A DNA stretch of 40,479 nucleotides from Bacteroidales bacterium (GTDB taxonomy: Bacteria > Bacteroidota > Bacteroidia > Bacteroidales > Muribaculaceae), in contig JAUNNJ010000015.1 in assembly GCA_030531495.1 (NCBI GenBank), positions 1-40,479 on the forward strand. Reading direction: 5' to 3'. Shown piece by piece: positions 1 through 40,479 of the stretch. The notes under the pieces were generated by a model. That model was not told the DNA's origin. It was given only the letters and a program-made list of their open reading frames with translations, and made no database searches. The position numbers and the translations under genes are program-made. Numbering within the stretch: the stretch's first letter is position 1; each line of letters opens with the position of its first letter.

Positions 1-617
1 GCACCTCGGAGCAGGGCAGCGATGCATATGATGACGAGAAGCCCACTCACCAGGTAACTTTGAGCGAGTACTCCATCGGCAAGACCGAGGTAACCCAGGC
101 GCTGTGGGAGGCTGTGATGGGCAGCAATCCTTCATCTTGCAAGGGCAACAACTTGCCTGTAGAGCAAGTTTCCTGGGACGACTGCCAAACTTTTATCTCA
201 AAGCTCAACGCCATGACCGGCCAGAAATTCCGTCTACCCACCGAGGCAGAGTGGGAGTATGCCGCCCGCGGTGGCAATAAGAGCCGCGGCTACAAGTACA
301 GCGGCAGCAACAGCATTGGTGATGTGGCATGGTATGATGGCAACAGTGGAAGCGAGGTTCAACCTGTCGGCACCAAGGTGCCCAACGAGTTGGGCATCTA
401 TGATATGAGCGGTAGCGTGTATGAATGGTGCAGCGACTGGAAAGGCAGTTATAGCAGCAGTGCACAGACCAACCCTAAAGGTCCTAACAGTGGGTCGTAC
501 CGCGTGAACCGTGGTGGCAGCTGGAACAACAGCGAGAGGAGCTGCCGCGTGTCGCTTCGGGGCACCAGCAGCCCGACGCGCCGCCGCGACAACCTTGGCG
601 TCCGGCTCGCTCTCTAA
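1..617 (+). CDS. Formylglycine-generating enzyme (SUMF1/FGE-sulfatase) family protein, 5' truncated by window edge
   Basis: The open frame runs from base 3 to the TAA at 615-617 with no stop upstream, so the true start lies outside the window; the TTG at 60 is only an internal codon. What is seen is the C-terminal part of an FGE-sulfatase domain: an EKPTHQVTLSEY-like entry, GKTEVTQALWEAVMG, RLPTEAEWEYAARGG, GIYDMSGSVYEWCSDW, YRVNRGGSW and a closing GVRLAL. True FGE converts a sulfatase cysteine to formylglycine. Most Bacteroidales members of this family are of unknown role, often secreted or lipoprotein, and cannot be assigned a sulfatase partner here because no sulfatase gene is in view. Family call is firm; the molecular function is not. 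Confidence 0.9.
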   Translation, partial: TSEQGSDAYDDEKPTHQVTLSEYSIGKTEVTQALWEAVMGSNPSSCKGNNLPVEQVSWDDCQTFISKLNAMTGQKFRLPTEAEWEYAARGGNKSRGYKYSGSNSIGDVAWYDGNSGSEVQPVGTKVPNELGIYDMSGSVYEWCSDWKGSYSSSAQTNPKGPNSGSYRVNRGGSWNNSERSCRVSLRGTSSPTRRRDNLGVRLAL

Positions 618-747
618 GCTTAGAACATAGACCAAGTAAGAAACGGTATGATGGATTTCTGCCGAAAAGTAACTGGGAATGTTGTAAACAGGAGTATATC
701 TTGAATGCTGTAAGGCATTCGAAACAAGTGGCATGTGTGCCAAAAAG

Positions 748-805
748 AATAGTGGTCTTAGTAGCCTTTTAATGAAAAAGGTCGAAAAGTCCACTATTTT
801 TTTGT
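748..805 (+). terminator. Hairpin with T-run downstream of the SUMF1 gene
   Basis: AATAGTGG (748-755) pairs with CCACTATT (791-798). Inside it CCTTTT (765-770) pairs with AAAAGG (776-781). The outer arm runs straight into seven T residues, as in an intrinsic terminator. It lies about 130 bp beyond the SUMF1 stop, so it may instead end a longer untranslated tail or an RNA. Confidence 0.45.
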
Positions 806-859
806 TAAGGAGTGTGGGGGAATGGGTGTCAGAAAATTGGGAATTATAGGATGGCAATT

Positions 860-947
860 GCGGACGATCGGACCGAGCGTCCCTACAACGGCAAATTTGG
901 GAAAGACTGTGTAACCCATTGTAGGGACGCTCGGCCCGAGCGTCCGC
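860..947. repeat. Palindromic repeat pair in inverted orientation (REP/MITE-like), copies 1 and 2
   Basis: Two near-identical 29-nt arms (860-888 and 919-947) face each other across a 30-nt spacer. Each arm contains its own palindrome, GGACGCTCGG-N-CCGAGCGTCC in copy 2 (925-945), with one mismatch in copy 1 (862-882), followed by CTACAA pointing inward. This is the architecture of paired REP units or a tiny MITE. No gene is encoded. Confidence 0.75.
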
Positions 948-982
948 TTCACACATAATTGGTCGTCAATTTGCTAAACACC

Positions 983-1032
983 GGACGCTCGAACCGAGCG
1001 TCCCTACAATGCTGAATTTAGGAAAGACAGTG
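983..1032. repeat. Third copy of the GGACGCTCGG palindromic repeat
   Basis: Positions 983-1032 match 862-911 at 42 of 50 positions, in direct orientation. The palindrome is at 983-1003. The similarity extends about 20 nt past the CTACAA tail, so the repeated unit is larger than the hairpin. A short open frame starting inside it (1009-1200) has no recognisable product and is not called. Confidence 0.7.
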
Positions 1033-1200
1033 GAGCATATGGTCGGTGGGATACTGGTTTCCTGGCAGGACACTTGGGGGCAGCTTTTGATAAGAAACTT
1101 TACTTTGCGAAAAATTGGCGGAGTGATTCAAATTGGGGTTATTTGCGAGCTGAATTTCCAAGCTGGAATTAAACTGGGATGGATTTTTTCGGTCAAATAG

Positions 1201-1231
1201 TTGCGTGATTTCGCAAAAAGTTGCAATTTTG
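1201..1231 (+). promoter_or_regulatory. Probable Bacteroidetes-type promoter
   Basis: TTG at 1201-1203 and CAATTTTG at 1224-1231, separated by 20 bp, resemble the -33 TTTG / -7 TAnnTTTG pattern of the Bacteroidetes primary sigma factor, with one mismatch in the -7 box. It lies 55 bp before the gene starting at 1287. It would drive that gene and probably the next. Confidence 0.45.
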
Positions 1232-1286
1232 CACTTTGCAATCGCAACAAGAATTTTAATAACAAATTATAAAATAGAAATTTAAG

Positions 1287-2081
1287 ATGAAAAAATTAGT
1301 TTTGATTTTGTGTGCTGCATTGCTCGCTTGCGGTGCCGCAACTGCTCAAAAGAAGAAAGCAACAAAGAAGGCAAAACCCGCTGCTACTGAAGCTGCTGCA
1401 CCAGTTGGTAGCAATGCTGAAGAAGGTAAGAAATGGTACGATGCTGAACGCTATGACCAAGCTCGCAAGTTTTTGAAGAAAGCTGTGGCTGAAGGCGATA
1501 TGGATAGCAAGGTTCGCCTCGCTGCCATTATCTACAACCAAGATATGGACCCAGAAACCGCTAACGCAATGTTTGACGAATGTATCGCTGCAGGTTCTGC
1601 TTTTGCGCTCGAACGCAAGGGCTTCTGCACATTGCAATCGGCTTGGGATACAAAGGAAGACAAGCTCAAGAGCCTTGAGCTGATTCAAAAGGCAAGCGAC
1701 ATGGGCTATGGCGATGCTACTGCTGAACTTTTCGAAGTGTATCTCAATGGTTTCAAGACTTTTGCTGACCAAGAAGAAATCGTGGCAAAGGACGAGGCTA
1801 AAGCTGTGGAATATGCAAAGAAAGGCGCAGAACAAGAAAATCCTGAATGCTTGGCATACGTAGGCATGTGGGTTTACAAGGGCCAAAAGGGCTTCGAAAA
1901 AGACGAAGAACTTGGCGTGAAGATGCTTGAAGCTGCTGATAAGGCAAGCCGCCGTTTCTTCACCACCAACTGCCTCGAACCAGCCAAGGTGCTCTGCCAA
2001 CACTACAACGACAATGGCGAAGTGGCAAAGGCTGCTGCAATCATGGCACTGCTGAAGAAATACCATCCAACAGAAATCTAA
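1287..2081 (+). CDS. Secreted Sel1/TPR-like repeat protein
   Basis: 264 residues. The N-terminus has a Lys-Lys start and hydrophobic stretch (about residues 4-14), giving either signal peptidase I cleavage at ATA|Q or a lipobox ending at Cys15 (LLAC-G). A Lys/Ala-rich linker follows (about 21-40), then helical repeats with Sel1/TPR spacing: AEEGKKWYDAERYDQARKF, DDMDS-type turns, AVEYAKKGAEQENPECLAYVG and GVKMLEAADKASR. Such repeats usually mediate protein-protein contacts in the periplasm; no catalytic motif is visible. It sits 34 bp upstream of the GYF_2 gene in the same direction and is likely co-transcribed with it. The specific role is unknown. Confidence 0.75.
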   Translation: MKKLVLILCAALLACGAATAQKKKATKKAKPAATEAAAPVGSNAEEGKKWYDAERYDQARKFLKKAVAEGDMDSKVRLAAIIYNQDMDPETANAMFDECIAAGSAFALERKGFCTLQSAWDTKEDKLKSLELIQKASDMGYGDATAELFEVYLNGFKTFADQEEIVAKDEAKAVEYAKKGAEQENPECLAYVGMWVYKGQKGFEKDEELGVKMLEAADKASRRFFTTNCLEPAKVLCQHYNDNGEVAKAAAIMALLKKYHPTEI

Positions 2082-2115
2082 ATCAGCCAAATTCAACTAA
2101 ATAATCAATCACTGT

Positions 2116-2622
2116 ATGCAATTCTACATGCACATAAATGGGCAGCAATTAGGTCCATTTGATGAAAGCGAATTGCTGATGAATGGTTTAACCCCAACAA
2201 CGCCTGTTTGGTCTGCTGGTATGCCTTCGTGGCAACCAGCAAACCAGGTGGCGGCACTGGCATATTTGTTTGTTGGTCAGACACCTCCCCCTTTTGGCGG
2301 CCAGCCTCAATATGGTCAGGCTCAATACAATTACCAGCAGCCTCAACCTCAGTATGGCTATCAGCAACCAAGCGCCCAAAACAACACGATGGGAGTTGCG
2401 GGCTTTGTGTGTTCGCTACTCTTTTGGACACCTTATTGTGGCTTTGTGTTTTGGATATTGGGCCTGGTGTTCTCTATCATAGGTCTGCAAAAAGAGCCGA
2501 AAGGGCTTGCTAAAGCAGGGCTGATTATATCAATAGTGTCGTTAGTGCTGTTGATTTTGCTTGTGATGGTTGGTTTTGCGGCTTTTGGTATGGCACTTGG
2601 AGGGCTGTCCTCTCTTCATTGA
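2116..2622 (+). CDS. GYF_2 (DUF4339) plus DUF4190 membrane protein
   Basis: 168 residues in three parts. Residues 1-50 read as a GYF_2 domain: FYMHINGQQLGPF, LLMNGLTPTTPVW and AGMPSWQPANQV. A Gln/Pro/Tyr-rich linker spans about 55-93. Two hydrophobic helices follow, split by a short loop (about 95-125 and 135-160), typical of DUF4190. GYF_2 proteins are common in Bacteroidetes and are thought to be small membrane proteins with a cytoplasmic peptide-binding domain; no function is established here. A strong terminator follows at 2654-2692. Confidence 0.8.
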   Translation: MQFYMHINGQQLGPFDESELLMNGLTPTTPVWSAGMPSWQPANQVAALAYLFVGQTPPPFGGQPQYGQAQYNYQQPQPQYGYQQPSAQNNTMGVAGFVCSLLFWTPYCGFVFWILGLVFSIIGLQKEPKGLAKAGLIISIVSLVLLILLVMVGFAAFGMALGGLSSLH

Positions 2623-2653
2623 TTACCAATAAGTATCGGCTACGATATAGATG

Positions 2654-2692
2654 TCCGGTCTTCGCCATATGCGGAGGCCGGATTTTTGTTTT
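2654..2692 (+). terminator. Intrinsic terminator after the GYF_2 gene
   Basis: TCCGGTCTTCGC pairs with GCGGAGGCCGGA around a CATAT loop, with wobble pairs. TTTTTGTTTT follows immediately. It lies 32 bp beyond the stop codon at 2622. Confidence 0.8.
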
Positions 2693-2750
2693 GTGGTGGG
2701 GGAAATGTAGCGATTGTGCTATTTTGTTGTAAAATTGTTGCAAGATGATG

Positions 2751-2777
2751 TTGTTGGAAATCTTTGTTGTAAATTTG
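2751..2777 (+). promoter_or_regulatory. Candidate promoter for the GH3 gene
   Basis: TAAATTTG at 2770-2777 is an exact TAnnTTTG -7 box, 30 bp before the GH3 ATG. The nearest TTG (2751-2753) leaves a 16-bp spacer, shorter than the usual 19-21, so the -33 box is weak. Confidence 0.45.
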
Positions 2778-2807
2778 AGAAAAATAATGACCAAAAACTA
2801 TCAATAG

Positions 2808-4976
2808 ATGAAACTACGAAAACTGTTAACCGTGGGCTTGGCGCTGTCGGCATCATTGGTGTCGGTAGGCCAGGCTAATTCCGACAAGTATCAAAAAATG
2901 GAGGCAAAGGCAAAGGCGCTGATTGCACAGATGACTTTGCAAGAAAAGGCCGACCAGCTGATGAACGGTGCTCCAGGCATCGACCGCCTGGGCATCAAGC
3001 CATACAACTGGTGGAATGAGGCGCTCCATGGTGTGGCTCGCAACGGTGTGGCCACTGCGTTTCCTGAGCCCATTGGCCTTGGCGCAACATTCGACCCCGC
3101 ATTGGTGCAAACTATTGGCGATGCAGTGTCGACTGAAGGACGTGCGAAATTCGTTGCCAATCAAAAAATCCAGAATTATGGCCAATATGCAGGCCTCACT
3201 TACTGGGCACCAAATGTGAATATTTTCCGAGACCCACGTTGGGGACGCGGCATGGAAACCTATGGTGAAGACCCGTTTTTGTCGGGTTGTCTCGGCACAG
3301 CCTATGTGAAGGGAATCCAAGGCAACGACCCATTTTATCTGAAGGCCGCTGCTTGTGCAAAGCACTATGCCGTGCATAGCGGACCGGAACGCCTACGCCA
3401 CGAATTTAACGTGAATCCATCGGCTCGCGACCTGTATGAAACCTATCTCCCCGCATTCCAGATGCTTGTGCAGGATGGCAAAGTGGAGGCCGTGATGGGT
3501 GCTTACAACCGCGTGTATGGCGAAAGCGCTTCGGGTAGCCACTTGCTCCTTACCGAAATCTTGCGCGACAAGTGGGGCTTCAAAGGGCATGTGGTGTCGG
3601 ACTGTGGTGCAATTAGCGATATTCGCTGGGGACACAAGATTGCCAAAACAGATGAAGAGGCTGCAGCTATCGCCATCAAGAGCGGTTTGAACCTGGAGTG
3701 CGGCTCGATGTTTCATGCATTGCCAGAGGCAGTGAAGAAAGGTCTTCTTACCGAGGCAGAAGTGGATGCGGCATTGCTCCCAATGATGATGACCAAACTC
3801 AAACTCGGCATCATCGGATTCGACCCTGAATGTCCGTATAATGATGTTCCACAGAGCGAAATCTGTAGCAAGGCACACGCCGACCTTGCAAAGAAGGCTG
3901 CTCTTGAGAGTATGGTGCTGCTGAAAAACGACGGAGTGCTTCCTATCGAGCAAGACACCAAGACCATCTATGTGCTTGGCCCAAGCGCCACTGATGTGTT
4001 CTCAATGATGGGCAACTATTACGGGGTGTCGAACCATTACACTTCATATCTGCAAGGCATCACCTCAAAAGCGGGCCTTGGCACGAGCGTGAACTACAAA
4101 CAGGGCTTCCTCATTTCCAATGAGCCTGCCAACCCACACAACTGGAGTTATGAAGGCAAGTGGAGCGATGTGTGCATCGTGTTTGTGGGCAACAATGGTA
4201 ACACCGAAGGTGAAGAAGGCGATGCCATTTCTTCTCCTTTGAATGGCGACCGCGACAATCTGCTGCTTCCCGAAAGCCAACTGAAATTTTTGCGTGAATT
4301 GAGCAAAGACCGTCGCTGTAAACTCGTGGCTGTGGTCACAGGCGGCAGCCCTGTGGATATGATGGAAATCAACAAATTGTGCGATGCTGTGGTCTATGCG
4401 TGGTATCCAGGCCAGGAAGGTGGCGAGGCGCTTGGCGAATTGCTCTTTGGCGAGGCAAGTTTTTCTGGCCGCTTGCCAATGACTTTCCCCACCAATACCG
4501 AAGCACTGCCTGCATTTGAGGATTATTCGATGGACGGACGCACCTACAAATATATGACCGATGGCATTATGTATCCTTTTGGCTATGGCTTGACCTACGG
4601 CAAAATCGTGTACAGCGAAGCGAAGATGCTCAACAAGAAATACAAGGGGAAAGAAAACCTGAAGTTGCAAGTGACCATTGCCAACGAAAGCGACAAGGCT
4701 GTGACCGAAGTGGCCCAAGTCTACCTCACAGCACCAATGGCTGGCAAGACCACTCCATTGCAGAGTCTCGTGGCATTCGAGCGAGTGGAGATGCCTGCTA
4801 ACAGTAGCAAGGTGGTGGAATTTGAAATTGATGCCGAACGATTGAAGATGGTGCAACACGACGGCACCTCTCGCCTGATGAAGGGCGACTACAAAATAAC
4901 GGTGGCTGGTGCTGCACCAAGTGCTCGCACCACCGAACTTGGCGTGTCGTCGACCGAACTCACCTTCAAACTCTAA
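2808..4976 (+). CDS. Secreted glycoside hydrolase family 3 (beta-xylosidase/beta-glucosidase)
   Basis: 722 residues with a signal peptide (about 1-23). The N-terminal TIM barrel (about 30-350) carries NWWNEALHGVA, RDPRWGRGMETYGEDP and the Lys185-His186 pair (AKHYAVHSG). The likely nucleophile is Asp265 in HVVSDCGAIS. The second alpha/beta domain (about 365-590) has the acidic NTEGEEGD loop where GH3 acid/base residues usually sit. A fibronectin-III-like domain closes the protein (about 610-720, after YPFGYGLTYG). There is no PA14 insert, so it is a compact member. NWWNEALHG and DYSMDGRTYKYM are typical of the xylosidase-like branch, so xylo-oligosaccharide cleavage in the periplasm is the best guess; beta-glucosidase is not excluded. 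It is a single-gene unit with its own promoter and terminator and no SusC/D neighbour. Confidence 0.93.
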   Translation: MKLRKLLTVGLALSASLVSVGQANSDKYQKMEAKAKALIAQMTLQEKADQLMNGAPGIDRLGIKPYNWWNEALHGVARNGVATAFPEPIGLGATFDPALVQTIGDAVSTEGRAKFVANQKIQNYGQYAGLTYWAPNVNIFRDPRWGRGMETYGEDPFLSGCLGTAYVKGIQGNDPFYLKAAACAKHYAVHSGPERLRHEFNVNPSARDLYETYLPAFQMLVQDGKVEAVMGAYNRVYGESASGSHLLLTEILRDKWGFKGHVVSDCGAISDIRWGHKIAKTDEEAAAIAIKSGLNLECGSMFHALPEAVKKGLLTEAEVDAALLPMMMTKLKLGIIGFDPECPYNDVPQSEICSKAHADLAKKAALESMVLLKNDGVLPIEQDTKTIYVLGPSATDVFSMMGNYYGVSNHYTSYLQGITSKAGLGTSVNYKQGFLISNEPANPHNWSYEGKWSDVCIVFVGNNGNTEGEEGDAISSPLNGDRDNLLLPESQLKFLRELSKDRRCKLVAVVTGGSPVDMMEINKLCDAVVYAWYPGQEGGEALGELLFGEASFSGRLPMTFPTNTEALPAFEDYSMDGRTYKYMTDGIMYPFGYGLTYGKIVYSEAKMLNKKYKGKENLKLQVTIANESDKAVTEVAQVYLTAPMAGKTTPLQSLVAFERVEMPANSSKVVEFEIDAERLKMVQHDGTSRLMKGDYKITVAGAAPSARTTELGVSSTELTFKL

Positions 4977-5001
4977 GTTTATTTAGGACAACACAATAGC
5001 A

Positions 5002-5038
5002 AGAGGCTGCTCCAGCGGGGCAGCCTCTCTCTATTTTT
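5002..5038 (+). terminator. Intrinsic terminator after the GH3 gene
   Basis: AGAGGCTGC (5002-5010) pairs perfectly with GCAGCCTCT (5020-5028), followed by a T-rich tract from 5033. It lies 26 bp beyond the GH3 stop and just before the convergent gene ending at 5069. Confidence 0.85.
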
Positions 5039-5068
5039 ATTTTCGTTTTGTTCAACGATAGCTCATCC

Positions 5069-6526
5069 TCACTGAGCGAGGATGATGTTGATGAGGGCGG
5101 TGACGTCGGATACGTTCACTACTCCATTGCCGTCGATGTCGCAGCGCTCAACAGGATATGAGGCTTCGCCTAAAATTTGGTTGATGAGAGCGGTTACATC
5201 ACTCACGTCGATAGTGCCATTGCTGTCGACATCACCCAATAATGCTGGCGAAGGCTCGTGGCCAATGGTGAGGCGCATTTCTGCTGATATTCCGCCGCTT
5301 ACGGTTGTGGCTTTGATGATGGTGGTACCATTGGCAAGAGGATGGACGATACCGTTCTTCACTGTAGCCACTTTTGTGTCGCTACTTTCCCAAGTCACAC
5401 GCTTGTCGGTGGCCTTAACAGGGTCGACGGTCGCCTTCACCATGATGGTGTCCTGCTCTCCAAGTTCGATGGTGCGCTCGGTGTAGTTGAGAGTAATGCC
5501 GGTGCAAGGCACAGGGTCGTTTTGACGAACACGGCGATACATGAATGGGAGCGCGAGAGTGTTGCTGGTGTAGTTCCAGAAGCGAGCGTAACTTTCAACG
5601 GGCGCATTGTAGCGCAGTGTGCCATATTTTGTGTTGGTGTTGGCAATGGTAGCACCTTCATAGCCGAGAGTGATATTCCAAGTTGTAACACCTTCGTCCC
5701 AAGTGAGGTTTCTTTCGCCCGAAGCACCCAGTTTTCGTCCGTATTGGTCGGTGAGCGTCCATGCAGAGCCTTCCTTGCCGAGTCGGAAAACGAGCACATC
5801 GGGTTCGGTGACATTAGAGGTGCTGTTGATAATCATTGCATCGATGTATTTTGAGGACTCCATACCACCGAGGTCGGCAGAAGCCGCTCCTGAGCGATAG
5901 AGCATAATTACATCGCCTTCTGCAAAGGTGCTCTTCTTTTCCAGTTTTTCAAAAATCCATCCCATAGGCGTTTCCAGGAAAGTGCCTTCTGGCGCCTCGT
6001 AGTCGATGGTGATAGCGTTGATGTAGACAGAGCCTTCGGCTGTGCCGGCTTTTAGTTTGATGAGAAGCGTGTCGGTGTTGAGTGGCTGTAGGTTTACCAC
6101 CTTGGTGATGTCGCCATACACGCCTTGGTCTTTAGAAAGCCATTCGCCAAACCACTGGTCGCTGGCAAAGTCGACTGGTGCCATCTTGCAGAGCTCGTTC
6201 TCTCCGTCTACAACCGAATAGCCGATAGTGCCGGCCTTGTTGTTAGAGCACATAGAGAAAGTGATGCTCTTGATGGTGCATCCTTGCCATCCGTAGAGCA
6301 AGAATGCGGCCTCTTTGTTGCGCGGGATTTGGTTGTAGCGGTTGCCGATAGTGGCACCATAACTGTTTTCAAAATAAGCGATTGCACCTTCCGGCTTCTC
6401 GCCCCAGGCTTCCATCACGAAATCGCCAGCGTCGTTGTTGAACGAAGCCACGCGATAGGTGATTTCGGTAGCGTTTGAAGCCAGCGTGAATAGTGTACAA
6501 ATAAAAAAGCTGAAAATCTGTTTCAT
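5069..6526 (-). CDS. Secreted protein with BIG2 Ig-like domain and C-terminal dockerin-like EF-hand pair
   Basis: 485 residues with a signal peptide (about 1-19, cleaving near SNA-TE). Residues 20-340 form a beta-rich region with no family I recognise; two similar halves may be present (around 20-175 and 185-340). About 341-421 is a bacterial Ig-like group 2 domain (ITLNYTERTIELGEQ, VTWESSDTKVATV, NGTTIIKATT). Residues 429-485 are two calcium-loop repeats, GDVDSNGTIDVSDVTALINQ and CDIDGNGVVNVSDVTALINI, as in type I dockerins. A nearly identical end occurs on the LRR protein at 19260-21380. No cohesin gene is in the window. It is probably a surface or periplasmic protein; the ligand is unknown. 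Confidence 0.8.
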   Translation of the reverse strand: MKQIFSFFICTLFTLASNATEITYRVASFNNDAGDFVMEAWGEKPEGAIAYFENSYGATIGNRYNQIPRNKEAAFLLYGWQGCTIKSITFSMCSNNKAGTIGYSVVDGENELCKMAPVDFASDQWFGEWLSKDQGVYGDITKVVNLQPLNTDTLLIKLKAGTAEGSVYINAITIDYEAPEGTFLETPMGWIFEKLEKKSTFAEGDVIMLYRSGAASADLGGMESSKYIDAMIINSTSNVTEPDVLVFRLGKEGSAWTLTDQYGRKLGASGERNLTWDEGVTTWNITLGYEGATIANTNTKYGTLRYNAPVESYARFWNYTSNTLALPFMYRRVRQNDPVPCTGITLNYTERTIELGEQDTIMVKATVDPVKATDKRVTWESSDTKVATVKNGIVHPLANGTTIIKATTVSGGISAEMRLTIGHEPSPALLGDVDSNGTIDVSDVTALINQILGEASYPVERCDIDGNGVVNVSDVTALINIILAQ

Positions 6527-6560
6527 TGGTTTTGTTAATTGTTGAAGTTTTTCATAAATA

Positions 6561-6593
6561 TGGGCGCTGCTTTATGTTTGAAAGAAGCGCCCA
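6561..6593 (-). terminator. Hairpin after queA
   Basis: TGGGCGCT (6561-6568) pairs perfectly with AGCGCCCA (6586-6593). It lies 37 bp beyond the queA stop on the minus strand. The U-tract after it is poor (ATATTTATG), so termination may be partial. It also lies just upstream of the gene starting at 6526. Confidence 0.55.
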
Positions 6594-6629
6594 AATTGTA
6601 TATAGTTTCCGTGTGAATAATTGATTGAG

Positions 6630-7682
6630 TTAGTCTACAATAAGCATAGCGTCGCCGTAAGCACCGAAGCGGTATTTTTCTTCGATAGCTACCTTGTAGG
6701 CGTTCATCACTTGTTCGTAGCCACCAAATGCTGCAGTGAGCATCAGCATCACAGAATATGGCATGTGGAAGTTGCTGATAAGAGCGTCGCAAGTGGTGAA
6801 ATCGTAAGGTGGGAAGATGAACTTGTTGGTCCATCCGTCGTAGGCCTTGATATGGCCACCCATACCCACGCAAGTTTCCATTGCGCGGAGCACAGAAGTG
6901 CCTACTGCACAAATCTTGTGTCCACCGTCGCGCTTAGCGTTCACCTTGGCAGAGAGTTCAGGAGTCACTTCCATCTGCTCGCTGTCCATGCGGTGCTTGG
7001 TGAGGTCTTCCACATCGATGTCGCGATAGCTGCCGAGGCCCACGTGCATGGTGAGAAAGTCGGCGTCAACGCCCTTGATTTGCATACGTGTCATCAATTC
7101 GCGGCTGAAGTGCAAGCCAGCCGATGGTGCCACCACTGCACCTTCTCTTTTTGCGAAAATGGTTTGATAGCGTTCGGCATCTTCTTCCACTGGTTCGCGT
7201 TCGATGTAGTAGGGGAGAGGTGTGCTGCCGAGAGCGAAAAGATTCTTTTTAAATTCATCGTGTGGTCCGTCGTAGAGGAAGCGTAGTGTGCGGCCACGAG
7301 ATGTGGTGTTGTCGATAACTTCAGCCACCATAGAGTCGTCGAGACCGAAGTACAGCTTGTTGCCAATACGGATTTTGCGTGCAGGTTCAACCAGCACATC
7401 CCACAACTTGTGCTCCTCGTTGAGTTCGCGGAGCAAGAACACTTCGATTTTTGCACCTGTTTTTTCCTTGTTACCTTCGAGTTTTGCAGGGAAAACTTGA
7501 GTGTCGTTAAACACGAAAAGGTCCTCTTCGTTGAAGTAGTCGAGTACTTCTTTGAATACCTTATGCTCAATTTCACCGGTTTTGCGGTGAAGCACCATCA
7601 GGCGTGCTTCGTCGCGGTGGAATGTAGGCTCAGTTGCGATGAGCTCTTTAGGCATTTTGGTATCAAATTCTGATAATTTCAT
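6630..7682 (-). CDS. queA: S-adenosylmethionine:tRNA ribosyltransferase-isomerase QueA
   Basis: 350 residues, full family length. QueA transfers and isomerises the ribosyl group of SAM onto preQ1 at the wobble position of GUN tRNAs, giving epoxyqueuosine. Family motifs run through the protein: PKELIATEP near the start, VFNDTQVFPAKLEG, APSAGLHFS and HVGLGSYRDIDVEDL, EQMEVTPE, AVGTSVLRAMET and NFHMPYSVMLMLTAAFGGYE. It is the last gene of the DUF3098-uppP-truB-queA run, 24 bp after truB, and is likely co-transcribed. Confidence 0.97.
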   Translation of the reverse strand: MKLSEFDTKMPKELIATEPTFHRDEARLMVLHRKTGEIEHKVFKEVLDYFNEEDLFVFNDTQVFPAKLEGNKEKTGAKIEVFLLRELNEEHKLWDVLVEPARKIRIGNKLYFGLDDSMVAEVIDNTTSRGRTLRFLYDGPHDEFKKNLFALGSTPLPYYIEREPVEEDAERYQTIFAKREGAVVAPSAGLHFSRELMTRMQIKGVDADFLTMHVGLGSYRDIDVEDLTKHRMDSEQMEVTPELSAKVNAKRDGGHKICAVGTSVLRAMETCVGMGGHIKAYDGWTNKFIFPPYDFTTCDALISNFHMPYSVMLMLTAAFGGYEQVMNAYKVAIEEKYRFGAYGDAMLIVD

Positions 7683-7706
7683 AAAAGAGAAGTTTTGTTA
7701 TGATGA

Positions 7707-8546
7707 TTATTGTTTTTGTAATTCTTGTTTTGCTTTGCGTGCCGCCTCAGCCGCTTTACGCTTCGCTTTCACAGCGGCTGCACGCAGTTTGTTTTCGGCG
7801 CGTTCCTTCGCCAATCGTTGTTCCTCGGCCTCGTCGGGCATCACATAGGTTTCGCCTTCGAGGTATTGGAGCAAGGCATCTACAGAGAGGCAATTCTCCA
7901 CTTTTGCATCACCCACGCGGGTGCGGCGCAATCCGGTGAGGTGGCCGCCACTGCCCAGCGCAGTGCCGATATCTCGTGCCAAAGCGCGGATGTAGGTGCC
8001 TTTGCTGCACACCACACGCACTTGAAGTGTGGGTTCGGCAGGGAGTCCGCAATTGAGCACCTCAATCTCGTCGATGACCAGTGTCTTGGGGCGGATTTCT
8101 ACCTCTTTTCCTTTGCGAGCCAACTTGTAGGCGGGCTTGCCGCCCACTTTGCAAGCGCTAAACTTTGGTGGCACTTGCTCGATGGTGCCCACAAACTGGC
8201 TTTGAAGCACTTTCTCAATCTTTTCGCGAGTGATGTGCTCCCAGGGGTAGGTGGCATCGATTTCAGTTTCGAGGTCGAACGAAGGAGTGGTTGCCCCCAG
8301 TCGGATGTCGGCCACATATTCCTTCACTCCGGCTTGAAGTTGGTCGATTTGCTTGGTCTTGCGACCGGTGCAAATGATGAGTACGCCAGTGGCAAGAGGG
8401 TCGAGCGTGCCAGCGTGTCCCACTTTGATGTTGCCAGAGCCGAGCATTGTGCGTAGTGTGCCACGCACCTTTTTCACAACGGCAAATGAAGTCCAGGTGA
8501 GAGGTTTGTCGACACAGAAAATTTCGCCTTCAATGGGGTTGAGCAT
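7707..8546 (-). CDS. truB: tRNA pseudouridine(55) synthase TruB with Lys/Ala-rich tail
   Basis: 279 residues. TruB makes pseudouridine 55 in the T-loop of tRNAs. The catalytic Asp49 lies in GHAGTLDPLATGVL. CVDKPLTWTSF at the start, KPAYKLARKGKEVEI in the middle and CSKGTYIRALARDIG are typical of the family. The last 40 or so residues (about 238-279) are a charged Lys/Ala/Glu/Arg-rich stretch that extends beyond the short core end and looks like one long helix. It lies 9 bp downstream of uppP. The start at 8546 opens with MLNPIEGEIF, which fits other Bacteroidetes TruB starts. Confidence 0.97.
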   Translation of the reverse strand: MLNPIEGEIFCVDKPLTWTSFAVVKKVRGTLRTMLGSGNIKVGHAGTLDPLATGVLIICTGRKTKQIDQLQAGVKEYVADIRLGATTPSFDLETEIDATYPWEHITREKIEKVLQSQFVGTIEQVPPKFSACKVGGKPAYKLARKGKEVEIRPKTLVIDEIEVLNCGLPAEPTLQVRVVCSKGTYIRALARDIGTALGSGGHLTGLRRTRVGDAKVENCLSVDALLQYLEGETYVMPDEAEEQRLAKERAENKLRAAAVKAKRKAAEAARKAKQELQKQ

Positions 8547-8555
8547 ATCGGTAGT

Positions 8556-9353
8556 TTAAAGGAATGAGCAAATGATGGTGATGGCACCAACGATAGCGCA
8601 ATAGATGCCGAAATATATGAGTTTACCTTTCTTCACGATGTTGATCATCCACTTGCAAGCGAGGCAACCGGAAATGAATGCTGCCACAAAACCTACTGCA
8701 AGCGACAAAGTGGAAATGTCGCCAAATGGGTTGCTGCCCTTCATGGCCTTGAGCACGTCGAGGAGCGCTTCGCCCAAAATGGGAGGAATCACCATGAGGA
8801 AAGAGAACTGCGCCAACTTTTCCTTTTTGTTGCCCAGCATCAAACCTGTAGCGATGGTAGAACCTGAGCGTGACAAACCGGGCATCACGGCTGCAGCCTG
8901 TGCCAAGCCAATGATGAGGGCGTCTTTCCAGGTGATTTCTTCTTTGATTCGAGGCTTTGCATAGTAGGAGAATGTGAGCAAGGCTGCGGTGAGGAGCAAC
9001 ATGCATCCCACAATCAGAAGGCCTGAGCCGAACACTTCTTCCACGGTGTCTTTGAAGAACACGCCCACGATGCCGATTGGAATCATCGACACCACGATGT
9101 TGAGGAAATACTTGGTTTCGTCGTTCATCTTGAATTTGAACAGCCCGCGAAGAATCCAGTCGATTTCGCTCCAGAGAATCACGAAAGTGCTGAGGATTGT
9201 GGCCACGTGCACCACCACGGTGAAAGCGAGGTTTTCTTCTCCCTCAATGCCGAACAGATATGAACCGATGGCAAGGTGGCCGCTACTGCTCACTGGCAGA
9301 TATTCGGTGAGGCCTTGTACCAGACCCAGAATAAGCGCTTGTAACCAGTCCAT
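8556..9353 (-). CDS. uppP: Undecaprenyl-diphosphatase UppP (BacA)
   Basis: 265 residues, a polytopic membrane protein that dephosphorylates undecaprenyl diphosphate so that the lipid carrier can be reused in peptidoglycan and polysaccharide synthesis. Both signature motifs are present: the Glu-rich first motif [14 protein letters not shown] (about 14-27) and the second, [10 protein letters not shown] (about 158-167). Around eight hydrophobic segments are visible. The ATG is 2 bp after the stop of the DUF3098 gene, so the two are almost certainly translated from one mRNA. Confidence 0.97.
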
Positions 9354-9355
9354 GT

Positions 9356-9661
9356 TTATGCTTCTTTATTGAGTTCTGCGTTTTTGTCTTTTTTCTTGTA
9401 GATGATTGCGAAAATCAGCAAGGTGAAGCCTGCGAGAGAAATCATCGGACCAACCACGGTGCGAGTGGAGTTGAACACATCTTCATTCCAGGTGGAGCCG
9501 GTGTTTGCACTACCGGTCATCAGGAAGAAACCGAACATAATCAGAACCACGCACACGGCAATCATAATGAAGTTGATTTTGCCCAAAGGCATCACTTCCT
9601 TATTGGCTTTGTTGTTCACTTTTGTTGTTTCTTTAAACAGTTTGCTTTCGTTGTTAGCCAT
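9356..9661 (-). CDS. DUF3098 small membrane protein
   Basis: 101 residues with a charged N-terminus, then two hydrophobic helices (about 28-48 and 68-88) separated by the loop [17 protein letters not shown], and a Lys-rich C-terminus. This is the DUF3098 pattern found next to uppP across Bacteroidetes, commonly downstream of ftsX. Here ftsX is absent and the gene has its own promoter (9756-9786). Function unknown; the conserved linkage suggests envelope biogenesis. Confidence 0.88.
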
Positions 9662-9755
9662 TTTTTATATCTGTAGTTTGTTGTTATAAATTCAATTTTC
9701 AGAAATAATGCCGTAGGCATAAGTGCATAAAACGGCAATAAAACTAAATTAGTTG

Positions 9756-9786
9756 CAAAATTACAACATTGGAGGGCCGTTGTCAA
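9756..9786 (-). promoter_or_regulatory. Promoter of the DUF3098-uppP-truB-queA operon
   Basis: On the minus strand TAATTTTG (9763 to 9756) is an exact -7 box and TTG (9786 to 9784) lies 20 bp upstream as the -33 box. The predicted transcript start near 9749 gives a leader of about 88 nt. That leader contains the inverted repeat TGCCGT/ACGGCA (9709-9714 with 9732-9737). Confidence 0.65.
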
Positions 9787-9910
9787 TACTTTTTGCCGAA
9801 AAAGTGTAAATGTGATGATTGTATGATGTGTTTTTTTGTGTGGATATATATACTAATGTATTACTTTAGAACTGAAAAAAAAGCGGTGTTTATTATTTTT
9901 AACCATAAAA

Positions 9911-9942
9911 CTTGCATATTTAAAAATAAATATTTAATTTTG
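9911..9942 (+). promoter_or_regulatory. Promoter of the trp operon
   Basis: CTTG (9911-9914), a 20-bp spacer, and TAATTTTG (9935-9942) fit the Bacteroidetes -33/-7 consensus. Transcription would begin near 9949, about 13 nt before the leader peptide ATG at 9962. This spacing leaves room for the leader but little else. Confidence 0.7.
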
Positions 9943-9961
9943 CGGTATAAAAATAGAGAAC

Positions 9962-10021
9962 ATGATATTTTTAACAGACATACGATGGTGGAGCAACTCG
10001 AAATTGATATTCAATTTGTGA
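9962..10021 (+). CDS. trpL: trp operon leader peptide (attenuation), 19 codons with Trp-Trp
   Basis: ATG at 9962 opens a short frame ending in TGA at 10019-10021. It encodes MIFLTDIRWWSNSKLIFNL, with tandem Trp codons TGG TGG at 9986-9991. It lies just downstream of the trp promoter and ahead of a Rho-independent terminator at 10070-10101, and the operon behind it makes tryptophan. This is the layout of a classical leader peptide: scarce charged tRNA-Trp would stall a ribosome at codons 9-10. The stop codon falls inside the proposed antiterminator strand (10018-10028), as expected if a finishing ribosome hides that strand. Translation itself is inferred; no strong ribosome binding site is visible, which is normal for this phylum. 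Confidence 0.8.
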   Translation: MIFLTDIRWWSNSKLIFNL

Positions 10022-10101
10022 GTATGACTACTTTTTGCCCACTATTATTTGGTTGAAACTTTAAGATAGGGACTTGTCACTCACGACAGGTCCTTTTTTT
10101 T
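9988..10101 (+). promoter_or_regulatory. trp attenuator: terminator with competing antiterminator
   Basis: The terminator stem is GGACTTGTC (10070-10078) with GACAGGTCC (10085-10093), one wobble, followed by eight T (10094-10101), ending 36 nt before trpB. The competing stem is GTGAGTATGAC (10018-10028) with GTCACTCAC (10076-10084), with a 2-nt bulge; it takes three bases of the terminator arm and its whole loop. A third pairing, GTGGAGCAA (9988-9996, inside the Trp codons) with TTGCCCAC (10035-10042), has a one-base bulge. It encloses 10018-10028 and so should exclude the antiterminator. A ribosome stalled at Trp codons would break this third stem and allow read-through. All pairings were read by eye and not energy-calculated. 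Confidence 0.75.
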
Positions 10102-10137
10102 GTTAGCATATATATAACAATATTCAAACATATAACA

Positions 10138-11325
10138 ATGAACTACAACATTGACAATAATGGCTACTATGGTGAGTTTGGCGGAGCTTATGTGCCAGAA
10201 GTGCTTTATAAGTGCACCGATGAACTAAAGCGCGCCTATATTCCTATCATTGAAAGCGAAGAGTTCCAGAAAGAGTACCGTGCATTGCTTCGCGATTATG
10301 TGGGTAGGCCGAATCCGCTGTATGAAGCCAAGCGTATGAGCGACAAATATGGCGCCCGTATTTTTCTCAAACGTGAGGACCTTAACCATACCGGGGCTCA
10401 CAAAATCAACAATGCGCTGGGGCAGATATTGCTTGCCAAGAAAATGGGAAAGACCCAAATTATTGCAGAAACAGGTGCCGGTCAGCATGGTGTGGCTACA
10501 GCCACTGTGTGCGCGCTGATGAATATGCCTTGCACGGTGTTTATGGGCGAAACCGACATACAGCGGCAGATGCCCAATGTGGAGCGCATGAAGATGCTCG
10601 GCACAAAGGTGCAAAGTGTCAGCAGCGGCAACATGACGCTGAAGGATGCCGTGAACGAGGCTATACGTTACTGGTGTTGCCATCCTGCCGACACGTTCTA
10701 TATCATGGGCTCGGCGGTGGGTCCGCATCCATATCCCGATATTGTGGCACGATTGCAGAGCATTATCAGCGAAGAAATCAAACAACAGTTGCCCGAGAAA
10801 ATTGGTCGTGACTATCCCGACTATCTGATGGCATGCGTGGGCGGCGGTTCGAATGCCATAGGCACCTTCTACCATTACCTTGATAACGAGCGCGTGAAGC
10901 TTGTGGCTGCCGAAGCTGGAGGCATGGGATGCGACACCGATAAGACCGCTGCTACAATACACAGCGGTTCGGTGGGGATTTTACATGGAAGCAAGACACT
11001 GGTGCTTCAAACGCCCGACGGTCAGGTGATAGAGCCCTACTCGATATCGGCCGGACTTGACTACCCAGGTATAGGCCCTGTGCATGCCCACCTTGCGAAG
11101 AGTGGCCGCGCCACCATCTACTCGGTGAATGACGATGAAGCAGTGCGTGCCGCTTACGAACTCACCCGTCTTGAAGGTATCATACCAGCCATGGAGTCGG
11201 CTCACATCCTTGCCGTGCTGCCCAAGATGGAGCTCAAGCCCAGCGACGTGGTGGTGATAACGGTGAGCGGCCGTGGCGATAAAGACATGCAGAATTTTCT
11301 AAACAACAAGCAATATGCCGACTGA
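10138..11325 (+). CDS. trpB: Tryptophan synthase beta subunit
   Basis: 395 residues, the usual length for a type 1 TrpB. It condenses indole with serine, using PLP, in complex with TrpA. The PLP lysine is Lys89 in [27 protein letters not shown] and the phosphate-binding GGGSNAIG are intact, as is the C-terminal VSGRGDKD. It is the first structural gene after the attenuator. The trpB-first order is normal for Bacteroidetes. trpE follows after 24 bp. Confidence 0.98.
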
Positions 11326-11349
11326 TGGCACAAAATTCTTAAAAACTCT

Positions 11350-12756
11350 ATGGCACAATATAAATACAACGCAATATACAAACGTATCCTCGCTGACAGG
11401 TACACCCCTGTAAACACCTATATAAAGGTGAGAGACAAGTATATCCAAAGCTGTCTGATGGAGAGCTCCGACTATCACGATGGCAGTAATCACCGTTCGT
11501 TTATCGGTTTCAACCCCATCGCAAGCATTAGTGTGGGGCATGGAGTGGTGACAATGACGATGCCCGATGGCACCGTAAATAAGCACGCTTTGAGTGAGCA
11601 ATACACCATAGACAAGGCATTTGAAGATTATTTCAGCCTTTTTGAGATTACGGGTGATGACAAAGGCTATTGTGGACTGTATGGCTACACGGCCTTCGAT
11701 GCTGTGCGGTATTTCGAGAATATACCGGTGAAGGATGTTACAGCCGAGAAGAACGACGCCCCTGATATCTGCTACATTTTCTATCGCAATCTAATCGTGT
11801 TTAACCACTACGACGATTCTCTCACGATGGTTGATATTGTGCCCGAAGGTCAACAAGAGAATGATATCGACAAGATACAGGCGCTGCTTAATAGTCCGAA
11901 TCCACCCGCCTACGACTTCAAGGCGGTGGGTGAATGTGCCAGCACCACCACGGATGTGCAATACAAGGCAACTATAGCCCAGTGTATTAAGCATTGCTTG
12001 CGTGGCGATGTGTTTCAGATTGTGCCCAGTAGGCGTTTCGTTCAGCGCTATGAGGGCGACGACCTGTGCCTGTATCGCGCACTGCGTTGCATCAATCCGT
12101 CGCCTTATCTGTTTTATTTCGATTTTGCTGGCTTTCGCATCTTTGGCAGCTCACCCGAAACTCATTGCTGCATAGAGGGGCGTGAGGCCTACATCGACCC
12201 TATTGCGGGCACCGTGCCACGCACAGGCAACATTGAACAGGACCGGGAGAATGCCGAGTATCTACGCCAAGACCCCAAGGAGAATGCAGAGCATGTAATG
12301 CTTGTGGATTTGGCCCGAAACGACTTGAGCCGAAACTGCCACGATGTGCATGTGGCCAATTACAAGGAAATGCAGTTTTACAGCCATGTGATTCATTTGG
12401 TGAGTCGTGTGGTGGGCACTCTCAACGATGATGCTCATGGATTTAAGGCATTTGTTGACACCTTTCCGGCAGGAACATTGTCGGGCGCACCAAAAGTTGA
12501 AGCAATGAAGATTATTTCAAAACTCGAGCCTCATAGTCGTGGTGCCTATGCGGGATGTATTGGCTTCATGGGATTTGACGGGCAACTTAACCAGGCCATC
12601 ATTATCCGTTCGTTTGTGAGCCGAAATGGCGAACTGTGGTTTCAGGCTGGCAGCGGTGTTGTGGCCAAGAGCAACGAAGAATACGAACTGCAAGAAGCAA
12701 ACCATAAGTTGGGCGCCCTGCGCAAAGCGATAGACATGGCCAGCAATGGTATATGA
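11350..12756 (+). CDS. trpE: Anthranilate synthase component I
   Basis: 468 residues. It forms anthranilate from chorismate and ammonia supplied by TrpG. The chorismate-binding C-terminal domain is complete: FQIVPSRRF, FGSSPETH, IDPIAGTVPRTG, EHVMLVDLARNDLSR and FPAGTLSGAPKVEAM. The N-terminal regulatory part (about 1-190) is shorter than in enterobacterial TrpE, and the LLES-type feedback element is not obvious to me. The gene lies 24 bp after trpB and 21 bp before trpG. Confidence 0.97.
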   Translation: MAQYKYNAIYKRILADRYTPVNTYIKVRDKYIQSCLMESSDYHDGSNHRSFIGFNPIASISVGHGVVTMTMPDGTVNKHALSEQYTIDKAFEDYFSLFEITGDDKGYCGLYGYTAFDAVRYFENIPVKDVTAEKNDAPDICYIFYRNLIVFNHYDDSLTMVDIVPEGQQENDIDKIQALLNSPNPPAYDFKAVGECASTTTDVQYKATIAQCIKHCLRGDVFQIVPSRRFVQRYEGDDLCLYRALRCINPSPYLFYFDFAGFRIFGSSPETHCCIEGREAYIDPIAGTVPRTGNIEQDRENAEYLRQDPKENAEHVMLVDLARNDLSRNCHDVHVANYKEMQFYSHVIHLVSRVVGTLNDDAHGFKAFVDTFPAGTLSGAPKVEAMKIISKLEPHSRGAYAGCIGFMGFDGQLNQAIIIRSFVSRNGELWFQAGSGVVAKSNEEYELQEANHKLGALRKAIDMASNGI

Positions 12757-12777
12757 TATCCCTAAAACATTATAACA

Positions 12778-13344
12778 ATGAAAGTTTACATCATAGATAA
12801 TTACGACTCGTTTACTTATAATTTGGCCCACCTGGTCAAGCAAATGGGAGCAGAAGTGACAGTGGTACGTAACGATAAGTTTGACCTCGACGATTTGGTG
12901 GCTGCTGACAAGATTATTCTTTCGCCAGGTCCTGGCATACCCGATGAAGCAGGCCTTACGCTGAAAGTTGTAGACCGATACAAAGGCATTAAACCAATCT
13001 TGGGCGTGTGCTTAGGCCATCAAGCCATCGGACAATACTTTGGCGGAACGCTAACCAACTTGTCGGAAGTGTATCATGGCATACAATCGGCGGTCACCGT
13101 CGACACAAGCGACTACCTATTTGCAGGCATGGAGACTACTCTACTTGTTGGACGCTACCATTCATGGGTGGTGGATGTTGAAGATTTTCCCACCAGCCTT
13201 CAAGTGATAGCAAGCAGCGAGGAGGGGCAGGTGATGGCTCTCCGACATAAGGAATTTGACATTCGTGGCATCCAATTCCACCCAGAGTCGGTCCTTACTC
13301 CAGAAGGACAGCGCATTATCAAAAACTGGTTAAATCAAAAATAG
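12778..13344 (+). CDS. trpG: Anthranilate synthase component II (glutamine amidotransferase)
   Basis: 188 residues, a stand-alone class I amidotransferase supplying ammonia to TrpE. Start motif IDNYDSFTYNL; oxyanion loop SPGPGIPDEAG; catalytic Cys78 in GVCLGHQAIG; His168 and Glu170 in GIQFHPESVLTP complete the triad. In some bacteria this subunit also serves PabB in folate synthesis; no pab gene is in view. It lies 9 bp before trpD. Confidence 0.97.
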   Translation: MKVYIIDNYDSFTYNLAHLVKQMGAEVTVVRNDKFDLDDLVAADKIILSPGPGIPDEAGLTLKVVDRYKGIKPILGVCLGHQAIGQYFGGTLTNLSEVYHGIQSAVTVDTSDYLFAGMETTLLVGRYHSWVVDVEDFPTSLQVIASSEEGQVMALRHKEFDIRGIQFHPESVLTPEGQRIIKNWLNQK

Positions 13345-13353
13345 ACAATACAA

Positions 13354-14349
13354 ATGAAAGAATATCTATTGCGCCTGATGGCGGGCGAGACCCTCTCGCA
13401 ACAAGATACCCACAGCATCATGCTGGGGATAACAGAAGAAAAATACAATGTGCAGCAAATAGCCGCCTTGCTGATGGCTATACAGACACGAGGCATTACC
13501 GTCGACGAAATTATGGGATTTCGTCAAGGCTTGCTCGACACAGGTTTGCACGTTGACATGAGTGAATATAACTCGCTCGATATCGTGGGCACTGGTGGCG
13601 ATGGAAAGAACACCTTCAATATTTCCACTTGCTCGGCATTTGTTGTGGCTGGTGCTGGCTATCTTGTGACCAAGCACGGCAACGGCAGCAGTACCTCGGT
13701 GAGTGGAGCCAGCAATGTGCTTACCGGTCACGGAGTCAAGTTTAGCAACGATGTCGATTTGTTGAAGAAATCGCTTGAGGAAGCCGGGATATGCTACTTC
13801 CATGCGCCACTGTTTGCCCACGGCATGAAACATGTGGGACCAACTCGCAAGGCGCTCGGCATCCCCACCTGCTTTAACCTGCTGGGTCCGCTCGTGAATC
13901 CTTGCCAGCCCAAGAACTCGTTGCATGGTACTGCTACGCAAATGCAGTTGCGCCTCTACAACAATGTACACCAAAAGATAGGAGACAACTTCGGGGTGGT
14001 GAATAGCTATGACGGATACGATGAAATATCACTTACCAGCGGTTTCAAGATTTGCACAAACAACTACGAAAAAGTCATCACTCCCGTGGATATGGGATTG
14101 GAGTATGTGGAAGCATCAGAACTCTATGGTGGAAGTACCCCAGAGGAAGCGATGAAAATATTTGATGCGGTGCTTGAAGGCACTGCAACCCCGGCACAAA
14201 ATAACGTTGTGATAGCCAATGCGGCATGCGGTATCAGCATTATGGACAAGAATCTTCCTATTGCCGACTCAGTGGCCATCGCGCGCGAGTCGGTGGAAAG
14301 TGGAAAGGCACTGAAGGCATTCAAGAAGTTTGTAGAAATAAACAGTTAA
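13354..14349 (+). CDS. trpD: Anthranilate phosphoribosyltransferase
   Basis: 331 residues. It joins anthranilate to PRPP. The PRPP-binding motif GTGGDGKNTFN is at about 79-89, KHGN at 107-110 and the GVKFSNDV segment follows. NLLGPLVNP and the C-terminal NAACGI region are conserved. It is a stand-alone TrpD, not fused to TrpG. It lies 13 bp before trpC. Confidence 0.97.
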   Translation: MKEYLLRLMAGETLSQQDTHSIMLGITEEKYNVQQIAALLMAIQTRGITVDEIMGFRQGLLDTGLHVDMSEYNSLDIVGTGGDGKNTFNISTCSAFVVAGAGYLVTKHGNGSSTSVSGASNVLTGHGVKFSNDVDLLKKSLEEAGICYFHAPLFAHGMKHVGPTRKALGIPTCFNLLGPLVNPCQPKNSLHGTATQMQLRLYNNVHQKIGDNFGVVNSYDGYDEISLTSGFKICTNNYEKVITPVDMGLEYVEASELYGGSTPEEAMKIFDAVLEGTATPAQNNVVIANAACGISIMDKNLPIADSVAIARESVESGKALKAFKKFVEINS

Positions 14350-14362
14350 AACCATTCATAAC

Positions 14363-15160
14363 ATGGCAACCATACTTGATGAAATATGCTTGCGCAAGCG
14401 ACATGATTTGGATCTTATTTCGGCAGAAATGCGCAGGAATACAATTGATAGAGTGGACCGCTTGATGGCCGACGGCATGCTGGTGCACCATTCGCTACCG
14501 CAAGCACTGCGTGCATCGGCCACAGGTATCATTGCCGAGTTTAAGCGCAAGTCGCCGTCGTTGGGTTGGATAGCTCCCGACTTGAAGCCACTTGATGTAG
14601 TTCCTGGCTATGTGGAGGCTGGAGCTACAGCCTTGTCGATACTTACCGATGAGCCCTACTTTGGCGGCCAATTGGCATTTGTGGAGCAAATGCGCCCGAT
14701 TGTAGATTTGCCCATTTTGCGCAAAGATTTCATTATCGATGAATATCAAATACACGAAGCCAAAGGCGCAGGGGCAGATGTCGTCTTGCTTATTGCCGCT
14801 TGCCTCGACAAGCAACAGTGCCGTTTATTGGCCGAAAGAGCCAAACAACTCGATTTGGACGTGTTGCTTGAAGTGCACAACGAAAGCGAGCTGGAATACA
14901 TATGCGACGGTGTAAGCGTGGTTGGTGTAAACAATCGTGATTTGCACGTGTTTAAGACAGATGTCAACACGTCGGTACGATTGGCAGAACTCATCCCCGA
15001 CGAATTTGTGAAGATTTCGGAAAGCGGCTTGAAAACCGTTGACGACCTGAAAATGCTACGCAGTGTTGGTTATCGCGGTTTCCTTATGGGCGAGCGCTTT
15101 ATGAAACAAGAGTCGCCAGCAGAGTCGCTTGGCCAGTTTATTCAGCAGTTGCAGCGATGA
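14363..15160 (+). CDS. trpC: Indole-3-glycerol-phosphate synthase
   Basis: 265 residues, a TIM-barrel enzyme closing the indole ring of CdRP. The signature IAEFKRKSPS lies at about 57-66, the catalytic-loop LRKDFIIDEYQI has Lys121, and LLEVHNESEL, GVNNRDLHVF and ISESGL are present. It is a stand-alone TrpC. Its last codons overlap the trpF start by 4 bp (ATGA), so translation is probably coupled. Confidence 0.97.
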   Translation: MATILDEICLRKRHDLDLISAEMRRNTIDRVDRLMADGMLVHHSLPQALRASATGIIAEFKRKSPSLGWIAPDLKPLDVVPGYVEAGATALSILTDEPYFGGQLAFVEQMRPIVDLPILRKDFIIDEYQIHEAKGAGADVVLLIAACLDKQQCRLLAERAKQLDLDVLLEVHNESELEYICDGVSVVGVNNRDLHVFKTDVNTSVRLAELIPDEFVKISESGLKTVDDLKMLRSVGYRGFLMGERFMKQESPAESLGQFIQQLQR

Positions 15161-15768
15161 TAGTGAAAGTGTGTGGTATGCGCGAGCCCGACAACATTCG
15201 TAGCGTCGATAGCCTCCCCATTCAATGGATGGGCTTTATATTCTATCCGCCATCAAAGCGCTATGTGAGCAGTGTGCCATCTTTCATGCCCCAGCGAGCC
15301 AAGCGTGTGGGCGTGTTTGTTGATGCAAGTATTGATTTCATCAAAGAGCGAAGCGAGATATTTTGCCTCGATATGATACAGCTTCATGGGCAAGAGACGG
15401 TGCACACCTGCGACCTCGTTCGCTCAGCCACAGGGTGTGGTATCATCAAAGCTTTTGGTGTTAATGACGATGTGTGCTGGGACGATATCCACCGCTACGA
15501 CGGGCATGCCGACTATCTGCTTTTTGACACCTACTGTGCTACGGCTGGCGGTAGTGGAAAGGCTTTTGACCACAGTTTGCTCAGAGGCTATAAAGGCAAA
15601 ACGCCATTTTTATTGAGTGGCGGATTGGGACTTGACAACATGCACGACATTCATCTGCTGCATCATCCTCTCATGGTCGGTGTAGACATCAACAGCAAAT
15701 TTGAAATTGCTCCCGCAGTGAAGTCAACAGAGAAAATTCAGGAATTTCTTGATTTGCTTCAAATCTAA
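15157..15768 (+). CDS. trpF: Phosphoribosylanthranilate isomerase
   Basis: 203 residues. Catalytic Cys6 in KVCGMRE and Asp124 in LLFDTY are both present, as are VGVFVDAS, IQLHGQE and the phosphate-binding LSGGL. It carries out the Amadori rearrangement between TrpD and TrpC. It overlaps trpC by 4 bp. Confidence 0.96.
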   Translation: MIVKVCGMREPDNIRSVDSLPIQWMGFIFYPPSKRYVSSVPSFMPQRAKRVGVFVDASIDFIKERSEIFCLDMIQLHGQETVHTCDLVRSATGCGIIKAFGVNDDVCWDDIHRYDGHADYLLFDTYCATAGGSGKAFDHSLLRGYKGKTPFLLSGGLGLDNMHDIHLLHHPLMVGVDINSKFEIAPAVKSTEKIQEFLDLLQI

Positions 15769-15823
15769 GAATTCTACAGGACAAAAACTATTAAATCCTT
15801 TTTACAGAACACGATATAACATT

Positions 15824-16597
15824 ATGAACCGAATAACTCAATTGTTTAGCACTAAAAAGTCGGGCCTACTCGACATTTATTTCTGCGCAGGTTATCCCCA
15901 CCTGGATAGCACAGTGCCCACACTTAATGCCCTCCAGCAAGCCGGGGTTGATATTTGCGAGATAGGAATTCCTTTCAGCGACCCCATGGCTGATGGCCCA
16001 GTGATTCAGACTGCCGCCACGCAAGCACTCAAAAACGGCATGACGCTGGCTACATTATTTGACCAATTGAAAGATGTGCGTGCAAGTGTCGCGATGCCCT
16101 TAGTGCTTATGGGGTATTTGAATGTGATATACCAATATGGATTTGAAAACTTTTGCAAGAGTTGCAGCGAGTGTGGCATAGACGGCGCTATCATTCCCGA
16201 TCTTCCGTTTGACGTATATATGGATGAGTATAAAGAAATTGCTGACCGTTACGACGTGAAAATAATCATGCTTATCACACCCGAGACCAGTGAAGAGCGC
16301 ATACGTCTTATCGACCAGAATACCGAAGGCTTTATCTACGAGGTATCAACCGATGCTACCACCGGTGCACAAAACGAATATGGCCCCGATACGATAGCCT
16401 ACTTCAAACGCATTCAAGACATGCACCTCAATAACCCAACGCTGGTGGGATTTGGCATTTCAAACAAGGCTACTATCACAGCCGCGCAGCAACATTCGGC
16501 GGGCGCCATCATCGGCAGCAAGTTTGTGCGATTGATGGCAGAGTGTGCCACGCCCGAAGAAGCTATCGCCCAGCTCAAAGAAGCCCTTAATCAATAA
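15824..16597 (+). CDS. trpA: Tryptophan synthase alpha subunit
   Basis: 257 residues from the ATG at 15824 (MNRITQLFST). The frame stays open back to 15749, but those upstream codons do not resemble TrpA and would run into trpF, so the later start is chosen. It cleaves indole-3-glycerol phosphate and channels indole to TrpB. Catalytic Glu46 (CEIGIPFSDP) and Asp57 (MADGPVIQ) have the normal 11-residue spacing. VSTDATTGAQ-type loop 6 and the phosphate-binding GFGISNKAT are conserved. It is the last gene of the operon, 55 bp after trpF. Confidence 0.97.
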   Translation: MNRITQLFSTKKSGLLDIYFCAGYPHLDSTVPTLNALQQAGVDICEIGIPFSDPMADGPVIQTAATQALKNGMTLATLFDQLKDVRASVAMPLVLMGYLNVIYQYGFENFCKSCSECGIDGAIIPDLPFDVYMDEYKEIADRYDVKIIMLITPETSEERIRLIDQNTEGFIYEVSTDATTGAQNEYGPDTIAYFKRIQDMHLNNPTLVGFGISNKATITAAQQHSAGAIIGSKFVRLMAECATPEEAIAQLKEALNQ

Positions 16598-16903
16598 TTT
16601 AGTGGAAAAGGACCGTCTCGTTTTACAGAATTTCCACTGTGATTTTGTGGGGAAGTATCAGGGTGTCGTGTTATTTTTTTTTCCGAATTAGGTGCTTGTC
16701 ATAAAAAAATTAGTAATTTTGTCGGTCGCAAACGTAGCGATATGTTTTGTGCTTGATTTTTTTTGCCGGCTTCAAATAATGGAAGGGTCGTCAATGCAAA
16801 GGAAATCAAATGATTATAGTATAATTCATTTTAGAGTTTTTTTGTTCGAAGCTTTTTTGAAAATGGCTTGATTTTACAATAAGGCAAACGTAAACGCATC
16901 AAC
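16598..16903 (+). other. Gene-free stretch between trpA and the PLP-DapF fusion gene
   Basis: AGTGGAAA (16601-16608) pairs with TTTCCACT (16631-16638) around a 22-nt loop, a possible weak terminator for the trp operon. The stretch 16598-16630 also resembles the 36-bp ends of the RAYT element at 21382. TAATTTTG at 16714-16721 is an exact -7 promoter box; the nearest upstream CTTG leaves only a 15-bp spacer, so it is a weak promoter candidate for the next gene, with a leader of about 175 nt. Nothing coding is seen. Confidence 0.45.
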
Positions 16904-18976
16904 ATGGGTACAGAAACATACAACTTCGACAATGTGGTGGATAGGCACGACACCTGCGCCACAAAATTTGAAGAAATGGACCGCAAGTTCGGCCGACACG
17001 ACTTACTTCCTTTTTGGATAGCCGACATGGATTTTGAAGCCTGTCCGTGCATTATCAATGCCCTGCGCCGAAGGCTTGACCACGCAGTGCTGGGCTACAC
17101 TTCCGCTCCCGGCGAATTTTGGGACAGTATCACTTCTTGGCTTCAAAAACGCCATGGATGGAAGGTGAATACCGATGAGATAACATTCATGCCAGGACTG
17201 AAAAAGGCATTGAGCCTGTGTATCAACTACTTTAGTAAGCCAGGCGACGGTATCATTATACAGCCACCTGTGTATCATTCATTTCGCAGCGTAATTGAAG
17301 GCAATGCCCGCAAGGTGGTGGCAAATCCCTTGAAAATTGACCAGCAAGGACAGTATGCCATGGACTTTGACGGCCTTCAGGAGGTGATTGATCGAGAGCA
17401 CCCCACCATGATGATTGTGTGCAACCCCCACAATCCCATCGGTCTGCAATGGGATGCTGACACCTTAGCGCGGGTAGCATCCATTTGTAGAGCCAATGGT
17501 ATCATTCTGGTTTCGGACGAGATTTACGGCGACATGATGCTCGGCGGCAAACGCCACATCCCCACTGCCACGGTGAGCGATGACGCCAGAGAGAACACCG
17601 TGACGCTGGGTGCTCCGTCGAAAACCTTCAACATTCCCGGTATAGTGAGCGCATGGGCAGTGGTGAAGTCGCCACGTTTGCGCGAGCCATTTTTCAACTG
17701 GCTGTCGGCGAGTGAATTCAACACACCGCCTATTGCAGCTATGGTGGCAACACAAGCCGCCTACGAAGAAGGCGAATCGTGGCTCGACCAGGTGCTTGAT
17801 TATCTGCAGGGAAATGTGGACCATGCCTTCAAATTTCTCGGTAGCGAATTGTCGGAGGTGTCGATGTATCGTCCCGACGCATCCTTTGCCATCTGGCTCG
17901 ATTTCAGGAAACTGGGTCTTCCGCAGGAAGAGCTGGTGAAATTGCTCATCGGCCACGGCAGATTGGCGCTGAGCGATGGCGTGTCGTTTGGCAGCCAGGG
18001 AGAGGGCTTCATGCGTATGAATGTGGGTGTTCCGCGTGTGGTGTTGACCGAAGGACTGAAACGCCTAAAGCAAACCATTGCCGACTTCAGTCACGACCTT
18101 CACAGGCATATGGACATTCCTGCTGTTATTCCATTTGTCACCATGCAGGGCTTGGGCAACAAGTTTGCGTTTATCAACTGCATAGACCGGGAGATAGGCA
18201 ACTTGTCGCTCCTCGCCGTGGAAATGAGCCAGCGCCATACCGGTCTCGACACCGATGGTATTATCGCTATTCTTCCGAGTGACGTTGCCGACAGCCGTAT
18301 GCGCATTTTCAATGCCGACGGCACCGAAGCGCAAATGTGCGGCAATGGCATCAGATGTGTGGCAAAATACCTTTACGACAATCAAATCGTGACGACGAAG
18401 AATCTCACAATAGAAACCATGAGCGGCATCAAGTGTCTGCAAGTTCACACCGGGAATGATGGACTGGTGAAGAACGTGACAGTGGACATGGGGCTGCCTG
18501 TCACCACTCCCGACTCCGTTCCCGTTCGTTATCAAGGAGCGTCGATGCTCGATGTTCCCGTAGACGTGGACGGCAAGCATGTGCGCATCACAGCCGTGTC
18601 GATGGGTAATCCGCATGGTGTAACATTTGTGGATAATTTCACCGACCAGATGGTGCATGGTATGGGTGCAAAACTTGAGAACCACGAGATTTGGAATGAA
18701 AAAGCCAATATCGAGTTTGCTCGTGTAGATGCTCCAGGCACGCTTTCTGTCCGCACATGGGAGCGCGGTGCTGGAGAAACTATGGCATGCGGTACGGGCG
18801 CTTGCGCAGCAGCCACTGCTGCAGTGCTTACGGGGCGCCTGAACTGGCCAATCACCGTGCGCCTGCTGGGCGGTAATCTGCTGATTGACTGCGACAGCGC
18901 CACTGGTCATATCCTTATGACCGGACCGGCGGCAACCCTCCATTCTGGGGAATTCTATCCCAACTGCAACTGCTGA
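16904..18976 (+). CDS. dapF: Fusion: MalY/PatB-type PLP enzyme + diaminopimelate epimerase (DapF)
   Basis: 690 residues in one uninterrupted frame. Residues 1-395 form a fold-type I PLP enzyme of the MalY/PatB branch: FWIADMDFEACP (37-48), the PPVYHSF loop, NPHNPIG (174-180), SDEIYGDMM (204-212) and PLP lysine Lys240 in GAPSKTFNIPG. Such proteins are C-S lyases or aminotransferases. After a short junction (about 396-408) comes a full DapF: MQGLGNKFAFI, Cys479 in AQMCGNGIRC, GNPHG (568-572), and Cys629 in WERGAGETMACGTGAC, so both catalytic cysteines are present. DapF converts LL- to meso-diaminopimelate for lysine and peptidoglycan. In Bacteroidetes a DAP aminotransferase (DapL) often neighbours dapF, so an aminotransferase role in the same pathway is tempting. 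However, the N-domain looks like MalY/PatB, not DapL. Confidence 0.9.
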   Translation: MGTETYNFDNVVDRHDTCATKFEEMDRKFGRHDLLPFWIADMDFEACPCIINALRRRLDHAVLGYTSAPGEFWDSITSWLQKRHGWKVNTDEITFMPGLKKALSLCINYFSKPGDGIIIQPPVYHSFRSVIEGNARKVVANPLKIDQQGQYAMDFDGLQEVIDREHPTMMIVCNPHNPIGLQWDADTLARVASICRANGIILVSDEIYGDMMLGGKRHIPTATVSDDARENTVTLGAPSKTFNIPGIVSAWAVVKSPRLREPFFNWLSASEFNTPPIAAMVATQAAYEEGESWLDQVLDYLQGNVDHAFKFLGSELSEVSMYRPDASFAIWLDFRKLGLPQEELVKLLIGHGRLALSDGVSFGSQGEGFMRMNVGVPRVVLTEGLKRLKQTIADFSHDLHRHMDIPAVIPFVTMQGLGNKFAFINCIDREIGNLSLLAVEMSQRHTGLDTDGIIAILPSDVADSRMRIFNADGTEAQMCGNGIRCVAKYLYDNQIVTTKNLTIETMSGIKCLQVHTGNDGLVKNVTVDMGLPVTTPDSVPVRYQGASMLDVPVDVDGKHVRITAVSMGNPHGVTFVDNFTDQMVHGMGAKLENHEIWNEKANIEFARVDAPGTLSVRTWERGAGETMACGTGACAAATAAVLTGRLNWPITVRLLGGNLLIDCDSATGHILMTGPAATLHSGEFYPNCNC

Positions 18977-19005
18977 CGCGATGTTTGTATTCGCCCGAAG
19001 AGTCA

Positions 19006-19023
19006 CTCTTTCAGCCGAAAGAG
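19006..19023 (+). terminator. Weak hairpin after the fusion gene
   Basis: CTCTTTC (19006-19012) pairs with GAAAGAG (19017-19023) with a 4-nt loop, followed by GATTATTTT. It lies 30 bp past the stop codon. The T-rich part already belongs to the duplicated glycosyltransferase tail. Confidence 0.35.
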
Positions 19024-19024
19024 G

Positions 19025-19089
19025 ATTATTTTAGGGCGGTGTAGGTTTTGCGGCGGCGGAGATAGTAGTCGATGATGATGTTGCGCCGG
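19025..19089 (-). pseudogene. Orphan 3' end of a glycosyltransferase gene (65-bp direct repeat, left copy)
   Basis: Positions 19025-19089 match 22402-22466 at 63 of 65 bases in the same orientation. On the minus strand they encode the last residues RRNIIIDYYLRRRKTYTALK and stop of the family 2 glycosyltransferase whose intact gene is at 22403-23422. Upstream codons (LAFLSGD) do not clearly continue the glycosyltransferase. It is therefore a detached gene tail, left by an insertion, duplication or loss of a paralogue. Confidence 0.8.
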
Positions 19090-19218
19090 TCACCTGAAAG
19101 AAATGCAAGAGGGTGATGAATAATTGCTGATGATTTGATAGTAAAGATTCTTGACCCCAAAGGGCTTTTCATTAGAAGATTAGTAGTCAACGCTGCAAGG
19201 TTTTCGTTTGATTTGTTG

Positions 19219-19226
19219 TATCTTTG
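19219..19226 (+). promoter_or_regulatory. -7 promoter box for the LRR/dockerin gene
   Basis: TATCTTTG is an exact TAnnTTTG box 33 bp before the ATG at 19260. No clear TTTG lies 20 bp upstream. Confidence 0.5.
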
Positions 19227-19259
19227 CATTTTAGGATATTTAATTAAAGAGAATTTATT

Positions 19260-21380
19260 ATGAAAAAGAACTGTATTTTCCTGGCGATGCTTTTGGTCGC
19301 CATCATGGGCTATGCCGATGCACAGGCACATCGTGTATATTTCTTTTGTGGTACACAGGTTCAGACCGACACACTCACCCAGGATGTGGTGAGCGGCACA
19401 GTCGTGTGTGATCGTAATACGGGAACTTTCATTCTCGACAATGCAGTGATTAAAACCAATTTTGACCGTCCGGTGTTTAGCGATGGCAACTATGGTTGTG
19501 AAATTACACTTGTTGTCAAGGGAAAATGTAGTATCAATGCCCCTGCGGGTAGGGTCGGCTACAGCGCTTCTGCGTTTAATGTGATAGGGAGTAGTACCGC
19601 CGACCAATTGGAACTCGTGACCCGTAATGCGGGCTTGTCGGCCAAGGGTATTAATGTTGCCAGTTGTGCATTACGGGTCACGAGTTCCAACTCGGTTGCC
19701 ATGTATATAATGGACAAGGCTGCGGTTTCATTTTCTAATTGCAAGGTGAATCTTTCTTCTGGCGATGAAGGCGTTCTCGAGGGTGCGTCGGGTGTGACAT
19801 TTGATGGATGTCGCATCACCAGCCCCGATCCATCCACCATCATGCTTACCGAGATGGGATATCGCCACCTCGATGGCAGCAATGTCTATTCAATAGCCAT
19901 CGACTTGATCAAGCCCACCGACATTATCCTCTTTGAAGACCCGCTGGTGAAATCGCTGTGCGTTAGCAACTGGGACACAAACAAGGACAATGAACTGAGT
20001 TATGGCGAGGCCGCTGCTGTGACATCGCTGGGCGAAGTGTTTCAGGGACAAACCAGAATCATTAAGTTTGATGAACTTCAGTACTTCACTGGCTTGACCA
20101 AGATTGACGAAGGCGCATTCCGGAACTGCACAAAACTCGAAAAAATCACCATTCCCAAGACGGCCGTAACCATTGAGGCATATGCGTTTTTGAACAACTT
20201 GAAACTCGCTCGCGTCACATTTGTGGCTGGCAACTCGCTTGAAGCTATCAAGCAGAGCGCCTTCTTCGCGACCCCTGTCACCACAATCACCAATGTCGAC
20301 AAACTTACCTACATAGGCACATCGGCATTCTCCAACTGCGTTTCGCTGGAAACATTTGATATGCCCACCACGCTCAACTACATAGGCTCAAGAGCGTTCT
20401 ACAATTGTACGAAACTTAACACCGTCATACCAACATCGGTAAACCAAATCCTGCAAGAGGCGTTTGCCTACTGTACATCACTCACAGCCGACCAGCATCT
20501 GACCAATCGCATTTACCAGTTCAAGATAGGCAAGGACGCATTCCGCGGCTGTCCGTTGCACAAGATTGTGATGGAGTCCGACTTCCTGATGTCAACGAGC
20601 CTGGATGAGTGCTTCTTTGGCGACAATGCCGACGATTTTATCTGCTATGTCAACAATCATGTGTATAATGCTTTCCAATCGCTCAACTGGACTGCCGAGC
20701 AGAAGTGGTGCGTGTTGCCCTATGTAGACCTGGGTGCAAACAACCGCGCTCCTATCTACTGCAACATCGACCTGATTCCTGCCGAGAGCAGTTATTGGGC
20801 TGAGGTGTTTGAGATAATCAGCAGCTATGAAAAGAGAAGCAATCGTGTGGATGTCAGATACACCCCGGTGCCACGCGCCATGCCTTTGCCTGCGGGCACT
20901 CCAGCCATTGCCTATTCATACGGGGCAGAGCGCATCTACTTTGAGCACCCCATGGTGCCCGCACGTCCGCTTGGTGTGAAAAATATGCTGATAGGCTCAT
21001 ATACTGATGCTTACACAAAAGACAACACCGACCAGGCCTCTTATTATATATGGAATCACGCCGACGATGTGTTTAAGCGCTTGAGTAGCAACTCTCGCGC
21101 CAACCGCGTGGGGTCGGGCTGCGCTTATCTTGAAATTCCCGAGGCTCTCGACAGCTCGGTATATGCTGAAGTTATCGTTAACGGGACCGATGCGCAAAAT
21201 CATATTTGGGACGGTGATGTGAATGGCGACGGCATAGTGAACGTGAGCGACGTGACAGCTCTCATCAACTACATTCTCGGCACGTCAGAATACTCACGCA
21301 CAGTGTGCGACGTCAATCAGGACCAAGAGGTGAACGTGAGCGATGTCACCTTCCTCATCAACCTCATCCTCGGCCTCTAA
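19260..21380 (+). CDS. Secreted BspA-like leucine-rich-repeat protein with dockerin-like C-terminus
   Basis: 706 residues with a signal peptide (about 1-21, cleaving at ADA-Q). Residues 22-230 are a beta-rich region, perhaps a right-handed helix (VSGTVVCDRNTGTFILDNA; VSFSNCKVNLSSGDEGVLEG). About 260-470 carry LRR_5/BspA repeats (YFTGLTKIDEGAFRNCTKL, LTYIGTSAFSNCVSLETFDM, YIGSRAFYNCTKL). About 490-640 is unassigned. The final 55 residues are two EF-hand loops, GDVNGDGIVNVSDVTALINY and CDVNQDQEVNVSDVTFLINL, matching the end of the protein at 5069-6526. Such proteins are exported and often mediate adhesion or binding. An inverted repeat sits in frame at codons 117-144. The gene lies in a cassette between two copies of a glycosyltransferase tail. 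Confidence 0.85.
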   Translation: MKKNCIFLAMLLVAIMGYADAQAHRVYFFCGTQVQTDTLTQDVVSGTVVCDRNTGTFILDNAVIKTNFDRPVFSDGNYGCEITLVVKGKCSINAPAGRVGYSASAFNVIGSSTADQLELVTRNAGLSAKGINVASCALRVTSSNSVAMYIMDKAAVSFSNCKVNLSSGDEGVLEGASGVTFDGCRITSPDPSTIMLTEMGYRHLDGSNVYSIAIDLIKPTDIILFEDPLVKSLCVSNWDTNKDNELSYGEAAAVTSLGEVFQGQTRIIKFDELQYFTGLTKIDEGAFRNCTKLEKITIPKTAVTIEAYAFLNNLKLARVTFVAGNSLEAIKQSAFFATPVTTITNVDKLTYIGTSAFSNCVSLETFDMPTTLNYIGSRAFYNCTKLNTVIPTSVNQILQEAFAYCTSLTADQHLTNRIYQFKIGKDAFRGCPLHKIVMESDFLMSTSLDECFFGDNADDFICYVNNHVYNAFQSLNWTAEQKWCVLPYVDLGANNRAPIYCNIDLIPAESSYWAEVFEIISSYEKRSNRVDVRYTPVPRAMPLPAGTPAIAYSYGAERIYFEHPMVPARPLGVKNMLIGSYTDAYTKDNTDQASYYIWNHADDVFKRLSSNSRANRVGSGCAYLEIPEALDSSVYAEVIVNGTDAQNHIWDGDVNGDGIVNVSDVTALINYILGTSEYSRTVCDVNQDQEVNVSDVTFLINLILGL
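19608..19690. repeat. Perfect 23-bp inverted repeat inside the LRR coding sequence
   Basis: Arms 19608-19630 and 19668-19690 are perfect reverse complements (the left arm begins TTGGAACTCGTGACCCG) around a 37-nt loop. They are translated in frame as LELVTRNAGLS on the way in and ALRVTSSN on the way out. Such a long perfect arm is not expected by chance in coding DNA and resembles a palindromic repeat that has landed in a gene. Confidence 0.85.
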
Positions 21381-21381
21381 A

Positions 21382-21417
21382 TTTAGTAAAAAGGGACGGT
21401 TCTTTTTTACTAAAAAA
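21382..21417 (+). repeat. Left 36-bp inverted repeat of the RAYT element
   Basis: Perfect reverse complement of 22366-22401, with an internal stem-loop (core GGGACGGTTC). Being placed right after a stop codon, it may also act as a terminator of the LRR gene. Confidence 0.9.
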
Positions 21418-21510
21418 TATTAAAATGCTTGCTATTTCATTGCGGGTGATGTATATTTGCAAATCGATTTGAACCACTTATTTAGAAATCAGTTTAATTT
21501 CATTTTCAAT

Positions 21511-22308
21511 ATGCCACGCAAAAGTAGAGCGGTTAGTCCAACAGGTGTTTATCATGTGATGCTGAGAGGCATAAACAAAGGTGCCATTTTTATGGATGAC
21601 ACTGATTGCCGCAAATTTTTGAAAATTTTAGGATCAGTAGTTTCGCCTGTAGATGCAGATGGAGTTCCCCTTCCTCCATACTGCGATATATACGCCTATT
21701 GCTTGATGACCAATCACATTCATTTGCTCATTAGGGAAAGTTCTGAATCAATCGGTGCTGTGATGAAACGGATAGGTGTGGCCTATGTTGCGTATTTCAA
21801 CAGGAGGCATGAAAGGCTGGGTCCGCTTTTTCACGATCGTTTTCGTAGTGAGCCTGTTGCAGATCAATCCTATTTTGTCACATTGCTTCGCTATATACAC
21901 CAGAATCCGATAGAGGCAAAGATTGCAGACTCATTGGGACGTTACAGGTGGAGCAGTTGGCACGAATATACTGGGGCAAAACTCAACCAATATATTTGTG
22001 CAAGAGAAATGCCTTTTGAGAGCATGTCGTGGGACGAAATTTGCCAGCTTGTAAAAGATTGTAATCGCACTGCAGAAACACGGTGTGGAATCAAACAACC
22101 CAAGATTACGGATTCTGATGCTAAAGAGCTGGTTGATAGATTGTGCGGCGGTCTTAACTTCCGTGAATATTCCATTAAAGAGCGGAAGGAAATTGTGAGA
22201 AAGGCTGTTGCGTTGGGTGTGAAAAAAGCCCAATTAAGTCGCTTGTCAGGTATCAGCTACGGAGCGATAGACAATTATTTGAAAGGGAAGCAAAAGGGTG
22301 ACGAATAA
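21511..22308 (+). CDS. REP-associated tyrosine transposase (RAYT, Y1/IS200-like)
   Basis: 265 residues from the ATG at 21511 (MPRKSRAVSPTGVYHVMLRG); codons upstream to 21457 lack similarity and are not included. The HUH motif is His69-Ile-His71 in MTNHIHLLIRE. The catalytic tyrosine region is YVAYFNRRHERLGPLF with Tyr92 or Tyr95 as candidate. FHDRFRSEPV and LLRYIHQNPIEAKI are typical of the RAYT group, and the tail has a helix-turn-helix-like segment (KKAQLSRLSGISYGAIDNYL). RAYTs are single-strand DNA nicking and joining enzymes related to IS200/IS605 TnpA that recognise hairpin REP sequences and are usually domesticated or slowly mobile. Lower G+C than its neighbours suggests acquisition. 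Confidence 0.92.
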   Translation: MPRKSRAVSPTGVYHVMLRGINKGAIFMDDTDCRKFLKILGSVVSPVDADGVPLPPYCDIYAYCLMTNHIHLLIRESSESIGAVMKRIGVAYVAYFNRRHERLGPLFHDRFRSEPVADQSYFVTLLRYIHQNPIEAKIADSLGRYRWSSWHEYTGAKLNQYICAREMPFESMSWDEICQLVKDCNRTAETRCGIKQPKITDSDAKELVDRLCGGLNFREYSIKERKEIVRKAVALGVKKAQLSRLSGISYGAIDNYLKGKQKGDE

Positions 22309-22365
22309 TTTCCGACGGTTTGTTTTATTAAAAAAACTCTCGTAGCAATGAGCAAACGATGCCAG

Positions 22366-22401
22366 TTTTTTAGTAAAAAAGAACCGTCCCTTTTTACTAA
22401 A
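22366..22401 (-). repeat. Right 36-bp inverted repeat of the RAYT element
   Basis: Perfect reverse complement of 21382-21417. It lies immediately beyond the 3' end of the glycosyltransferase gene on the minus strand, so its hairpin may end that operon's transcript. Confidence 0.9.
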
Positions 22402-22466
22402 ATTATTTTAGGGCGGTGTAGGTTTTGCGGCGGCGGAGGTAGTAGTCGATGATGATGTTGCGACGG
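22402..22466 (-). repeat. Right copy of the 65-bp direct repeat (3' end of the intact glycosyltransferase gene)
   Basis: Matches 19025-19089 with two mismatches. It includes the stop codon (22403-22405) and last 20 codons of the glycosyltransferase gene. The two copies lie 3,377 bp apart and bracket the LRR gene and the RAYT element. Confidence 0.85.
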
Positions 22467-23422
22467 CCTTCGGGGCATGCTTTCAATAGGTTTTTTGTGG
22501 CTGGTTGGGCATACTGCTTGCGCATGGTGCGGAAATGGTTATGCGCGCGTATGATGGCTTTTGCGTCGCCAAAGCGCAGTCCTGCCAGGCTTTGGAAGAA
22601 TGCAAGGGTGTCGTAGAGACGGCGTATGAATAGCGTTTTGCGGGCATCTTTTGCTGGTAAGTTCTTGTGAAGGAGGAGGAGGTTGTTGCGGAAGTTGAGG
22701 TAGGTTTTGCGGGGATTGCCCTGTGGTAGACTGCCACCGCCGAGGTGATACACACGGCTCGTGGGTACATAGCAGTTGCGGTATCCGGCATTGAGCAGGC
22801 GCCAGCAAAGGTCGATTTCTTCCATGTGTGCAAAAAAGTCCTTATCGAGTCCGCCCACTTTCATGTACACGTCGCTCCTTACCATAAAGCAAGCGCCAGT
22901 GGCCCAGAAAATGTCGGTTGCTTCGCCATCGTATTGTCCGTGGTCTTCCTCTACGGTGCCAAAAATGCGTCCTCGGCAATACGGGAAACCGTGCTTGTCG
23001 ATGAAACCACCTGCTGCTCCTGCGTATTCAAACACTTGTCGTGAGTCGTCGGGTCCGAAATCTTTCAACAACTTAGGCTGCACTGCCCCCACGTCGTCGT
23101 GTGCTTCCATATATTCGTAGAGAGGCTCAAGCCATGCTTCTGGTGTACGTACGTCGCTGTTGAGCAGCACCGTGTATTTGTAGCCTGTCAGCGACACGCA
23201 TTTGTTGTAGCCTTCTGCAAATCCCCAGTTTTCATCGAAAATGAGCGTTTTCACAGTTGGGAATTCCTCCTTCAGCACCTTTACACTGTCGTCGGTGCTG
23301 CCATTGTCGGCCACAATCACATCGGCTATGGTGCTGTTGGTGCTGGCCAGTACGCTTGGCAGATAGCGGCGCAGAAGTGCTGCTCCATTCCAGTTGAGGA
23401 TAATGACGGCTACGGGTTTCAT
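22403..23422 (-). CDS. Family 2 glycosyltransferase (rhamnosyltransferase-like)
   Basis: 339 residues with a GT-A fold: VIILNWNGAALLRRYLPS at the start, nucleotide-binding VADNGSTDDS (about 37-46), YTVLLNSDVRTP (DxD-like), ATGACFMVRSDVY, and the acceptor-side DKDFFAHMEEIDLCWRLLNAGY. This resembles the dTDP-rhamnose-type GT2 group of envelope polysaccharide synthesis. The C-terminal tail is Arg/Lys-rich and is the part duplicated at 19025. It lies 2 bp after the acyltransferase gene, as the third member of the mtaB operon. The sugar donor cannot be told from sequence alone. Confidence 0.9.
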   Translation of the reverse strand: MKPVAVIILNWNGAALLRRYLPSVLASTNSTIADVIVADNGSTDDSVKVLKEEFPTVKTLIFDENWGFAEGYNKCVSLTGYKYTVLLNSDVRTPEAWLEPLYEYMEAHDDVGAVQPKLLKDFGPDDSRQVFEYAGAAGGFIDKHGFPYCRGRIFGTVEEDHGQYDGEATDIFWATGACFMVRSDVYMKVGGLDKDFFAHMEEIDLCWRLLNAGYRNCYVPTSRVYHLGGGSLPQGNPRKTYLNFRNNLLLLHKNLPAKDARKTLFIRRLYDTLAFFQSLAGLRFGDAKAIIRAHNHFRTMRKQYAQPATKNLLKACPEGRRNIIIDYYLRRRKTYTALK

Positions 23423-23424
23423 GC

Positions 23425-24363
23425 TTATTGATTGATGTTTTGTGAATTAAAGTTGTCGGGATATTGTACAGGGCGTTTCCAGCGGTTGTGAGTCCACATC
23501 CAGAGTGAAGGGGCTTCGTTGATGTATGCTTCGAGCATTTCGGCATATCGCAGGGTGATGGCGTCTTTAGGCTGGCTTTTAGCGTGGTCGAACATAGGCG
23601 CCATAATGCATTCGTAGTAGCCTCGTCGCAGTTTTTTTACGTTGAAATAAAGCACAGCCATGTCGATTTTTCGTGCTATTGCCTCGGTGCCATTGATGAA
23701 GTCGGTGGGATGGTTGAGGAATTTGGTGATTACCCCGGTGTGGCCAGGCAGCGGGTGCTGGTCGCTGAGGAATCCGAAAATCATCAGTTGCCCTTTTCTT
23801 TTTGCACCAACCATGATGCGAAGCACTTCATTGCTTGGGAAGCATGAGGTGAAGCGGTTGCGCAGATTGAGGAAAAAGCGGTCGAACCACTGATTTTCTA
23901 GAGGATGATAGGCTTGCCCATGTACGGGGGCTTTTTTTAAAGTGTCGGCCTCCAACCAAAGCGATATGCTGGTGAGCCATTCCCAATTGAAAGTGTGGGA
24001 GCAATAGAGCATCACGCTTTGCCCGCGTGCTACGGCTTGGTCCACCAATTCCGCATCGTGGAACACCATGCGCTTCTTCATCTCGCTCTCGCTCATGTGG
24101 AGCATCTTCACGGTTTCGAAGAAATAGTCGGTGAAATTGCGATAAAATTGTTTCTCTATTTTTTTGATTTCCTCTTCGCTTTTTTCGGGGAAACTGTCGG
24201 TGAGATTCTTCCGTACGATTTTTTTGCGGTAGCCCAGCACATGGTAAGCCAAGAAATAGAGAGCGTCGGAATTGAGCCAGATCCACCACCATGGCATGAA
24301 TGCCAGCAGATGGAGCATCCAGCCGAGCGGAGCCAACAATATGTTTTGCAATTTGGCTTTCAT
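23425..24363 (-). CDS. LpxL/HtrB-like lysophospholipid (lipid A) acyltransferase
   Basis: 312 residues. The N-terminal hydrophobic segment (about 10-32) is a membrane anchor. The HX4E active-site motif is His123-TFNW-Glu128. GFLSDQHPLPGHTG, FLNHPTDF and WMWTHNRWKRP are typical of the LpxL/LpxM group, which adds secondary acyl chains to lipid A at the inner membrane. Its ATG overlaps the mtaB stop by one base (TAATG), so translation is coupled. An mtaB-acyltransferase-GT2 order is common in Bacteroidetes. Confidence 0.9.
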   Translation of the reverse strand: MKAKLQNILLAPLGWMLHLLAFMPWWWIWLNSDALYFLAYHVLGYRKKIVRKNLTDSFPEKSEEEIKKIEKQFYRNFTDYFFETVKMLHMSESEMKKRMVFHDAELVDQAVARGQSVMLYCSHTFNWEWLTSISLWLEADTLKKAPVHGQAYHPLENQWFDRFFLNLRNRFTSCFPSNEVLRIMVGAKRKGQLMIFGFLSDQHPLPGHTGVITKFLNHPTDFINGTEAIARKIDMAVLYFNVKKLRRGYYECIMAPMFDHAKSQPKDAITLRYAEMLEAYINEAPSLWMWTHNRWKRPVQYPDNFNSQNINQ

Positions 24364-25697
24364 TATGCTTCTGATGTGTTTTCTGATTCATTAATAACCA
24401 CCTCGGCATCCACCGAAAGGTCGTCGCAGATGCGGAGCAGACGCACATCCACCACGCGGTTGACAAGCGCTTCGCAAGGGGCGACATTCACACGGATGTA
24501 GTTGTCGGTGAAGCCGTGCATAGGAGCATCGCCATGGGGCTGTTCAAAAAGCACGGGGCGAATGGTGCCGATGTAGCGCTCGATGTAGCGGCGTTCTTGC
24601 TCGTCGCTCAACTGCATCATGCGCGCCACGCGTTCCTTCTTCTCCTTTTCGGGCACGATATATGGGATGCGAAGTGCCATGGTGCCAGGGCGCTCGCTGT
24701 AGGGGAACACATGGAGGTGCTGCATCTCCAGATTTTCAATAAACTTGATTGACTCTTCAAAATGCTCCGGTGTTTCGCCACGGCTGCCCACCATCACGTC
24801 CACGCCCACGTAGCAGTCGGGGATGAGGGCGCGAATGCGCTCAATTTTGTGGGCAAACAGGGCGGTGTCGTAGTGGCGGTGCATCAATTTGAGCACAGCG
24901 TCGCTACCGCACTGCAGCGGAATGTGGAAGTGTGGCATGAAAGCGCGAGAATTGGCGCAGAATTCAATGACTTCGTCGGTGAGCAAATCAGGTTCGATGC
25001 TTGAGATGCGGAAACGCTCAATTTCCTTGATATCGTCGAAGGCACGTAGCAGGTCGATGAACTGTTCGCCAGTGTTTTTACCAAAATCGCCAATGTTGAC
25101 ACCTGTAATCACAATTTCCTTACCGCCCTCAGCTGCCACTTCACGTGCTTGAGCCACAAGGCTTTCAATGGTGCCGCTGCGGCTACGGCCGCGTGCCATA
25201 GGTATGGTGCAATAGGTGCAGAAATAGTCGCATCCGTCTTGCACTTTGAGCCAGTAGCGAGTGCGGTCGCCTCGTTCGCAAGAAGGGCTGAACTGGCGTA
25301 TATCCTTGTGTGGTGTCACTGCCACCTCTTTTTTGTGATCCTTCATCCATCGGTCCACATAGTCGGCAATATGGAGTTTTTGTTCGCTGCCGAGCACAAT
25401 GTCAACACCGTCGATGGCGGCAATTTCCTGGCTTTTCAGTTGGGCGTAGCATCCAGTCACCACCATGAGGGCATCGGGGTAGCGCTTGATAAGGCTGCGA
25501 ATGTGTTGACGGCATTTCTTGTCGGCTAATTCCGTAACGCTGCATGTGTTGACCACGCACACAGAGGGCACGTCGCCGGTCTGTGCGGGTGTGATGCCGC
25601 GCTTGGCCAGCAAGGCACCGATAGTAGCCGTTTCGGAGAAGTTGAGTTTACACCCCAGCGTCTCGATTTTTACCGTTCGTTTTTGTTCTTCAGCCAT
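24363..25697 (-). CDS. mtaB: tRNA threonylcarbamoyladenosine methylthiotransferase MtaB
   Basis: 444 residues, a radical-SAM methylthiotransferase converting t6A37 to ms2t6A37 in tRNA. The N-terminal UPF0004 domain has its three cluster cysteines (LGCKLNFSE, VVNTCSVTE, VVTGCYAQL). The radical SAM motif CDYFCTYC (C-x3-C-x2-C) is followed by TIPMARGRSRS, and a TRAM domain closes the protein (about 375-440). The loop KLNFSE distinguishes MtaB from MiaB and RimO. It is first in its operon. A TAACTTTG box lies 30 bp upstream. Confidence 0.96.
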   Translation of the reverse strand: MAEEQKRTVKIETLGCKLNFSETATIGALLAKRGITPAQTGDVPSVCVVNTCSVTELADKKCRQHIRSLIKRYPDALMVVTGCYAQLKSQEIAAIDGVDIVLGSEQKLHIADYVDRWMKDHKKEVAVTPHKDIRQFSPSCERGDRTRYWLKVQDGCDYFCTYCTIPMARGRSRSGTIESLVAQAREVAAEGGKEIVITGVNIGDFGKNTGEQFIDLLRAFDDIKEIERFRISSIEPDLLTDEVIEFCANSRAFMPHFHIPLQCGSDAVLKLMHRHYDTALFAHKIERIRALIPDCYVGVDVMVGSRGETPEHFEESIKFIENLEMQHLHVFPYSERPGTMALRIPYIVPEKEKKERVARMMQLSDEQERRYIERYIGTIRPVLFEQPHGDAPMHGFTDNYIRVNVAPCEALVNRVVDVRLLRICDDLSVDAEVVINESENTSEA

Positions 25698-25726
25698 AAT
25701 GCTTCGTCAATGTGATTATTAGTGTG

Positions 25727-25734
25727 CAAAGTTA
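25727..25734 (-). promoter_or_regulatory. -7 promoter box of the mtaB operon
   Basis: TAACTTTG on the minus strand is an exact TAnnTTTG box ending 30 bp before the mtaB ATG. A TTTG/TTG at the expected 19-21 bp upstream was not found. The divergent AraC gene (25858) has a TATTTTTG at 25832-25839 on the plus strand, also without a clear -33 box. Confidence 0.45.
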
Positions 25735-25857
25735 CTGATTTTCCTTCAATTCACGAAATAAGCAATTTTTTACCGTTCTCCGAAATTCGTTAAAAAATGC
25801 ATATAAGGCAGAAAAATTCCATATATTTTGCTATTTTTGTGGTAAAAATACGAAGTA

Positions 25858-26712
25858 ATGAGAAATTTAAGACAAGATTTAGCGGCGATGGGCTATGCTG
25901 TGTTTCGCATCGACTCTTCGGTAAAAAATAGGCAATTACCCGATAATACAAAGCTGAATATGCTGATACTCTGCATTGAAGGCAAGGCTGTGATTGAAGG
26001 TAACATGCAGTGCTTAACGCTTGTTAAAGGTGCACGTATGCTCGCTCCTCATTTGGTGCAAACGAAAATTTTGGATGTGACTCCAGATTTCGAAGCGTGG
26101 GTAATGGTGATGGAAGAATCTTTCTCTCGCGACATATCGGTGGGTGTGCCGACTGAACTACTGGGATTGCTATTTGCACATCCGGTGAAAGTGGTGGACG
26201 ACGAGCAAGAGTGGAAACTGCTTAACAGCTTGATGGAGAGTATGCATCTCTACGACACGATGAATAGTAGTAAGCGCTTGTTGGAAGTGTCGGGATGCAT
26301 TTTCCGCAGTATGCTTTTGGTGATGGCTGAGAGCGAATTCAAATCAGGAAACTTCACCAAAATGCCGATGTACACGATGGCCGACACTTATTTCCGCGAA
26401 TTTGTGCGATTGGTTGCCGACCACAGCGCCACAGAGCATGAAGTGGCATTCTATGCCGACCGTCTCAATATCACCACAAAGTATTTGAGCGATATCTGTA
26501 AACAAAAGACCAATAAAGGTGCAAAAGAACTGATTTCGGGTATTCTGATTTCGAAATTGAAACGAGATATCAAGATGAGTGGCCTTTCACTCAAAGAAAT
26601 ATCATACCTGTATGGTTTCGCCGACCAGTCGAGTATGGGAAAGTTCTTTAGGAAAATGACAGGTCTGTCGCCATTGGCATTTAAGCAAAGTGGCGGTTTG
26701 ATGAGCGATTGA
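25858..26712 (+). CDS. AraC family transcriptional regulator
   Basis: 284 residues. The N-terminal part (about 1-170) looks like a small cupin-type sensor domain with no recognisable ligand motif. The C-terminal double helix-turn-helix (about 180-280) is complete: ADRLNITTKYLSDICKQKT, LISKLKRDIKMSGLSLKEIS, YLYGFADQSSMGKFFRKMTG. It is followed directly by the MFS transporter (stop at 26710-26712, transporter ATG at 26718), so it probably controls or is co-expressed with that pump. Confidence 0.92.
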   Translation: MRNLRQDLAAMGYAVFRIDSSVKNRQLPDNTKLNMLILCIEGKAVIEGNMQCLTLVKGARMLAPHLVQTKILDVTPDFEAWVMVMEESFSRDISVGVPTELLGLLFAHPVKVVDDEQEWKLLNSLMESMHLYDTMNSSKRLLEVSGCIFRSMLLVMAESEFKSGNFTKMPMYTMADTYFREFVRLVADHSATEHEVAFYADRLNITTKYLSDICKQKTNKGAKELISGILISKLKRDIKMSGLSLKEISYLYGFADQSSMGKFFRKMTGLSPLAFKQSGGLMSD

Positions 26713-26717
26713 TTTTA

Positions 26718-27920
26718 ATGGAAAGAAGATATAAGGTATTTCTGTTGATATTGCTGGGGGCTTTCACAGCGTTTGCTCCTCTTATCAACAACACACTCGG
26801 CCCGATTCTTGGCCTTGTGGTGGAATATTTTCACTCCACACAAGCTGTGGCAAATATGGGTCTCACGGCCAGTATGATAGGTTTGGCAACTGGCCAATTA
26901 GTGCTCGGGCCATTGAGCGACAAGTATGGGAGGCGCCGTCCGCTCATTTTGGCGGTGTCGCTGTTTTTTGTTGCATCACTGGCAGTGGCGTTTGCCACAA
27001 GCATGGAGATGTTCATCGGTTTGCGTTTCGTGCAAGGCTTCGGCGGAGCAGGGGGTATTGTGATTTCACGCTCCATAGCCGCCGACAATTTCAAAGGCCA
27101 CGAGCTGATGACTGTGATAGCCATTACTGGCTCAATCAACGGCATCGCACCGATTGTGGCTCCAATGGCCAGTGGCGCGATGGCAGGTATCGCTGGCTGG
27201 CAAGGAGTGTTTTTCATGCTGGCAGGCGTAGGCTTGCTGATGGCGATAGGCACTTATCATTTGCGAGAATCATTGCCCGATGGCCGTCGGGTGGGTCGTC
27301 CGTTGTTAGCCACCTTCCGCCTCTATGGCACTGTTGTTCGCAATAAGCAATACATCCTTTATGTGCTGCATCAATGCACTGCCGAAGTGATTCTTTTTGG
27401 CAACATCGCCTCGGTATGGAGCATTCTCAGCCACTATGGCTACACCGATCAGATGCAAGCCAGCATGGCACTCTCGGCCAACGGAATCTTCATCGCTATC
27501 GGTGCCGGCAGTGCTGCCAAATTCAAGAAAGCCACAAGTGGCGTGAAAGTGAGCTGCATAGGTATGATAGTGCTGAGCATTATTGAAGCCGTGGTTCTTT
27601 TCCTTGATTTAGGTTTTTGGCCCTACGAAATCGTGCTCTGCACATTGCTCGTGTTTATGGGCTTCACCCTCACCGCATCCACCACAATGGCATTGGAGAG
27701 TGAGCGCAAACAAGCGGGTACGGCATCGGCACTGTTTGGCGCGATGGGATTTGTGTCGGGTGCACTCACTGCCCCAATGGTAGCCCTTGGTAATCCCGTT
27801 CACAGCACCGCCATTGCATTTGTGGCAGGCGCCACACTTTCGTGCATCTTCGGCTACTTTGCCCTCCGCCAAACCGCGAAGGCGGGAAATTTGAATGTTG
27901 AAACGGATTTTGGTGCATGA
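26718..27920 (+). CDS. MFS transporter, Bcr/CflA drug-efflux type
   Basis: 400 residues from the ATG at 26718 (MERRYKVFLL). A TTG at 26709 is in frame and overlaps the AraC stop, but the Met start is preferred. About 12 membrane segments. The loop 2-3 motif GPLSDKYGRRRP is the MFS motif A, and GFGGAGGIVISRSIAAD resembles motif C. INGIAPIVAPMASGAM is typical of the Bcr/CflA subgroup, which exports drugs or small metabolites using the proton gradient. Substrate unknown. Confidence 0.9.
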   Translation: MERRYKVFLLILLGAFTAFAPLINNTLGPILGLVVEYFHSTQAVANMGLTASMIGLATGQLVLGPLSDKYGRRRPLILAVSLFFVASLAVAFATSMEMFIGLRFVQGFGGAGGIVISRSIAADNFKGHELMTVIAITGSINGIAPIVAPMASGAMAGIAGWQGVFFMLAGVGLLMAIGTYHLRESLPDGRRVGRPLLATFRLYGTVVRNKQYILYVLHQCTAEVILFGNIASVWSILSHYGYTDQMQASMALSANGIFIAIGAGSAAKFKKATSGVKVSCIGMIVLSIIEAVVLFLDLGFWPYEIVLCTLLVFMGFTLTASTTMALESERKQAGTASALFGAMGFVSGALTAPMVALGNPVHSTAIAFVAGATLSCIFGYFALRQTAKAGNLNVETDFGA

Positions 27921-27943
27921 TTCCTGAGAAATGATGAAAAAAA

Positions 27944-27975
27944 TTTGATGGATAATATGGGATTTTGTAACTTTG
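27944..27975 (+). promoter_or_regulatory. Strong promoter of the ATPase gene
   Basis: TTTG (27944-27947), a 20-bp spacer and TAACTTTG (27968-27975) match the Bacteroidetes consensus exactly. Transcription should start near 27982, which is the beginning of the first tandem repeat. Confidence 0.75.
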
Positions 27976-27980
27976 TGTCT

Positions 27981-28071
27981 GTAAAATGGCTCTAATTTTA
28001 GGTGTTTGTTAGTGTAAAATGGCTCTAATTTTAGGTGTTTGTCGGTAAAAATGGCTCTAATTTTAGGTTTA
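27981..28071 (+). repeat. Three tandem ~32-bp repeats in the presumed 5' leader of the ATPase gene
   Basis: Copies start at 27981, 28014 and 28045 (periods 33 and 31). The shared unit begins GTAAAATGGCTCTAATTTTA and continues GGTGTTTGT; the third copy is cut short at the ATG. Each unit contains an internal inverted repeat TAAAAT/ATTTTA. The promoter box lies just upstream, so all three copies would be transcribed. Confidence 0.85.
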
Positions 28072-28072
28072 T

Positions 28073-29410
28073 ATGAAGTATTTGAAAAGAAAAATTGATA
28101 CTTATCTTGTTGAGTGGAAGGAGTCTGTGAATAAAAAGCCGCTCATAGTTAAGGGCGCTCGTCAAGTGGGTAAAACAGAAGCAATATTGAATTTTGCGAC
28201 AAAGCACTATGAGAAAGTCGTGAAGATTAATTTTGCCGAGGAACCGCATTACAAAGCAATAGTCCAAGATGGCTATAGTGCAGATGCGATTTTGAAGAAT
28301 ATCACTATACTTAATCCTAAGGTTCATTTTGAGGAAGGGAATACACTCATCTTCTTTGATGAAGTGCAGGAGTTTCCCGATATTGCCACTTCTCTTAAGT
28401 TCTTTCGCATTGACGGTCGATACGATGTGATCTGCTCGGGTTCACTGTTGGGTATCCATTATCACCAGATTGAACACAATAGTGTGGGGTATAAGGAGGA
28501 CTATAATATGTATTCTATGGACTTTGAGGAATTTCTTTGGGCCAAAGGATACAGTGATGCCACTATTGATGGGCTGTACCAGCATGTGGTAGAGAGAAGT
28601 CCGTTCAGTGCATTAGAACATAAGGTATTCATGTCGCTTTTTCAAGACTACTGCATCACTGGAGGTATGCCAGAAATCGTGTCGCAATATGTAGAGCATG
28701 AAACGTTTGAAGGAGTGCTTGAAATGCAGCAACAATTGGTGCTTGACTATAAAGAAGATGTACGCAAATATGTACATGGCATAGAACAAACTCGCATTAT
28801 AAATGTTTTTAACCGCATTCCTATACAGCTTGCGCAAGACAACAAGAAATTTCAGATATCAAAGGTCGCCTCAGGGGCAAAAAACAAGGACTACTGGGGA
28901 TGCATAGAGTTGCTTCAAGATGCAGGTATTGTGAATATTTGCTATTGTATGAACTTTCCGGAATTACCTATTAAAGGCAACTATGATGACTCAAAATACA
29001 AACTATACTATGCCGACACAGGGCTTCTTGTCGCCCAACTTGATGAAGAGTCTCAGGTGGACTTTAGGGAAAATCAAAATATGGGTACATACAAAGGTGC
29101 TTTGTATGAGAACATTGTAGCGGAAGCTCTGCGTAAATCTGGTGCAGAGTTGTTTTACTACAAGCGGCAGGATTCTACTTTGGAAGAAGATTTCTTTATG
29201 CGTACGCGCTGGAGTCTCGTCCCTATCGAGGTGAAAGCACGCAAGGGACAGTCGCAATCTATGCGTACACTGATAGGTAGTGATAAATATGCTGATATAT
29301 CTTGGGGGATAAAACTCACGTCAGGAAATGTGGGTTTTGCTAACCAAATTCTGACACTTCCGTATTTTTGTTCGTTTTTGTTGAGTCGTTATCTAAAGAA
29401 TTTTGAATAA
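28073..29410 (+). CDS. AAA (AAA_14) ATPase with DUF4143 C-terminal domain
   Basis: 445 residues. Walker A GARQVGKT (28-35) and Walker B LIFFDEVQE (92-100) mark the N-terminal ATPase. CSGSLLG is the sensor-like segment. YADTGLLVAQL and the nuclease-like strand VPIEVKARKG lie in the DUF4143 region (about 205-400). This is a large family of stand-alone, horizontally mobile ATPases of unknown role, often in variable spots of Bacteroidetes genomes. The gene is more A+T-rich than its neighbours, which fits recent arrival. Confidence 0.92.
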   Translation: MKYLKRKIDTYLVEWKESVNKKPLIVKGARQVGKTEAILNFATKHYEKVVKINFAEEPHYKAIVQDGYSADAILKNITILNPKVHFEEGNTLIFFDEVQEFPDIATSLKFFRIDGRYDVICSGSLLGIHYHQIEHNSVGYKEDYNMYSMDFEEFLWAKGYSDATIDGLYQHVVERSPFSALEHKVFMSLFQDYCITGGMPEIVSQYVEHETFEGVLEMQQQLVLDYKEDVRKYVHGIEQTRIINVFNRIPIQLAQDNKKFQISKVASGAKNKDYWGCIELLQDAGIVNICYCMNFPELPIKGNYDDSKYKLYYADTGLLVAQLDEESQVDFRENQNMGTYKGALYENIVAEALRKSGAELFYYKRQDSTLEEDFFMRTRWSLVPIEVKARKGQSQSMRTLIGSDKYADISWGIKLTSGNVGFANQILTLPYFCSFLLSRYLKNFE

Positions 29411-29509
29411 TCTGCATCCAAAGTACTCTAGTTTAACTTTGATAGCATAGATTTGCAATAGAAGTTTTCTATAACCTTAATTCCTTTTTTTGGTGATAAT
29501 TGATTGAAG

Positions 29510-29552
29510 GAAAAAACGAGCGATTGGCTCCACGTGGTGCCAGTCGCTCGTT
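29510..29552 (-). terminator. Intrinsic terminator of the SemiSWEET gene
   Basis: AACGAGCGATTGGC (29515-29528) pairs with GCCAGTCGCTCGTT (29539-29552) with one wobble. On the minus strand the stem runs into a U-tract (TTTTTTCC). It lies 18 bp beyond the stop codon at 29570. Confidence 0.85.
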
Positions 29553-29569
29553 GCTCTATGTGCTGTTGC

Positions 29570-29851
29570 TTAGTCTTTCTTTTTGAAGTAGTCGTTATAC
29601 ATCTTGATGCCGAAGATGATAGAACTCATGGTGGTGGTGCAAAGGTTGCAGAGGAACAGTGGCATGTGACCAGTGAGCAAACCGCTGATGCAGAAGAATA
29701 CGCCACCGATGGCCATGAGAAGGAATGTGCCGAGAGCGATGTCGTCGGTTTTACGGGTTTTGATAGTTTGAATAGTTTGTGGAATGTAGCCCAACACCAT
29801 GCAGATGCTGGCTGCGTAACCGATAATTTCTGTAATTAGTTCTGATGTCAT
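29570..29851 (-). CDS. SemiSWEET-type small sugar transporter
   Basis: 93 residues with three transmembrane helices (about 7-25, 41-60, 65-83), half of a SWEET protein; it should work as a dimer. The PQ-loop motif is GYIPQTIQTIKTRKTDDIAL, followed by GTFLLMAIGGVFF. Known SemiSWEETs move sugars such as sucrose or glucose along their gradient. It lies downstream of the tricorn-like gene on the same strand, with a strong hairpin (29877-29910) between them. Confidence 0.9.
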   Translation of the reverse strand: MTSELITEIIGYAASICMVLGYIPQTIQTIKTRKTDDIALGTFLLMAIGGVFFCISGLLTGHMPLFLCNLCTTTMSSIIFGIKMYNDYFKKKD

Positions 29852-29876
29852 AATTGTGTATCCGTGTTTTAAATAT

Positions 29877-29910
29877 CGTCGAGGTCGTCATTGGAATAGC
29901 GACCTCGACG
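29877..29910 (-). terminator. Perfect 11-bp hairpin between the tricorn-like and SemiSWEET genes
   Basis: CGTCGAGGTCG (29877-29887) and CGACCTCGACG (29900-29910) are exact reverse complements with a 12-nt loop. It lies 28 bp beyond the tricorn-like stop. The following minus-strand bases (ATATTTAAAAC) make only a poor U-tract. Only about 25 bp remain before the SemiSWEET start, so that gene may depend on read-through. Confidence 0.6.
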
Positions 29911-29938
29911 AAGTGTGTATTAATTAAAATATTATGAA

Positions 29939-32900
29939 TTATTTTTTAGCGTCGATTTCGCGAAGCAGTTCTTTCACTGCTGCTTCAAGTTGTTGGTCGC
30001 GACCTGTTACAATCACTGCAGGGTCGTTTGCCACCATAATGTCGGGGTCGAGTTGCTTGTTCTCGAGGTAAGAACCGTCGGCCAAGCGGTAGCCGATGAT
30101 TGGAATACCGAAGATGAGGCTTTCGTCCTGCATCGTAATCCAATTCACGCTGGTCATAGTGCCAGGCACAGGCATACCCACGAGTTTACCCATTCCGGTG
30201 TGCTTGTACACCCAAGGAGTGCCGTGAGCGTTGCTATAGTTGGCCTCGCATTGAAGCATGATGGTTGGTCGGTTCCAACGGCGGCTTGGCATGTCGCAAG
30301 TTTCGCGTCCGCGTACCACCTGGGTGAGGTATTTCTCACCGCTGAAAAGGATTTGGATATCTTCGTGCAAGCGGCCACCGCCATTGAAGCGGGTGTCGAT
30401 TACGATACCGTCCTTCTTGTTGTATTCGCCAAGCACCTTTTCATAGATTTCACGATAACTCTTGTCGTTCATCTGCTGTAGGTGAACATAACCCAAGCGT
30501 CCGCCAGAGAGGCTGTCGCAGAGGGCTGCTTGACGCTTCACCCAACGCTTGTAGAGAAGGGTGTTGTTAGCAGCGTTGCTGATAGGTTTCACCACTTCTT
30601 CCCATTCGCCAGAAGCGTTTTTGCAAGTGACGAGCACCTTCTTGCCAGCTTGGCCGTTGAGCAGGGTGGTGTAGTCGTTTTCTACAGTGATTTCTTCACC
30701 GTTGATTTTGGTGATGATGGTGCCAGGACGCACCTTAGATTTCGCGCGGTCGAATGGGCCGTATTCAATCACTTCGTCCACCTTCAGTCCTTTGCCAGTG
30801 TAGTTCCAGTCGAAGAACAAACCGAGTTGAGCAGTGGCTTCGCTACCGCCGGTTGGATAGTATCGACCGCCGGTGTGAGAGGCGTTGAGCTCGCCGAGCA
30901 CTTCGCTCAAGAGGTTAGAGAAGTCGTAGTTGTTGCTGATGTGAGGGAGGAACTTGCGATAGTTCTTGACGGTGCCTTCCCAATCGCATCCGTGCATATT
31001 GGTGTTGTAGAAACGGCGAGCCACTTCGCGGTGCACGTTTTCATACATGTATTCGCGTTCGCGCGCACGATTCATCTTCACGGTTGCAGAGAAAGTGATA
31101 GGTGTAAGTTTGTCGCCGGTCATCTTGTTCATGCTGCTACCACCGAGGATGAAGAAGTTTTTGCCATCCTTGTCGGTTTCGATGTTAGCCCACTTGGTGT
31201 TCATCTTGTTGATGAGTTGTGTGCTTTGCTTGCGAAGGTCCATTTTCCAGAGGTCGTAGTCCTTTTCCACCTTAGAGAGATAGTAGAGCACATCGCCATC
31301 CTTGTTGATGGCACAGCCAGCGAGGTCGCTTGAATTGAGCGTCACGCGCACCACGCGGTCTTTAATCTTGTCGAGCTCGACCACGATGTCCTTGCTCTTT
31401 TCATCCTTTTTGGCATCGTCTTTCTTCTCGTCCTTCTTGCCATCTTTCTTGTCCTTAGCAGCCTTGTCGGCTTCAGCTTTTTCTGCCTTTTCAGCTTCCT
31501 TGAGCAGTTCCATTTCTTCCTTGCTCATGCGGTAGCGGTCGAATGCTTCTTCGTTGACGAATGCCATGAGCACGTCGTCTTGAGAGCCCCAAGATGCGTG
31601 GCTGCGCATACCGAAGCGGTTGCTGATGAACATGATGGCACCACCACCGAGCACCCAGCGTGGGTTCACGTTGATGTAGGCGCTGTTGGTGATGTTTGTA
31701 ATCTTTCCACCGTTAGCGCTCACGATACCGATATCACTGTATGGGTCGCGACCGTTGCCGATAAATTCGAGGCAGAACCACTTGCTGTCGGGACTCCAGT
31801 CGTAATTGAACGAACCTTCAGTGCTAAACCATTGAGAGCCGTCGGTTACCTGTGTAACGGCCTTGCTCTTCAAGTCCATCACCATAAGGCGCACACCCTC
31901 TTCAATGAAAGCCAACTTCTTGCCGTCGGGCGAGAATTGAGGCGCTTTGCGATTCACATTCTTGTCGGGAGCGATGATTTCTTCTTTGATGAGAGTGGCG
32001 TTGGGGAAGTTGAGGTCTTCCTTGCGGCTGATAGTGGCCTTCACGAGTTGCCACTTGCCATTGCGCTCGCTTGCATACACGAGGGTGCGGTTGTCAGGTC
32101 CCCAGCACACATCTGCCTCAGCTTCAGGAGTGTCGGTGATTTTCTTTGTTGTAGGATATTCAACAGAAGTGACAAACACTTCACCGCGCACGATAAACGC
32201 CACTTGCTTGCCATCGGGCGAAACGCTTGCGCTGGTGGCACCACGAGTGTAGTTGATGATGCTGATAGAGTCGCCGTCGTCGTGGAAGAGGTTGATATTC
32301 ACCTTGCTGGGCTTTCCGTTTGCGGCTTGGGTATAGATTTCACCGTCGTACGAATAGCAGAGCGTGCCGTTGTTGGCCATTGAAAGGCCGCGCACAGGAT
32401 TCTTCTTGAAATTGGTGACTGCGGTCACTTGAGAAGGGTCGTTCAATGGGAATTTCCACACGTTGAATGAGCCGCCGTTGCGTTCGCTCAAGAAATACAC
32501 AGTCTTGCCGTCGGCACTGAGCACAGGTGTGCGGTCTTCGCCGCCTCGTTTGGTGAGGTTGGTGTGCTTGCCAGTCTTTACATCGTAGCGCCAAATGTCG
32601 CGAGTGATAGAAGATGTGTGGTGCTTACGCAAAGGGTCTTCGCCACCCTTCACATCCATGTAGAGGAAGAAGTTTCCACTCTTATCGAAGCAAACGTCTT
32701 GTGCTGGAGTGCCGAGCACTTGTGCCGTGCGGCCGCCAGTCACAGGCACTTTGTAGAGTTCCATCATGCGAGAGTTAGGGAACATGATGTTCTTCGCCTG
32801 GTCTTGGATGGCAGCGTAGAAATACACATACTTGCCGTCGGGCGAGAATGTGGTAGGAGTTTCACTTGCTGAGTTGAATGTGAGTTGCTTAGGAGTGCCA

Positions 32901-33193
32901 CCGTTGGCAGGCATCACATACACGTCGAAATTGCCCTTGCGGTCGCTGGCGAAAGCAATCTGCTTGCCGTCGGGACTCCACATCGGAGCGGTTTCATACG
33001 AAGGAAGGCTGGTGAGTTGGAGCGCTTGGCCACCGCCCACAGCCACTTTGTAAAGGTCGCCCTTGTAGGTGAACACGATTTCCTGTCCGTTGGGCGAGAT
33101 TTGGGCATTACGCAGCCAAAGAGGTGCTTGAGCCGACATAGCCATGCTGCTCGCGCCTAAAAGGACTGCTGCCAATAAAGTTTTTTTCTTCAT
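29939..33193 (-). CDS. Periplasmic tricorn-like S41 peptidase
   Basis: 1,084 residues with a signal peptide (about 1-21, SMAMSAQ). Many WD40/PD40 propeller repeats follow (SPNGQEIVFTYKGDLY, MWSPDGKQIAFAS, TFSPDGKYVYFY, SVSPDGKQVAFI, QFSPDGKKLAFI; about 22-550). A Lys/Glu/Asp-rich low-complexity linker is at about 570-615. A C1-like helical region and a PDZ domain (around 850-900, VRPGTIITKINGEEI) precede the S41 core. That core has RFNGGGRLHEDI and the likely catalytic Ser987 in EANYSNAHGTP. It resembles archaeal tricorn protease but is exported. A general peptide-degrading role in the periplasm is inferred. Confidence 0.92.
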   Translation of the reverse strand: MKKKTLLAAVLLGASSMAMSAQAPLWLRNAQISPNGQEIVFTYKGDLYKVAVGGGQALQLTSLPSYETAPMWSPDGKQIAFASDRKGNFDVYVMPANGGTPKQLTFNSASETPTTFSPDGKYVYFYAAIQDQAKNIMFPNSRMMELYKVPVTGGRTAQVLGTPAQDVCFDKSGNFFLYMDVKGGEDPLRKHHTSSITRDIWRYDVKTGKHTNLTKRGGEDRTPVLSADGKTVYFLSERNGGSFNVWKFPLNDPSQVTAVTNFKKNPVRGLSMANNGTLCYSYDGEIYTQAANGKPSKVNINLFHDDGDSISIINYTRGATSASVSPDGKQVAFIVRGEVFVTSVEYPTTKKITDTPEAEADVCWGPDNRTLVYASERNGKWQLVKATISRKEDLNFPNATLIKEEIIAPDKNVNRKAPQFSPDGKKLAFIEEGVRLMVMDLKSKAVTQVTDGSQWFSTEGSFNYDWSPDSKWFCLEFIGNGRDPYSDIGIVSANGGKITNITNSAYINVNPRWVLGGGAIMFISNRFGMRSHASWGSQDDVLMAFVNEEAFDRYRMSKEEMELLKEAEKAEKAEADKAAKDKKDGKKDEKKDDAKKDEKSKDIVVELDKIKDRVVRVTLNSSDLAGCAINKDGDVLYYLSKVEKDYDLWKMDLRKQSTQLINKMNTKWANIETDKDGKNFFILGGSSMNKMTGDKLTPITFSATVKMNRAREREYMYENVHREVARRFYNTNMHGCDWEGTVKNYRKFLPHISNNYDFSNLLSEVLGELNASHTGGRYYPTGGSEATAQLGLFFDWNYTGKGLKVDEVIEYGPFDRAKSKVRPGTIITKINGEEITVENDYTTLLNGQAGKKVLVTCKNASGEWEEVVKPISNAANNTLLYKRWVKRQAALCDSLSGGRLGYVHLQQMNDKSYREIYEKVLGEYNKKDGIVIDTRFNGGGRLHEDIQILFSGEKYLTQVVRGRETCDMPSRRWNRPTIMLQCEANYSNAHGTPWVYKHTGMGKLVGMPVPGTMTSVNWITMQDESLIFGIPIIGYRLADGSYLENKQLDPDIMVANDPAVIVTGRDQQLEAAVKELLREIDAKK

Positions 33194-33390
33194 GTTGTTT
33201 ATTTTTGTTGTATTCTGATTTTGTCACGAATTTAGTTGAGTGTACGTTTTTTTAATCACGAATTTAGCGAATTTAACGAATAATTTTTTCAAGTGAATTG
33301 ATTATTATCCATGAGCCACAGAATGAAAATTTGTTTAATTCTTCGCAGAGCGAAGCGGCGAGCCGATGACGTTTAATTCGTGAAAAAAGG

Positions 33391-34344
33391 CTATCTGCCG
33401 ATTTTCTGGTCGACGTGGTAGCGTGGACGTCCTTTCACCTCCATATAGATTTTGCCGATGTATTCGCCCACTATGCCGAGGCCGATGAGTACACAGCCAC
33501 CAATAAACCACAGGGAGAGAATCATTGATGACCAACCGCTTACGGCTCGTCCGCTGAATTTGGCATAGAGTACCCATCCTAAAATGAGGATGGCGATAAA
33601 CACGAATGTTATGCCCATGGTGAGCACGAAGCGCACTGGGCGTATGCTGAACGAGGTGATGCCGTCGACCGCAAAACTCAGCATCTTCTGAAGCGGATAC
33701 TTTGAGGTGCCGGCTTTACGTTCGGAGCGCTCGTATTCCACTGTGGCGCTTTTGAAACCCATCAGTGGCACAATGCCGCGCATAAACATGTTGCGCTCAG
33801 GGTAGCGGAGAAATTCAGCCACCACACGGCGGTCCATCAAGCGGAAATCGGCGTGGTTGTAAACCGATTTGGTGCCGAGATGGTGCATCAGTTTATAGAA
33901 TGCAAGTGCCGAATTGCGCTTGAACCACGAGTCGGTTTTGCGCTTTGAGCGCACACCATACACGATTTCGAAGCCATCCTTGTACTTCTCCACCATCTTG
34001 GGGATGGCGTTGATGTCGTCTTGCAGATCGGCATCAATGGTTACGAATATATCGGCTTCGTCGAGGAAATTTTCCATGCCAGCGATGATGGCATTTTGAT
34101 GGCCGAAATTGCCCGACAATTTCAAAGCGCAAACCGCTGGTGATTCGTTGGCGTATTTTTCGAGCAACGACCATGTGTCGTCTGTGCTGCCATCGTCAAC
34201 AAAAACCAAACAACTGCGCTCCGACACTACATCGCTTTTAACCATTGCGTTGAGCAAGGTGCACAGCCGTTCGTGGGTGCTGGGAAGCACCTCTTCCTCG
34301 CGGTAGCAAGGCACTACTATGGCAAGTGTGGGAGATTTGTCCAT
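33391..34344 (-). CDS. Family 2 glycosyltransferase, polyprenol-phosphate type (GtrB/DPM1-like)
   Basis: 317 residues. The catalytic GT-A domain has VVPCYREEEVLP, VFVDDGSTDDTW and the metal-binding TIDADLQDD. NHADFRLMDRRVV and ERKAGTSKYPLQKM are typical of the DPM1/GtrB branch. Two transmembrane helices close the protein (about 235-260 and 270-292). Such enzymes load a sugar onto a polyprenyl phosphate at the inner membrane for later transfer to a glycan or lipid. Acceptor and sugar cannot be told. It is a single-gene unit with a TATCTTTG box 25 bp upstream (34369-34376). Confidence 0.92.
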   Translation of the reverse strand: MDKSPTLAIVVPCYREEEVLPSTHERLCTLLNAMVKSDVVSERSCLVFVDDGSTDDTWSLLEKYANESPAVCALKLSGNFGHQNAIIAGMENFLDEADIFVTIDADLQDDINAIPKMVEKYKDGFEIVYGVRSKRKTDSWFKRNSALAFYKLMHHLGTKSVYNHADFRLMDRRVVAEFLRYPERNMFMRGIVPLMGFKSATVEYERSERKAGTSKYPLQKMLSFAVDGITSFSIRPVRFVLTMGITFVFIAILILGWVLYAKFSGRAVSGWSSMILSLWFIGGCVLIGLGIVGEYIGKIYMEVKGRPRYHVDQKIGR

Positions 34345-34368
34345 TGTCTATATAGTAAGTCTAATTTA

Positions 34369-34376
34369 CAAAGATA
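34369..34376 (-). promoter_or_regulatory. -7 promoter box for the polyprenol-type glycosyltransferase
   Basis: TATCTTTG on the minus strand, an exact TAnnTTTG box 25 bp before the ATG at 34344. The -33 box is not clear. Confidence 0.5.
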
Positions 34377-34502
34377 GCGTTTTTTTCAATAATAATAGGT
34401 GTTTTGCTGTTTAAATCCATTTTTCTTCATTTGAATTAGACGATTACAGGGCTAAAAAACTACGGATATGGATGTGAAACTTGTTTTGCTGCCGATGCGC
34501 AA

Positions 34503-34533
34503 TTGGTTAAAGCTAAAAGTTTTTGTAACTTTG
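34503..34533 (+). promoter_or_regulatory. Promoter of ychF
   Basis: TTG (34503-34505), a 20-bp spacer and TAACTTTG (34526-34533) match the Bacteroidetes promoter pattern. The predicted start near 34540 gives a leader of about 33 nt. Confidence 0.7.
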
Positions 34534-34572
34534 CACCAGAAAACAAAATACATAAAGATATAAAATTTTAAT

Positions 34573-35673
34573 ATGGCACTTCAATGTGGTATTGTCGGAC
34601 TCCCAAACGTGGGTAAGTCGACGCTCTTCAACTGTCTGTCGAATGCGAAAGCGCAATCGGCAAACTTCCCATTCTGTACAATCGAACCTAATGTGGGCGT
34701 AATCACCGTTCCTGACGAACGCCTTAATAAACTTGCTGAACTCGTGAATCCAAAACGCATCATCCCTACAACCGTGGAGATTGTGGACATTGCCGGATTG
34801 GTGAAGGGCGCAAGCAAGGGTGAAGGCTTGGGCAACAAGTTTTTGGCCAACATTCGTGAAACTGATGCTATCATCCATGTGCTTCGTTGCTTCGACGATG
34901 AAAATGTGACTCACGTGGATGGCACTGTCGACCCTGTTCGCGATAAGGAGGTGATTGATACTGAACTCCAACTTCGCGACCTCGAAACCATCGAGAGCCG
35001 CATCACACGCGTTCAGAAGATGGCTAACGCTGGCGACCGCGATGCAAAACTCCAGTTTGAGGTGATGAGCCGCTATCGCGAAGTGCTTTCGCAAGGCAAG
35101 AATGCCCGCATGGTGCAACTCAACTCTAAAGAAGAGGAAAAGGTGGCTCACGACTTGTTCTTGCTCACCAGCAAGCCTGTGCTCTATGTGTGTAATGTGG
35201 ACGACACCGCTGCAGCCGAGGGCAACGCTTATGTGGAGGCCGTTCGCGAAGCAGTGAAGGACGAGAACGCTCAAATCCTCGTGATTGCTGCGCAAACCGA
35301 AAGTGAAATTGCGGAACTCGAAACCTACGAAGAGCGCCAAATGTTCCTTCAGGAAATCGGTCTTGAGGAAAGTGGCGTGAACCGCCTGATTAAGAGTGCG
35401 TATGCATTGCTCAACCTCGAAACATTCCTCACTGCAGGTCCTGATGAAGTTCGCGCATGGACATTCCACAAAGGAAGTAAGGCTCCTCAATGTGCGGGCG
35501 TGATTCACACCGACTTCGAGCGTGGCTTTATCCGTGCCGAAATCATCAAGTATGAAGACTACATTGCATACGGTAGCGAAGCGGCTGTGAAAGAAGCTGG
35601 CAAGATGCACATCGAAGGCAAGGAATATGTGTTCCAAGACGGCGACATCGCGCTGTTCCGCTTCAACGTGTAA
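34573..35673 (+). CDS. ychF: Redox-regulated ATPase YchF (Obg family)
   Basis: 366 residues. The G1 motif is GLPNVGKST (8-16) and G3 is DIAGLVKGASKGEGLGN. In place of the NKxD guanine-specific motif is NVDD, the change that gives YchF its ATP preference. A helical hairpin and a C-terminal TGS domain follow (about 280-366, TFLTAGPDEVRAWT; GFIRAEIIKYEDY). YchF binds ribosomes and is linked to oxidative stress responses. It has its own promoter and a hairpin downstream. Confidence 0.97.
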   Translation: MALQCGIVGLPNVGKSTLFNCLSNAKAQSANFPFCTIEPNVGVITVPDERLNKLAELVNPKRIIPTTVEIVDIAGLVKGASKGEGLGNKFLANIRETDAIIHVLRCFDDENVTHVDGTVDPVRDKEVIDTELQLRDLETIESRITRVQKMANAGDRDAKLQFEVMSRYREVLSQGKNARMVQLNSKEEEKVAHDLFLLTSKPVLYVCNVDDTAAAEGNAYVEAVREAVKDENAQILVIAAQTESEIAELETYEERQMFLQEIGLEESGVNRLIKSAYALLNLETFLTAGPDEVRAWTFHKGSKAPQCAGVIHTDFERGFIRAEIIKYEDYIAYGSEAAVKEAGKMHIEGKEYVFQDGDIALFRFNV

Positions 35674-35702
35674 ACCCCACAGTAGAGAGCACAGCATATA
35701 AT

Positions 35703-35741
35703 AATTAATGGGCGCGCCTTCTTCGGGTGCGCCCATTAATT
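35703..35741. terminator. Bidirectional hairpin between ychF and the CE7 esterase gene
   Basis: AATTAATGGGCGC (35703-35715) and GCGCCCATTAATT (35729-35741) are perfect 13-bp arms; three further pairs extend the stem. It sits between two converging genes, 30 bp past ychF and 14 bp from the esterase stop, so it can serve both strands. Confidence 0.75.
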
Positions 35742-35754
35742 GTAATGACTATTG

Positions 35755-37065
35755 TTATCTCAAATGCTTCCTGAAAAAAGTTTCATAATCAGCTTGAAAG
35801 TGTTCTGATCCAGAATGTCCATTGAGTGGATTGTAATTATATGATTTTTCAGGTGTGTTTATGAGATTGTTGTAAATTGCCATAGTTGTTCGAGGTGGGC
35901 AGATAGGGTCTTGTAAACTGAATTCGAACAAAATAGGACATGTGACTTTTGTTGCCCAATTTTTAGAGTCGAAATAGGATAATAATTTAAGTGTTTCACT
36001 TTGGGTTAATCCAAGTTCCGTTCCAGTGTCAATCAAGTATTGTGTTGGCCAGTTGGCGATTTTTGCACTATTTGGGTAGTCGCCTAAAAATGGTATAGTC
36101 ACAGCAATGCTGTTAACGGAATGGTCGAATGCCGCTGCTGCGATGGACAATGCTCCGCCTTGACTTCCTCCACAGGCAAAGATGTTGTCAGTGTCTACGA
36201 ATTCCATTGATTTTAGGCATCGTAATGCCATAAGAACATCGCTGACCGCTTGTTTGTAGTAGTAAGTTTCTTTTTTCTGTAGTCCAAATGTAATCCAATC
36301 ACCATAAGTGTTGTTTAAATAAAAGAATTGACCTCTTGCATATAATTCGAATCTGCAGAATCCCTCTATATCTGTAGGCCAAGGTTTTTCTCCACCGGTT
36401 CCTAAACCTTGTGTGTTGAGTATTGCAGGATGTTTCCCTCCCGTAGTTGGAATACTTAAGTATCCACCGACAACAACGGGCTTTCCATCAGAGGACTGGT
36501 CGGGAGTCGACTCAAAATCTATACGATAAATTCTGTGCAGTTTTGTATTTAGACTGTCAATTGGTGTTAGTTTGTAGTTGATAGTCGCAGCATTAACTTC
36601 TGCAGTTGTGCTGGTCCAAAATTGGTCAAAATCATCTTGGTAATCAGTTACAGCCTTGATTTTTGTGGGTGCGTGGCCAATGGTCTTTTTGAAAACCACG
36701 CTGTCTTCAACCATAAGCGTGCAGTTGTAGAAACCAGGCTCTGCTTGGAAAGATAGAGTTTTTTGTGCTGTTTCGTTGAAAGGCACAGTTAAAGAATCAC
36801 TTACTGCGGTATAACTATCTTTCATGTCGGTTTCAACAACGAGTTTTAGATGCTCGGTGATAGTGTCATTGTCCTCGTTTTTGAGCATCACTGTAAGTGA
36901 CGGAGGGTTTTCGTCATCAGTTATCCACTCTGCCGTAATTGTTGCGCTATATCTTCCTGAAGGGTATTGTCGTGTTGGTGGGGCTGGTTGAGGTGGCAGA
37001 ATGATGCTATTTTCGCACCCTGAAAATAGAATGATTAGAAAAAAGAGAAGGAAGAGCTTGTTCAT
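35755..37065 (-). CDS. CE7-type acetyl esterase (acetylxylan esterase-like) lipoprotein
   Basis: 436 residues from the ATG at 37065 (MNKLFLLFFLIILFSGCEN); the TTG three codons upstream is less likely. A lipobox FSGC points to lipidation at Cys17. Residues 35-135 are an extra beta-rich domain. The esterase domain (about 140-436) has GGYLSIPTTGGKHPA, Ser301 in CGGSQGGALS, Asp386 in SLQDPICPP and His417 in NGHSGSEHF, a complete CE7 triad. CE7 enzymes remove acetyl groups from xylo-oligosaccharides or antibiotics. Its position 13 bp after an acyltransferase gene suggests trimming or editing of a glycan's acetyl groups, but a dietary glycan role is equally possible. A+T-rich codon use suggests transfer. 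Confidence 0.88.
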   Translation of the reverse strand: MNKLFLLFFLIILFSGCENSIILPPQPAPPTRQYPSGRYSATITAEWITDDENPPSLTVMLKNEDNDTITEHLKLVVETDMKDSYTAVSDSLTVPFNETAQKTLSFQAEPGFYNCTLMVEDSVVFKKTIGHAPTKIKAVTDYQDDFDQFWTSTTAEVNAATINYKLTPIDSLNTKLHRIYRIDFESTPDQSSDGKPVVVGGYLSIPTTGGKHPAILNTQGLGTGGEKPWPTDIEGFCRFELYARGQFFYLNNTYGDWITFGLQKKETYYYKQAVSDVLMALRCLKSMEFVDTDNIFACGGSQGGALSIAAAAFDHSVNSIAVTIPFLGDYPNSAKIANWPTQYLIDTGTELGLTQSETLKLLSYFDSKNWATKVTCPILFEFSLQDPICPPRTTMAIYNNLINTPEKSYNYNPLNGHSGSEHFQADYETFFRKHLR

Positions 37066-37078
37066 AATAATCAAGGTG

Positions 37079-38128
37079 TTATGATTTGAGCGTTTTGATT
37101 TTTTTGAATACGATTTCTTTTATGAAATAAGAGAATGCGGTGGCCAGCGCGAAGGTGAGGACTACGCTGACGCAGTAGAGGCATGCCTCATTGTGTATGA
37201 GTTTGTCGAGATGGACCATTTCCACGGTTCTGTAAAACATCATGTGACAAAGGTATATTTCAAGGCTTAAATTGCTGATGAATTTCATAAACTTATTGCA
37301 CAATAATTTGCTTTCGCTCCCTATGCAGAAAAGAATCCATACGGCAAACAGCGCTAAATGTGGAAATATTGAAGTGCCTTGTAATTGGAGTGTGGAGTAG
37401 TGAAGTACGGTGGCGACAATCACTATTGCGCGAGAAAGCCAAATGTGCTGCTTTATCCAGCAGGTAATGTTGTCGCGATAAAGGTAGATGATGCCGCCAA
37501 CGATGAAAAATGATGCGCTGAATAGGATATTCTTTCGCTCAAATGGCATGCTCTGGTCGGCTGCAAAATGCAATACACCTATGGCATAAAGAGCTATGGC
37601 TACAGCAAATGACAACCATGCCCGACGTTTGGTGGATAGCAAGAACACAAAGAAGGGGAAAAGCATGTAGAACACGAAAACGAGTCCGAGAAACCATCCG
37701 ACTCCTATCACGTTGATATCCGCATTAGGATAAAGCCCAAAGCATAGTGTGAGGTTCGCAAAACTTTCGTAGAGCGATTCCATGTTGTGGTCTTTGATGA
37801 GCTCAATGAGCACCATCAATCCAAAAAACGGAAATATGCGCGTGAAGCGTCGCTTGTAGAATCTGTCGAGGTCAATTTTTCCTTCTTTCACTTTCTGGTA
37901 ATACCCGCAGCACATTGAAAAAGCACTGAGGGTCATAAACATGTAGGTGAAATTGGTGAAGTCGGGGATGATGCTGTCGGTGAGGTAGCAGCCAGGTGTA
38001 ATTGTCTGATGTGAAATCACGTGCATCATCACAATGCCTATTACGGCAATGGTGCGAAGAGCGTCGAGTGAGCCATAGTGTGGGCGCTCACTTGCAGAAA
38101 TGATGTTGTTATTTTTTACATTTTTCAT
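37079..38128 (-). CDS. Membrane acyltransferase, family 3 (OatA/WecH-like)
   Basis: 349 residues from the ATG at 38128; the open frame extends to 38182 but that would overlap the glycosyltransferase further and lacks family similarity. The entry motif SLDALRTIAVIGIVMMHV with its conserved His is typical of acyltransferase 3, followed by about ten transmembrane helices. FYKRRFTRIFPFF matches the family's RRxxRIxP region. These enzymes O-acetylate polysaccharide or peptidoglycan units. It overlaps the GT4 gene by 20 bp, so both are translated from one mRNA. Confidence 0.88.
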   Translation of the reverse strand: MKNVKNNNIISASERPHYGSLDALRTIAVIGIVMMHVISHQTITPGCYLTDSIIPDFTNFTYMFMTLSAFSMCCGYYQKVKEGKIDLDRFYKRRFTRIFPFFGLMVLIELIKDHNMESLYESFANLTLCFGLYPNADINVIGVGWFLGLVFVFYMLFPFFVFLLSTKRRAWLSFAVAIALYAIGVLHFAADQSMPFERKNILFSASFFIVGGIIYLYRDNITCWIKQHIWLSRAIVIVATVLHYSTLQLQGTSIFPHLALFAVWILFCIGSESKLLCNKFMKFISNLSLEIYLCHMMFYRTVEMVHLDKLIHNEACLYCVSVVLTFALATAFSYFIKEIVFKKIKTLKS

Positions 38129-39203
38129 ACACGGAGAGCGTTTGTTGGGCAATATGGTCCCAGTTGAATCTTGACAGGTCATATTCGCGCCCGAGCCGAG
38201 GGGTGCTGAGCTTTTCGGTTAGTTTTTGTGTGAGGTGATTCTGGTCGTCAACGTGGAAAAAGTCATTTTCTGTTAGTTCCGATAATTGGTTAGCGGGGAT
38301 GTCGCTAACAAGTACATCCACATTGTAGCTCATAGCCTCTAAAAGAGAAATGGGAAGTCCTTCGTGGGTGGAGGGGAGTACGAAAAGGGCAGCGTTGGTA
38401 AATAGCTGGTTCAGTTTTTCCCCTTTGATGAATCCCGGTAGGATTACACCCGCTTCAGCGGCTTGCTTTTTTAATTGTCTTGAGTAGGTACTTTCATGGT
38501 CGGCGTCGCCCGCCAACACAAGTTGGTACCCTTCGTGTTTACACGCTTGGAATGCTTCAATCAATAGGTCGAATCGCTTTTCGGGCACAAATCGAGCCAG
38601 GGCAAACACATATTTTTGGGGCTCGAGATTGAGTTCGGAAAGGAAATCGGTGGCAGTGGATTTGTGTGGTATGCTTACTCCGTTGAATATGAGGCTCACA
38701 TCTTTTGTGCGATTGTACTTGCTCGCCAAAATATTGGAAATCACATTGCTGATAGAGATGATGTGGTTGGCAAAATGTGCTTGGCACCATTCGCCTGTGC
38801 GAAGCATGGCTTTTGCCAAAAATCCCCATTTCTGCCGGTCGTAGTCAGGACCATGGTTGGTGCTCACCACCTTCATGCCAAGAAGCCTTGCAAGTGGACA
38901 GCATAGAGAAGGGCCAATAGCGTGCACGTGAAGTATGTCGGCACCCAGTCGCTTTGCTTTGAAAGTGGCAAGAATGGAATGTACAATGGCCTCTAAACTT
39001 TTTCGTTTGGGAGCATACACATCCACCAGTTTCACTCCTTTATAGGAGGTGAGGTGGTCGCCGTCGGGCACATGGCAAGTGCGACGAATGATAGTCACAT
39101 CGGCACCTAATTCAGCAATGCGTGGGAACAGCTCCTCGCAGTGGGTTTCTACACCACCTTGAATGTTGGGGATTCCTCGAGTGCCTATGACTACAACTTT
39201 CAT
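38109..39203 (-). CDS. Family 4 glycosyltransferase
   Basis: 364 residues with a GT-B fold. The N-terminal KVVVIGTRGIPNIQGGVET and ILHVHAIGPS form the acceptor half. The donor half has ALARFVPEKRFDLLIEAF, LVLAGDADHES, LPGFIKGEKL and the EX7E-like HEGLPISLLEAMS. It probably adds a hexose to a lipid-linked saccharide in the cytoplasm. It overlaps the acyltransferase gene downstream and lies 54 bp after the radical SAM gene. Confidence 0.93.
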   Translation of the reverse strand: MKVVVIGTRGIPNIQGGVETHCEELFPRIAELGADVTIIRRTCHVPDGDHLTSYKGVKLVDVYAPKRKSLEAIVHSILATFKAKRLGADILHVHAIGPSLCCPLARLLGMKVVSTNHGPDYDRQKWGFLAKAMLRTGEWCQAHFANHIISISNVISNILASKYNRTKDVSLIFNGVSIPHKSTATDFLSELNLEPQKYVFALARFVPEKRFDLLIEAFQACKHEGYQLVLAGDADHESTYSRQLKKQAAEAGVILPGFIKGEKLNQLFTNAALFVLPSTHEGLPISLLEAMSYNVDVLVSDIPANQLSELTENDFFHVDDQNHLTQKLTEKLSTPRLGREYDLSRFNWDHIAQQTLSVYEKCKK

Positions 39204-39257
39204 GATTCTTATATGCTGCGCTATGAGCCGAACTTTAGAAATCGGCTTGATTGGATG

Positions 39258-40319
39258 TTACACTTTGTCGCGCAAATCACCTTGACGAGGGTCTTGCCCA
39301 ACATTGTACCAGCATTTGTCGAGTTTTGCAGGCTTGCCAAAGATGTTGCGTGCCTTGTTTTTGAGCGCCCATGCGAGAGGATGACGAATGTATTTGTGCA
39401 TCACTGGCGATGCTGTACCCACCATCCAGCAGTTTTTTGGGCACTTGCGCACCAGCTCACGCACCTTGTTTGCTTGCTCACTATTCCAGAGCTCATCGAA
39501 ATCGGGTGTTTCGTAAATGTTGCCCATTCTTTCCTTCCAGAAGCGCTCTTCCATACCGTTGCAGGGGAAAACATCGCCAAATGGGTCGATGAAGAAGTTG
39601 GTAGTGCCAGCTTCGCAAGGGAGCATACGACGGTTTCCCTCAATATAGTTGATGAGCCCCATATTGAAGAACGCGCGGAACCATGATTTTGGATGCCATT
39701 CAGAAAGTTGCCAGTTGACAAGAGTTTCAAAATCGCTGCAAACCTGTTGCTTGTTGGTTACTTTGTTGTCGTATTTGTGGAAGTAGAATGAATTGTGGAA
39801 AGAGGCTGTGGCAAATTCCAGATTCATCTCCTTGGATAGCTTATAGAGTTCAAGCATATCGGTGGAGTTGTAGTTTGATACAGTGCATCCAAACCCGATA
39901 TCTTTCACGCCCATCTCTTTAAGTTTCTTTAGAATGCGCAAGCCCTTTTCGAATCCGCCTTCACGGCCACGGAGCTCGTCGTTTTTCTTGGCGAGGCCTT
40001 CCATGGAGATGCGAATGCCAATGTTTGGGAATTTTTCGGCAAGTGCAATCACGCGGTCTTCAAACCATCCCGAAGTGGATATTACGATACGGGGTGATTT
40101 GGTGAAGCAAACCTTTACGATATCTTCCAAGTCTTCACGAATAAAGGGCTCGCCACCTGTGAGATTGATAAATTTTAGTTGTGGCAAGCATTCGAGATCC
40201 TTTGGTTGTATTTCCTTTTTGGGATCAGTGGGATTGTTCCATATATTACACATCTGGCAATGCATGGGACAACGGTATGTCAATATGATGGACGCGTCGG
40301 TAGGTTTTGTGCAACTCAT
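39258..40319 (-). CDS. Radical SAM/SPASM-type protein
   Basis: 353 residues from the ATG at 40319 (MSCTKPTDASII). The frame stays open to a TTG at 40370, but that codon lies inside the probable promoter (40368-40375), so the later Met is chosen. The 4Fe-4S motif is CPMHCQMC (C-x3-C-x2-C), followed by LTGGEPFIREDL and SMEGLAKKNDELRG. The C-terminal part has PCEAG, IDPFGDVFPCNG and CPKNCWM, cysteines laid out like a SPASM or twitch domain for extra clusters. Such proteins often appear in polysaccharide clusters with unclear substrates. It is probably first in a unit with the GT4, acyltransferase and perhaps the esterase. Confidence 0.88.
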   Translation of the reverse strand: MSCTKPTDASIILTYRCPMHCQMCNIWNNPTDPKKEIQPKDLECLPQLKFINLTGGEPFIREDLEDIVKVCFTKSPRIVISTSGWFEDRVIALAEKFPNIGIRISMEGLAKKNDELRGREGGFEKGLRILKKLKEMGVKDIGFGCTVSNYNSTDMLELYKLSKEMNLEFATASFHNSFYFHKYDNKVTNKQQVCSDFETLVNWQLSEWHPKSWFRAFFNMGLINYIEGNRRMLPCEAGTTNFFIDPFGDVFPCNGMEERFWKERMGNIYETPDFDELWNSEQANKVRELVRKCPKNCWMVGTASPVMHKYIRHPLAWALKNKARNIFGKPAKLDKCWYNVGQDPRQGDLRDKV

Positions 40320-40367
40320 AGTGGCGCTGATATCTTTCGTATTTTTTTTATGCAATAGTTTAATTTG

Positions 40368-40375
40368 CAAAATTA
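40368..40375 (-). promoter_or_regulatory. -7 promoter box for the radical SAM gene cluster
   Basis: TAATTTTG on the minus strand, an exact TAnnTTTG box. Transcription would begin near 40361, about 40 nt before the chosen start. No clear -33 box. The remaining 40376-40479 is A+T-rich and shows no gene. Confidence 0.5.
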
Positions 40376-40479
40376 CAAAAAAATGTTGAAAAAGTTATGA
40401 ATTATTTCACAAACTCGCGTTGGCCTCACGGCTCTTTCATTTAAGATTTCGTTGCTCACTTAAAAATGTTGTTATTTTA

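Follow-up and report, generated by a model that had tools for sequence, protein, structure and literature searches.

The window, a stretch of 40,479 nucleotides from a Bacteroidales bacterium of the family Muribaculaceae, belongs to a genome assembly of 2.67 Mb in 144 contigs. It contains tryptophan biosynthesis genes in the order trpBEGDCFA (10138-16597), directly 3' of a putative attenuator (Table 1). Among these genes, trpB, trpG, trpD, trpC, and trpA score above curated NCBIfam cut-offs; for trpE and trpF the best match is clear but falls below its cut-off. By TrpB, the nearest records are MAGs of Bacteroidota; of those with names, "bacterium UBA1790" is closest (95% identity), followed by two Prevotellaceae MAGs at 84 and 78%. 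On the 3' side of trpA (16904-18976), a single frame of 690 amino acids joins a diaminopimelate epimerase, DapF (residues 410-684), to a preceding C-S lyase of the PatB type (residues 8-392).

Table 1. Promoter, leader, and trp operon features of the window (positions counted from its first nucleotide).
Feature	Position	Strand	Basis
-33 promoter element TTG (putative)	9912..9914	+	sequence; presumed consensus
-7 promoter element TAATTTTG (TAnnTTTG; putative)	9935..9942	+	20 nt spacer after TTG; presumed consensus
Leader peptide ORF, 19 codons, MIFLTDIRWWSNSKLIFNL then stop	9962..10021	+	sequence
Leader hairpin outer stem, pairs the Trp codons	9984..10046	+	MFE fold
Adjacent Trp codons TGG TGG, proposed ribosome stalling site	9986..9991	+	sequence
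Segment 1:2 hairpin, hides segment 2	9996..10023	+	MFE folds
Segment 2, antiterminator 5' strand GTGAGT..GAC, stop codon inside	10018..10028	+	MFE fold, relatives
Leader stop codon TGA	10019..10021	+	sequence
Intrinsic terminator	10068..10101	+	fold; covariation in relatives
Segment 3, antiterminator 3' strand GTCACTCAC	10076..10084	+	last part of the terminator 5' arm, and the loop
trpB	10138..11325	+	TIGR00263, 567.6 bits (cut-off 392.45)
trpE	11350..12756	+	best match TIGR00564, 398.5 bits (below cut-off 517.7)
trpG	12778..13344	+	TIGR00566 (trpG/pabA subfamily), 188.4 bits (cut-off 121.05)
trpD	13354..14349	+	TIGR01245, 283.2 bits (cut-off 199.05)
trpC	14363..15160	+	NF001377, 272.9 bits (cut-off 260)
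trpF	15157..15768	+	best match NF002295, 145.1 bits (below cut-off 216)
trpA	15824..16597	+	TIGR00262, 222.4 bits (cut-off 102.35)

A sequence-only reading of this locus had proposed a promoter, a 19-codon frame with two adjacent Trp codons, and a terminator with eight T, all of which are present base by base and were correctly placed. The terminator stem pairs 10068-10078 with 10085-10095 around the loop ACTCAC (10079-10084), with the eight T at 10094-10101. Folding of 9949-10101, which the same reading had suggested, gives a z score of -4.5, with 0 of 200 shuffles as good; 10032-10101, the RNA left 3' of a ribosome that has reached the stop codon, folds into the terminator with a z score of -3.9, again equalled by none of 200 shuffles. 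The first of its two alternative stems, proposed between 9988-9996 and 10035-10042, appears in slightly shifted form in the minimum free energy (MFE) structure, where 9984-9991 pair with 10039-10046 and 9993-9995 with 10036-10038. In RNA extending to 10085, the 1:2 hairpin forms (9996-10000 with 10019-10023; 10001-10007 with 10011-10017) and buries GTGAGT, and the segment 3 region is also weakly paired with the 5' end of the leader.

The second proposed stem, 10018-10028 with 10076-10084, is recovered exactly in the MFE structure of 10002-10085, the RNA 3' of a ribosome on the Trp codons, where 10018-10023 pair with 10079-10084 and 10026-10028 with 10076-10078. The leader stop codon lies within the antiterminator strand, as had been claimed. 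Taken alone this fold is unexceptional (z -1.3; 21 of 200 shuffles as good), and the antiterminator helix by itself has a p value of 0.035 against shuffles in the window and non-significant values in three of its relatives (0.204 in L001, 0.154 in L002, and 0.114 in L003). In isolation the window antiterminator is weak; the case for that helix rests on the relatives discussed below. Partition functions for the window give a 2:3 pairing probability of 0.84 with the ribosome stalled, 0.00 in free RNA, and 0.00 with the ribosome at the stop codon.

A sigma-70 promoter scan found no match at the promoter site of the leader, and TTG-N20-TAnnTTTG, which we take to be the Bacteroidota promoter pattern, was therefore applied instead. 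In 54 of 69 leaders (two of the 71 analysed below have fewer than 60 nt before the ATG and were dropped), TAnnTTTG begins 22-45 nt 5' of the start codon, compared with 1.9 expected from shuffles, a count carrying a small bias from a start-codon choice that had favoured ATGs with a TAnnTTTG-type site. The longer pattern TTG-N18..22-TAnnTTTG, counted without a shuffle control, precedes 58 of the 69, and the median distance from the final G of TAnnTTTG to the leader ATG is 21 nt. In the window, transcription would start near 9947-9950, about 12-15 nt 5' of the leader ATG.

In all likelihood, this arrangement is a ribosome-mediated transcription attenuator controlling the trpBEGDCFA operon. The window has the elements of a leader-peptide attenuator: an ORF with Trp codons, an intrinsic terminator before the first gene, and, by prediction and comparison, an antiterminator that stalling would free and that excludes the terminator. 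When charged tRNA-Trp is scarce, a ribosome would stall on the TGG pair and cover the RNA up to about 10000-10003, including segment 1 (9996-10000), which therefore could not pair with segment 2. The freed segment 2 would pair with segment 3, the terminator would be blocked from closing, and RNA polymerase would continue into trpB. When tryptophan is plentiful, the ribosome would reach the stop codon and cover segment 2, so that the terminator would form and transcription would end; in the absence of translation the 1:2 hairpin would form and the terminator would again prevail. The leader thus very probably switches the tryptophan-making genes off when tryptophan is plentiful, with stalling, read-through, and the response to tryptophan being what we infer from the anatomy, its conservation, and the folds predicted for each state.

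An Rfam search of the window returned no family at its gathering score. RF01692 (Bacteroid-trp), the Bacteroidete tryptophan peptide leader RNA of Weinberg et al. 2010 (PMC2864571), scored 20.2 bits against a gathering score of 49 (E 7.3 in a 281-base search). Its cut-off was passed by none of 20 loci from the window's family (20 of 50 TrpB loci, the window's own included) and by three of 11 related loci (L006, L007, and L013, all upstream of trpB), two of the 11 (L005 and L039) being without leader sequence. The leaders of L006, L007, and L013 can be aligned with that of the window. Alignments to RF01692 stop, unpaired, in the 5' arm of the terminator, indicating that the model contains neither terminator nor antiterminator pairs.

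We aligned 23 leaders (alignment A1), excluding the window and its nearest relative L001, and built from them a covariance model, R1, that includes the terminator; 19 of the 23 came from RF01692 matches (16 from a search of the order and three from the related loci). R1 found the unseen window with 49.3 bits and an E value of 1.6e-9, the next match in the window having an E value of 0.14, which connects the window to RF01692 members by homology through intermediates. The attenuator is also the only R1 match at E<=0.001 in its own genome. Amino-acid operons of other phyla use T-boxes or TRAP, and on that precedent the switch could be worked by a trans-acting factor or ligand, such as a TRAP-like protein, a T-box, or a riboswitch. 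We consider this extremely unlikely here, given the lack of any Rfam family at gathering score in the window, the absence of the T-box from the ten Rfam matches of the leader region at E<=10, and a conservation centred on the Trp codons and alternative stems.

Within the order, R1 matched 137 of 291 genomes at E<=0.001 and 108 of 291 at E<=1e-6, compared with 26 of 295 for RF01692 (15 above its cut-off), a comparison that leans towards R1, since the genomes of the RF01692 order search that supplied 16 of the 23 sequences match R1 by construction; R1 E values are moreover rough. Across the phylum, 71 of 296 genomes have a match. When 40 chosen R1 stretches were read, 36 proved to be leaders (33 Trp and three His) and four had no leader (L181, L182, L210, and L211; E 6.8e-5 to 1.9e-4); some true leaders are equally weak.

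The sequence-only reading had looked to related genomes for a conserved TGG pair and conserved stems, and both are found. Among 149 genomes sampled from the window's family, 48 loci encode a TrpB of at least 57% identity, and a leader frame with two adjacent Trp codons (WW) lies upstream in 41, counting one (L109) whose frame runs into unread bases and which its length excluded from the leader set. The seven exceptions are L079, L081, L083, L089, and L100, together with L080 and L117, which have too little upstream sequence. Among the named relatives, L001-L004, L006, L007, L013, and L016 have a WW leader. No such leader was found at L008-L012, L014, L015, L017-L021, L024-L033, and L035-L039, nor at L005 and L023, which offer 47 and 56 nt of upstream sequence; L022, whose sole WW frame has a non-ATG start, was left out. 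In six of these loci (L008, L009, L014, L015, L018, and L032) trpB appears by eye to lie closely 3' of the end of another gene. About 0.9 kb upstream of trpB in L007 (1612-1650) is a DUF805b RNA (RF02914) scoring above its cut-off.

Altogether 77 leaders were read, drawing also on the 26 loci that RF01692 had identified within the order, and 71 were analysed. The six dropped were a Bacillota leader (L034) and three others (L077, L090, and L129) in which no terminator was found, one whose terminator call was judged wrong by eye (L106), and one from the same record as L007 (L126). Leaders were chosen by the string TGGTGG, other spacings of Trp codons being uncounted. The run of Trp codons has a length of two in 47 leaders and three in 24.

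Conservation in the peptide lies in its Trp residues, and an Arg directly follows the run in 51 of the 71, as might be expected if a nascent peptide arrested the ribosome in the manner of TnaC, sensing free tryptophan rather than uncharged tRNA at the Trp codons. Beyond the run, however, the peptide varies widely in sequence and in length (15-36 residues), segment 2 is predicted to be freed by a ribosome standing on the Trp codons themselves, and leaders of the same architecture with runs of His codons precede hisG (L189 and L193, by NCBIfam). Peptide arrest is therefore very unlikely.

Pairing between leader and terminator was compared across the 71 leaders by duplex energy. Cognate pairs average -22.35 kcal/mol, compared with -17.34 for swapped pairs, and none of 20,000 permutations, which treat related leaders as independent, did as well. 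A leader's own terminator is its best partner in seven of 71 rows and within the top tenth in 24, low counts that are to be expected where many leaders have a motif in common. RNA duplex energies over-extend the antiterminator beyond its core helix; the analysis then turned to contiguous helices and to partition functions. In 39 of 71 leaders the strongest contiguous helix of the antiterminator surpasses dinucleotide shuffles (p<=0.05; mean z -2.3). The mean antiterminator probability is 0.18 in free RNA, 0.90 with a ribosome on the last Trp codon, a value inflated by the selection of the best helix, and 0.003 with a ribosome on the stop codon, a value that ignores the RNA behind the ribosome and is trivial in the 21 leaders where the footprint misses segment 2. 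The stalled state favours 2:3 pairing by more than 0.2 in 67 of 71 leaders and the reverse holds in none, the four without a predicted switch being L098, L102, L105, and L122.

In alignment A1, 98.8% of terminator cells are paired, and the terminator covaries beyond all 500 shuffles on four of five measures, with 31 doubly changed cells (5.5 in shuffles) and 10 doubly changed pairs (4.3 in shuffles), neither equalled in any of the 500. For the antiterminator, half of whose 3' columns double as terminator stem columns, 91.7% of cells are paired, compared with at most 48.9% when the partner is slid by one to three columns. It exceeds all 500 shuffles in cells paired, in covariation score, and in doubly changed cells (10 versus 2.8). 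The two covariation counts most resistant to relatedness are less distinctive, with four doubly changed pairs versus 2.2 (37 of 500 shuffles as high) and nine further pair types versus 8.1 (161 of 500 as high). The 1:2 pairing is present in 90.9% of cells in A1, falling to 53.2% or less when the partner is slid; it does not exceed shuffles (85 of 500 as high) and has no double changes. Pairing is thus clearly kept, and the terminator shows strong covariation, the antiterminator moderate covariation, and the 1:2 pairing none. Among distant leaders the core differs and still pairs, as GTGAG/CTCAC, CGTAAG/CTTACG (core GTAAG/CTTAC), TCGATGGC/GCCATCGA, and ATCGGTGGTC/GACCGCCGAT.

The low scores of the window antiterminator in isolation, and of the more robust covariation counts for that helix, would suit a plain 5' leader whose constitutive terminator lets a fixed share of transcription through, in which the short ORF and the pairings are incidental. 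Such a leader would account poorly for the WW frames at most TrpB loci of the family, for the preference for cognate pairs across 71 leaders, and for the match of R1 to a window it had not seen, and we regard it as highly improbable. The terminator and antiterminator pairing kept across differing leaders, together with the leader frames and predicted folds of the relatives, instead supports the earlier proposal that leader-peptide attenuation operates before this trpB-first operon.

Leaders recovered by R1 precede several genes besides the trpB of the window. Genes checked against NCBIfam are trpB (L176), trpD (L207, L212, and L213), and, above the respective cut-offs, trpE (L206) and a stand-alone TrpB-like gene (TIGR01415/NF009057; L044, L184, L186, L188, and L190). 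At L174, L175, L177, L178, L194, L195, L197, L200, L202, L205, and L208 the best match is TIGR00564 below its cut-off, as for trpE in the window, and the other downstream genes are trpE-like by eye only. The three leaders with runs of His codons (L183, L189, and L193) share the same architecture and were recovered by the Trp model; in L183, hisD lies about 0.9 kb behind the leader (NCBIfam). Five loci (L174-L178) carry two Trp attenuators in series, both complete with leader ORF and terminator, followed by trpE in four and by trpB in L176. By eye, the first leader of L178 reads W-H-W.

In the genus of the window, a WWW leader and terminator lie directly before the TrpB-like gene at 17 of 28 loci (L044-L050, L053-L061, and L063), with the gene in L044 being the one checked by profile. 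Outside these, Trp leaders with a terminator also directly precede the stand-alone gene at L184, L186, L188, and L190, and overall these leaders are mostly WWW. The copy in the window's own genome (L041) has no such leader upstream. Three of the 61 sampled genomes of the genus, many of which are incomplete, have a TrpB of at least 66% identity, the window's included; in 39 all matches are of low identity (TrpB-like), and 19 lack any match. By position, the TrpB-like gene directly follows a Trp attenuator in 19 of the 61, which suggests that the stand-alone enzyme serves tryptophan synthesis and makes that role testable.

On balance, we lean towards a translation-coupled attenuation system that extends across the phylum and is mostly missed by the existing catalogue, in which the core sequence is rewritten while its pairing is kept and which is reused before operons beginning with trpB, trpE, or trpD, before the stand-alone TrpB-like gene, and, with His codons, before his genes, sometimes in tandem. 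If it exists, such a system would require close coupling of ribosome and polymerase from leaders beginning about 21 nt after the promoter TTTG, in a phylum where, to our knowledge, strong Shine-Dalgarno use is absent, and it makes tight transcription-translation coupling in Bacteroidota testable. Taken by itself, the window reveals a probable control of tryptophan synthesis in this Bacteroidota species; the wider system is the more interesting.

As to novelty, Trp leaders of Bacteroidetes had already been catalogued, the table of Weinberg et al. (PMC2864571) listing Bacteroid-trp as a probable RNA that is probably cis-regulatory and not a switch. Like RF01692, the window has a Trp-codon leader RNA before Bacteroidota trp genes, with ATG, TGG run, and hairpin equally placed; unlike its members, it scores below the cut-off, and the present analysis supplies the terminator and antiterminator that the catalogued family lacks. 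In Flavobacterium psychrophilum, a passage of a 2019 paper (PMC6414381) likens a Bacteroid-trp copy to the E. coli trp leader, and passages of a 2021 transcriptome study (PMC9723704) report "strong clues" that amino-acid operons are preceded by leader-peptide attenuators, and name pheA and hisG among the genes with structured 5' elements upstream. As described there, that organism shares with the window its phylum and the proposed mechanism but belongs to the Flavobacteriaceae. Tandem attenuators are known for Salmonella mgtCBR (PMC3641672); the literature searched held none in trp leaders, which is weak evidence. Within a search of limited scope, that literature yielded no study testing a Bacteroidales trp leader by experiment.

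The enterobacterial trp attenuator (Rfam Trp_leader) combines tandem Trp codons, alternative 1:2, 2:3, and 3:4 pairing, and an intrinsic terminator. The window shares with it the tandem Trp codons, the alternative pairing, and the position of the terminator before a trp operon. It differs in its TAnnTTTG promoter, the short 5' leader proposed above, and an operon that begins with trpB; a further difference is that segment 2 lies at the stop codon or a few bases away in 35 of the 71 leaders analysed. The window is a divergent member, and the mechanism class to which it belongs is textbook material and is already listed for the phylum.
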